Origin: Polytrichum commune
Taxonomy: Eukaryota > Streptophyta > Polytrichopsida > Polytrichales > Polytrichaceae
NCBI GenBank assembly: GCA_950295325.1
Contig: OX485804.1
Location: forward strand, 32,054,001-32,118,000
Length of the DNA stretch: 64,000 nucleotides
Reading direction: 5' to 3'
Of the stretch, positions 1 to 64,000 are shown piece by piece. The translations under genes were made by a program, and so were the position numbers. The notes under the pieces are model-generated. The model saw nothing but the letters and a program-made list of their open reading frames with translations, was not told where the DNA came from and did not search any database. The stretch's first letter is position 1, and every line of letters starts with the position of its first letter.

Positions 1-59
1 CGCAGGTCAGTCACTTGGATACCTTGGGAATTGAATGAGTTGGTTTGAATAATTTGCAG

Positions 60-2274
60 TGTCACTGTTATGTATGTGACGCTCTAGCTCCATGTTCTCA
101 ATGGGGCGATGGAAGTTTGTCAACCGATCATTGTCATGCATCTGACAAGGAGGCTCGTTGGAAATCTCTCAGAAAGATTTCAAAGTGTAGTGTAGTTTCT
201 CAACCTGTGATCCCTACGACAGCAACAAATCTAATGGGAGGTGATAGGATTTTCCGTCAAACTGTAGCAACGGTGGCCCAAGTTGCTTCCACACTCTCAA
301 GTGAGAACACGCACTCTCAAGTTTGTGTTCTTTTGGTTGTTAATAATGGCATAATTTGGAAGGTGGTTTGATTGTCAACCCTACACTTCCTGAGGGGCCC
401 CCACACCTTATTGAGTTTTTTACTGACCTATTTGAGTCAGTACTGCCCACTAAGACACTCAATTTAAATTAGGCATTCTACATATTGCACTATTTTAATC
501 AGTTTAATACATATCTCTGAGTGAAATTTGGATTGCATTTATATGAATATGCTAGTGTTGGATTTCTTTCTATGTGTAGTATATTTGGTCTTGTTTGATC
601 AAAATTACATACTTTTTGTGACATACTGTACTAATTACAGGCTAAGCTCAGCTACAAAGTTAATATTTCAATGTATTTTTTCACCTCAATCCAAATAACA
701 AGGTTATCTCACCTCACAAGTATATCGAAACAATATAATCTTAGCTCTATAAGGTTTCATATCATTTATGCATATATATTTTGTGAGTTCATTAAGCCTT
801 TCATCTTAGACCATCTCAATTGTCCAAAGACACCTCAGTCCTTTCAGAATCAACAGTTTTTAAGTACACTATCACTTCTTCATGTGGCATATGCCCAGGA
901 AGAAGAGCAATTCGATTATTACGAATGACATTCTCTGCAAACCCAATTATATTTCCTTCTCTGAGGCTTTGGAGTGTATCATAGAGTCAGCTAGATGGCA
1001 GAACACGGCACAGTTAATTACTTTGAGTACCACATTGGTCAGAACAATTTGGCAATTAACCTTTCCTCTTAGCTATATCTTGATTGTGGTGAATTAGAGA
1101 TGGTATGGAATTGTGCTAGATCTTGTCTGAGATACTGAGAGGAACTATTTTCTTTTTCTTTTTATTAGATAATGGCGGGAGCGTGAATGAGGAGAGAGTA
1201 AACTCGGGTGTATGTACAGGCTTCTTCGAGTCACCCATCATTCAACCACATGTGGGCACGCCTGTTGGTCCAGGGGTTTTCCGAAGGGTGCAGGAGGCGG
1301 TGGCAGCAACAACGACGACGACACCGTCGCCACCAATGAAACGAGACCCCCTGGTCATCAAGCTGAAGGGAAAAGGGCGAGGTGGGAAACCCTTCCAGCA
1401 GCCTCCTTACCTGGGTGTCAGAACACGTCCTCAGCGAGGGGTTTCACAGTCTTCTTTTCCAGCTCACAGGCCTTTGCCAACTCAGAGACCGACATATGGG
1501 CATACTGGGAGAGCACCTCCGGGTGGAGGGCTTCATCACCAGGAAGGTTCATACCCGTTTCAATGCACTGTCAATACCAACTTGGCTTCTCAGGGTTTAG
1601 GGTTTAACATCCATCCTCCTTATGTCCCTCCTCCACCACCACCCAGTGAACCGCCGCCTCCGACCCCTCCGCCACCGCCTCCTCCGCCTGTTGATGAATA
1701 TGAACAGATGATGATGCGGCTTGATGATGGTGGCGCAGAATCAAATGGTGGTGCCAATGAGCCTATGCCACCTGTGGGTTCGCATCATGTGGTTTCCGAG
1801 AGTAGGTACGTTTCTGCCGGTGCCTTCAGTGTGCAACAACAACAGGCTTGCCACGTAAATTTGCAACCATGTTATTCAGATTGTGGTGTCCCGCCGATGT
1901 GCTCTGAACCATCGTTTCAGCACCTTGATATGAAAAGTATAGGGCAGGAGTATGGTAGTAACCCAATAGCTCAGGAGTATTGTCAACCGATAATTCACCC
2001 GATAGTTCACCCTCCTCAGTATTCTACTACTAGTTCACGGTTTAATCCATACCATCATGGTGAGGCTATTGATGGTACTGTGGCGGGGCACACCGAAGGA
2101 TGGGTTGTAGACGCGACCACCGCACCCTTCGGAACTTTTCCAAGTGGAATTAGCGTGGTGGTGGAAAGCCTCGGAGATGGGCAGCAAGCTGGAATCTCCC
2201 CTTCCTTGAATGAGGTACTGGAATCGATGGCAGGTGATGATTATTTGTGGGAGCAATATCCCATATTCACTTGA
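60..2274 (+). CDS. Partial RIN13-like protein: Cys/His motif exon plus proline-rich C-terminal exon (5' end outside window)
   Basis: Two exons can be joined: 60-300 (acceptor TTTGCAG before 60, donor GTGAGA at 301) and 1169-2274 (acceptor TTATTAG, stop TGA 2272-2274). The split codon phase matches (1 nt plus 2 nt), giving 448 residues of a protein that starts left of the window. The first exon opens with CHCYVCDALAPCSQWG, followed by TDHCH and ARWKSLRK. This Cys/His pattern is, from memory, that of plant RPM1-interacting protein 13 (RIN13)-like proteins; the name is an inference. The second exon is low complexity: a basic patch (IKLKGKGRGGK), a proline run at about 1624-1695 and a Gln/His/Pro-rich tail ending DDYLWEQYPIFT. 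A GTCAGT donor-like string at 6-11 could mark the preceding exon's end, but that would leave a very short 54-nt intron. Function is unproven; nuclear or scaffold roles are only guesses. Confidence 0.6.
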
Positions 2275-3970
2275 TACTTTCAGTTGGTGTGGAGCGGTGC
2301 AACTGGGATTTTTTTTTTTTTCTGCCACGTTGACATTGCCGTGCCTTGATCACTAAAACAAGGAGGTCGCTTCTATGTAGCAAATGGCTGGCATGGTTAG
2401 CACCTTCAGGTACTTACTTCCATTCCAATCTTGAATAACTCCAAGTACATTGTGTATTCCAATTAATGTGGATTGTCGTTTGACATTACAGAGTGTAATA
2501 AGGTATGTGCACCTTATGTGGTCCCTCTTCTAAATTGGATGCCTATACTTGAGTGGTATATGCCAAGTAGTTAAGAATGGACACCAATAAGACGTTCGTG
2601 TTACAATGAGATTGGACTATGTGCTCAACATATATCAACCATTCTAGGTTCAAGTATTAATACAATGGGGAGGGTTTAAGTGATCATTCAAAGACAGGAA
2701 ATATTCACTGTACCCTCTAACAGCTTTTGCATCTGAACTCGGATTCAGAATCTTATAATGCCAATCTGCTTGATTTGCAATTGCTAACCAAATGAGCTGA
2801 TCCAACAGTCAGATATGTCGGTAGAGTTGGAAATGCCCACAATAGTGCCACATACCTTACCTTTTTACAAAGAAAGTAACTTCAGGTCTGTTCTACTTGT
2901 GCATACCTTTTCTGACGTGGACTTGGGTTTTTATTGTGGATCCAGTTGCTTGAGGCATTGACTTAGGGTGCTGATAAGCCTTGTTTGCTTCTTGATTTCA
3001 CAGGTACTGAGGAGGGGATTTTCTGATGATGATTGTATAGATGGCGGACATAATGCTGAAGACACAGAAACCACTTCTCTTCTATTTTTTGACCTGAAAA
3101 TGGTGCTCCATTTGAGGCTCCAGATCAATTTTTGGAAGGAAGAGGGCCAGAGGACGAAGGAGATGAACCACATCTGATTAGGAAAAAAGCTCCCACAGTC
3201 TTGCATGAGAGAACAATGTTCCCATGTGGGCTGGATGTAATGTTACTGATTATTATTTTCCTCCATCGATCATCCTCTCTCGTTGTTTCTGTGTCATGTT
3301 CGACCTTCTCTTGCATTGCCTATAGTGAAGCAGTCTCTGTCTTGGTGCACATGTTCTATATTTATTTTTTGGGTGCAAATGTTCCTGGTACATGTGTTTG
3401 AAGAGCATGGTGTTTGACTTGACTACATTTGATGTCTGTTTCACTGGGTGAATGTTGAAAGTCCAACAAAAGATACTAGCTTTGATGGTTAACCTACTGT
3501 TGTATCTAACTTTACCTTCTTCGTAACTGGACCACCTTTAAGTATACCATCTAATCAATTCACCGTGAATGTTACTATAATGATGGTTTACGTTTTGGTG
3601 AAATCTTCTATATATGTTAATTGGTCTTAATACTACAGGTAAGTTAGGACATGCTGTATATTTTTTCCAGGTTTACTTCTGTAATGATTTCATTGGACTT
3701 TAGCTTGCTGCAAAGTTCAAGTTCAGAGCTCATCTCCACTTTTTTCCATCATGACACCCTAATGTTACCTGCTGTGCTTAACCCAACTACAATGATTATC
3801 ACAAGGTCTACCAACTATACAATAAGCTCGGGGTTGTAACTCATGCCCCCTTCCCGCCTGATTTTACCAAATAACCAAAGTATTTCCTAAAGACCAGGTA
3901 ATCCCAATGCACCTACAAGAACTTGCTCCGGAGATTTTCAAGTAGGTTTTACTTAAGTAGCTTTCACACA
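2275..3970. other. Downstream region of the RIN13-like gene; possible 3'UTR exon near 3004
   Basis: No recognisable protein is encoded here. A good acceptor-like tract (TTGATTTCACAG, ending about 3003) precedes a 174-nt open stretch rich in Asp/Glu codons (FSDDDCIDGGHNAEDTET), which could be an alternative or untranslated terminal exon of the upstream gene. A T run at about 2310-2321 and general AT-rich spacer follow. I see no similarity to other repeats in the window between 2275 and 3970. Confidence 0.3.
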
Positions 3971-3973
3971 TGT

Positions 3974-4174
3974 CATTGTCGTAGGATTAGTGTGGGTTAC
4001 CATTTGGAGTCGCGTGTTGCTAAAGCTTTTTATTGACATCATCAATTTTTACCAAGTAAATTATATCATGTTCTTTGATGTGCATGCTAATTATTTATGT
4101 AGTTTGAGTAAAATATCATGAGCTTAGTGAAGTGTAAATTCAACTAGTAGCCCACACTAATAGGACGATTATTG
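3974..4174. mobile_element. Short TIR element (MITE), family J copy 1
   Basis: About 200 bp bounded by imperfect inverted repeats: the left end reads CATTGTCGTAGGATTAGTG and the right end, read in reverse, CAATAATCGTCCTATTAGTG. Both ends lead into GTGGGTTACCA or GTGGGCTACTA. A second copy lies at 35513-35740 with the same internal words (TTATATCAT, TTCTTTG). No coding capacity. A target-site duplication is not clear, so the superfamily is unassigned. Confidence 0.6.
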
Positions 4175-4474
4175 AGTGTAGTAGGAAACAGACAATTATT
4201 AACAGGAATGGGAAAAAAATACCAACTGACACAATTATAACATCTTCTAAGCTTACTCAGCATGGAAACGTTGCAATAAGTTAGACACATGTGATTTCTT
4301 TAGTAGGAGCAACAACCTTCTGTGACATACTCCTCTTATGAGGAAACCCACCCCTCTCTTGCCGATTTGTAGAATGTCCACCTACCATGAAAATTGCCAC
4401 ATGAGAGGCTAGTCAACATGTGACCCATTCCACATATGACCACTTGTAAGAGTCCACCATGAGGGTATATCTAA

Positions 4475-4790
4475 AGGGCCGATTCACATGGGTCCCAAGT
4501 CCCACTCATATTAGCAAGTCCCAACAAGGAGGCACAGTCCCAACTTTTGAGCCTCAAGAAACCATTCAAATATGGTTAATTATCATCAAAGTTAGGTCTT
4601 GATTGAATTATGCAAAAATTGTTCATGGCTTCCCCTCCAAAAAAGTGTTGCCATGTTGGCATCCATGTCATACTTGGGACTTAGGACTCGGGACCCTGTG
4701 TGAAGTGGTAAGTCCCAACTTCCATGCTCTCAATGATTAACCTAAAGTGACTTGGGATTTAGGACTTGGGACCCCATGTGAACTAGCCCC
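4475..4790. mobile_element. Harbinger-like MITE candidate
   Basis: A left end GGGCCGATTCACATGGGTCC and a right end whose reverse complement is GGGGCTAGTTCACATGGGGT form inverted termini of about 30 bp, continuing into CCCAAGTCC. Flanking trinucleotides are TAA on the left and TCA on the right, an imperfect 3-bp duplication. The interior repeats AAGTCCCAA words and encodes nothing. Confidence 0.55.
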
Positions 4791-4904
4791 TCAGTATTGG
4801 CCTCAACAATGCATGAAAACATATGTGTTTCAGCTGTGTCATATCTAAATGGATTTGTTCCTTAAATGCACTTTTCAAAAATTGGTTGAATATCTCAATA
4901 CAAT

Positions 4905-4912
4905 TGTGTGTG

Positions 4913-4955
<43 letters not shown>
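4905..4955. repeat. Compound (TA)n(TG)n microsatellite
   Basis: A run of TG, then TA, then a long TG tract. It sits immediately left of the family F terminal repeat at about 4959. Confidence 0.95.
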
Positions 4956-4957
<2 letters not shown>

Positions 4958-4958
4958 A

Positions 4959-6595
4959 AATACACTCTAAACTCCATAGTATCACGCATGTGGTGACCAA
5001 AGTACATGTGATATTACGGAGTCCTATAGCGTTAACATGGATGTGAGACATAAGAGAATTATTGTAGCATGTGACATTATTGAATAACACAAAGTGCAAC
5101 ATTGTAATGTTGAAATTGATGATCTCATACCTGAGACATGCATAATCTCCTAAAGTTGCACACTCATGCAAATCTCAAACTTTCTAGGATATGTTTGACA
5201 ACATTTAAGACCTTGGACATCTAACTAAGTGGGAAGCTATTTAACTAGCTAAAAGCTCCGACTAGCTAAAGCTACGAAGGAATTCACTACCTCAAAAGAA
5301 TAGCTAGCTTAAATTAAGTGCCATAATCCGGGTGAGGAAAGTTAGCTAGCTGGAATATGAATGTGATCTCGGTGGAATGAATGATGTCATTGCACCCAAG
5401 CAGTCATCTCTTAGACCCGGACTCGTTGAAGCAACGATGTTTTTGAAACTGAACATGCGCCCGATTCCTAATAATCCACTAGATGTCGTAGAAACATCGA
5501 TTTGGAACACCTTGATTCCATCTCGTCCTGAATTGCCAGACGACATTGATGATTCCGATGATAATGAAAATGACGAAGATGATAAAGATGATGATCTATC
5601 ACCATTGCTAGTCAAAAGTGAGGAAGCCGACTATACGTATTGATTTTAAGCCTTTCAATTTCCTTTGCAACAACATGAAAATATAGAGCCAACCAAGAGC
5701 AAACAACCAAATATATATTGTTTGATTTCATTGGAATGGATTTCTCTCTGGTTTAGAATGAATATGCATGTCACACAACTCTTAGCTAGTCGTAACTGAG
5801 TGAAAATGAGAGGTTTGGAAAAGTTAGCTAGCTAAAGCTAAGTAAGAATCCTAGGTTCGGTAAACCTAGCTAGCTAAAGCTAAGTGACAAATAGGGGCCC
5901 AAAAAATTTAACTAGGTGATGCTGGTTGGCCAGATGTCCAAGATTTGCAACATTTCATGACGATATGTACAAAATGGTGAGGATGAGTACAAGCACACAA
6001 ATTATTTCTACATATAGAACATGTACAAGAAATGGTTGCTATCAAGCATGCATCCATCTAAAAGGGAAACACATCCAATTTCTCATTATTCAGCTCTGCA
6101 AGATGCCATGGCCTATGGCACACAATGGGTGGAGATCAAACCCACAATCATCCGAAAATCAAGTGGTCATGCAAAATAAGTTCATGGTCTGGATGGGTAG
6201 GTTGACGAATCTCCTGAACCAATTTGGTAACCAGTTTGACATCCACACCTAACCACTCGCCACTGAAACAAAGTGAAAACACGACTTTGTTTCAATAAAC
6301 TTTCCACTTAATCTTCTCAAGCAATGTGGCAGATGCATGCACCAACAGTGCAACAAGTGGCATAAGAAGAAGAAGAAGAAGAGGAAGAAGAAGACACTCC
6401 ACATATTGACACGTGGCGCAATGCAAGGGTGTGGGTTGACTTCTTTGATGGTTTGCATTAATGTCAACCCCCGTGATATAAGGGAGAGAAATGTGACAAT
6501 AAGGAGTGAGATTTGAATCACAAACATTTGTTCCCTAGGTTTCATGATATTATAGAAGGAGTGACATTACAGGGGTTGATATTATGGAGTTCAAT
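4959..6595. mobile_element. Family F TIR element, split by a later insertion
   Basis: The left end TACACTCTAAACTCCATAG (about 4959) matches the ends of family F copies at 16079-16427 and 63729. The right part (about 6250-6595) shares with those copies the words TGCACCAACA, CAACAAGTGGCATAAGAAG, TTTGTTC and a terminal GATATTATGGAGTT. The middle, roughly 5175-6245, is absent from the 16-kb copy and includes a hAT transposase fragment, so this looks like one family F element interrupted by later DNA. Exact internal junctions were not resolved. Confidence 0.45.
5350..5643 (+). pseudogene. hAT transposase C-terminal fragment
   Basis: An open frame ending at TGA 5641-5643 reads ECDLGGMNDVIAPKQ, then LRPGLVEATMFLKLNM, then an acidic tail (DDIDDSDDNENDEDDKDDD). 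The 'P.LVEA..FLK.N' pattern is the end of the hAT-family C-terminal dimerisation domain. No BED zinc finger or catalytic core is present nearby, so it is a remnant. AGCTAGCT-rich sequence on both sides (5210-5350 and 5770-5900) may be subterminal repeats of the element that carried it. Confidence 0.6.
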
Positions 6596-6599
6596 ATAT

Positions 6600-8424
6600 A
6601 CTTACACGACTTGTGTGCTTTTGGATGGGTGATGTTTCGTAGCACTTGGCAAAAGGAGAGTCAAAACGTTAGATTACTATCTAAAGTCCATGATCTCTAT
6701 TTTCAGCCAATGCAACATCTTAATCACAATTAATGACCCTTAATTAGTTCATCGAGGTTAAATTGGTTGCTAATGTGCCATATGATTATTTTTTTGATTT
6801 TCTCCTTGACATAAAATAATAATTTTCAAACCTATAAATATAAAAAAGTGATAATGATTTTAAGACTTGTCCATGTATTGCACCCTTCAATAAAAACCAA
6901 GAACCACGTTCGTTTGCAACATACTCTTAATATCCCCTATATATAATTTTGTCTTTTTTGTAATATCAAGCAATACATGTACAGTTTCAATGAAAAAATC
7001 TCGGGGCGATCACACTTGCTCATGTTTTGTAACCACATGCAATAATGGGGTATTTAATGGGGGGATATTTATGCACTTCTCAATATTTTTTCCGGCCCTA
7101 TTTGTAGATATGAAGCTACTTTGATGTATTTTTTAGCACCCTATATTTATTTGTAATTATTTAGAGAGACTAATTTTTGGCACCCATTTTTTTTTAATAA
7201 ATCGTACAAGTACCAAATAGTGAACGGAATACTATAGCATTGAAAAATCGACTATGTGAGCAACAAACATTTCATACCATCCATCTTGTCATTCAATTGG
7301 TTTTGATCAGTTATACCAATCCTAAATCATTCAAAGTGCCATTCAAAACACAACCAATAGCATTTGGGTACTAGTTAAAGGGTTACCAATAAACATGGAG
7401 ATAACAAAATATACAAGCTAACATAGACAAGATGTAAACACATATAGAACAAAACAATAATTGTAATTAGTTATGACAAGACATAGAATTTTGCACAATT
7501 ACCTACTCCAAAAAATAAAATGCATTCAAATACAAGAAAGTTAAATACAAAAGCCATAATTATTGTGTTGATCCTACTACACACTTTTAGGGGGATCCAA
7601 TATATTTAACCATATTTTTTTCTACTGATTACTTAAATGAAGTGATATTCACCACCCTATTTTACATATAACCATGTAGGGGACATATTTCCAATGCTAT
7701 GGTAGATCTACAGAATTTATAATTTTTACCCTAAACGAACTTTTTTTTTTTAATAATCTCACGTGGTTTCTAAAATTTTGATAATCACCTCCCTGAGGGA
7801 AAAATACAAGTGAATATATATATATATACATATATGTATGTAAAAAAATTACATTCATTTATAGTCATTAATATAAGTATACAAATATACTTTTGAGGAA
7901 TAATGAACCCTCATCATATGTAATGTAAAACCCTAGCATTCATTAGTAAAGTCGTGAAAGACTTTTTCATTCCCTGGATGTAACTCATAAGCATCTAACT
8001 CTACAATATAGAAACTAATGCAATTGTTGTTTCTAAATTTATCATCCAATGATCCATAAGATCTTAAGTCCACTTATTGTTGATTGTTTTTGATACCAAC
8101 ATAAACCAATCTCCATGTTTGATGGAAGGTTCATCAAATCGATTGAATCCCTATACTCTACCCAAAGATTTACCAAATTTTCTATGCATCTTATAAACCC
8201 TCCCAACAAACTAAACCTTAATCAGAGCTAATTTTATGGGTCTACCATGTTTCTTTAACAATTCTAGCTTTAGTTGAGGGTTTATTAAATACTTATCCCA
8301 TAAATCTTGTGGCTCTAACATACAAGTACAAATGTTGTGTATTTCAAGAGGTCCTCCATACATGTACATAACTTTGATTTATAATTTGTGTAGCATATGT
8401 GTTCGTAGTATGGAAAAGTTCATA
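6600..8424. other. AT-rich intergenic stretch
   Basis: No gene, long ORF or RNA seen. It contains several A/T homopolymers (for example 7741-7753) and a short AT repeat near 7818. No close match to the other repeat families of the window was noticed. Confidence 0.6.
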
Positions 8425-8427
8425 TTA

Positions 8428-9343
8428 CGGTCGGTTTACACCATGAACCAAGAAGTCGTCCCAAGGCGTTGTAAGAGCATTGATTGGATGTTGAACTCAT
8501 CCGGGACCACTTCGGTTTACACCAAGGAATAAATGGCAGAGTGACCTTGGAGGCGGAGGTCCCCAAAAAACATATTTTATGGCCTAACTAATACACTGAC
8601 ATGCTCCAATGGGTTTTGTGATGAGAGAGGCGAGAGAGGTGGTCTGGTAGGGAAAATCAAGGGCCCATGGCATAGAAATGTTGTTATATTATATGTTTAA
8701 TGTTTTTTTTTTTGGGGGGGGGAGGGGGCTTCATATACATTTCTTCCCACTAGATAAGGCTCACAAGGCACACTTTCCAACATCTATGTGCTATTATGAA
8801 TCTTGAGAAGCTAGTATGCCCTCTATGTGCCTTGATCATAACACAACCCATGAGACATACCATTTCTTCCATGCCCTACCCCGGCCCTTAAAGTGGCTCC
8901 TGCATGTTTCACCAAACAATGTGGGACATGTAGAACTCAAGAATTCAAGTACACATGGTGAAGCGGGTTGCAAATATTACTCAATGTACATATCACATGT
9001 ACAAATTAAATTGCTCATTTAAAAAAAAACAAAAATTGTTGTGAGAAGATTTGCAAGCCACATCTTTGACACATTTAACAAGTTGTGAAGCATAAGAGAA
9101 GACAAGAGAATGGTCAAACTTTTTCTTTTTTTAATGGCCTTTTTGGACATATATGAAAAAAAATCAACACATTCACTTTTTGGTTCATGGTCATTCTTCT
9201 TGGTCCATGTTCGGTTTACACCTAGTGAAGGGCCCAAAGGCTTTGTAATCTGATTTTTTAAGAAATCAGACCATGGAAGTTGGACCATTAAGTCGGACCG
9301 TGGAAAAATACCAATTTCCATGGTCCATGGTGTAAATTGGCCC
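8428..9343. mobile_element. Harbinger-like element, family D copy 1 (TTA target duplication)
   Basis: Ends are CGGTCGGTTTACACCATGAA on the left and, in reverse, GGGCCAATTTACACCATGGA on the right. TTA flanks both sides (8425-8427 and 9344-9346), the 3-bp duplication typical of PIF/Harbinger elements. The interior shares long words with the 56551-57763 copy, including GAGAGGTGGTCTGGTAGG and CAAGCCACATCTTTGACACA. It has no intact transposase, so it is non-autonomous. Confidence 0.8.
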
Positions 9344-9349
9344 TTAATG

Positions 9350-10380
9350 CCCCTTTTGTGCACTCACATGCACTCATATGTATTATGAAAGGTGAACCCT
9401 CCGGGGACTTGATGAGGATGTGGTCATAGAATTTGTGTATATAAGGTAGATGGGTCTGAAAGTGCTCGTTTTCTTAATCAGACCCACGTATTTGATTGGT
9501 ATGTGGTTGGGTGAGGATCAAAGAGCAAGCATCATAAAGACTCATGTTTCAAAGACATTTAAACTACATCTTCAAATATGAATAGCCACTCTACACTATA
9601 TAGTGAACACAATTGGTAGAACCCATGTATCCAGTTAAGAAATCAACAGACATGCACATCTGATAACCTAACTAAATAAGGGGAGATCCGATTTTCAATT
9701 TTCTTTCTAACAAACGTTTCACCGTAGACTCGTTAATGCAAAACGAGGTATTCTTGTGTAAATGTAATTGGTAGAAGTTGGAGAACATGAAAAATGAACC
9801 AAATAACACCCACATAGTTCATACATTGAGCCCTTAAAACTTACGTAATAGCACTAAGGTAGAAATACCATAACCCGTTAACCACCCTCTAGCCGTGCAC
9901 TAGACCACCGTCATAATGGTGAAGTGCCATTTCTAAAACTGATCATGGCTCGGCGGCAACTTCAATGCGTGTACACTTAGTGTAGCCAATGAGAGTCAAG
10001 TGTTAATGTACTCATAAGGTAACCAATTTAGGCGATGTTCTGTATGGAAATGCGGATTACCATGTTCGGTGTAGGGAGAAAACAATGAACGAGTAGGGGG
10101 TTGGACAAACTTTCCACTTTGAAAAATTGTAGCATTTTTTGTATAGGGAAAAAAAATATGAAACAACTTGCATTCTACATGAATTCTTCTCGTCTATCTT
10201 GGAAAATTATCTCATGATTGTCAGATCTTCAATGCGAATCACCTCATTTTCATGGGTTATGGTATTTCTACCTTACCTTGACTTCAGGCTGAAACACATG
10301 ATGAAGGTTCCAATATGAGACTCAGGAAGCACCCGTTGTATATGCCTAGGCTTTAGAAATACCCTGGGAAATATCCAGCG
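9350..10380. other. Intergenic DNA upstream of the PDI promoter
   Basis: No gene or clear repeat boundary seen. GC content rises towards 10380, where the promoter-proximal region of the PDI gene begins. Confidence 0.5.
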
Positions 10381-10716
10381 CCGACCATAACACCAGGCTG
10401 GGTATAAACCGATATCTTCGGTTCCTAAACAGTCCCGACGACCATATCATGTCGATATACAGTTCATATCCGCCGGGCCGGTTATCTGAGAACTAACATG
10501 ATCCCGACAGAGTTCCCAAACCCGTCAGAAGGCCAGTTACTGTACGTGGCCGGGTATGTAGTAATTAGGCTACTAGCGCTCCTGGTAGAGTTCGCGAACA
10601 CGTCACAGGGCCAATCACAGGGCGTCTCTGCCGGTCACTCCTCCACGTTGCCTATAAACAAGCGTTCCCGCGCACGTCTTAGGGCCGGTAACCGCATAGG
10701 GTAACCGGTGTTACCG
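10380..10716 (+). promoter_or_regulatory. PDI gene promoter and leader start
   Basis: A GC-richer block directly upstream of the PDI coding region. A TATA box, TATAAA, lies at 10653-10658, placing transcription start near 10680-10690 (inference). Upstream are an ACGT-core element CACGTCA (10599-10605), a CCAAT box (10611-10615) and CCACG (10643-10647). CACGTCA is the reverse of the TGACGTG core recognised by plant bZIPs, including ER-stress bZIP28/60 types. CCAAT and CCACG are 27 bp apart, not the 9 bp of a canonical ER-stress element. Confidence 0.6.
10700..10715 (+). promoter_or_regulatory. Inverted repeat in PDI leader
   Basis: GGTAAC, a 4-base loop CGGT, then GTTACC: perfect 6-bp arms in the predicted 5' leader. 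They end one base before the upstream ATG at 10717. It could be a small RNA hairpin or a transcription-factor site; the sequence alone does not decide. Confidence 0.5.
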
Positions 10717-10800
10717 ATGACGACTGGGCCAAACGCAGGAAGCCTTGAAGACAGGGTTTCTTCTTCAGTTGCCTCATTGTTTCGCAGCGGATCGGACTAG
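10717..10800 (+). CDS. Upstream ORF (27 codons) in the PDI leader
   Basis: An ATG at 10717 opens a 27-codon frame ending TAG 10798-10800, 19 nt before the PDI start at 10820. If transcription starts near the TATA-predicted site, ribosomes meet this ATG first. The peptide (MTTGPNAGSLED...) is not recognised and may be regulatory only. Confidence 0.45.
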   Translation: MTTGPNAGSLEDRVSSSVASLFRSGSD

Positions 10801-10819
10801 GTTTTGCAATTTTGTAGCC

Positions 10820-13800
10820 ATGGAGTCGAAATGGATGTGTGTGTTTGCTCTGGTCGTTGCTGCCGCTGCTTTGCCGATGTTGCAAGCTGCGGATGAGTAT
10901 GTGACGGTTCTTACATCGGACAATTTCAATGACCATGTCGGTGGCGACAAGGCAGCGCTCGTGGAGTTTTACGCACCTTGGTAGGTTGATTTTTTGGTTT
11001 ACTCTTGTAGTGGGATTGATGTCACGCAATTTTTCAGTGCAACGGATGCCACGTTCGACCTCTGTAGCATGCGACGCTGAAGGTCGACCATGGCATTCGT
11101 TCGACGTTTGGCCGATCTGTAGGGTTCCTATTGAGGAGATGAAAGGCGTGATATACTGTTGGTTAGTTTTCGGTTTGGGAAACGGTGGATGATAATTTAG
11201 GATGGAGTCTTCCTTTTGACTGATCGAGCGGGAACTTGGCTGGCCGATCAAGCTAATGTGAGTAATGGGGTGTTTTGATGATATAGGTGCGGACATTGTA
11301 AGAGGCTAGCTCCCGAGTATGAGAAGCTTGGGGAAGCACTGAAGGCACAGAAAGGAGTCGTGATCGCAAAGGTAGGTTTCATCGTCTCTTTCTTAATGTA
11401 ATGAATTTTTGTTTTGTTGAGCAAGGGATGTCATTATGAGGGGATTGTATCCAGGAATCAGGGAAACGAGACTTGTTATTAGTGTTTGAATTCCATCCTG
11501 TGATTTTATCACTATTTGCGAACCAAGTATTGGACTTTGCTTGTGAACAGCAGTACAGGGTGTTTGTGGTATCCACAATGTATTGTCGATAGTATGTTTT
11601 GTCTATAAATGTATGTCGAGTCGATCAGGGCCATATATGTTTGACCTGGGAAAAAAGGAAACCGTTAAGTTGTGGGGATCGATGTTCGCAATTGAGTTTC
11701 TTATTTGTGAAATTTGAGTATTTCCATGGCGAAAATACTCATCGTGGGAATTTGAGTATTTTCAGGTTCATGGCATTATTAGTTTATTCTTTTTGTCGTG
11801 CTCAAGTACACATAATTCTTTGCCCTCTGTATTGGGGGAGCAATGCTAGTATCTCTGTTCGTCAGTAATGATGGACTCTACAAGGGTAATTCAGTTCTAT
11901 GTGCCAAACGTGTAGCAGTTTTACTCTTCATGCTGAAGTGATTGTAACGTATAGATCATACTGACTGTGGTGGTGCTCAGGTGGATTGTGATGATCACAA
12001 GCCTTTGTGCTCGAAGTTCGGCATTCAAGGATTCCCAACTATCAAATGGTTCCCCAAGGGTTCTTTGGAGCCGAAAGAGTGAGTTTTACAAGCCTGGAGA
12101 GGTTACATGTTTGTTCCAATCAGTCAGCCAGGGATCTGTGGTTAAGCTGGAGTTAGGTTGACTTAGAGCAACTCCTATGTCCACTGTCAAATGATCCTCT
12201 CAATAATTTTAAAAGTTATTTGTGCCAATGCCCCATGCTCATTCCACTTGAAAAGTTGATATATATATATATCATAATACTTCATTGGCCACCAATTATT
12301 GACTGTCCTTGGTTACTCAATTTTGAAAGGGTGGGTAGGGAGTTAGAGGGTTGCTGTTTTTTCAGTAAGTAATTGGTGGGAAATAAAGATTTGAATTACA
12401 GTTTGCGGGTGGAAAGAGTATGGGTCTTTCCTCGATAAGACATAGAAAGCTGATTAGTTAGAGAATGATTTTACAGTGATTGTTGGAGACACTGTTAGGT
12501 TTATCAGAGCAGGAGTGTGTAAATGTCTTGTATTTGCAAACTAACCCTTGGTGTAATCTTGTGGTGGTCCAGCTACTCTGGAGGCCGCACCACAGATGCT
12601 CTCTTGGAGTTTGTCAACACTGAAGCAGGTACCCTTTTTTCTGGTTCTATCTTAGACTGCTCACTTTGAGGCCTCTAGAAGACTTCTGTAGTCCAATAAT
12701 GACATAGTATTCAGCTGGTATTATCTGTACCCATAAGTGGATGTGCTCCCTTCTCTGCAGGTGTTAAAGGAAAGGTTGCGACAGCACCTTCTGAGGTTGT
12801 GGTTTTGACTCCAGCAAACTTTGACAAGATTGTCAAGGACACCACAAAGGATGTTCTTGTGGAATTCTACGCCCCATGGTACAAGAGCTTACACCTAGTG
12901 TCACTTTGGGAAGTATGTGGATAAAAATTGAATGGATCAATCCTTAGATTACTAGTGATTTGGAAGGAGGGTCTTGATCAGAGGGTTAGTTGAAAGACAA
13001 ACTTAGGTAACCTTTGTGGATGTCATGACCAATGAATACCAAATGAGTTCAGTTATTTTTTAACCATGCACTAGATTGATTATCTGTTGATTCTACATGT
13101 AGTGAAAGTTTACCACTTTTTGAAGGATCAAATAACAATGTAACTTTGTGCTTTTGTCTCCTCATTTGGGTGTGATTGGGTGGCAATTGTGTACTGCAGG
13201 TGTGGTCACTGCAAGAGCCTTGCCCCTGTAAGTTCTTTAGTAGCTCACGAGAATATTCAGGGTTTTCTTTAACTTTTGCTCGTGATTGTCAAGGGTGTGT
13301 GTCTGTTGAAAGGCTATTTTGGATCAATTATTTGATCTGTAATACACACTTTAATAAGACACGTAGCTTTGTACATTAGCCTTAACAGTGGTTCACAATC
13401 TGCATATAAAAAAAGAACAGTGACAAGGTACAGATGCCTTATCGCAATATAAATGGCTTGTGTAGGTTTATGAAAAGGCAGCTGCAGCTTTCAAGGCAGA
13501 GAGTGATGTTGTGGTTGCAAAGGTTGATTGTGATGCACACAAGGAGATTGGTGAAAGGTATGTCCTTCTAACAGCAATAAGTCTTTCTTCTTGGGTGTTC
13601 TTAATCTGACTTGAATCTTGACAACGAAAATGTGTGATTAAATCAATGTAGTAAATGTGGAATATGTAAATATGAAAGCTAGTGTGCAGGTTCTTGATCT
13701 TGGTATATTTGAATATGTGAAGATGCAGATATATGAAAGCTAATGATCAGGTGTACATATGGCTGGATTGAGGGTACTTGACATCTAGTGATGGATCCAT

Positions 13801-14993
13801 AATTAAATCCCACTAGAAATATGTATCACATCTCTGCAGTTTTCCTGTATGTCAAGCATTCAGTCAAAAGTCATATGTGAGAACTTAGCATCAGCTGACT
13901 TTGAAAAGCAACCTGGCTGTCAACAGGTACGGAGTCTCTGGTTATCCTACCTTGAAGTTCTTCCCCAAAGACAACAAAAAGGGTGAAGAGTATAATGGTG
14001 GACGGGATGTGAATGCATTTGTGGAGTTCCTGAATGAGAAAGCTGGAACTGCACGTACCTCCACAGGAGCTTTGAGCGATGATGTATGTTCATCAACATT
14101 TTCTAAAACATTCTAGGACTACTTATTGGTCTGTTCTTGCTGTTGCAGTCATGACACAGTCACAGGCTTACTTGTTAACCTTGCATTGCACATCTGCTAC
14201 ACATGTCGGCACTATGTTACATTACTGAATTACTGAATTTTTGTGTCTCATATTGGTCTGCTTTTGATGGGCAGTTCACTATTATCAGCTTTATATAACA
14301 TGTGTTTGACCTTGCACCCACATCCTTGTTGGCCTCTAAACTTGATGAGTATTATGTTTTGCAGGCTGGAATTGTAGCAGCTTTTGATGATGTGATTACT
14401 GAATTCCTATCAGCTGCCCCTGAGGAGCGCAGCAGCATTTATTCAAAGGGAGAAGCAGAAGCTGCCAAGCTAGAGGGAAAAGCAGCTGGGTAAGAGAAAA
14501 TGCCGTTAATAATTGAATAGAAATACTAAGGCCATTTGACCTCCCGAATGTTGTGCATCCATGGTGATTGCATTCAAGTTGTAGCACTGTTGGATCTCAA
14601 AATGTGATTTGTCCTAGTCTATCTCCATGTAACTATGCAACATAACTTCTATTCCCATGTTTGCAACAGCTATGGACAAGTCTACTTGAAGGCCTTGAAA
14701 AGCATGATTGACAAAGGTGAGGGGTATGCGAAGAAGGAATCGGAGAGGCTCGCCCGCCTTTTGTCAAAGGTGAGATCACTCAAACCACTTTGTAGTGCAA
14801 TGAGTCTCTTATATGCAGGCCAAGTTCTATTTGTCACTTTGTTCAATCACTGGAGGGATATTTTTGTGAGCTGAGATGAAAATGAGTGCACTAATTCGTG
14901 TCTGTTTTTGCTGTGCAGTCTGTCAGCCCCAACAAAGTGGATGAGCTCACAGTAAAGAAGAACATTTTGTCAGCGATTGCAGATAAGCAATGA
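10820..14993 (+). CDS. PDIL2-1: Protein disulfide isomerase, PDIL2-1/ERp38-like, 11 exons
   Basis: Exons: 10820-10980, 11287-11371, 11981-12078, 12573-12628, 12761-12878, 13200-13227, 13466-13557, 13927-14083, 14365-14489, 14670-14769, 14919-14993. All introns are GT/AG and phases join to 364 aa. It catalyses oxidation and isomerisation of disulfides in the ER lumen. Residues 1-23 are a signal peptide ([18 protein letters not shown]...). The first thioredoxin domain has WCGHC (CGHC 55-58) and cis-Pro 101 (GFPT). The second has CGHC 174-177 and cis-Pro 220 (GYPT). From about 260 an Ala/Glu/Lys-rich helical domain follows, like the ERp29 C-terminal (D) domain. Length fits plant PDIL2-1 proteins (about 360 aa). 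The C-terminus is SAIADKQ, with no KDEL/HDEL signal, so retention must use another route. The first ATG after the TATA box, apart from the uORF, was chosen as start. Confidence 0.95.
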
Positions 14994-15950
14994 AGGTTAA
15001 TCAGAGAGTTGGTTATGAGGAATCTAGAAGCTGAAGTCAAGTAGCTCGCAGATGTGGCTGATGCGTTCACAAGATAAGGCAATTTTAGATTCGTTTATCA
15101 ACTCTCTGATACATGACCGGTAGAGTGTTCACTGCAGTGTAAGACCTCATTCTTAGGCCTGATATATGAGGCTTTGATATCTTCATGACGTTTTGCAGAA
15201 ACTTAGTCTAATATTTAATAGGCATCCTTGTAGTTGTGGCTAGGACTGGTGCTGATTAAGAGTTTGTCTGGTTTGTGCTGGACAACATGCATGCAAGGCA
15301 AGAGAGTTACAACAGGAGCTCGTATGTGGAGGACATGTAATCAATTGTATTCCCTATTTAACTTTATCCCACATTCTTGAGTTTTTATGCAACCTTGTGC
15401 ATTTGTAATTCTGAAATTCAATTTAATGTTCAACACAAACCTTCTTGAGATGTACCATATAAGGTAGACAACCTTCATTCAGTTTCTTTTTCTAATTGAA
15501 CACTAATTATGAGTGGCATTTGCTTTGAGATCTATGAAGTGGGTCCATCAAAGCTGGAAGATTGTGGCAACCCATTACATCAAATAAGAATTGCTCCAAC
15601 TTTCCATAAAGCTTGAACAGGGTAAAACACCAAACTAATTTAATATACACAGGTTTACATTTTGAACTTCAATGACTGAAGAAAGCAAGGAAGTTTCCAA
15701 TTTCTATCCCAGGTAAAACATTTGGAAACATTAGTACGTGGAGAGAGTGGTGCATGGAAACTAGTCTTCACAAATATCCTGTCTTGACACATGTTGAATG
15801 CAGAGGATTCTTCATACTATTTTCTGTTGTAATACAATGTCGTCATTTTTTATGCAGTTGCCTCCACAGTAGTGGTGTAAGTTAAGATCACTGTTCTAAC
15901 GGAGGATCCAAATGCACTCTTCTTAATCCATACATTTGTAATTGGGTCTT
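14994..15950 (+). other. PDI 3' UTR and downstream flank
   Basis: Non-coding. The first few hundred bases are probably 3' UTR; an AT-rich tract with AATTTAATG and ATTTAATAG words near 15210-15425 could hold polyadenylation signals, but no single site stands out. No repeat of the major families is seen until about 15950. Confidence 0.5.
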
Positions 15951-16660
15951 AATTGGACACTTTTCTCTCTTGACCACTTCTCATAGGATATGAAACACAA
16001 AATTAGTGCAAGATGATTCACAAACCCAAATTGTGCATGTAGTCATTTTCCCTCATAATCCTTGGAGCTCACGTGAATACACCCTAAACTCCATAATATC
16101 ATGCTTGTAGCAACCAAAGTGCACATGATACTAAGGAGTTCTGTAGTTGGTAATATGGATGTGTGACAAAAAAGAGAATAAGTCTAGGATGTGACATTAT
16201 AGAATAACACAAAAGTCAAACGTCGCAATAATGACAATGTGATGTGTGTGAGCAGGTGATTTAAACTCTTTGGTGGTTTACTTTAATGTTAAAATGTGCA
16301 ATGTTTGGGAGGGACACGAGACAACAAGGAGTAAGTTCTAAATCGACAGAATTTGTTCTCTAGGGGGTTTAGGATATACGAGAAGGAGTGGCATTAAGGA
16401 GGCTGATATTATAGAGTTTAGAGTGCATCTTTTGGAATATCAAAGCAAAGGTTCTCATGCTCATCAAATGATCACATAGCTCCCTCCCTCCAAAAATATA
16501 GAAATCATATTCACTTTTGAGCTTAGAATGGTTAGCAAATTTTGAGCAAGTAGTCCAATCTTTTTTAGACACATGTCTTTTTGGTCTTTGATCTTAGATC
16601 CACGCGTGACCACATACAACTCCAATATAGGTGTCCACATTATTCACTATTTAGTTCCAT
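15950..16660. repeat. Decayed repeat (family G) interrupted by a family F element
   Basis: Similarity to 60380-60840 is visible on both sides of the family F insertion. The left side shares GATATGAAACAC, GTGCAAGATGATTC and TTGGAGCT. The right side shares TTTTGAGCA.GTAG, CCAATCTT, GTCTTTTTGGT and AATATAGGTGTC. The 60-kb copy lacks the insertion. No protein is recognisable. Confidence 0.5.
16079..16427. mobile_element. Family F TIR element (complete copy)
   Basis: The left end TACACCCTAAACTCCATAAT and the reverse of the right end TGCACTCTAAACTCTATAAT form inverted termini of about 23 bp. Length is about 349 bp with no coding capacity. It sits inside family G sequence, which is uninterrupted at 60 kb. 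The target duplication is not clear (possibly TA-related). Confidence 0.65.
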
Positions 16661-17429
16661 CGCAACAATCTCAACATCACACCGCGAACATCCTACTACC
16701 CTTTCATTAGCAAGTGTCAAGCTAATGTGCATTGTGGCACCATAGGCCCAAAACCTAGTAGATGGAAGCATTGACGTTGCCATGTGAACCTTATGGCGGG
16801 AACCCGGGGTCCCACATAGACTTTGCCTCAAAACGTCATTAATTATTTATTTTGCTGGAGTGCTACTTATGTTGCAACATAAACCTAAACCTAAACCTAT
16901 AGATGTTTGCTAGAAGTCATTACTGAATCTCGCAATGTACCGTTGGGTCTCTCTTGCTCTCAGCTAAGTTTCCCTTTCAATAACTTCATTCAAAAACATG
17001 TTCTCCAAAAAATCATCTAAAAAATGAGCATGATACCCCTAAAAATGACTAACTGCATCATCATTTTTAAAAAATTGATCTGAATGTCCCTGTGCAGCTC
17101 ATGATGTGAGCAGTCAATTGTCGCCTTCGTAGAAAGAATCGGAGTCATATTGACAGTGCTACAAAGTTTATGCGAGAGCCAAGGACCGATGGGACCCTGG
17201 GGTCCCGCCACATGGTTCATGTGTGACCCACCAAGTGCATTTGCATACTAACTTCGAGGTTGTAGAGCGGCTTTTAACACACTGATTTTTTGCACTCATC
17301 ACATGCAGTAGGCGACGGTAATAAATTTTTTTTTAACTTCTTATCATAAGCTTCAACTAACAAGGATAAACTTTATATGACATACTTGGAAATACATCAT
17401 GAATGGCTTCAGCTCTCTAGAGTGAAACC

Positions 17430-17667
17430 ATGATCGGGGGGAACCGGCAGTTAGTTACAAATGAACTGGTTGAGTTTGAGAAATAACCAGTTGAAGTAGT
17501 TCAAGACTGCAGGAATATTACGGTTCATTTAAAAAGAATTTAAAGAAGAATATACCCGAATTTAATGAAGGAAAACCGGAGGATGTCATCAACATGTAAC
17601 CGGTTGGACTTGCAAACACTAGGATCTCAACCGATGAGTATGCCCAAACAATCTCCCCGATCACTAA
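17430..17667 (-). mobile_element. hAT-like MITE family A, complete copy
   Basis: The element, about 238 bp, is flanked by AGTGAAACC on both sides (17421-17429 and 17668-17676), consistent with an 8-bp hAT target duplication plus one chance base. Ends read CATGATCGGGGGGAA and, in reverse, TAGTGATCGGGGAGA. Internal family words are GAACTGGTTGAGTTTGAG, AATATACC and AACATGTAACCGGTTGGACT. Confidence 0.8.
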
Positions 17668-18004
17668 AGTGAAACCATCTCACACCAAGTCCAAGGAGAC
17701 TCAAGATAGCAATTAATTGCATTTGGCATGACTGGTCAATATATTGTTCACTCCAATTTCGTGGTCAACTTGCTCCGATCACTTGATCACATTCACCATC
17801 ACATGCACCCGCCATTCACATAGTTCCATACCCATATGGGTACTATTGTTGTTGTTGTAGTTGTTGTTATATGCGTGTTTTGTATCATTGTATACCATGC
17901 ATTCACATGAAGGCCCTTGAATAGTATGTATATGAAACGAATAAATTTCATCAAGTATACCGTACTCTTCACATCACTTACATTGAGTGTCGACGGTCCT
18001 CATT

Positions 18005-18574
18005 CAATGTCCGGGCATAGTTGGTCAAAACCCTAGTGTTTCCAAGTCCGACTTAATTGTGATCTTTCGGGTGTTTCTAAATTTAGACAATGTTTCATTA
18101 AACTCTTCTTAAAATAATCAGTAATCCTCCTTGAAGTTGTGAACTTCAACTGGTTATTTCTCAAACTCGGCTACACTAAATATGGTATTTTAGCGTCACA
18201 TAGTATTTGATGCCACTATGGTAACTATTCAGATGACACTTCGTATGAATAAGTGAACAAATATTGTCATGGATGATGGATGAGATCATCCATTGGCCCC
18301 AACCCTTGCCTTCTCTTGTCAGCAAATTGTGACGAAATATTGTGATGGATGAAAAATCACTTTGGTAAGTGACACTAATTGCAACGTTGTAAACCATAAT
18401 CCTCCCATAAATTCACCAAGCAATGACAAGTAATGCTGGGTTAAATTTAGTGTTGGCGACACTATGTTGCGGTTTACAATTAATCATTGAGCAAGACAAT
18501 TAGAATTGGTGAAACTACATATCATGTTTAGTGTAGTTCATCTCGAACTAGCGGTTGGTTCTCCCCGTTCATTG
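18005..18574 (+). mobile_element. hAT-like MITE family A, degraded and interrupted
   Basis: The left part, 18005-18171, begins CAATGTCCGGGCATAG and contains TTGGTCAAAACCCTAG and GGTTATTTCTCAAACTCGG. The right part resumes at about 18536 with TTCATC..AACTAGCGGTT and ends CTCCCCGTTCATTG at 18574. The family B element in the middle is a later insertion. Confidence 0.6.
18174..18533. mobile_element. Family B TIR element inserted in family A
   Basis: Ends CACTAAATATGGTA and, in reverse, CACTAAACATGATAT, each flanked by TA (18172-18173 and 18534-18535). A TA duplication would suggest a Tc1/mariner (Stowaway-like) element, but a CACTA-type origin with an unclear duplication cannot be excluded. The 360-bp interior matches 53276-53648 in inverted orientation (GCTGACAAGAGAAGGCAAG, CATCCATGACA). 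No coding capacity. Confidence 0.65.
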
Positions 18575-18973
18575 GTTTCCGTTGCCGATGCCCTCCTTCT
18601 TTGTAGACATGCATGGGAATTAATAACAATACTTAAGCAAGCATGCCTCATTAGGTTACGTGTCTTCAATGAACACTTACATTTGATTGAAATCGGAAAC
18701 AAGGAAGATCCACTTCCCAAGCCGATGACCTACTTACTTAAGCTTAGATATTTGGACATGGCGGAGGCCCGTGAGTCAAACAATGCCACTTGGCCTAGTA
18801 TGTACTTATTTTAGACATGCTAGGTAGCAACTCTAAAAATTCGAAATCTTCCATTTGCACAAATTATGAAGTGGCATAAGTCTACTGACTTCGGACGTGT
18901 GTCGAATTGTGCAATTCATTTCTTTTATGACAATTTTTGTCACTTGTGAGCGTTGATGAGCTCTACAAATTTC

Positions 18974-19004
18974 AACACACACACACACACACATAGATAT
19001 ATAT

Positions 19005-19035
<31 letters not shown>

Positions 19036-19042
19036 TAGATAT
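18974..19042. repeat. Compound (CA)n / (GATA)n microsatellite
   Basis: A CA tract runs into AT and then a GATA/TAGA tract. Confidence 0.95.
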
Positions 19043-19279
19043 AATGTATTGTATACCCACAACTACCACTCCACTTAATAATATCAACAACATGATGTGC
19101 CACAATGGTACCTTTGGGAGCTTGAAATGTACAACGATCGTACATAATGTTGATTTTGGGTGTGCTTATCTTAGTCATTTCATTGACTCGATCGGGTGGA
19201 TTGTGACTTCTTACTTGAGCCATTTTCACCATTGTTGTATCATCGTCCTTAACTTAGCTCCAAGATGACCTTAAACTAC

Positions 19280-19430
19280 ACAAAATATGATATTTAGTGT
19301 TTGATACACTAAATATCAATAACCCTATGAAAGTAAGTAACATTAAATGTAAACTCAAACACTAAAGATCAACTATGGTAATATGTGGAAGTTACATGTA
19401 TGAATTTAGTGTTAGTAAGGATATGGGAAA
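19280..19430. repeat. Family B-like palindromic remnants
   Basis: ATGATATTTAGTGT is followed at once by ACACTAAATATCA, a near-perfect head-to-head pair of family B-type ends. Further TTTAGTGT and AAACACTAAA words follow within 130 bp. Probably two abutting element ends. Confidence 0.4.
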
Positions 19431-19577
19431 AAAAAGGATTTAATGAAGGAGGTGGCAGTAGGGAAGGTAGTGGCACATTTATGTCTAACACTAATTGTCA
19501 AAGAATTGAAAATTGGTGGTGAGCATGGTAGGGTGGTAACAACACTAACTGTAACCAGACATTACATATCATATACT

Positions 19578-19730
19578 TGTGTACCGGATGATAGCCGAGA
19601 GGTACCCAAACCGAACAGAGTGGTTGGCGGTTCGATTCTCGGCTGTCGAATTGTCTCTCTACTAGACGGAAAACTAGCCAGGTGGTCAAGCACCTCATGT
19701 GTTCCCAAAATGTTTTAAAAAAAAATTCTT
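19578..19730 (+). mobile_element. SINE-like element 1 (tRNA-type pol III boxes)
   Basis: An A-box-like TAGCCGAGAGGT (19592-19603) and a B-box-like GGTTCGATTCT (19629-19639) are separated by 37 bp, and an A-rich tail follows at about 19716-19725. Shared words with the 27.8-kb copy (GAGGTACCC, TGGTTGGCGGTTCGATTCTC, TCTCTCTACT) show dispersal. This is the layout of tRNA-derived plant SINEs; folding does not give a convincing functional tRNA. Confidence 0.55.
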
Positions 19731-19739
19731 TAACATAGT

Positions 19740-21080
19740 ATCGCATAGTTGTCTTCGATGCATTAGAAGCTATGGGGTGTCTATTTACCAATCGCCCTTC
19801 ACCGTTCGTGACCACTTTGTCAAATGCTAGTTAATTTTCATTCGCGTTTCACAATGACCCTCCGTTGATTAGCGCATGGCGTCACTAAACACAGGCATTG
19901 TCTAATCTTTGCCAAGGGTGTTGTGCTCAATTAAAGGTGCAAGGCAAGTGTTCTCACTTGAAATTTCACCCCTAGTTGTCACATTTCCCTCTTGTACATC
20001 ATGGGTTTAGCCCTGACTGTTGTTGGATCCTTTGGAGGAAGCACTAGCAGAATTACCTCAGGCCATCTACCTTTGTTACATCTTACTCCTTCTCGACAAT
20101 TGGAAGACTAATTTCGGCATCATACATGTGTGGATGAGACAAATAGGTTCAATCACATTGGCTGCCATTTATTACAACGAACCCCACTACCTAGCATGTA
20201 CTTGGCAATGACGCGTACAATTTGTAGTACCTAATAAGAAAGTGAACATTCTATCGCTCCGCAAAAAATGTTATGACCTTCCTACCACCAAAAAACCTCC
20301 TTTTAAGATTGAAAAGGCATGTGAACATCGGTGTCCAAGATGCTACACCGTTTATGGTATTTAATGCTACATGCATTATTTGTGAAGGTCCTAAACTAGA
20401 TGCCTAGAAGCCTCAAAGTGTCACGTCTGCTAATTGCCAATATGATTCCATTCATCAACATAAGTAACTTCTTGAAGTGAAAAAATTACCTACATTATGA
20501 CATTTAGAGTAGCACATTAGGACACTATAGATGATACTCTCGCGTCTTAGATATTCTTGAACGTACTCATGGGCAGTGCCATTTGTCTACACTTTAGTCA
20601 ACTTGTAGACCATTGTTTAACATAGGCATGCACCTCATAACACTATTGAACACACTCATGCACAAAGATTAGTAAGCACGCTTGAACACCAAGTGTCATG
20701 AGATGACACTTAATTATGGTGAAGTCATTAATCTTCTATGTAACCTAGGATACATCTAAAAATAGGGTAAGGGACACACAAATAGCATAAATATGTAGCC
20801 CAATTCCTCTCAATGTGAATGTTGGCCACAACAACACACTCACGACACGAACGAATGTTTATGTTAAGATTCTTGTTTTCCTTTGGCTCCTCGGTCTTTT
20901 TGGCCGCAAGGAGTAGTGGAGTGGGGTACGTGTGCTAATGAATAGTCTTGATACGGGACCCAACAACTAATGTATAGTACAAGGTACGTGTTGCACTAAT
21001 AATAATATAAGTATCTTTGTGGGCACTTTTGGTTCTTTTACAATTAATTAATGAACGTGGAGAACCGGTTGCTCAAGGGT
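19740..21080. other. Intergenic stretch without recognised genes
   Basis: No coding sequence, RNA gene or bounded repeat was identified. It contains short AT-rich and TTTTTGG-type tracts only. Confidence 0.5.
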
Positions 21081-21083
21081 TTC

Positions 21084-21385
21084 GAAACACCGGTTTCGAA
21101 ATGGGAGTTCGGTAAGTTAAGGTAAAAAGAATGTTGGTCCTTGACGTGTGCCTAACTTCGAGGAGCTTTGGTTTCAAGGGTCTGTCCCTCTTTTATTGGG
21201 CATAATCATTTTGTTTGTGAGGCTTGTAACCTCGGTTTTTTAAGTGGATTTGAAAATGGTCGGCTTTAAACCAATAAAAGAGGGACCAACCTTGAAACCA
21301 AGCTCCTCGAAGCTAGGCATGTGTCAAGGCCAACATTCTTTCTTACCTTGGCTTATCAAACTCCCGTTTCGGAACCGGTGTTTGC
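21084..21385. repeat. Long fold-back (inverted repeat), about 120-bp arms
   Basis: The left arm (21084-21222) and right arm (about 21268-21385) are imperfect reverse complements. Paired words include CCGGTTTCGAAATGGGAGTT with AACTCCCGTTTCGGAACCGG, GAATGTTGG with CCAACATTC, and GGAGCTTGGTTT-type segments. TCCCTCTTTTATTGG pairs with CCAATAAAAGAGGGA. A loop of about 45 bp remains. A transcript would fold into a long hairpin. Confidence 0.75.
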
Positions 21386-21435
21386 GAGTTTGTGCGACCT
21401 CTCCTTCAGGTACAAATGAACCAGGCTCACGTCCC

Positions 21436-21578
21436 TGATCACACCAAACTTTCCCATCCAGTTCTAACTGTAACTTTGCTAGGAATCATGTCGAGAGCCA
21501 GTTGTTGGCCCACCACTCTTCACACTATCACAGCCGAAGAAGCCAACAAATGGTGACAGTCGTGGCCGGTGTGACGAG
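21436..21578. repeat. Family I short repeat, copy 1
   Basis: It begins GATCACACCAAACTTTCC and ends GTGGCCGGTGTGA. In inverted form it resembles 28254-28398 (AAACTTTCCGTCCAGTTC, TTGTTGGCCCACCA, CACACTATCAC). About 145 bp, non-coding. Confidence 0.45.
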
Positions 21579-21585
21579 CCCCCAA

Positions 21586-21945
21586 GCAATAACCGGTCGA
21601 AAATGAAGACTTCAAGAAAATCACTTGTCATTCTAGACAAGTCTAAGGAATATACCTTGAATTAATGAAGAAAAACCCAAAAGATGACCGGTTTTTGAAA
21701 CTTTCGAACACTCGTGCGATTTTGACCAAGAACATCCCCAACAGTGGTCGGGGAGATTGTTTGGGCATACTAATCGGTTGAGATCCTAGAACCGGTTACG
21801 TGTTGATGACATCCTCCGGTTTTCCTTTATTAAATTGGGGTATATTCTTCTATAAATTCCTCTAAAATGATCAGTAATTTCCCTGCCGTCTTGAACTACT
21901 TCAACCAGTTATTTCTTTCTCAAACTCAACCGGTTCTCCCCCGAG
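21586..21945. mobile_element. Two abutting family A hAT-like MITE copies, head to head
   Basis: 21586-21740 is a truncated reverse-orientation copy (AATAACCGGTCGAAAATGA, AATATACCTTGAATTAATGA). 21742-21945 is a forward copy starting CAGTGGTCGGGGAG, with GGTTACGTGTTGATGACATC, GGTATATTCTTCTATA and CAAACTCAACCGGTTCTCC. The two are separated by a base or two. Confidence 0.6.
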
Positions 21946-22036
21946 TACGGACGGCAGCCGAGACGAATGTGGCAATTAATGGAGCAATGCATTTCAAAAC
22001 TTGCAGGGTGATGTCGTGTTCCAAGGGACAGGGAGC

Positions 22037-22053
22037 ATATATATATATATATA
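22037..22053. repeat. (AT)n microsatellite
   Basis: A short AT dinucleotide run in an otherwise unremarkable intergenic stretch. Confidence 0.85.
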
Positions 22054-22323
22054 ATACCTCCAAAGTTCCAAACGAAACCCGTTTTCAGAAATCGAGACTC
22101 AAATTAAACAACGGTATAAGTAAGTAAGTGTAAAGTAGATACACCTTGTGGGACAAAAAGGTGGAGAAACGAAGGAGATGAAGCCCCTAAAATATATAGA
22201 TCTATATATATACATGCATTCTCCCACACACTTTGCACCTATATCTAGGCTCGCCTCCCCAACTAACTAATAAGTCCCCGCCGGCCCCCCACCTTGTTAC
22301 TTTGACCTCCTAGCTAGGAAGTT

Positions 22324-22326
<3 letters not shown>

Positions 22327-22362
<36 letters not shown>
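22327..22362. repeat. (GA)n microsatellite
   Basis: About 17 GA units. Confidence 0.95.
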
Positions 22363-22364
<2 letters not shown>

Positions 22365-23535
22365 GGGCATGTTGTTATATACTTACCCTAATTCCATGGT
22401 GAGCCCACTAGCTATTGCTCCGAAATGCAATGTAATAATAGGAGGTTGACGTCCGTCTATATAATCTTCACGTGCAATCCACTTGGAATCTCCCCCGACC
22501 TGCATCGTCATACAAGATAATGGGTTGGGTGTGGTCCAATCTAGGATATAAGGACCCTATATATGGAAACCCACCTTCTACGTGCATGTGAGAATTTGAG
22601 CCTTTAAATATGGAGTTCACATGTGGTGAGAGGAGCAAATAAAGAGAATACGGACAAGACGTATGTGTAGAGGCGAGGTGACGAAGAAAATGGAGAGGCT
22701 CTTAGTTATACAAAGATGAAATATGTCGATGCCCTAAAATTATATAAAAAACAATTATTGTAAAAGTAAGACCTTTCGGAACTTTCCGATTACACTCCGT
22801 ATCAAAAGAAATCCATCTTAGAGTTCCCATGAAATCTCAAACTTCTTTACCGTGGCTCTACTTTGCTCAAGATTTGGATTAATGTGTGCCAAACATGCTA
22901 GTGAATTACCTATTACTCCATGTATGTTAAATTCAAATATACGAGCCCCTTGCTTTAGTGGCAAAGATTACACAAGTGCGGATCTACGAGGATCCCACAT
23001 GTGGTGGTGGTAGACATACATACACTTATAGTTCACCCACACAAACTAGTGCGAGCCACAGTGAACGGTGAGAGCTGACACTTGTTACAACCAGTGGCTC
23101 TCACTAGCTAAACCAACTCTAAAACTGGCCCCTATTGGTAGGAATCGTTCACTGGTGGCCCGCACCAGTAAGTGTGGGTGGGCTATTACATGGTGGGTGT
23201 GTTGTATAATTGGAGGAAGGTTGATAAGATCACAAGCGCGGTGGACACAACTAAGGTCTTTTTGGGCATACGAGGACAAGCTTATTTGCACTTGTCATCT
23301 GGGGTTGGGGTGGGATGCTTTACTAAACCGTTATAACTCTATACGACCCATACTTTTTATATCTATTTGTACTATGGTAGCCAAGTGCAAAGTACATGAT
23401 GGGCTTTGGTGTCGCAAAATCTACGTATTCTCAGCTTGAAGCCCAAGGCAACGAACTTTCATCTTTGTGAATTAAAGTCTATTTATGTAGATCTAAGAAT
23501 AACACTTAAGACTAACCCATGTTTCAAGGCTCTTA
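22363..23535. other. Intergenic stretch
   Basis: No gene seen. It contains short inverted GTGCGAGCC and GGCCCGCAC words near 23050 and 23160, and CCCACACT-type tracts, without clear boundaries. Confidence 0.45.
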
Positions 23536-23929
23536 GAGCATCCTCAGTCGGTCTAGGTAAAGCTCACTGCAAACCAAAACCTATCTTTTGACTGACCTAA
23601 AATTAGAAACTGAAATTACCATCATTAGAATCACACCTAAATAAACGTGAGATATTTCTCAAGAAAAAAGAATTGTAAAAATTTGACGTAGGTGAAATCC
23701 CTCATTGAAAACACCACATTTTCAAAATTTAGAGGGAGTGCACCAAATCTTGCTTAAAAATGGAAAGATCCTCCCACACTCCCTCCAAATTTTTGACATT
23801 TAGAGGGAGTGTGGGAGGATCTTTCCATTTTTAAGCAAGATTTGGTGCACTCCCTCTAAATTTTGAGCATTTTAAGCAAGATAGGTCTTGGTTTGCAGTG
23901 AGCTTTACCTAGACCGACTGAGGATGCTC
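23536..23929. mobile_element. Harbinger/Tourist-like MITE containing a near-perfect internal hairpin
   Basis: Termini GAGCATCCTCAGTCGGTCTA and its exact reverse complement are flanked by TTA on both sides (23533-23535 and 23930-23932). The 'TTA GAGCATC' end is typical of plant Tourist/Harbinger MITEs. Inside, 23723-23785 and 23803-23865 pair perfectly over 63 bp and continue with few mismatches into a loop of about 7 bases. The outer arms also pair over more than 50 bp (GGTAAAGCTCACTGCAAACC). Confidence 0.9.
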
Positions 23930-23934
23930 TTAGT

Positions 23935-25480
23935 TTTATCATGACTAAAATCCAAGCGAATAATTTGTTGATTTGTATCTATTATGCCTCAAGTCTTAAT
24001 AAGGACAACCATAAGCACTCCCGGTTCCGCGCAAAGGGACTTCACAAAAGGCCTTCATGGCACTCTCCTCTTTCTCTTTTGTCTATCCTTTTGAGGCTCT
24101 TGATGGTTGCCAACATTGCCTTAGGTTGCTAAACCCTCCAAGATTACAAGTCTTCTAACATGTTTGTAGGTCGAGACAACATGAATAAACAAATGAAGAA
24201 AGACTCCAAAGTTGTCACCAATGTGAGTTATGAAGGTGCTTTGTTTTCAAGTTGGTCTAAATATATTTATAATCTCCAAACCAACAACATTGGAATTAAA
24301 ATATTTGACTTTTAGAATACCATAGACCACAAATAAGAGAAATCTCTTTGAACTTATGGCCGTGACCTATAAATATAATCCTACACCTTCCAATCTTGGA
24401 TTTTGACTGTGATATGTGGAATGCATGTGATATACTTAATAATAGAGGAAGGATCCAAAGCTATAGCATGCATACCTTCTTTCCCAGTCCGTCTCAAAAT
24501 AAAAATCCAAGCTCATTATGCGCACATGTTTTCTTATTTCTTTGAAAATTAATAAAGAGGGGACATGAGGACCTACCCGCCAACTTGCAAACCCACCCTC
24601 TAAAACAAGTTACATCCCACCCACTCAATGAAGCTCATCTAGAATTTATTACTGGATGAGCTTACGTAGATGTTGCGAATCCCCAACCTAGATGTTGAAC
24701 CTCAATCTTCCTTCTTGCAAGTTTCCATGTAACTTTACATGCAATATACATATAGTGATGATCAATAACCTAGTTGCACAACCACTTCACTACATGGAAT
24801 GTGTTTAAATTAGGGTTCAAGGTCAATGATTGTCATGACCAATACCCATAAATGTCTATTGAAACAAACGCAACGAATGGAAACGCAAATCTCTTATTAG
24901 CTAGTGATCACGAGGGGAGTACGAGGCACCATACCCACTAACTTAACGACCATGAATCCACCATCCCAAAACTCAATGAAATTTATACACCAACGTAACA
25001 TTGTTCAATAGCACACTATTGATCCATAAAGTTGGGAATGTTACGAGGAAACACCCTTCTTATGTTGGGCCACCATCACAAAATCAATAATACTCAACAT
25101 GAGTATTATTTCTTTCCCGCCACTAGACAAACAACTTGCCGGTAGGAGTGTCGTCACATGTATCCAACACTCCCAATATCCATAAACTCATATCCAATTT
25201 TGGGTTCTGCAAACCTTTTTGGAGTATTTCGCTCCCGTCTTTTTTTTTGACCCCGTCAAGTGCATGGGACCGCTCACAAAGTGGAATGTCCGTATCCAAT
25301 TTCGAGATTAGATGCATAGACGGGCACATGAGACTTGGCACTAACTTAACATTAGTTAGGGCTTGGTAGACCAAGGAGAGTGACTTCCACTTAAGAGCCG
25401 CACTTGGCCACGCCCATGCCTTCCAACTTCCTACAAATGCACCCTACAAATGGACCCTACACCCTAAATACTCAAATCCG
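23935..25480. other. Intergenic stretch
   Basis: No recognised gene or bounded repeat. Two ORFs overlap on opposite strands near 25130-25370 and neither resembles a known family. Confidence 0.45.
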
Positions 25481-26040
25481 AAGAGAGGGAGTTATCACAT
25501 ACGAGCATATCTCTCACCCATCCAACATAAATCCCTGGAATAGTATGCGACCTGGAGGGTTACTTTTATGAGTTGATTTGACACCGAAATTCGCTTTAAA
25601 AATTATGAATTACTCCACGTGAGGGCCATTTGAGGCCCATGCCACACGAGAGCCAGAGGAAGTTTCAACTTCCTCCAACATGGCACTTTGCTTTTGAAAA
25701 GTCTCCTTTTCCTTGTTTTTCTCCTTACACTGTGGAATTCCAAGCACTAGTGCCTGGTAGTATTGAACTACATTTATTGTGCCATGTCACTCTACTTTAT
25801 TGCCAAGTAGATCTCGAAGCAATATCCAAAGCAAAATCTGAAGCTAAAAAGTCTTTGTTGCCACTCCCCATACTTCCTCTCATGTGGCAACCACTTGCTC
25901 ATTTGAACCAATGCTATTCATCCAACTCATTGCCGTTCATGCAAGTTTCCTCCCGTGTGGTTTGGGCTTGAGATGCATCAACAACAAACCTATAAGGAGT
26001 CAAGTTTTTATGTTAGATGGATGAGAAGTACGCTCATAGA
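25480..26040. repeat. Family K repeat (related copy at 32540-32775), interrupted by a MITE
   Basis: Shared words with 32540-32775 are CCTGGAGGGTTACTTTT, TTGATTTGACAC/TCGATTTGACAC, CAACAACAAAC and GGATGGATGAGAAGTAC. The copy here carries an extra 335-bp element that the other copy lacks. Confidence 0.6.
25634..25968. mobile_element. TIR MITE with TGA duplication inserted in family K
   Basis: Ends GGCCCATGCCACACGAGAG and, in reverse, AGCCCAAACCACACGGGAG, flanked by TGA on both sides (25631-25633 and 25969-25971). The related copy at 32698-32705 reads TTTGAGATG without the insertion, an effectively empty site. The 3-bp duplication and G/C-rich ends fit a Harbinger-like element, although TGA is a variant of the usual TTA/TAA. 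Confidence 0.75.
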
Positions 26041-27760
26041 CAATAATTCCCTCTTTTTCTCTCCCTCTCAACCTCCTTTTCCTTTTACCCATGATTTGGG
26101 CTGATTGGTTTAGGGCATGAGCCTATGAGAGGGCGAAACTTTGGCCACCACCCATTGGTCGAGAACCACCTTCTAACCCTAGTTGGTGGCACAAGAAACT
26201 TTGTGGAGTAGGTATATATGTCCAATAGCATATTTTGAAGCCCGCTCCTTTGTCGATCTCTCCAAGCGGATGGTAAGAAAGACTACTATACCAAATGATG
26301 TCTACACTAGTGCTAGCTCAACAAATGATGAAGTCCATTGACAACCGTGGCGTGGATGTTAGAGTTTATCCTTTGACTCCATGGGACTTTTTGGTCGGGA
26401 GTTGGTTGATTTATGTATAACAATTTTCATATTTCGTAAGTCCTTGTGCGTGTTTGGGATTAATGTGGAGGTTCCATTAATAAACTTCCAAAAACGGCCA
26501 TCAAAACCCTCATGAAAAATATCCAACAAAAGGTCATAAAATACCTCACATTACCTTATCCTCCACAAAAGGAAACTTGAAAACAAACAAGCACCTATCC
26601 CCCCACCTCGATGAATCGGAATAATTTGTACACCAAACAAGTCCACCTCACAAGAGGCATAACACCTCAAGCTGCATCACAGGCAACCGTGATCAACATT
26701 ACGCTAACGGGCTCACAGCCACACCGGTACCTAAATACGGGCGTTACTTTTTGTTTTGTTTTCTTAATGTGGAGGTTTGGATGAAGAACATTACATGTCA
26801 ATTTATTGGGGTCAAAACTCATTTTGGCATGTCACATGATGTTGATCCAAGTTTGATCCTCGTGAACCGATGTAACATGGGTTTTTTGTTTAATTTTTCA
26901 CACTAACTCCAAAGCATGCACCAAAAATGTATTGAACATGGAAGTGTTGTGTGTAGAATAACCAACTCCCGACCCATGTTGAATCAAAGGATAACCTTGT
27001 TATGTAGCAAAATGCACATGAAATTGGGTACTTTCTACAAGGGAGGACATAGTTCTTAGTGTCATGTACAATGTTTGCAAAGGTTACACTATATTGATTT
27101 AAAGGCCTAGAAACGAAGAACCAAGAAGAGCAAGGCTCTTGTTGTTTAGTTATTAAGGCAGTATCAGGTCCGAGATGACCCTCAAGGAGATAAGCCCAAG
27201 TCGTTGTTATTGAACACATTAATGCCAAGTGTCACGTGTTTTATATCATAGGATGCACTAGGAAGATATTATCAAGCATCCTAATGCCAAGGGTCATGTG
27301 TTCACAGTCATGATCAACTTGTTAGGGCCGGTTAACACTAGTGACCAATGATTATGACCACTGCTTTTAAAAATCTCTCATTGGTTGAGAAATGAGTGAC
27401 AACCCCACTTTGTTTTACACAATATAACCTAAAATAAAAGTGACCGTGGGTTGGCATGTTCAAAAAATGAATGAGAAAATGACATGCAATCCAACATGTC
27501 TGGTAGTGGTCACCCATAATTTGTGATGAGAGAACCCAAATAGGTTGTCTCAATAAATAAGAAGGTGATCATATTAGACAACATTCAACTTTAGCACATT
27601 CATATGACAAAAATATGAATTTTAATAAAAATTGGTTTTTAGTCGTTTTTGTTGTTGTTTTCTAATCAGTTTAGATCTTCATGTTTATGAGAAATAATAT
27701 GTCCCAATCTCAGTTGGTTTACCCCAATAAGTAGGACTTGGTTGGGGGTATTGGATAGGG
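26040..27760. other. Intergenic stretch with scattered repeat fragments
   Basis: 26640-26755 ends CTAAATACGGGCGTTA and is an inverted relative of 28457-28545 (TAACGCCCGTATCTAGGTAC). 27345-27480 resembles 62390-62490 (AATCTCTCATT..TTGAGAAATGA, CCCACTTTGTTTTACAC). No genes are seen. Confidence 0.45.
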
Positions 27761-27779
27761 ATGGATTTATGGGGCCAAC

Positions 27780-27942
27780 CAGCGGGAGATGACCCTAAAC
27801 TACCAAGCGATAGTGGAGAGGTACCCATTTTCGAATGAAATGGTTGGCGGTTCGATTCTCACTGTGAAAACTTCTCTCTACTTGACCGCGGGGTGGGGGG
27901 ACAAAAAACAAAAAAAAAAAAACAAAAAAAAAATTAGCTAAG
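27780..27942 (+). mobile_element. SINE-like element 2 with A-rich tail
   Basis: A-box-like TAGTGGAGAGGT (27811-27822), B-box GGTTCGATTCT (27849-27859) and a mixed poly-A tail 27904-27937. The head matches the 19.6-kb copy around both boxes. Target duplications were not identified. Confidence 0.55.
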
Positions 27943-28253
27943 TAGGTAGAAAGCCAAGTGCCCACCCAACGCAAGGTAGGCAGTGAACCCCACCCTACAT
28001 CAAGAGGATTCTCAAGCAGGGTAGGGCCAATGGGCTCAAATTCACGTCGGATTGCCCGATGTTGGTTATTTGTTTATACGGGGCCAACCTCCCATTGGCC
28101 AGGGGAAGGGGGGTTGGCCATTTTAGGGGGATGCCATGTTGGCAATGTCCAGTCATAAAGCGCCCGTGTGGACGGAAAGTTCAATGCTAGGGTGGCAACG
28201 GCCATTGCCTCGTCACCAACTCCCAATCTTCAAGACTCTGCAAGCCTGTGAGG

Positions 28254-28398
28254 GGCCGATCACACTGTCCAGTTCAAACACCATCCGTCGGCATCTCCGG
28301 CTGTAATATTATGAAAAGTGGTGGGCCAACATCTAGTTTTGAGCCTAATCCCCAACAATCTCACAGCTGGAACTGGACGGAAAGTTTGGTGTGACCAT
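28254..28398. repeat. Family I short repeat, copy 2
   Basis: Inverted ends GGCCGATCACACTGTCCAG and, in reverse, GGTCACACCAAACTTTCC followed by GTCCAGTTC. A partial copy at 37520-37625 shares GTGAAAAGTGGTGGACCAAC and CCCCAACAATTTCACGGCT. Confidence 0.5.
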
Positions 28399-28399
28399 G

Positions 28400-31341
28400 G
28401 CATCATGAGTGTGTTGAAGGAAGTTGGACTTCCTTCTACCGGGAAAAGAAAAAATAACGCCCGTATCTAGGTACCAGTGTGAATGTGAGCCCGTTAACCT
28501 AGTGTTGAGCACGGTTATCCGTGATGCAACTTAAGGTTCTTTGCCTTCTAATAAAAATATGTTGATGTTTTACTTCACTTTGGTGTACTAGATTGATGGG
28601 TTGCAATGCCTAATTGCGATGGAGTTGGTTTTGTTCCTTTAATTCCATCATTCCGTGCTCAATTGTTTCGCAAATCGGTTCAAGCTCTTGAGGTTAGGAA
28701 GCCCCACAAGTTACTAGAGCTACCGAACCGATTATGTTTTGTTCCACAGAAGGTTTTGTGACCGGGGTTGGCTTCGTTTTGAAGTGGGAAGTTTCTACTA
28801 CAAATCGACTCCGAAACTCCTGTAGTCATCACTGGCGGCAGTCGGCGTCTTCGCAGCGGCAGTCGGCGGCTCCTCGCGGCACCCGGGGGAGGGGGGGGGG
28901 GCTAGGAGGGACAACATTGAAGAAGCTTAATAAAGCTCATGTATTATTTTCTTTAATTTTTTTCTGTAGCTCGATAAAGTATGGTTCTGTCTGCAAAAGT
29001 CGATGTGTCTTTTTGTGGTGCTTGTTTTCTTTTTCTTTCTTTTTCTTTCTTTTTTTTTGGGGGGGGGGGATTTATCTATAGGGAAGCAGCTAATTCACTA
29101 ATTGAAATGTCAAGAAGTTATTCTTGCACATAACGTGTGACCAAGGCTTCTGAAATGTAACATGTATTTTTCTTCCGCACGAACTTTGGATCGCTGACCA
29201 TGACCAATCACAAAAAAATAAAAAAATAAAAAAATAAAAAATCCCCGCGTCACCGGTCGTGTGTGTAAAACGGTCCTTGGTAGAGCCAGCTTTAATTTTA
29301 AAACAAAATAAATAATTACATAATTACTTCTTCTACTACTACTACTACTAATAATACTACTACTAAATTAATCAAGTAATGACTAATTACTATGTTTTTA
29401 TTTTAAACACACACACACAACAACAAGGGCAAAGCTGCCTTACGATCTTTACACTAGGGTTGTCAATGGCGGAAGTGAAACGGCAAGACCTCTGAAATGT
29501 TGACCTCCAAGATTCCTCGGGTCAAAGGCCAAAGACTCCCGACTTCAAGATTTCCCTCTTTCTTTCTTTCTTTCTTCTTTCCTTTTGTTTGTATTGCAGT
29601 GGATGAATGACCATGCCCGCGTAAGCTCACCAATGTTGACCATTGTGGAGCCATTTCGGGAGAATTTAGAAACTAAACGGTCAACATGCTCGTGTTTCTG
29701 GAACCTAGCCGTTTTTTTGGGGGGGGGGGGGGGGGGGACTACACTAGGCTATTGATTTATGCCCCTTCTTCACATACATACATCCTAACCTTTGTAACAT
29801 CACCCTCCGTAATGTCACTTCCTCTCTTATATCCTGAAACCCTAAGGAACGGATGTGCTTGATCTGCATCTCCTTCCTTATTGACATATTCCCCTCCCAT
29901 ACATCACGGGTCTGGACATTCAAGTAAACCAGCAATGGGACCAAACCATACCTTCGCATGCATCACGTTGACATCATTGTGATTATTGTGATTATTGGGA
30001 ATGTTGAATTTGCATTATTCCATAATGTCACAAGTTGTAATGATTCTCTATTGTCACGCATCCATGTTCACGCTGCATACTTCCTTTGATATCACGTGCA
30101 TGACAATAGGGATGTCAGAGTGTAATTTTCATTCCTTTCTTTTCCTTGATAGGTTCCCATGGGTGTATAATAAATGCTAAGTGCTAGTCACAATCGTTTA
30201 AAACTATACAATTTGTGTGTTTGGTGTGGAAGTTGACCATTCTTATTTTGATGTTAATTTTGTTGTGTTATGTGTAGTTGTTGGTGAAGTCGACCCACAT
30301 TATCAAATATCTTCATTGGTCTCACTATTGGATTGGAAGGGACAATAAATATTGATGATATCCTTATGGGTTTTGGATCTAGCGTTGAAGCACTTTGAGT
30401 TATCCGCAAAAGTCTCAAAGTATGGTCCAAATATTGGGTTTATGAATTAGGACTCCGTCTTCAGTCATGCTTGCATTTCCAAGCGAGAGTTTCACAAGAG
30501 TGCCAAGAATCAACCATAGACGTTGTCAGCCTCAAACTCATGACAAAATCATTTTGAGCAAAACCCATTTTGGATCCAAAATTTGATGGTTTAAAAGATT
30601 GTACATGTTTCAAGTTTTGGGTTTGTGTGTGTCCCCAAATGTATAAGAAGAAGCCAAGATGAATCTCACAAAGATCCTAACCTAATCTCGGGTTCTCATG
30701 AATTATCAAATTCCATTGATATCGAGTCATGAGGAGGTCACATAAGTTTTTCCAAACCGTGTTGACTATTGAATCTAGAATTTTACAAATTCATAATACA
30801 TAGTCCAATCTCTTTTAAACAGAGGTATTGTTTCTTAGGTATGTTCTTAGATCACCACTCAAATGTAAGTGTCCCATTAGGATACTTAATAGAATCCAAC
30901 ATTAGGATACTATGTTGATGCTCCACTTGTTAACACTACTACCCATCTCCATCCCATAAATGAATCCAACAACATGAAAAAAGAAAAGGCAAAGGTTCCA
31001 CATTATAATGAAAGTGGAACGATCCTTGTCTGCCTGTTCATCCATTGGGAATGTGAAACAAAATTCATCACTTCATAACCACAAGACTCCGTATTCTTAG
31101 CCCCTAAAGGCCAAAGCAAAATGAACCCCAAATCTCTTGAATCAATCCGCCCAATTCATAAACTCATTAAAATAACATGTATGTCTGATGATGGATATGG
31201 TTGTTTAGATGGCATCGTTGTAAAGGTGAGATTTTTCACCCAAATTTTCATTGTTCATGTGTCGAAAATCATAGAGTTATTACATAAACACATAGAGTAA
31301 TATAGTTGTGCATAGATGGTTGCCTAGACACCATAAACGTC
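28400..31341. other. Intergenic stretch with homopolymer and simple repeats
   Basis: No gene recognised. It holds G runs (28882-28901, 29059-29068, 29719-29737), an AAAAAAT array at 29214-29240, a CTA array at about 29330-29360 and TTTC repeats at 29560-29575. Around 30720-30860 are words shared with other decayed repeats (TAGTCCAATCTCTTTTAAA). Confidence 0.6.
29719..29737. repeat. Poly-G tract
   Basis: An uninterrupted run of 19 G; length may be affected by sequencing error. Confidence 0.9.
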
Positions 31342-31349
31342 CTCCTGAC

Positions 31350-32041
31350 CAGGGTTGATTTTTCACAAAGTTTTTGCCCGTCCACGTCCAAAAACCTTGA
31401 ATTGAAAGGCAAAAACAACTGCAACCCGTCCCAAACCCGGTCATTTCTAAACCAACCCGTCCATGGAAAGCTTAAAGAAAAAACAACCCGTCCCAAAACC
31501 GGTTTGAAAATGAAAATACCCATCCCGCAAGAGGTACAAATAAGTCTCTTACAATGTTGGTAAAAAATTAGAGAAAAAAAAAACACAAAAACACAAAAAC
31601 CGAAAGATGTCGACATGTGACTGGTTGCACTTGGAAACAATAGGATCTTGACAAATTATGCCTTCAATGTTTGTCAGTTATCTGTCTTTTGCTGTCGATT
31701 CTCATCTTTCCAGTCCACCCTATTCTAAATGTTGTGGTTGATGAATTAATGTATGCAGGTGAATCAAGCACTTCAATATTGATAGGTTGATTGGGTATTA
31801 GTGGTTTGATTGCATTATGTGTATATTCACATGTCATATATGACATAATGTAGCTGATATTTGTACCATTTATTTTTTGGAAAAAATTTATCAAAAAAAA
31901 ATTATTTTTAGAACCTATCCAAAGTGAATTTGACACGTCCAAAAACCAATTCATTTTCTAAGAACCCGTCCACTGGAAATGCTTTTTTTTTTATGAACAT
32001 GTCCCTGGACATGTTAGGGACCTTGTGAAAAATCACCATTG
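31350..32041. mobile_element. hAT-like non-autonomous element with 8-bp duplication
   Basis: Flanked by CTCCTGAC on both sides (31342-31349 and 32042-32049). Ends CAGGGTTGATTTTTCACAAA and, in reverse, CAATGGTGATTTTTCACAAG. No transposase is readable. The interior repeats 'CCCGTCC' words. A 60-bp stretch (31601-31662, GACATGTGACTGGTTGCACT) resembles the 3' part of MITE family A, suggesting shared ancestry or an internal insertion. Confidence 0.85.
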
Positions 32042-32049
32042 CTCCTGAC

Positions 32050-32775
32050 CCCTTAGAAGCTGTTCAAATTGGCTCCACAAATTACTTAAAACCCCCGAAA
32101 TAGTGTATTTGAGTCAAACCAAATGATACGACACTCAACCTACATGGAACTTGTTTTTACTGGAGCCCCTTCATCCACGTTGGATGAGTTTCCTAGACAC
32201 CACAATGGCCGAATCACACCATGTAACTCTACAACCATTTGTATGCACCTTTATACCCTACTTTGGAACTACCGTCATATTATGTCAGTGTCACGGGCTT
32301 GGGATACATGGTATTCTTGTAAATTTATCCATCGTGGTAGAAAGGATTTTGTTAAAAAATAAATAAAATTGAGTTCCCTACAATATCTAGGGCTTTTTCA
32401 TTCCAACTCGTTTTCATTAAACTAATTCAAGGTCTCTTATGCTATTTCCATAGTAAAACGACCTAATAGAAATGATTTACATGCTATAAAATAGTTCAGT
32501 ACGTTTTCACCTTTGCAATGGATGAGTTTACATAGACACCACAAATCATGGAGAGAGGGAATTATTGTATACGAGTGTACCTCCCACACATTCAACATAA
32601 AAGGCATGTAATAGTATGCATCCTGGAGGGTTACTTTTTTGGTCGATTTGACACTGGACTTAGCTCTAAAGACCCCAAAGTAATCTACTCAAGACCATTT
32701 GAGATGAATCGACAACAAACGTACGGGGGGGGGGGCAAGTATTCCATGTTGGATGGATGAGAAGTACATTCGTAT

Positions 32776-32819
<44 letters not shown>

Positions 32820-33100
32820 CGAATCCCTAACCCCTCACGCGGCTTGGGATTCATGGCATCTATGTAAACTCATCCATTGTGGATGAAGGTGCTCTAGTAG
32901 AAACAAACCCCCTATTATGTACAAGGCCGATTCATTCAAACTAAAATTTGCTACACTAATTTAAGATCCACGATGTCATTTCCAAAGTTGACTTGTCCAA
33001 AAACAATCTTTCACGAATGCAATGGATGAGTTTACGTAGACACCACGAATCCATAGCCATGTCCCTTGTGTCATGGTAGAATGTTGGGGGAGATTTCACC
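32050..33100. other. Intergenic stretch, includes family K copy 2 and (CT)n
   Basis: 32540-32775 is the family K relative that provides the empty site for the 25634 MITE. A (CT)n tract occupies 32776-32818. No genes. Confidence 0.55.
32776..32818. repeat. (CT)n microsatellite
   Basis: About 21 CT units next to family K copy 2. Confidence 0.95.
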
Positions 33101-33103
33101 TAA

Positions 33104-34124
33104 GGGCCACTTCTCACACACATGAGACTGAGAGCCCGTGACCATTTTAACTTCAAGCGCTCTCATTGGTGGAGAAGGCAGAGCCAGTCCAAGTTCGCTT
33201 CGCACTACGTACGAGGGACCAATGGAGTACATGAATGCAAGATGGATGTAAAGTCCACATGGACTCCCACATGGCATCAAATGGATCATGTTTCACGGTC
33301 ACTTGGGCTACTTTCAAAATCCGGGAGACCATGGCACTCCGAACGCTCACCACCATCGATTCATTCTCTTTCATCATGTGTGAGGACCCACATGAATATT
33401 TCACTAACACGGCTCATGGCTCATGTGTGAAGTGGCCTGCCCTAATCCGCACTTGGCTTGGTCGCATATGACTTCACGCTACACTTGAGGGCCCGTGACC
33501 ACACTACAACATGATGGTGGAGGTGTGTTGGGACGGCCTTCAGACACGTTTCTTTTGGGCTCTCACAATTTCATGGTCACAGCTCATGGCTCATGTGTGA
33601 AGTGGCCTGCCCTAACCCGCACTTGGCTTGGTCGCATATGACTTCACGCTACACTTGAGGGCCCGTGACCACACTACAACATGATATTGGAGGTGTGTTG
33701 GGACGGCCTTCGGACACGTTTCTTTTGGGCTCTCACAATTTCACGGTCATAGCTCATGGCTCATGTGTGAAGTGGCCTGCCCTAACCCGCACTTGGCTTG
33801 GTCGCATATGACTTCACGCTACACTTGAGGGCCCGTGACCACACTACAACATGATGGTGGAGGTGTGTTGGGACGGCCTTCGGACACGTTTCTTTTGGGC
33901 TCTCACAATTTCACGGTCACGGCTCCTCGGCTCAAGTGTGAAGTGGCCTGCCCTAACCCGCACTTGGCTTGGTCACATATGACTTCACGCTACGCTTGAG
34001 GGCCCGTGACCACACTATAACATGATGGTGGAGGTGTGTTGGGACGGCCTTCGGACACGTTTCTTTTGGGCTCTCACAATTACACGGTCACGGCTCCTCG
34101 GTTCAAGTGTGAAGTGGCCTGCCC
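33104..34124. mobile_element. Harbinger-like MITE (family E) expanded by an internal tandem array
   Basis: The left end GGGCCACTTCTCACACACAT is preceded by TAA. The right end candidate GAAGTGGCCTGCCC (34111-34124) is followed by TAA. A compact relative at 55521-56030 has the same ends with TTA duplications. Here the right part is amplified: the junction AGTGGCCTGC recurs at 33431, 33601, 33771, 33942 and 34113. Confidence 0.7.
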
Positions 34125-34145
34125 TAACCTGCACTTGGCTTAGTC
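33431..34145. repeat. 170-171 bp tandem array (about four units)
   Basis: Spacings between junction copies are 170, 170, 171 and 171 bp. Each unit contains the MITE right end (GTGTGAAGTGGCC), the target TAA, a short CCCGCACTTGGCTTGGTC segment, and the internal run ACTTGAGGGCCCGTGACCAC to TTCTTTTGGGCTCTCACAAT. Units differ by only a few bases, so amplification is fairly recent. Confidence 0.9.
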
Positions 34146-34319
34146 ATGTCGAGAGACTCCAATGACGACGCTCATACATAGGCTTGGCCAAATCTGCAAG
34201 GAAATCATACTTATAAATTTGATGTAATCTTTCTGTCAGGCTCTTTAACTCCAAAGGGCCTCTCCGGTCTAATAAAGCTTAGCCCTATATCTGCCTTAGG
34301 GTTAGGGCCCACTAGGTGC

Positions 34320-34650
34320 TGACGATTTTCACCCCCGCCAGCCCCTGTTACTGGCGGAACGACGGCGAGGGGGAGTGGGGGCACCTCTTCCTGGCCGTCC
34401 GATGCCTCCAACGGCCCAGATGGACCGCGGGATCAAAATATCCGAGCGTAGGCTATGCGTCGAAGCCACGTGGGACCGACAGCGCAAGCCTATCACGTCG
34501 GGACCAGAAAAGCGAGGCGGTACGCGCCACGTCAGTAGAGGGATTGAGGTCCTGAATCGGGGGCGTTGGGAGTCAGGACTTGGATTCGGGACCTCGAAAT
34601 TGGGTTTTAGGGAGGGGGGGGGTTCTTTTTCTTTCCTAGCATAGAGAGGA
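34320..34650. promoter_or_regulatory. Orphan GC-rich promoter-like island
   Basis: A strongly GC- and CpG-rich block in AT-rich surroundings. It contains a palindromic G-box CCACGTGG (34466-34473), TCACGTCG (34493-34500) and CCACGTCA (34527-34534), plus GGCCGTCCGATGCCTCCAAC. The last resembles a string in the ERD15 promoter (CCGTCCGATGAGATGG near 39538). No gene follows on either side within several kb, so it may be a relic or drive an unannotated RNA. Confidence 0.4.
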
Positions 34651-34840
34651 GGATTCCTGGGGACCTGCAATTGTTCATAAAGTAGCTCATGTGAACATCA
34701 TCAACGGTTGTTGGCTGATTCGAGGACAAACCCTTTAATATGTCACTTGCCGTATTGTGACAAATTTGTGGGGATTTGTGTATAACTTTTCCCTCATGTA
34801 AGGTATGTGTTTTTTGTCCGGCAAATATATAGAGTAGCGC

Positions 34841-35092
34841 TCAATGCCCGGGAAGTTTTTGGGCATATAGCTAGAGTCCGTCAAGATCCTTGTGATTCTA
34901 AATCCAACCGGTTACATGTCGACATCTTTCGGTTTTGCGCCTCCATTCATTTGAGGTATATTCTTCTATAGATTCTTCTACATGATCGGTAATTCTTCCT
35001 CAAGTCTTCAGTTTTGACCAGTTGTTATTTTTCAAACTCAACCTCTTCATTTGTGATTAAGTGTCAGTTTTTCCCCGGACAGTGGTAGAGGC
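34841..35092 (+). mobile_element. hAT-like MITE family A copy
   Basis: It starts CAATGCCCGGGAAGTTTTTG and ends TTTCCCCGGACAGTG. Flanks GTAGCGCT and GTAGAGGC agree at 5 of 8 positions, a decayed duplication. Internal words are CAACCGGTTACATGTCGACA and GAGGTATATTCTTCTATAGA. Confidence 0.75.
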
Positions 35093-35512
35093 GCCCATCA
35101 ACTGATCACTTAAGAGATTCTCCGCTAGATTTAGAGAAGTACAAGGCGGTGCAAATTTGTTCCGTGTAGGAAGATAGATGTTACGAGGGTTGCAATTTTT
35201 TTTGCAAATTTGTTCTTTAGATTGAAGTAATTATGAAATTTTTAAGGCCAAAAGTTGGTTGGAACATCGATGTCTAGGGTTTATCATCACTACTCGTTTT
35301 AACCACTCGTTCCTCTTCGCTTTAGCCGTCAAAATCACGACATGTGCCATGCCACTATTGGTTCTGGCTTGATCGAAATTGAGTCCCAACTTGATCGAAG
35401 AATAATCCCAGCCGGATCAAAATTCCAGTATCATGTAGATTGCCGATGGGGCCTGATCGGGAATAGGCACCTCTACTATCTATTCTAGGTCAATGAATAT
35501 GTAGAACCAACT

Positions 35513-35740
35513 ACTACATTGTTTTGTCTAATTAGTGTGGGTTGCCAGTTGGAGTTATGTGTTGTTGTAACTTTCTACCCAATATTATTGTTTTTTTACC
35601 AACAAAGTTATATCATATTCTTTGGTCTGTATATTAAGTACTTATGTTATGTGGGTAAAAAAATGATATTGCCAATATATTTGTATGGCAATGCACAATT
35701 CCAAATGGTAGCCCATACTAAGTAGACAAAACATTGTAGT
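35513..35740. mobile_element. Short TIR element, family J copy 2
   Basis: Inverted ends ACTACATTGTTTTGTCTAAT and, in reverse, ACTACAATGTTTTGTCTACT, continuing to GGGTTGCCA/GGGCTACCA (about 34 bp). The interior matches 3974-4174. Confidence 0.75.
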
Positions 35741-35769
35741 TGCGGATGAATTGGTTGAGTTTGATAAAT

Positions 35770-35995
35770 CATGCATCCATTCTTGGAGTTGTAATTCTCT
35801 GATTCCAACTTGATTCATTCATCCATTCTTTAGTTGGAATTGTGTGATTCAACTTTATTCATTCATCCATCGCTCTAGTTGGGACTGTCTAATTCCAACA
35901 TGATTCATTCATCCATTCTTCTAGTTGGAATTGCCTAGAACTTTACTCATTTATTCATTGAGAGTTGTCTAGCTCCAATAAATAACATCCATATG
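35770..35995. repeat. Degenerate 45-bp tandem repeat
   Basis: CATCCATTC-type words recur about every 45 bp (near 35774, 35820, 35865 and 35910), each followed by AGTTGGAATTG and ATTCCAAC-type sequence. Four to five diverged units. Confidence 0.7.
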
Positions 35996-35999
35996 CTCG

Positions 36000-38900
36000 G
36001 AGTTGTCTGGCCTTTGTGGACCATTCTTTCTTGACTTGTTTGGCCCAATTTTTTTCCTTCGGAGTTTAATTATTTGACTCCAAACACCATTTACTCACAT
36101 GCTAAGTACAATAAAGTACGGCTAGTCTTTCTTTCTTGCATGATCTAACATCACATCTTTTAAGTTGGGTATATCACACTACCTTAGGTTATTTTCTCCA
36201 ATTTCGGGTACAATATCTAGTCAATGAGAACCGTGGACTTTGCCCCCATTATAGTAGAACCATCCACTTGTCCCAACATTATTGTGAACTTTCACATATT
36301 CGGACGGAGCTTGACATTCGCAAAGAGTAAAGTGACGATGATTCGGGCATCACTAGGTACGTGTTCCGGGAGTCACAACGTGGATAGACTTTGTTGAAGA
36401 ATGTTTAAGATATTCAAACACATCCAACTCATTTAGAGAATGTTATCACGTTGATTCACAAAGTTCTTTGATGGCGGGCTTATTATCTTTTGGTCTATTC
36501 CCAATGAAATGAAGCTTTGTTTTTGGCCATGGACGGATCCGACTCATGGCCGCCTCTACTTAGCTAGGTCCACCCATTGTCTATTATCTATATGCATTGA
36601 ATGTTTAGATGTTGCATGAACGGACTTGCCCCGAGTTTCTCCAGTTCTATTGGTGACATATTTGTGTTTGCGAGAATTTGAAAAGAATTGGTCAATAGGT
36701 ATTCTAAGTTTTCCAAAGCTATGTAGCCATTTTATTGAAATGGTTTATTGGTCATGCCTTGAGGCGTTGGGACCTCAAAAGTGGGAATCCGTAAAGAGAA
36801 GGATTCGTAAGAACTAACTTTTCATTGAGTAAAACAAGTATACCTAAAACCATCACTTGACCTAAATCCAACACCCATAAATCTTGTACAGTAGGAGCAT
36901 TATGATTTGGCAAGTGTACACCATCTAAACATCTGATACAGATGTTTAAGTCACCTACAAACGAGACTTCAAACCTCGTAACTTTTGCATATGATGTCCA
37001 TATGATGCGCTCTTTGAATCATTGTAATCATCTCGACGTCGCAAATGAGAGACTGTGTAAACTTGGTACTTCTAGTAATAGAAAATGTGCTCAACGCTTG
37101 TTGTGTTGGTTTTAAGTGTACTTCCATTACCATACGTGAACATCATCAATGCGTTGTTATTGATTTAAGATGGACTTACATAAATTATTGAATGCCAATA
37201 ATTTGGATTTACGTACTGTCTCATGAATGTACTTCAAATAGTTGGTGACTTTTAAGTTATAGAGAAAGAAAACTATTCACGTTGATCTCCTATAGCATTT
37301 GCATTGCAAATTCGCAACCATAATTTTAGAATGTGAAGTGGCAATCTACATGATTTGCAATTACTTATCAAATGAGATATTCACGATTCAATCCAACGGT
37401 CAACATTGTATATGAGAGTTGGAATTGGCCATAATAGGATCGCATAGCTTAAGCATGATATTCAAGAAATATATATTGAAGAAGGAAATTTGTACATAAT
37501 TTCATGTTGTTAGCATCACTTCCAACACCATTCGTCAACATCTCCCACTGTAATAGTGTGAAAAGTGGTGGACCAACATCTACTTCTCAACACAATCCCC
37601 AACAATTTCACGGCTAGAACCAAATAAAAATGCTAGTGATTATTAAGGCACGAATATGGGTGTGGGCTTTAGAAATCTTCGGAGCTCATTGGAACTTACA
37701 AACCACTACTTCGGATACAGGTGCCCATTTTAAGATGAGTAAGCGAATTAGGTCTGCTAAGGTCCCGGGGAATTGAATATGAAATGTGAGATCATGTGGC
37801 ATGGATGAGTTTCCATGGATGAAGTGGTGTGGTCAAATGTGGGCTCCGTTAGGGTCATGACCACTTGCATTCATCTAATATAATATAAGTAGATGGGCAT
37901 TGGCTTTTTAGCCACCTCAGCTTCGAACACGTACTTTTTGGAAGGCTATATAAATGCGGGTCACTTGTGTTACAACGTTTTGTAAAGATCATATGTGCCC
38001 ACGACTTTGTCGTTGTTGAATAAAATATAACATCCGGAGTCAAAATAGCTTTGAAGTTTTGGTGGGGCTCATGCTTACGGAGATATTTATAAATGTGAAT
38101 CCATGAATAAATACGGTGAGGGAATAAACATCTCATTGAAACCCATAACGTCAAGTAAGACACGCAGGTGTTTATTTGGTTCGGTGTTCATGTTCTCCGA
38201 CTTTCTACAAATTAGATGTATACAACAAAAACCGTGTTGCATTCACAACGTTATGAAGCAGCGTGCGTTTGTTCATGTGGGCTACAAGAATGTGACACTG
38301 CTTAGTAATGTTATGTTAGCAAATCTATGGTGAAAACATTTGCAAAAACCATGTTGAAAATCGGACCTTTCCGAATGTAGTTATAGTTATCAGAAGTGCG
38401 TGTTTGTTGGTTTCTTGGCTGGGCGCGTAGGTCCTCCCAATTGTGTTCACTATTGAGTGTAGAGTAGTTATTAATATTTGAAAACATAGTCCAATCTCTT
38501 TTAAATACGTGTCGTTGATCTCACCGACTTACATACCAATCAAATATACGGGCCTGATCAAGAAAACGAGCCACTCAAGACCCACCTAACCTTAGGCACG
38601 TGTGAACTACAAATGTGTTGTATCATATCACACAAACAACGTGTATGGTGCACTGGCAACTACACTAAAAAGTCCTATCATTGTGGGTGGAAAATTAACA
38701 CGAGCCCCACAAAATTTTCTAGTCATGGTGGAATTAATGTGGGTCCAAGCTCATGCAGGTCTTCCCTAAAACCATGTGAAGGCTCAAGGTGGTTCTTTCA
38801 TGAATTCTAATGGTTAAGTGATCACATACATAAAATTGATAAGTAAAATGGAAACTTATTCTTCCCGATTCAAAGGAACCGAGGTTGGACAAGATGTCTA

Positions 38901-39480
38901 GTCCTCATCCTAAGGCTAAGGGTGTACGGTTTGGATACATTGTTGGTTGAATCTCCACCCATTGGAAACGTTATTCCATGGGTCAAAATAAGGTGCCACA
39001 CCTACGTAGCAATGTTATGCAAGATGCTCTTATGCCAAGCTTGTGTTGGCAACTACGTGAACTTCAACAACATCTCCACCAAAGTCGTTGACATGGAAGC
39101 TTGTATGTTCCGGATGTTTTGTTATAACGAAGTAGTAATGACGTTGGTCGAGTTGTCGAGTTGCTTGCTTTTCTACAATGAACGATACTACACTTGAACA
39201 TTGCTTATTTCATGAGGAGCGATGGTCCAACCGACATAAAAAAGTGACATGGTTCTATTATAATTCCCAACATTAAGAGTGGATCACCCTAGTGTTGAGT
39301 AATGTTATACGACATAAGGCCTGCATATCTTACTAGCCAGGACACGAACAACCTTTGCCTACTCCCATCACTCATGGCAACAAAGAAAAAGGGAAAAGCC
39401 CCCCAAGCTGATGCGACATAGACAATGAATGATTCGCCAATCCATCCAGGTGTCATCCAGGCCTCATCCAAGGGGGTGGG
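36000..39480. other. Gene-poor stretch with decayed repeats
   Basis: No recognised gene. 37520-37625 is a family I fragment. 38350-38520 shares CCTCCCAATTGTGTTCA and GTGTAGAGTAGTTA with 60300-60340, and AGTCCAATCTCTTTTAAA with 30810. 39264-39320 resembles 28490-28530 (CCTAGTGTTGAG). Cys-rich ORF 38922-39197 resembles nothing I know. Confidence 0.45.
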
Positions 39481-40122
39481 GGGACGAACTTTCCATGCAC
39501 GCGTTCAACCCCCTGCTGCCACGGGTTGGATATTATCCGTCCGATGAGATGGGGGATCCAGCGGTCCCGCGGATCCTAGGGTGGTGGAGACCACGTCTGT
39601 GATAATGATCCCTGTAGGCAGGGCAGAAAGAAGGAGGTGGGGGACTTAACTTAACCCGCGGGTTAAGTAACCGACCCAAGTGGTGGAATGCTACTTGATG
39701 CGGTAAAAACTACCCATGCCGTGGTCACATGGTAACAGGGAAAGTAACTCGAGGGGGGGGTTAAGGTGTAACCGCGGTAACTTTCCGGGCAGAGACGGTC
39801 TCCTCCCTCATAAGAACCCGACGCTCCTTCCATCTGCACGCAAGAGCGCCTGGGGTTTCACAGGGTCGATGAATTGGAGCAATACGATATCGCTGTTTTC
39901 CCGATTTCGACATTTGATGCCGTGCCGTCTGTCGCCGTTTCCCTGCTGTAGCTGTACCGCGTGCTAACAAGCGACCCGTGGCCACATTTGGTGCGCTGAG
40001 GCGAAAGAAACGCTGGCGGGGGTTTGTTTTTTGGTGAGCGAAGTTTTGGTGTCGAATCGTGTTTGGGAAGGGGAAGAGATCGGCTTCTTTATGTGTCACA
40101 GGTGGTTACAAGTGATACAACC
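39480..40122 (+). promoter_or_regulatory. ERD15-like gene promoter and leader
   Basis: A GC-rich upstream block. At 39649-39668 lies a perfect 20-bp palindrome, ACTTAACCCGCGGGTTAAGT. Repeated GGTAAC/GTAACC words follow at 39730-39785. An ATG at 39869 opens a 32-codon uORF ending TAA 39965-39967, if transcription begins upstream. TGTGTCACAG just before 40101 could be the acceptor of a leader intron. No clear TATA box was seen. Confidence 0.45.
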
Positions 40123-41159
40123 ATGGCCATGAAAAATACCACACCTTTGGTGTCGACGTTGAATCCCAATGCGCCGTTGTTTGTTCCCGCGGCTTTCCGT
40201 GCAGTCGAAGATTTCTCTCCTGAATGGTGGAACCTAGTACAGACATCCCCCGCCTTCCGAGACCAGTGGTTGCGAGAGAAGTTCCCCGTGTCGGAGGAAC
40301 AAGATATCTTTGCGGAGGACTTGGAGGAGCTTGCGGACCTTGACGAGTTTCTGGAGTACCAGGAGCAGCTCCAAGAAATGGAAGCCGTGCAAGAATCGTT
40401 GTACTTCGATGTTGACGATGGTCAGTTGTACATCCCATGCCCCTTGCATTCGCAACGTTCTTCATCGCTTCCTCTTCTCGTACAGTGCTCTGTTTAATGC
40501 GGCTAGTTTACTATACTGCTGCCCTTCTTTATCGGTTTAGAATACACTCGTGTTATGTTTTTTGACATTGATAATTCCAGGGGAAGGGTGGTCGTCTTTG
40601 CTAAGAGGATGGTGCCTCGTAGGCTGCCATTGTATATATGTGTATGTAATTAGGGAATTAAGAGGTTGTTCGGTATTGTCGATGCATTCGCATTGGTCTT
40701 CACTTCCTCTGTTTTGATGAATATGAGTGTTGTTCTACTATTACCTCTTCTCCTCTTAACAATTCTTTGTTAAAGATGGCTTGTATACTTCTTTCCTGCT
40801 GCTCTTCTTTGTCCGCGCTTTTTTATGTGTTCGTGGACATTTACATTCCAGGAGGAAGCCTCGTAGGTGGCCGTTGAATAGATGCTTATGCAAACTAGAG
40901 GAAAGAGCTCCGGTTATGTAACTATCCTACAGAGTTCCCTGTTTTTGACGTATTTCGGTTTGTTTTTGCAGAGTGCTACATGGAAGACGAATCGAACCTT
41001 GTGAATATAAATAACTGCAGAGACTTGAAGTCGCCTAAGCAGCAAGTGCCGCAGTGGTGCAAGCCTTTGAAGCACCACGACAAGATACCGAACAAGGTTG
41101 GTGGTATCCCCAAGAAGGGAGCCGCGTATCGAATTCAGCAGCCGCGCCATGTAATGTAG
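40123..41159 (+). CDS. ERD15: ERD15-like PAM2-motif protein, two exons
   Basis: Exons 40123-40420 and 40972-41159 (donor GTCAGT, acceptor TTTTGCAG; the split codon gives Glu) encode 161 aa. Residues 11-25 are a PAM2 motif, [15 protein letters not shown], which in this family binds the MLLE domain of poly(A)-binding protein. It is followed by the conserved EDFSPEWW block (29-36) and [10 protein letters not shown]. Residues about 60-90 are strongly acidic ([19 protein letters not shown]). The second exon is basic and ends IQQPRHVM, carrying the family's QPR signature near the C-terminus. ERD15/CID1-type proteins are small, hydrophilic and linked to dehydration, ABA and stress responses; the role here is inferred. 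Two in-frame Mets (40123, 40129) could start; the first was used. Confidence 0.9.
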
Positions 41160-43700
41160 ATGTCCGCTTCGAATGTGCAAATAGATCGATCTTTCATGTT
41201 GTACAGTTGCAGGATGATGATGTAGTCTCGATGTAGTGCCATGTGTACATTGTGAGGTCTACAGAAGAACAGATGAAGATGATGTGTAGCTGACGATTCT
41301 GGTAGGCATTGGTGTACAAATTGTACTGTTGCCCTTAAGCGAGCGTTGGCATTAGGCTGGAAACGCTCCGATGTTGTGGCATGAAATTTGACAGAAAATA
41401 CCAAATACATTTTGACGGTCGTGTAGGGAAGATCATCTTCCCTTCTTCTATAATGATCCAATGCTTGTCCAAGGCCTGCATATACTTAGGTTTGCTTCTT
41501 TACTTCTGTGCGGTTCTTTATGCAAAATAGGTTGCATTGCCAAGAGACGTGCCGACGATCTTGGATATTTTCTCGTTGGACTGCTGTGAAGCTCAGTAAA
41601 GTTGGCTAATACAAAGTTGTACTTGGAAATTTCTCCTCTACTTTCTGTTGACTCTGTTACGTCTGATGTAAGACTTTTGTCCAAAATGTCAGCAAAGTTT
41701 CGACTCGTCTGAAGTTCTGAAGCTTCTTGGGTCTGATTTTGTTTTGAAGGATGATGATCTTTGAAACTGTGGGAAATCTATCGTTTGGTAGACAGGTGTT
41801 TGTTAAGGGAATATATTAGCATAGAATATGTTTGTCATATTCCTACTATATTCCCATAACCCATTTGGTGTTGGGGTAGTTCAAAATTATTTAACCTGAC
41901 AGAAATACTGTGCGGCAGATGATTTATATGTCGGATGTTTTTGAATTCAAAACAAGTTGTACGCTCTCCAGTTTGCAAATATGGTATTCAACTGCACATT
42001 TGGTACTGCCTCTACATAATGCAGATTAAAGTGCAGCCACTGACACATCCACTCTTCAAGTAATCTTTGGGTGGAGAAATCCGCAACCTCCTCTCCACAA
42101 GTAATCTCGGGTAAACAAATGCATATCTCTGCTCATTGTTCCTACAGTGAATTGAAACCTTGAAACTGAAATATGCATATTGGTAAACTTGTTTAGAGCT
42201 TTAAAATGTTTGGTATATGAATATATTGCCCTACGCGATCCATGACATGCTCAAAGTTAGTTGTGGGGTTTGAAGCACATAGTCTAGTTTCATTGATGAT
42301 TTAAAATCTCTGCCATAGCTACAAAAACACAATGTTGGCAAAAGTGTTGATGATAACCATTGTGGTGTATATCAGACACTGAGCCGGATATGGGGCTCTT
42401 GACATGTTCAAAATATCTGGCAGAAGTCTTCAGATATGACCTGATCACATCCCATACAGAGGCCACATGGATTTGAATTTATCCAATGATTTAAATACGA
42501 TTCAGAAGTAGTATGCATATTGGTGATCTAAGTTCATCACACAGGTGAGTTCTCAAAGTTGATACCACTGCAGTACTGTTTCAGTGTTGATTTTTTGGTC
42601 TCTCAACTACGAGGTCTGGTTTACTTAGCCTTACAGTAGTAACTAGAGTAGATAGACCTATTTTTGATGACTTAAGCAACTACGCATAAGTGTACTACAG
42701 GCATCATAGTGGGGTGATTTTTCACATGTTTGGAAAGTTAACATCACAATGTTTGACAATCTTTTTTTTTTTACAATTTATGTCCAAGTTTTGAAATTAC
42801 CATAAATTTTCAAAGGCAAGATTCTCTCCGAACCCATGGGTTTCCTATTTCTGATAATGGGAAAAAAAAACTTTGAGAGTACAATTATAGTAGAGGCACC
42901 TATTCCTGAGCGACAGGCTATCCAAATTCCAATCAAGCTAGAACCGGGAGTGTTTTGGTTTTGAGTGCTGAAGTGAGAAGGAATGGGTGGTTCAGATGAG
43001 CGGTTGTGGCAGATTGTAGACATTGGTTAATACGTTTGGGTCAACTTGTGGATCCAATAATTCACACTAATCTCAATTTAAGGGAATAAAATCTGTAAGA
43101 TTTTGCAATCCTCCTACTGTAATTTCAGTTTTCCTACATGGGAAAAATTTGCACCGCCTTCTACTTCTCGAGACCTGGCGAACACATAATCCCTTTAACG
43201 ATCATCGGTCGTGGGCGCCTCTACTCTAGCGCCCTTTCCAAGGAACCCAAAACCCATGCCCTTTTTTTTAACTTACTTTTCCCGATCACACCGCACGTGA
43301 AGGTTAACTTACAAGTGTGATTCTTCACGACATTTTCCATCACGTTAGCAAATGGCGGCTACATGTGTGGGACTTCACGACTCTGGAAAAGGGTGTCTGT
43401 TCTAGTAGTATTCAAATCGTGGGTAAAAGGATGCCTTTTGTTGTTGTTGTTGTTGTTGTACTTTGGCAATTCTATTCTATTTTACTTGGAGTGCGAAAGT
43501 TTGCACAAGTTCCACCTATATTATCTATCTGGTTCTTGTACCGATGAATTCCATTTACATGTGACATGTGTCAATGGTAAAGTGCATGGCTGCTGTGGCA
43601 TTGGGAACCTAAAAATCCCGTGCATGGAATCTTGGAGGTGAAGTATCAGGTGTGCTTTCACTTGGTTCATGTGCCTCCTAGCGTCAAGGCTCCACAACAG
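41160..43700. other. ERD15-like gene 3' UTR and downstream intergenic DNA
   Basis: The first 300-500 bases are probably 3' UTR. Beyond that no gene is seen. 42709-42730 has a GGGGTGATTTTTCACATG end similar to 54041-54060 and to the hAT-like element at 31350. A TTG trinucleotide run lies at 43437-43459. Confidence 0.5.
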
Positions 43701-43707
43701 ATTGCAA

Positions 43708-43938
43708 CAGTGCCCGGGAAGTTTTTGGGCACAGTTGGTTAAGAATCTGAGTCATTCTATGCATGTTGACATCATCTTCTGGTTTCGCTGCTTCATTCAT
43801 TTGAGGTGGTATATTCTTGTATAGATTCCTCTAAAACGATTGGTAATTCTTCCTGAAGTCTCCAACTTCAACCGATTATTTCTCAAACTCAGCCGGTTAA
43901 ATCATCTGTCACTAACTGCCGGTTCTCCCTGGACATTG
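43708..43938 (+). mobile_element. hAT-like MITE family A, reference copy (231 bp)
   Basis: A perfect 8-bp duplication GATTGCAA flanks it (43700-43707 and 43939-43946). Ends CAGTGCCCGGGAA and, in reverse, CAATGTCCAGGGA. This copy defines the family boundaries used for the others. No coding capacity. Confidence 0.9.
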
Positions 43939-43946
43939 GATTGCAA

Positions 43947-44867
43947 CACAGAGCAACTTCCTCCCTCTCACAGATGATTCCATGAAATGTATAAAGAGGT
44001 GAGGATGAATATTCTGATTTCCTCCTACTGTATCAATACAGCCAGTGGTTGACAGAAGTACCCCAAGGGATCGACACGATTGTTATTAACCTCCACGTGA
44101 TTGATGGCACATCGATTTCAATTTTGTAGTCAACTTGTTTCGGTTACTTGGATCCCATTTGCGTTGGCAATTGTCATCGTTTTTTCAACCACAATCATCG
44201 GTCTATTGTTCAATTTCATCACATGCAACGCATTGGACATTATCAGTTGTGAACTAATCATGGAGAAACTCAACAGTATCACCCGAACTTCTCTTGGTTA
44301 TGCTTTTTGCTTCTCTTTGGCCTCTACCTCTCACAACATTGTCATTCAAAATAAATAATTCGCTCAATAGTTTTTGGCTTCATAGGTTTTTTTGGGGGTT
44401 GGGTGTACAGTTGCATGCTCATCCCACCCACAAAGCCCGATTGCTTTCCAAAGAAAGAGAGAGAGAGAGTCTTTTGACCCTCAATGAAAATGAGGATTAA
44501 TGATAACTATGGACTTTAGTTGTGAGATGAGAATGGTGGCATAGATGTGATAACTTTAATAAGAGAATCTTTTTACATTGAGTATAGGAGTTGCTTTCAA
44601 TCAAAGAAATGATACTAACCAATTACACTGAACTCATCTCGTGCGTATAAAATACTAATCTAATATACAATGAGTGACGTGCACAAATGTCGAGGCTATT
44701 GCCCCACAGTCACCCCCCCCGCCTATGCAAAGGTGAGGTAAAACTGCTGAGACGTATTTATGTTGAAGACATGAATTAACTCATCTATAATAACTAGTTG
44801 CTGGATCTCCTTGTTTAGTCACCCTCATTCATGTATCATACAAGAGTGGGGATAGCCATGGTGTGTT
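43947..44867. other. Intergenic DNA downstream of the P450 relic
   Basis: 44101-44180 resembles 17725-17790 (AATTT.GTGGTCAACTTG, TCGGTTACTTGGATCCCAT). No gene is recognised. Confidence 0.4.
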
Positions 44868-45005
44868 CACCGCTTCCACAGGTGCGGCCAATGCGCAAGT
44901 GAGCCCAAACACGTTGGACATGTCCATGTCCTCGGGGCGCATGTGGTTGGGTAGTGACCAATGGAAAGTGTACCAAGGCTCACAAGCGTGAATTCCGCCT
45001 CACGG

Positions 45006-45421
45006 GGAGGTCACTCCACTGTCAAGTTGAACACCACGTGTGAACAAAGTTTGCTACCCCTATATTACAGGCCGTAGATAATTTAAAATTTTAATGATAT
45101 TCTTTCTACATATACATAACCATTGATAGTATCTTCTGTATATATTTTTTGAAATTTTGAGCCATCTTCACTATTGTAGTAATTTTTTTAGTGCAATTTT
45201 GTGTCATTCTAGTTAGAAACGGTATATTTCATTAGAAAAACAAATCATCAAATTTGGTTACCATTTTTTTACTATGTAATAGGTACCATGTATATCTACT
45301 CATGAAAAAAAAAATATGATAAAAATTTGACCCATTTTGATGATGCTTTATGTAAAAAGTAGGAATTTTACATGTAAAGTGTTCGCACGTGGTTGTTCAA
45401 CTTTACAATGGAGTGACCTCC
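45006..45421. mobile_element. TIR element interrupting the P450 3' exon
   Basis: Ends GGAGGTCACTCCACTGTCAA and, in reverse, GGAGGTCACTCCATTGTAAA, continuing to CCACGTG.GAACA (about 42 bp of inverted repeat). It separates 'EAKHE' from 'WSLPNHM' of the P450 relic. The interior is AT-rich and non-coding. The duplication was not resolved, so the superfamily is open. Confidence 0.75.
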
Positions 45422-48400
45422 TCGTGCTTTGCCTCCAAAATACCCGGGTTCATCACCGGGCATGGCCGCCACCCTGAACCAAAGGGCAACAACTCAAAGG
45501 CTTGTCCCCGGATGTCCCCACGGGAATACTTCCATCAACAATAAACCGGTTGGGGTTGAACATGAGAGGGTCGTTTCAAATGGCCGGGTCCAAGGCAATG
45601 GCCCAAATGTTCACAAACACACATGCCTTCCTGGGGACATTGTACTCCATCACTTTGCACGCTTGGCCGGCCTTGTGGGGCACGAGTATGGAATACAATA
45701 TGCACAGCACTGTCGCCGCCGCAGCTTGGCGGTCCCGGCCGCAGCCTGGCGCTCGCTGCTAGGGACATCGGAAAAGGATAACCTATGCTCTGACGGGCGG
45801 TAACCGGCCATTGCAGGTGAAGCGTATTTGCAAGACCGGCCACTGCACGTCAACATACACGAGCAAGGAGGCGGGAGGGTGGAGGCGCCAAGTTTCCTTC
45901 ACGATTGCACGGTGATATGTGAGCCGGTCCAAGTGAGGCTCGTTGATCTCGTTCGATCACGATGTCGAGTTGCGCTATTTCTTCATTCATGACTGATGGG
46001 TTCCGGGGGAGTTCTGCCATTGCCCACTCCGTACTTACAATTAGGGTGTCTGTTCTTGCAAGAAACGCACTCTGGTGTGCACATGCCAACGCAAACATCA
46101 TTTGGTGGTTATTCCCTACTAACAAACATAAACACTTAGTCTAATAGATGTGACATGAATATCATTAAAGGCCACTTGGTTTGGCAATTTCAGTACGACC
46201 ATTGAGTTTGTGGAGGTATAAACTCGTGTTGGAACGGTATTTATGTATGTCAACGCTTGGTGTAAGCATTGCTACCAAGTAGGGTATCGCAGACCATACC
46301 CAATTGCTGTCAGAGGGGACGTTATCACTGATTCTCTTCGACTTGATGGTTCTGTGATACTTTATTAGAGTAGATTTCCAATCTTTATTCGTACATTTCA
46401 AATTTGTTTAGTTGACAGAGAACCAGTGGTAAAGAACCGCAATTCCCGTAGTATTCAGAGTTGAAAGTAATCCAATACTTTCATATCACAATCCACATTG
46501 ACAGACACTACAAGGATCACCGTAGCGATTGTCACTAGGAGCACAATGCTATCGTGGCACTTGTAGCATTGCCGCTATAGCATTGTCACTAGGAGGTTGA
46601 TCGTTTTAGGTATCATCGTTTTTAATGATCAACAACGCCGATAGAGTTGGAAACCTAAAATCTACCTCCTAGTGGCAAGATCCGAGTGGCAAATGCTGTT
46701 TAATCTTTGCAGCACAAGAAACCACTTTAAAACTTGCGGACATTGACTCCGTTCAAAGACTTTGAGTAACGAAGATTCTTACCATCATCATACCCTTCAC
46801 ATTATTCTCCGTGCTTCGAATGCCATCCTTGGTTTCCATGCGCTCAAGCAGCACATCCACCATGTCCTTCTTGCAGTTGTCGTCTGCACTTCCACACTTT
46901 GTTCCTCTCCCGGTGCTCGGAGAGAATTTCCCCCACAAACTTATCCTGGAGATCCTTCACCTTCCTCATACAGCTCTCATACCCTTGCAAATCGAACGGC
47001 CTCAACACGGGGATGAAGTCTCCCAAATCGAACACGGTGAAGTTCTCCGCCACCAAGTTCTGAGCGCTTTTTGCATCCTCGATCTCGACCGCATCCATTT
47101 TGTTGTCTGTGGACTCCCATCAGCCGCTTGTTCATGACCATCTGCGAAATGATGTTTTGGGCCATGACACTGAGGTGGGTCGTCCATTGGATCTTCGTCC
47201 CCGTGCTCCGAGATATACTTTGCAACGTATCAAACACTTCTTCCTCTCGCAAGTGTCGGGATGCGTCAAGCTGGTGTGCGCCCACAAGCTCTAGCGTGAA
47301 TATCTTCCTCAAGTTCTGCCACTCCGGTGTGTTATTCCCCCAAGCCACTTCTGCAAAAAAAAAAAATCGCAAGTAACCTAACCTCACATGAGAAAATGAT
47401 TTGTAGCTCCCTGAAGATTTGAGATCAAGGTTTATACACATTCATAAAGGTGGTAACAACTGACAATGTTTCTTACATGAGCCCAAGGGAGGGAGGTGAT
47501 GACGATGATGGTGACCATCGATTTGAACCTGACCTTATTATAATTCTGTAACTGTATTGCTATCGGGGTGGCAACTCTCCCCCTTAAAACAGCTGTTTCT
47601 AAATTACTTCGAATGCGCCTAATGCATTGACGACTTGGTAGTTCACAACAAGGAGCAACTTGCTTGTATTACCAGGATTGCTGTTCCTTACTACTGGTCT
47701 TCTTCCACTCTAAGGGTTTCACATTTATCAATGTGGATAGGAAATTCACTTTTGTAGTAGATCATGAAACTATCTCGTGGAACAAAACTAGTGGTAAGGA
47801 ATTGCGATTCTTTGAGGGGTGGGAAGAGTCTATTCAGAGGAACCCATTGATATCATTGGTGTTTGAATCGTAATAGATGATCACTTTCAAGTGTCGTTCT
47901 TAAAGGTTAAATAAAAGCAAAAAAATTAAGACAAGGCGGGTCACTATCTAGATCCCCTATATATCATCTTTGCCTTCTAAGATAATAAATGCAATGTCGT
48001 GATCCGGGGTGGCAATTACTTGTAGCACCCATGCAGGTCAACATCTTTGGAACATAGTTGTAACAACTAAAACATTTCAAGAAGTCCTCTTTTAAAACTG
48101 CTTGCACGTATCATAAGCTCATGTGGACTTGTTCGAAGACTTCGAGGAAACCATGACAAGAGATCATAACCATTTGAGACTTGAGGTGGCGTTCCATGAT
48201 TGCGGAAAAAACTGACTTCCCTAGAGCATACACACCCCCCCTCCCCTGCCTCGCCCTCAATCTAAAACATAGAACTCCATGATTCGAGGGTCTAGAGGAG
48301 ATGGCGCTCAAATGGTTATGTCCGGTAGAACCCCTCGGACCTCCCGGCTCTTGGGGATTACCACCTAGTCCATAATAGCCAACCCTAAAGTAGGTAGCAA

Positions 48401-48771
48401 AAACAACACCCAAAAGGCTCGATTTACTCAAAACAAGCATCCAAATTTTGCTACGAGGGCTTTCAACACAAGAATGTAATTAGAGGACGAACATAACAGG
48501 CAAGAAGGACACATCTGGATGTGGTGAATTCTTTTCCATACCTGCACGGTTGTAAACCATGATACGATTGTGCGCCATTTGGAGTAATTATTGGCATTGT
48601 GGGTTTTGAGAAACTCCTTTGCCATTTTGGAGCTGTTGGACTCATTCACGTAGAGCTGTTGTCCGAAGCGCAGCGACAACAAGGGAGTCACTTCTCCGCC
48701 AGTTTGCGAGGTGTGGGTGTGTCCCGAGAAGATGCAGGTGGCCGATTATGGGAACAGCAGGCGGTGAGGAC

Positions 48772-49672
48772 CACTCTCCAGGGAGAACCGGCGGTTAGTT
48801 GCGGATGAACCAGTTAGAGTTTGAGAAACAAGCGGTTGAAGTTAGAGACTTGAGGAGAATTACCGAGCATTTGAGAGGGAGGAATCTACGGAAGGAGTAT
48901 ACCTCAAGTGAATGAAAGCAAAACTCGAAGGTGTCAACATGTAACCTGCTGGACTTAGAATCACTAGGATCTTGACCGACTATGCCAGGCCTCCTAAAAT
49001 GTGGCATTCTATTTTTTAGATGCCACATTTAGATAATGTGAGGTTTTCTGGACGCCGAAAATATGAAGTTAATGTTTTGTCTGGGAACACTGCGCATATG
49101 TGTCATTGGAGGTGTTCTATGTACTGACACTATTGTCGATGACTACGTGTCTGTGGAGTCGTAGACCCAACCTCATCGTCGTAGAGGGAATCCGGCTCCA
49201 AGCTTCTCATTGATAAGCACGGTCATGCAATGTTCTTCAACACGGAATGGGCTGATCTGAAGGGACGCTTTGAGCATTTGCGAATGTTTTGCGGTGGATT
49301 GGCAAGTGCTTTCGCCAACACAACAAGTGTTGAGTCGGATTTTAGCATTCTAAAATGGGAAGAAGATGACTTTCAACATCAATGAGGAACCTAACGCTAG
49401 AAGGCATCTTGCAGGCCGAGCATTGCCGTGTTGTGATGGGAACTCCTGTTCCGACTTGATCCGATGATGGCGTTGGGGCCCAATAGAACGAGCAACCGAC
49501 ACTTTTACAACTTACGTCACGAAAATTGATTAATTTCGAGGCAATTTGCCACTTTTTATATATTGCCGATTTTGAAAATTTTTGAACGCCGAATTTAAGC
49601 TAAAAACGGTAAAAATGGCGTTTGCCATATCTTAGGAGGCCTGGACTATGCCCAAAAACTTCCCAGGGACTG
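48772..49672 (-). mobile_element. hAT-like MITE family A inserted in the P450 hinge
   Basis: Flanked by GTGAGGAC and GTGAGGGC (48764-48771 and 49673-49680), a 7/8 match. Ends CACTCTCCAGGGA and, in reverse, CAGTCCCTGGGAA. Excising it and one duplication restores the P450 frame across the Pro-rich hinge. Without the second element inside it, it would be 235 bp, matching the 231-bp reference copy. Confidence 0.9.
48986..49643 (+). mobile_element. hAT element with transposase remnant nested in the MITE
   Basis: Flanked by a perfect 8-bp duplication GACTATGC (48978-48985 and 49644-49651). Ends CAGGCCTCCTAAAATGTGGC and, in reverse, CAGGCCTCCTAAGATATGGC. The interior at about 49230-49450 reads SVESDFSILKWEEDDF, then in a shifted frame TSMRNLTLEGILQAE. 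These are hallmarks of the hAT C-terminal dimerisation domain. At 658 bp it is a deletion derivative. Confidence 0.9.
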
Positions 49673-49849
49673 GTGAGGGCGGCAGTCTAGAACAACAGCT
49701 CCTGTTGTAGGCCAAGTCCTCCAAATTCTCTCAAACATTTTCTCCTTCAGAAACAAGCTCATCGGCCAACTTTCAGGACTACAGTCTGACACTATATTTC
49801 TCGACTGGCCTCTCGATAGGAACGTCCTCCAAAGGTGCATGAAATGAAA

Positions 49850-52800
49850 CTCACATTGGGTTGGGTGCCTATTTGGAGGACTTTGCGGATGACTTTATTG
49901 AGTGGAGTGCAAAAAGATCCACATAATTATACCATGATGTTCGAAATGAATGAATCTCCTTACGCCTCGTGTTCTGAAGGTGGCTTTGTGGAGGTTCACA
50001 AGGAAGTGTAAAAGGAAGTAGAGATCACGCTCCCCATCACCACCACTCACTCTCAACACATGCAAGTGAGGGATTCCCAACTATGTGGACTCGAGTGGTC
50101 ATGCTACGAGATTTCACTAATGTGTAAATTCATGGTTGGATACGACGAGGTACATTATCATGTGTAATGGTTGACCCTTCCGCGGCCTCGCCACTATATT
50201 TAATAATGAACAAATGTCATCTTGCCATCGGTTGTAATATATATACGATGGGAGACGTGGTGGTGGTGGTGGTGAGGTTGTCGTCCCACCACTTCCAACT
50301 ATTTTGAGAACACTGGACAAAAAGAGTGAGGCGGAAGCTTAGACCACATTAAAGTGATTCTTGATTCATATGCATAGGTGCAATGGGTGTAATGAATTGG
50401 AATGGCACGATTCCAAACTAGTTTATTATACAAGGAACAACACAGTTGTAGTGGCCGTTGCCAGACCGTTCCAAAAAGTTGACAATAATTTCCGTATTCA
50501 TGAATGTCGATGAATAGGCAACATCATTTCTAAATTCGTGCAAAAATCAATGATTACACTCATCAAATTTTCCATGTACTCCGAGATGACCTTATCACCT
50601 TCTACCGTTGCACCTAGGTGGAAAGTGAACTAGGAGATAGAAATAGAGTCCCCTCCAGAAAACTAAGCATCGCTAGATTGCGAGCACATTTGAAATTATT
50701 CACTAGAAAAAAACTTGTCCACTGCAAGCATCTATTGTGACTTGGCCATTACAACTCACGGCGAGAAAATGCATAGATTACCCGTTACCAAAGACTACAA
50801 CCAAAAACCTTCGGTTGACAACCAAAATGATTTATCGATGCATTTTCTTGTCATGAGTCACAATGGCCAAGTTGCAACAGACAAGATGGTCGTAATGGAC
50901 TAAGTTATCTTCGAGTGATTCTTGATGATTCAGACATGTAGTAGCCATGTGAGTGCAGAGAAACTGGAAAGTGATGCGAGGTAGGGTAAAGATGCCCATC
51001 TCCAGAAAACAGAGACCATTAATTTGCTGGTTGGATCAAAACTGCTTCAGCAAATTCTGGAATGGTGGTGAATTTACCTGAAGTCTTGGGTGATAGTGCG
51101 AGCAAGCGAATTCATGTTCTCCCAGTGTAGGCTCGATCTGATCATCTCCATCATAGCACTCATTGATAGAGCCTGGCTTCACCTTGGTAGTTGATCTATT
51201 TCACGCTCACGGCACCGCATCAAAAGCTCAATAATTGAAGGTATGTTCACACACAACCACCGCAATTGTTCTTAGGGCCCACTTTCAACCACAACTACTA
51301 TTTTTTGCTTTTTCTGGCTTACACACAACCACCGCGATAGTTGTAAGAGTGGACGAGTTGTCCTCAACGGTCGTCTCACCCATTGGTGCAATCCACGGAG
51401 TGGAGACAAACACTTTTACGGATTTTAGTGGGAAAGTTGTTCAAGAGTAATTACCTCCTACAAATTCTCTCCCATGCTTTGGCTTTGAAGTTCTCGCCGG
51501 GTGCCACATAGTAACTGCAACCAAAATAGAGCCAAGAAAGTGAACTGCGACCATCGCGACTTCTCCCAACTACACCTTGTATTGTAGTTGGGCAAGCAAG
51601 AGTAGTTGTGGTTGTCATCAACACACCTTTTCCCTCCTTAAATCTCAAAATTAGAGCTTAATAATGAAATAGAGCCACAGCAGTTCTCAGTGAAGCATTT
51701 AAAGCTAGGGCTGAATGAAGGTTCATATTCCAGTAGATGGCAACGAAGAGGGGAAAAACCCTCACAGGGGAACTGGATTGCAGACTCAAGTATGATTGCT
51801 GCCTTTCAATTCGTGAACAGGCTGACCTGGCTGTGAAAACTTTATGTTTGAATGTATCACGCAAAACGCTAGTCTTCCTGAATCCATGTATTCGAGAGCT
51901 AGGGGGGTAAAAACAGTGTAAGCACAGTGTCAACATGTTCAGTTCATGAAGTCAAAAAGTAATGAAATTGTGACTGAAAGAGTGACTGAAAGAGTGACTT
52001 TGGATACCTCCAAGTATTTCAAAACTTTCGGTGAACAAAGAAATGTGTAGATGGTTTGGATCATGTGGGGTTCATGCATAAGGGAGAGCTGTACCTAAAA
52101 AGCGAGAGTTTGTGCTAGAGATTGGAACGTAACCGACACTAAGCGAGTGTAAAATTGGAAATTCGTCACGGAGAGAAGGAACTGAACAGTGTTCACAATC
52201 CAAAGGGCATTCTCGTACCTAGAAAAAATAGCGTGATCAATTCTTTCAGTGCTGGCAAGGATTGATACCACTGCAGTAGTGGTAGTTAAAAAAACACGAT
52301 GTTGATGTGAAGATCATGCACCACCTCCATCAGCTAGAAGCCGCTTCCTGGAAATTATCACCAAAGTTCAACTACAAGCAGCAGCGGCATGTGATTCACA
52401 CCCCTCAATGCCTCTTGCATCAGCTTGAAAGAAGTTTAGGTTCCAATAAAATCTCTAAACCGAGCAAGGACTCAGTACTGCTACACAGCAAGGTCAGATC
52501 CCTCGGGGTGGCAACTATATATCTGTAGAACTTGGTTTAAAGCTGCTGGAGCACTATAAGAAGCACTATTTTGGAGCTTCTTTCATGTTACAAGCAATGT
52601 CAAGCCTAGATACTTCTGAGAAAAATTCATCAAAGTTCCTTGGAAGCGAAATAAAGTACCTAGCGGAGGATCTGAACGGTGACCTATGCTTTATAAAAAA
52701 ACATCTAAGCTCGGTAGTTCTTAACGTGTGAACCTTCTGTAATTCGGACACAAATGGTATCTATGTATTCCTGCCAATGCCCTCTTCTCCAAGCAACTGG

Positions 52801-53270
52801 GTCCTCTTCGTGAGATCACAAATCATCAGTTCAGTAGAAGTTTTACAAGGGATTTGTGAACAGATACCACTATCATTTCTGCCACATGAAACCATCGGAT
52901 AAAGCTCTAATTTGGGGAGAGGGGGTTACTTAGATCGTCACCGACGACCCATCGTTCTAGCAACCAGCAATTTCTACTGACATGAGTAGTCTCACCCGAA
53001 CCTCCTCAATTTCTAGTCTCGAAACTCTCTGCAGCACTTCCTCCACCCAGTAAACATACTAGCTGCGGGACGATCTATTTCTCTTTCACTCCTCATCATC
53101 CCGGCTCCGAAAGAACAACTTCTTTCACTTGCAAATGTCGCGCTACGAAGTGAGAGTGTGATGTATGTGTGTCTTGAATTTATTGCAGCTCTAATAAGGT
53201 ATACATAACAACAAGCTATTGTCCGGCGCCACGAGATAGACACCTACCACTCTCTCGGACAACTGCATGA
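49850..53270. other. Intergenic stretch upstream of the P450 relic
   Basis: No gene recognised. 51240-51330 contains two CACACAACCACCGC words about 85 bp apart. A GATACCACTGCAGTA string at about 52265 recurs near 42561. No bounded elements were identified. Confidence 0.45.
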
Positions 53271-53275
53271 AAGAT

Positions 53276-53648
53276 GATATTTAGTATCACCAATTCTAAT
53301 GGGTCTTGCTCAATACTAATCGTAAACCGCAGTATAGTGTCACCGACACTAAATGTTAACACCCAACATTACATGTCATTCCTTGGAATTTTTTTGGGGG
53401 GGGGATTATAGATAGTTTTACAGTGTTGCAATTGCTGTCACTTACTGACTAAATCTTCATCCACATTTCAATCATCCACGACAATATTTCATCACAAGTT
53501 GCTGACAAGAGAAGGCAAGGTTTTAGCCAATGGATGAAGTTATTCATCATCCATGACAGTAGTTGTTCACTTATTCATAAGAAGTGTCATCCAAAAAGTT
53601 ATCATAATGACATTAAGTACCATATGAAGCTAATTATCATATTTAGTG
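53276..53648. mobile_element. Family B TIR element, copy 2
   Basis: The right end TATTTAGTG is followed by TA; the left end is decayed (GATATTTAGTATCACC). Internally colinear with the reverse of 18174-18533 (ACCAATTCTAAT, GACAAGAGAAGGCAAGG, GTTCACTTATTCATA). Confidence 0.65.
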
Positions 53649-53659
53649 TAGTTACTTCC

Positions 53660-55515
53660 TTACACTACAGTAGTAGACCGACCCATTTCCGATACCATTT
53701 CCGATGTTGATATATAGACTCCCCTAAAGTAGTGAAGGTACACACATGTGGTTGTCATTTCCTAACGTGATGGAATAAGTTATGAAGATTCACACGTGTA
53801 GCTGGTTCATTTGGCGTGAGGAAAGAAATAAGTTAAGAGGGCATGGATTTGGGTTCCTTGAAAAGGATATTGATTGTACTCAAGTTTTCATCTCCTAGTT
53901 ATCGAAAACAGGTTTGACCTATGCTATGAGTATGGGTTGAGAGAGAATGTTGCCTTTCAAAACTTGTAGTAATTACAAAACTTTGAAATAAATATTGATT
54001 TTGTTGTGACACGTTGTGGTATGAATTTCCATACATGTGAAAAATCACCCCACTATCACACATGTATGACACTCGTGCGAAAACGCTTGAGTTAACGGAA
54101 ATAGAAACATCTACCCTAGTAGCATGCAAACTTTGCCATTTGGCAATAGTGAAAGCTATATGAGGAATCCAAGGTACCATTATCTTGTCTGGTTTTGGCC
54201 CAAGCCCCATATTTACCAACTTATACCGGTTAGATTTACACAATAAAACTTATATTGCCTTAGAGTATGACCACACATTGTACACCAAACACTTACACAA
54301 AGGGGTGCTAAATCATGTAACATTATTCTAGAGGGGAGTAGTCTCATTATATGTCCCACATGGTCACTTTATATGAGCTTAATAAAATATGGGTCCCATC
54401 ATCAAAACCAAAATCTTACAATACATAGGGTTTTACAAAGAAATTGTTGAAGCAAAGGTTCTATTTGGTCAAAGATTATGAGGTATTGATAGTTGATTAT
54501 CTTATGGAGGAGTTGAAAGTTAGTCCACAATATACTCAAGCCATTCTGATCCAAGAGGGCTTTTTGGGCTCCACCGATGATACAATAGCAGTTAGGCCTT
54601 GAGGCATGGCTCAACTCGCGGGCTAAAACCCGAAATTGTTCCGTTGCAGGGTGTTGTATGGAGAACCAATGAACATGCTCTTAGCATGTCTACGATGAAG
54701 TACCAACAAAAATCAAATTGAAAATCCAACCTCTTCTTATTTAGTTATGGTTATCAAAAGTGCACATTTGATGATTTCTTGATTGAATATTGTACAATTG
54801 ATGGTCTCCTCAATTGGTAGTGTAGTCTAATCTCTTTAAAAACATGTGACTTTGTGGTGTTTTTTTACTTTCATCATCAACAAACCACACACCAATTAAA
54901 AAATGGGGATCTGATGAAGAAAAATAAGCAAATGACACCCACACACCTTACGTAGATTGGGTTTTGATTTAGTGAAAAGGGTTTTGTTTCCCAACACCTA
55001 CCACATGGGGGGAACAAATGATTCTACATGACAAGCCATGAAGGCTAATCTATTGTTAAAATTGGCACACCATTTTCAATGCAACATCAAACAACATATA
55101 TTCAATCACTTTGTGAATTGATCAATGATAGGGACAAATTGTTGACATTGAGTTGGAGAGGTCTTTCACATATGTCACCCTTCCTAAAGTGGTTACCAAT
55201 GTACGCTTGCCTTGCATAACAATGAACATCATGGATATCATAGAACATTTTGTTTGAAATAGTGTGGAGGATGAATAAGGTGCACCGCATCAATTTCCAA
55301 ATGACTTAGAATAGAGGTACAATAGTCAAGGATCAACAAATAACAAGTCGCTAGGCTTTGTATGATATATAGCTTAACGAAGGTGCAACCCGGACCACAA
55401 GGTGTGATATACCATATCAATACAAATGGCGGTGTCATTAACGACACATATGCATGAGATTGGGCGACTTCCTAATATAGTCTAATTTTAGATGCAACAT
55501 ATCTCATGCCAGGTG
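53660..55515. other. Decayed repeats, no genes
   Basis: 54690-54860 shares TTTAGTTATGGTTATCAAAAGTGCAC-type words (in short blocks) with 38380 and 60240. 54170-54260 resembles 60120-60180 (TTAGATTTACAC, AATAAAACTT). This may be one old multi-kb element present in three decayed copies. Confidence 0.4.
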
Positions 55516-55520
55516 CTTTA

Positions 55521-56030
55521 GGGCCACTTCACACATGAGACTGCGAGCCCGTGACCCTTACACTTCAAGCACTCTTATTGGTGGAAAAAAGCGGAGCCGG
55601 TCCAAGTTCACTTCACACTATGCTTGAGGGACCAACGGAGTATATAAGTGAATGCAAGATGGATGTAAAGTCAATATGGATTCCTACATGGCATCGATTG
55701 GATCGTGTTTCATGGTCACTTGGATTGTTTTCGAAAACCACCTCTTGGAGGTAGGCTCAACACAAAACCAACCGGGAGACCATGGCACTCCGAACGTTCA
55801 CAACCGTTGGTTTATTCTATTTTATAATGTGTGAGGACCCGCATGAATAAAAAATTCATTGAAATAGCATTTGGTTAAGGGCCCGGTGACACATGACTTC
55901 ACACTCCACTTGAGGGTCAGTGACCACACTACATGACTTTGGAGGTGTCTTGGGACGGCTTTTGAACACTTTTCTTTTGGGCTCTCACAATTTCATGGTC
56001 ACGGCTCTTGGCTCGTATGTGAAGTGGCCC
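55521..56030. mobile_element. Harbinger-like MITE family E, compact copy
   Basis: Ends GGGCCACTTCACACATGAGA and, in reverse, GGGCCACTTCACATACGAGC, flanked by TTA on both sides (55518-55520 and 56031-56033). The 510-bp interior aligns with 33104-33440 and with one unit of the 170-bp array. Confidence 0.85.
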
Positions 56031-56404
56031 TTAATAGTGGCAAGGCACACCAACGACGACGACGATGATGTCACATGATGCGACTTCACCATACATCTTA
56101 TTTTTAGAATACAAAAGGGGAGAGGGTCAATGCAACCCGTATGGTATATTATAAAATTAGCGTACAAAGTATACACATGGGATCGGTATCGCCTCCACCT
56201 AATCTTGTAGAGATAAATAGTTTTTTTCTTTCTATTTGTTTATTTATGACACAATGTTTGTCAACCCCCTTGTCAATCAAAAGGTATGTATGATTAGAAG
56301 CGTATTATATACTCCCAACAAAACGCCTCCGGTTCCTTAGCTACAATGTTGTCTATCTTAGTTACAAACGAGTCAGTTATTGTTTCACCGATTTAGAATC
56401 AAAA

Positions 56405-57849
56405 TTGTAGGAAGTTTTTGGGGGACATAGAGTCGGTCAAGATCCATGAGATTCTAAATCCAGCCGGGTACATGTTGACATAATCTTCCGGTCTGGCCTT
56501 AATTCATTTGAGGTATATTCTTCTAAAGATTTCTCGAAAATGATCACTAAGGGGCGGTTTACACTATGGACCATGAAGTTGGACCAGGGCTCTACAAGGC
56601 AGCTGATTGGCTCTTGAAGTTGTCCCGCGACAACTTCGGTTTACACTAAGGAAAAAATGGCAGAGGGACCATGGAGGTTGAGGTCCCCAAAATATCAATT
56701 TTAAGGCCTAATAAATGCATTGACATGGTCCAACGGGTTTTGCGGTGAGAGAGGCAAGAGAGGTGGTCTGGTAGGAAAAGGCAAGGGCCCATGTCAGAGA
56801 GATGCCATTCCAAGAATTTTTAAATGAATCTACCTTTTATGTGCCTTAATTATATTATAGCCCATGAGACATACCAGTAGTATCTTGCCTTAAACGGGCT
56901 TACACGTGTTTCATCAAACAACGTGGGACATCTAGAACTCAAGAATTCAAGTGCATATTTGTTTTTTTGGTCTACTAGCTGCAATGTTTGGAATTTGGGG
57001 GCGTGTAGTATACCGTTGGAAAGGTCTTGAAAATACCTTTCCAACGGTATATTACATGCCCCAAAATGTTTAAAAAATACAATTGGAAAACAAAAAACAA
57101 AAATGCGTAGTCGTTTAGTGACTGCAGATCAGGATGGTCAAAAGAAGCGCAATGGGAAATCTTCTAACATTAATTATCAAAGAATTAAAATTTAGTGTTG
57201 AGCAAGGTTGGGTGGTAACAACATTAGATATAATCAAACACTAAATATCCTATTTAGTGTAGTGACAACACAAGGTACATGTCACATGTAAATTACATTG
57301 AACATGTACAAATTGAATCGCTCATTTTTTTGTAAAAATTGTTGTGAGAAGATTTGCAAGCCACATCTTTGACACATTTAACAAGAAGTGAAGACAGTTG
57401 AAGCCCAAGAGATGACAAGAGAATGATCAAACTTTAAGGCGAAAAGAAGAAAAAACTAAGTGACAAGATAAGTGAAGGTATGTGTAGGCAAGTGAAGGCA
57501 AATTGAAGTCAACAAAATGGTCAGACTTCATTTTTTCCCAAAACTGCCCTTTTTGGGCTTATATTAAAAAAATCAGCACATCCACTCTTGTTGCATGGTC
57601 ATTCCTCTTGGTCCACATTCGATTTACACCTAGTGAGGGGCCCAACGGCTTTGTAAATCAATTTTGTAAGAACTCGGACCATGAAATGTAGACCATGAAC
57701 TCGTACCGCGGAATATGCCTTATTCCCCGGTACAAGTTCATGGTCTATGGTGTAAACCGCCCCTAATTCTCCTCAAGTCTCCAACTTTAACCCGGTTATT
57801 TCTCAAACTCAACTGGTTCAATCATCTGTAACTAACCCCGGACAGTTCA
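56405..57849 (+). mobile_element. hAT-like MITE family A, interrupted by a Harbinger-like element
   Basis: The left part (AGGAAGTTTTTGGGGGACAT, GGTATATTCTTCTAAAGA) breaks at 56550 after TGATCACTAA. The right part resumes at 57764 with TAATTCTCCTCAAGTCTCCA and ends near CCCCGGACAGTT. Removing the inserted element and one TAA restores the family A order. Confidence 0.75.
56551..57763. mobile_element. Harbinger-like element, family D copy 2 (TAA duplication)
   Basis: Ends GGGGCGGTTTACACTATGGA and, in reverse, GGGGCGGTTTACACCATAGA (about 35 bp of inverted repeat), flanked by TAA (56548-56550 and 57764-57766). At 1213 bp it is longer than the 8428 copy. It includes a fragment at 57160-57260 similar to 19490-19560 (TTATCAAAGAATTAAAA, GGGTGGTAACAACA), so it may carry another insertion. 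Confidence 0.9.
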
Positions 57850-57943
57850 ATGCAATGCACCAAACGATATTTCTTCATGACATTTGTATTCTACGTTACG
57901 ATGCGCATCATGTATCTCATGACCGTATATGCATTAATTGTGA

Positions 57944-59023
57944 GGGCCGCTTTGCACCTAGAGGTTGGGCCAATTCCCCTTGAGGCCGATTGCATGAAAT
58001 TTCAACCCCTTTTGGGTTGGAGGCTGGCCCAACTACACATTACAATAAGATTATAACGGGGATCAATTTTCCCATATGTAAAGGTCTTAGGGTCAAGAAG
58101 CTAGGCCGATTCAACAAAACTAGCATAATCCAACGGATTTAGCATAATCTAGCACATAGTCGTTCATATTTCCACATAATCCAATGGATATGGTTTAAAA
58201 AATCGTGTTTTATTTAAACAAGGATTTTTATTGAAACTGGACATTGGTCCCAAGGCCAAAAATTGGCCCTCCATTTTGGGTGCACCCAATCCAACGAGCT
58301 CGGGCCGTGTCATACCATGCATTGTTTTGATTTTAAAAAGCATACCACCAAATCGGCCCGGCCACTAGGTGTAAAGGGGTTGGGACCAATTTTAGCCTTT
58401 TGACCAATCATAACTGAGGATTTCAAGCCTCTTACATAACAAATCAGCCCGGCCTCTAGGTGTAAAGGGGTTGGAACCGATTTCAGCGTTTTGACCAATC
58501 ATAACTGAGGATTTCAAGCCTCTTACATAACAAATCGGCCCGGCCTCTAGGTGTAAAGGGGTTGGGACCGATTTCAGCCTTTTGACCAATCATAACTGAG
58601 GATTTCAAGCCTCTTACATAACAAATCAGCCTGGCCTCTAGGTGTAAAGGGGTTGGAACCGATTTCAGCCTTTTGACCAATCATAACTGAGGATTTCAAG
58701 CCTCTTACATAACAAATCGGCCCGGCCTCTAGGTGTAAATTAAGGGGTTGGGACCGATTTCAGCCTTTTGACCAATCATAACTAAGGATTTCAAGCCTCT
58801 TACATAACAAATCAGCCCGGCCTCTAGGTGTAAAGGGGTTGGGACCGATTTTAGCCTTTTGACCAATCATAAGTGAGGATTTCAAGCCTCTTACATAACA
58901 AATCAGCCTGGTCTCTAGGTGTAAAGGGGTTGGGACCGATTTCAGCCTTTTGACCAATCATAAGTGAGGATTTCAAGCCTCTTACATAACAAATTGGCCC
59001 GGCCTCTAGGTGTGAAGCGGCCC
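57944..59023. mobile_element. Harbinger-like MITE with 3' tandem expansion
   Basis: Ends GGGCCGCTTTGCACCTAGAG and, in reverse, GGGCCGCTTCACACCTAGAG. Flanks are TGA on the left (57941-57943) and TAA on the right (59024-59026). The right half is a tandem array of the subterminal sequence. Confidence 0.8.
58350..59010. repeat. 91-bp tandem array (about seven units), CCAAT-bearing
   Basis: TGACCAATCATA recurs at 58401, 58492, 58583, 58674, 58769, 58860 and 58951: spacing 91 bp with one 95-bp unit. Every unit carries a CCAAT pentamer and a copy of the terminal-like CGGCCTCTAGGTGTAAAG. Divergence is low. Confidence 0.95.
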
Positions 59024-59029
59024 TAAGAC

Positions 59030-62000
59030 ATTGGAATGAGCGAAGCGTTGCGATGAATAGCTAGCTAGCTAGCCCGATGGTAATAAACGAGGAAGGAAAG
59101 TGGCTCAAATTTCTCCCGTGCATTGTTGCATGACCAATGACCGCGCATCAACGTCATAAACAAGGACAACTTGCGGGGAGGTGGGTGCATGGACGAAGTC
59201 GATATGAGGAGAAGTGGCATATGCCAATTGCCATGAAGAAGACGGCTAACTTATGTCGCATAAGGTCACGTAGTGAGGCATCAAACCAACACTTTAAGAT
59301 ACTTTTGCTATTTCAAGAACTCTAAGTAGCTCGGAGTGTTCTTTTTTTAAATTCATAGATTAGCAAATCAATACAGAGTCTACATTAATTTTTTCTTAAA
59401 TGAGTAGATTCATATGTAACCCACAAAATTTCGCAAAGTCGTCTTCAAGAAAGAGCCTTTTACTCTCCATTAGGGGGGCTTTATTAACGTTGGGTTGCTA
59501 AGTGAGAATGACCACAAAATTCCTCTCTTGCGATTGATTTTTCAATTTGTATCAAGAAATGTATTAAAAAAATCACCACAAAATTAGCCTTATTGTGGGT
59601 GAGGATCTTCTATTAAATGAAGATGTTGTCCCCCTTTTGTGGGTCACTTCTTACACCACCTTGTTGAGCAAAGAGGTCCTTGATTAGCCATTGTGTTTGG
59701 CCAAAGTTGGTACTCTTCTAAAAATGCTCTTGCATTCTTTTTACACCGCAATTATGAATCGTTGAAGTGGTGTTATTTTATACTTAATGTTGCATATGTT
59801 TAATTGTTCTTAACTGTGAATTGTTCGATGGCACCATTGCACTCACTTGTTGACAACTTAAGGATTTAAAACAGGTGTCACCAAAAGGAAGGTGTTATGG
59901 CAAGGCCTCTATACATGAGCACTTCATCCTTGTTGGAACACAATGACATTGAGTACCCCTTCTATACTCTTTGGCAAAGTTTGGGTACTTGAGATCAACC
60001 TCCATGCAAGGGGGTGGCAAAGCAATTTTTGTGCCTACAAATGCTCCCCTCCATGCATGGTGGACCCTTCCCATCATCCATGGCCACTCTTGGAATAAGG
60101 TATGTGGGTGTTAATTGGTTTCTTTTTCATGTTCTCGAACTTCTACCAATTGGATTTACACCTAGAATAAAACTTGTGGTCCATGAACAAATCTACAATG
60201 AAGCATCATCATAAATTGGATTGAAATTTGGACCTCCCTTGATTTAGTTATGATTATTGAAAGTGCACACATGTTGACTCTGAATTGAATACATAGGTCC
60301 TCCCAATTGTGTTCAATATTAAGTGTAGAGTAGTTAACAATATTCAAAAAGGAAGTCTTTGAAGGATGTCTCTTTAGAATCAAGTATTGTCTCATGGTGG
60401 TAGGTGTCCAATAAGCTCCATTGGATTCAACCATTATAAGCATATTGTGTGTTGTACTCTTCTCTCCATACTACTCTTTGTGGGATATGAAACACGCAAT
60501 TTGTGCAAGATGATTCGAGAATCCAAACCTTGATTGTAGCCATTTTGTCTCATAATTTTTGGAGCTATATTAACATATATATTTTTGGCACAAATTGAAA
60601 AATCAATTGCAATAGCTATATTAATATCTTATTCATTATCAAAGTGATGATTCTTGTGCTCATTGAGTGGTCATATAGGCCATCCCCTCCCCCTCCGAGC
60701 ATGATGACTATTGATCCTAAAATGATTTGCATATTTTGAGCATGTAGCCCAATCTTCTTTATACGCGTTGTCTTTTTGGTGTTTGTTCTTAGAATCACAC
60801 CTAATCACACAGGACCCGAATATAGGTGTCTAGATAGTTGGTGTGTTGGAATTAGGCATGTCTACCTCAATGATCCATATTTATTTTTTTGCCAATTATC
60901 TCGTCCAGTTGGACTTCCAAAGTCAGTTTGGAAGCCACCCAACCCATAATATTTGGATCAAATCTTAATTTCTTTCAGGTTTGAACTTGTTGAGACCCAT
61001 TGTGCTTGGTATATGCCATATGTGTGATATTCATCTAGGCATGGGACAAGGTGCTTTTTGTGTGACCTAACTTTGCCTAAACCTCATGATTGTGAGAATA
61101 TGGCACCACATGTGACATGACACGATTCCTTATATTGCCTTATTATTAAATAAGATCACAAACAACAAATTGGCAAGCCATGGCCCCACCTACATAGAAG
61201 CCTCCCATGCCTTGTCTTCAATATAGTGTGACAAGTGGCAAACCTGCCATGTGTGCACATAGGACACGTTATGCCTAGTCACTTGGTTTACGAGAAAAAT
61301 GCAATCAAATCCAAGAAGCATATGCCTTTTGTCCCGATAAAGTATAGAAAATCCATTTCAAGTTCGACTCATAATCAATGTTTAGAACATCGCTCTTTTG
61401 ATGGTTCTAAAGGGGAGTTTCTATGGAAAGCAACAACATAGACACTTCACCACATATTTGATTTATCTAGCATCGAAATTGGTGTACCATGTTAACGAAA
61501 GTGGTCTTCACAACTTGTCATGTAGCATCAAGAGTCATAGGACACCCTCTCTAGTTACCACCACTGATCACAAGGCAACTAATGTGGGTTAATGATGCAT
61601 AGTGTGGGCCACACTAAATAAGATGCCTAGGGTAGTTCAATGTTGCCATGGAGATAAGACATACATGACTATAATCGCATTGGTCATGGCAACATGCAAC
61701 ATGCAACATGGTCACAAAAAACCAAGGAGTGATGACAATCGCCAACTAGCATTGTCACAATAGGGGTCATAATGTGTGTTTACTCATTTAAATTTTTAAA
61801 TTGGAATAATTAAACAAGTTAGTGGAGATAAAGACGATCTCCTTTTGATTGTCAGTCTATGTAACCATGTGAACCAAAAGGAGGAAGTGCCACTTATTGT
61901 GACCTTGAGAAATATGTGGACAGTGTCCTTGCCGTTGAGATGCTTTGAAATAACTCCCAACTGTGTTAGTCAAATGTACCACTTGAGTGCATGACAAACG

Positions 62001-63728
62001 AAATGTAGTTGTATCCACACATGTGACATGGCATCATTTTTCAAAGCAAAATTAATCTTCTACACTAGGCAATCACAAGTTTACACTTGAGTCACATGGT
62101 GGGGAAACACTTCACTTTTGTCATGATGTGAATCCCCTCGTTAATGTCATGTTGCTTACCATTTTTGGTATAGGAGAGGTATATTTGTGTGAATTAGGTT
62201 TTGATGTGGGTCGTTCAAATACATGTGGACATCATCGAGAGGTTTCACCCAATGGATGGAAATCCTTTCTGATAGTTGGAGAAATACCAACCGTACTTAG
62301 GGTGCATTTCAAGAATATGCATCCATACTAATCGAAGACAACCATGTCAATATTGTCATGGCTTCAAGTAAAAATAAGCTTATACAAGTGACCAATGACC
62401 ATGACCATCGCTTCTCAAAATCTCTCATTAATTGAGAAATGAAATTTGATCCCACTTTGTTTTACACTCAATCACCTAAACTGAAAGTGACCATGCATGT
62501 GAATGTCAAAAAAAACAACATAAGTTTTTGCATTTATCATTTAGTTTGCTAAAGTGTTAATGTATGTTCCGTTTTGTTATCAAACTTATTCTACATATGG
62601 TGAATCACTCATGGTTCAAGCAATAGGTGCACTCATCTTATTCCCAACAGAATCCACTCAATTTAGAGAACCAAAATGATGTGAGTGGGTACTTTTGACC
62701 CCTCCCCTCCCTAATTATGGAACAAAATGAAGAGGAAAAAAAGTACATGTCAAACCTTCGGTGCAAATGCTTTGTGGTGGGAAAAGGTATATATTATTTG
62801 TCATCGTTTCTAAGAAAATAAAAATGATGAAAAATTGAATAAGACTTTCACGCAAGTTTTGAAGGCTACCTTCATTCAACTTGGGCAAAGTTTTTTGGTG
62901 AGATGAAAGAATCGCAAGTATTGAGATAAAAATATATGCCCAAAAAAATGATTGTTGAAATGTAAATAGGGGAATGTTACAAATATATCCCACTAAAGTT
63001 ATTTCGAATCTCTACATCGAGTGCATCCTCTTGGTCTTATTCACATGTTGGAGTTGCCATGGAGGCCTCATGAACGTTCATGTCGTCTCGGGGGGTTCAC
63101 TGGCGAAAATCGTAAAACAACGTGCGATAAAAAATAAGGTCCAATATATTCATTGTAGATAAATTTTGTAAAAAATGTACATGTAAAATAGGGGATTTTA
63201 AAACAATGAAACATGTTTACATGTAAAATACCATCACATATAATAGTTTCAGGCTTTTTACATGTAAAATACCATCACCTTATAATCTTTTATGCAAGGT
63301 AAATAACCCCCCCAATAAATAGGTCCCGAACGAACGTGTATGCAAAATATAAGAGGGAGTGAACCCCCTGAGCATGTCATCCAGGCTATGAATTTGCAAC
63401 GTAGGGTTAATACACATCATAAGCACAACACGTTGTGTGTTGGAAAACAAAATGCTCAAAAATTTGTGGACTGAAATCAAATCAATGACTAATTGTACCA
63501 TCAAAATGGTTAAGTCTACTCTTACAACTCAATGAAGGAGAAACTTCCCATTCCTCAGGTAGAATCATTATCAAATCACACTCGCTTGGTTGAGCTACGC
63601 TTGCCCCACATATGGCAATACCAAAGGCACGATGATTGAAGGAATGGAACTTCTTACAATGCACAAACCCAATCATGTACCAACACAATGCTTAACATCC
63701 CTCAAGCACTCCCTTTCCTATTCAAACA
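59030..63728. other. Gene-poor stretch with decayed repeats
   Basis: No gene recognised. 60200-60850 is the uninterrupted relative of family G (15950-16660) and of decayed repeats at 38 and 54 kb. 62385-62490 is a relative of 27345-27480. 63180-63290 has two CATGTAAAATACCATCAC words about 45 bp apart. Confidence 0.45.
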
Positions 63729-64000
63729 TACAATACACTCTAAACTCCATAGTATCACACCTATGGCAACCAACATGATAGTACGGAGTTTTGTAGTGTT
63801 AACATGGATGTGTGATGTTATAGGATTAGTGGAGCATGTAACATTATGGAATAACACATAGGAGATGTGAGGACAATTTGAATCCGTTCTCCCGTCACCT
63901 ACGCTAGTGTGGTCCACTCCATGGCCTTCCCGGACAATGTGACGGATGCATACACCAACATTCAACAAGTGGTATAAGAAGAATAAGAATAAGAATAAGA
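63729..64000. mobile_element. Family F TIR element, truncated by the window edge
   Basis: It begins TACACTCTAAACTCCATAGT and runs to an AATAAG microsatellite at the edge. It shares CAACAAGTGGTATAAGAAG with 6350 and GATGTGTGA.G, GGAATAACACA words with the other copies. Confidence 0.65.

Follow-up and report, generated by a model that had tools for sequence, protein, structure and literature searches.

A plant-type cytochrome P450 locus in the 64-kb window (the whole stretch of Polytrichum commune DNA analysed here, 64,000 nucleotides) carries two DNA transposons, one inserted into the other. We are highly confident that this nest arose when two unrelated, non-autonomous elements of hAT type inserted by cut-and-paste, one after the other, into a P450 that is now a pseudogene. 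The three layers (P450, MITE and second element) have the coordinates that the first-pass annotation gave them, and both pairs of target-site duplications are as it described. The arrangement looks like the usual pattern of plant genomes, that is, an ordinary nested insertion of DNA transposons.

The outer MITE occupies 48772..49672 on the plus strand and measures 235 bp when the inner insertion and one copy of the inner duplication are subtracted. Its target-site duplication consists of GTGAGGAC on the left (48764..48771) and GTGAGGGC on the right (49673..49680), both read on the plus strand and both found where they had been claimed; the two copies differ at one of eight positions. Within the MITE, at 48986..49643 on the plus strand, lies a non-autonomous hAT-type element of 658 bp with the terminal repeat CAGGCCTCCTAAAATGTGGCA. 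This inner element is bounded on the plus strand by two identical copies of GACTATGC (48978..48985 and 49644..49651), an 8-mer that occurs nowhere else on that strand of the window. An 8-bp duplication is a trait of hAT elements, and CAGG is a usual kind of hAT end. The inner element shows two of the traits expected of the superfamily, an exact 8-bp target-site duplication and short terminal inverted repeats that match at 19 of 21 positions, and its placement inside the MITE between identical duplications stands as annotated. When intervals of the two element lengths were drawn at random from the window, exact flanking 8-mers were found in 12 of 200,000 and flanks with at most one mismatch in 125 of 200,000. 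A chance duplication is therefore unlikely for both elements, whose ends were set by other evidence.

The terminal repeats of the outer MITE are weak, matching at 9 of 14 positions without gaps, and its hAT assignment thus derives mainly from the 8-bp duplications seen at three of six copies. The MITE is probably of hAT type on this basis. The label "hAT-like" used in the first-pass annotation holds with respect to the duplications, and the terminal repeats (9/14) lend it slight support.

The MITE belongs to a family with at least 7 partial or full copies in the 64-kb window. A second full-length copy of 231 bp, which lacks the inner insertion, lies on the minus strand at 43708..43938 and is flanked by an exact 8-bp duplication, GATTGCAA, at 43700 and 43939. 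A third copy of about 239 bp is found on the plus strand at 17429..17667 with the exact 8-bp duplication AGTGAAAC, and a fourth, more diverged copy on the minus strand at 34845..35083. In addition to these, diverged copies are located near 21790, 56410 and 57764, and the regions around 18014-18168 and 31596 give shorter matches. Duplications were scored for the copies at 48772, 43708, 17429, 34845, 21790 and 56410, and three of these six have one: 48772 with a single mismatch, 43708 and 17429 exactly. No duplication with one mismatch or fewer was present in the flanks scanned at 34845 and 21790. At 56410 the sole 8-mer pair (one mismatch) was rejected as a duplication, since it spans 156 bp and begins within the aligned copy. 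The ungapped match between terminal repeats, counted over 14 positions, is 9 for the 48772 copy, 10 for 43708 and 6 for 17429. The four longest copies in the window are separated by K2P distances of 0.21 to 0.36, which indicates that the family is old.

Removal of the inner element yields the 235-bp MITE that had been predicted, and this restored sequence aligns with the 43708-43938 copy over nearly its full length and across the inner insertion site. In BLASTN, its positions 6-235 align with positions 6-231 of that copy at 75% identity (181 identical columns of 242, with 28 gap columns). On the minus strand the 43708-43938 copy reads uninterrupted through AACTGTGCCCAAAAAC where the 48772 copy holds the inner element, and the alignment across the insertion site, for the MITE with and without the inner element, pairs AACTGTGCCC with GACTATGCCC. 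The 43708-43938 copy is an empty site, inside the window itself, for the inner insertion.

The window contains further repeats and a candidate gene. Tandem arrays are present at 58349-59020, with units of about 91 bp and 93.7% identity at an offset of one unit, and at 33398-34146, with units of about 170 bp that have diverged relatives in 55520-56029. A stretch of 145 nt at 23722-23866 is 95% identical to its own reverse complement. The open reading frame at 40024-40497 scores 21.3 bits for the PAM2 motif (Pfam PF07145, cut-off 20) and might be an ERD15-like plant gene.

Stops occur in all six frames of the inner element, which has no open reading frame of 100 or more amino acids. Two plus-strand frames hold the coding-like fragments ASAFANTTSVESDFSILKWEEDD and LTLEGILQAEH, which we take to be similar to the C-terminus (dimerisation domain) of hAT transposases. 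The putative remnant had no hAT match in Pfam; against solved structures it gave two chance-level matches only (E=1.4), to an unrelated enzyme and to no transposase, and against viral contigs 14 pattern matches, none of which was confirmed. A second full copy of the inner element was not found in the window, where its self-matches comprise its own terminal repeats, one match of 20 nt and short matches at chance level. The element probably arose from a hAT transposon by deletion.

The host locus extends on the minus strand over approximately 44840..49690, from the proline hinge near 49690 to the C-terminus near 44840. Its P450 motifs are spread over three frames, in the order LPPSP (frame 2), FGQQ (0), MVYNRAG (2), NLVAENF (0), KDMVDV (1), LTYHRA (2) and ELLPFGSG (1). 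Individual pieces match the Pfam p450 profile, some of them under the curated cut-off; the piece with the heme loop is above it (E=1.9e-13, 50.5 bits). A likely intron lies between 48541 and 47351 (minus strand), where GT/AG borders fit. Beyond two presumed introns and the insertions, with motifs assigned by eye, there are six frame switches and an in-frame stop (DPAI*NDP), so that removal of introns and both elements leaves no open reading frame. Given the frame switches and the stop, what had been annotated as a P450 "gene" is, on its present sequence, a degenerate plant-type pseudogene.

Removal of the outer element restores LPPSPPAVPIIGHLHLLG in the proline hinge, and the minus strand then reads LPPSPPAVPIIGHLHLLGTHPHLANWR. 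Against Pfam, the joined piece gives a p450 match that starts at profile position 1, with E=0.003 and 16.8 bits (curated cut-off 22.8), whereas the two halves taken separately give no p450 match up to E=1; the right half has no Pfam match at all and the left half a sub-threshold hit to the unrelated RNA_pol_N (E=0.017). A read-through of the whole locus, assembled from pieces picked by eye, aligns with isoflavone synthase 8e83 at E=1.5e-42, with a single residue inserted at the junction, and with ferruginol synthase 5ylw at 6.7e-40, gap-free at the junction. The in-silico excision thus gives a product that can be aligned through the junction with plant P450 structures, and the claim that the MITE splits the proline hinge is borne out by the continuity of this read-through. 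As in 8e83 and 5ylw, regions corresponding to the proline hinge, I-helix, K-helix and heme loop can be aligned; unlike these plant P450s, the host locus is degenerate, with frame switches and insertions.

The weak terminal repeats of the outer element, together with introns with GT/AG borders that probably occur elsewhere in the P450, could be taken to mean that the outer 8-mers and the MITE ends arose by chance within a P450 intron or unrelated spacer. We regard this as very improbable: the 43708-43938 copy aligns nearly end to end and has a perfect duplication of its own, flanks with one mismatch or fewer surround just 125 of 200,000 random intervals, and the excised proline hinge is continuous and aligns to plant P450s. 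A different question is whether the P450 still worked when the outer MITE broke it, so that the nest would record the cause of the gene's death. The insertion does lie in coding sequence of the N-terminal hinge, and excision leaves an intact reading frame at the junction. Against this, the six frame switches, the in-frame stop and the two other probable insertions at the locus could each have preceded the MITE, and the MITE family is old: the 48772 copy differs from the other three of the four longest copies by 0.21-0.34 substitutions per site. On balance, we consider it rather unlikely that the MITE killed the gene.

Under the preferred reading of two successive insertions, a MITE of about 235 bp would have entered a plant-type P450 within the codons of its proline hinge, duplicating 8 bp. 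Later, the 658-bp element would have entered near the right end of the MITE, duplicating 8 bp of MITE sequence. Both may have been mobilised by hAT transposases encoded elsewhere. In the nested transposable elements of plant genomes, a younger element lies within an older one, which gives a relative order. Here the inner element is the later of the two, because it sits inside the MITE and duplicates MITE sequence. The first-pass annotation had instead drawn the order from the imperfect outer and perfect inner duplications, but one mismatch in eight against none in eight is uninformative; dating by duplication mismatches was rejected, as such a comparison lacks power.

The layering of the nest is the same as in nested plant transposable elements, with no essential difference. 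Like plant hAT-type MITEs, the outer element is short and non-autonomous, has several diverged copies and is flanked by an 8-bp duplication; unlike them, it has short and imperfect terminal repeats, and no active or autonomous partner was identified. In the parts of a review that we consulted, nDart1, dTok and nDaiZ are classed as hAT-type plant MITEs (PMC12595863), and the duplications described are A-T-rich and of 2-9 bp, in contrast to the G+C-rich outer duplication found here. Among the papers listed by a literature search, the titles and abstract openings contained nothing on this nest.

Two further insertions probably interrupt coding parts of the P450. One of 169 bp lies in the K-helix region (45689..45857), between the 8-bp flanks CACGAGTA and CACGAGCA, which differ by one base; terminal repeats were not seen there on inspection by eye. 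The other, MITE-like and about 426 bp long, lies in the 3' part (45001..45426); its terminal inverted repeats are long, aligning over 47 columns with 4 mismatches and 1 gap, and its flanks agree at 6 of 8 positions. The chances appear evenly balanced that the pseudogene has been a repeated landing site, with a series of four insertions made up of the nested pair and these two probable short insertions with duplication-like flanks.

The two non-autonomous families are candidates that are possibly new for this host. The nest illustrates transposon stratigraphy cleanly and leaves general understanding unchanged. If the series of four is true, the order of four insertions in one dead gene could be derived using relatives.
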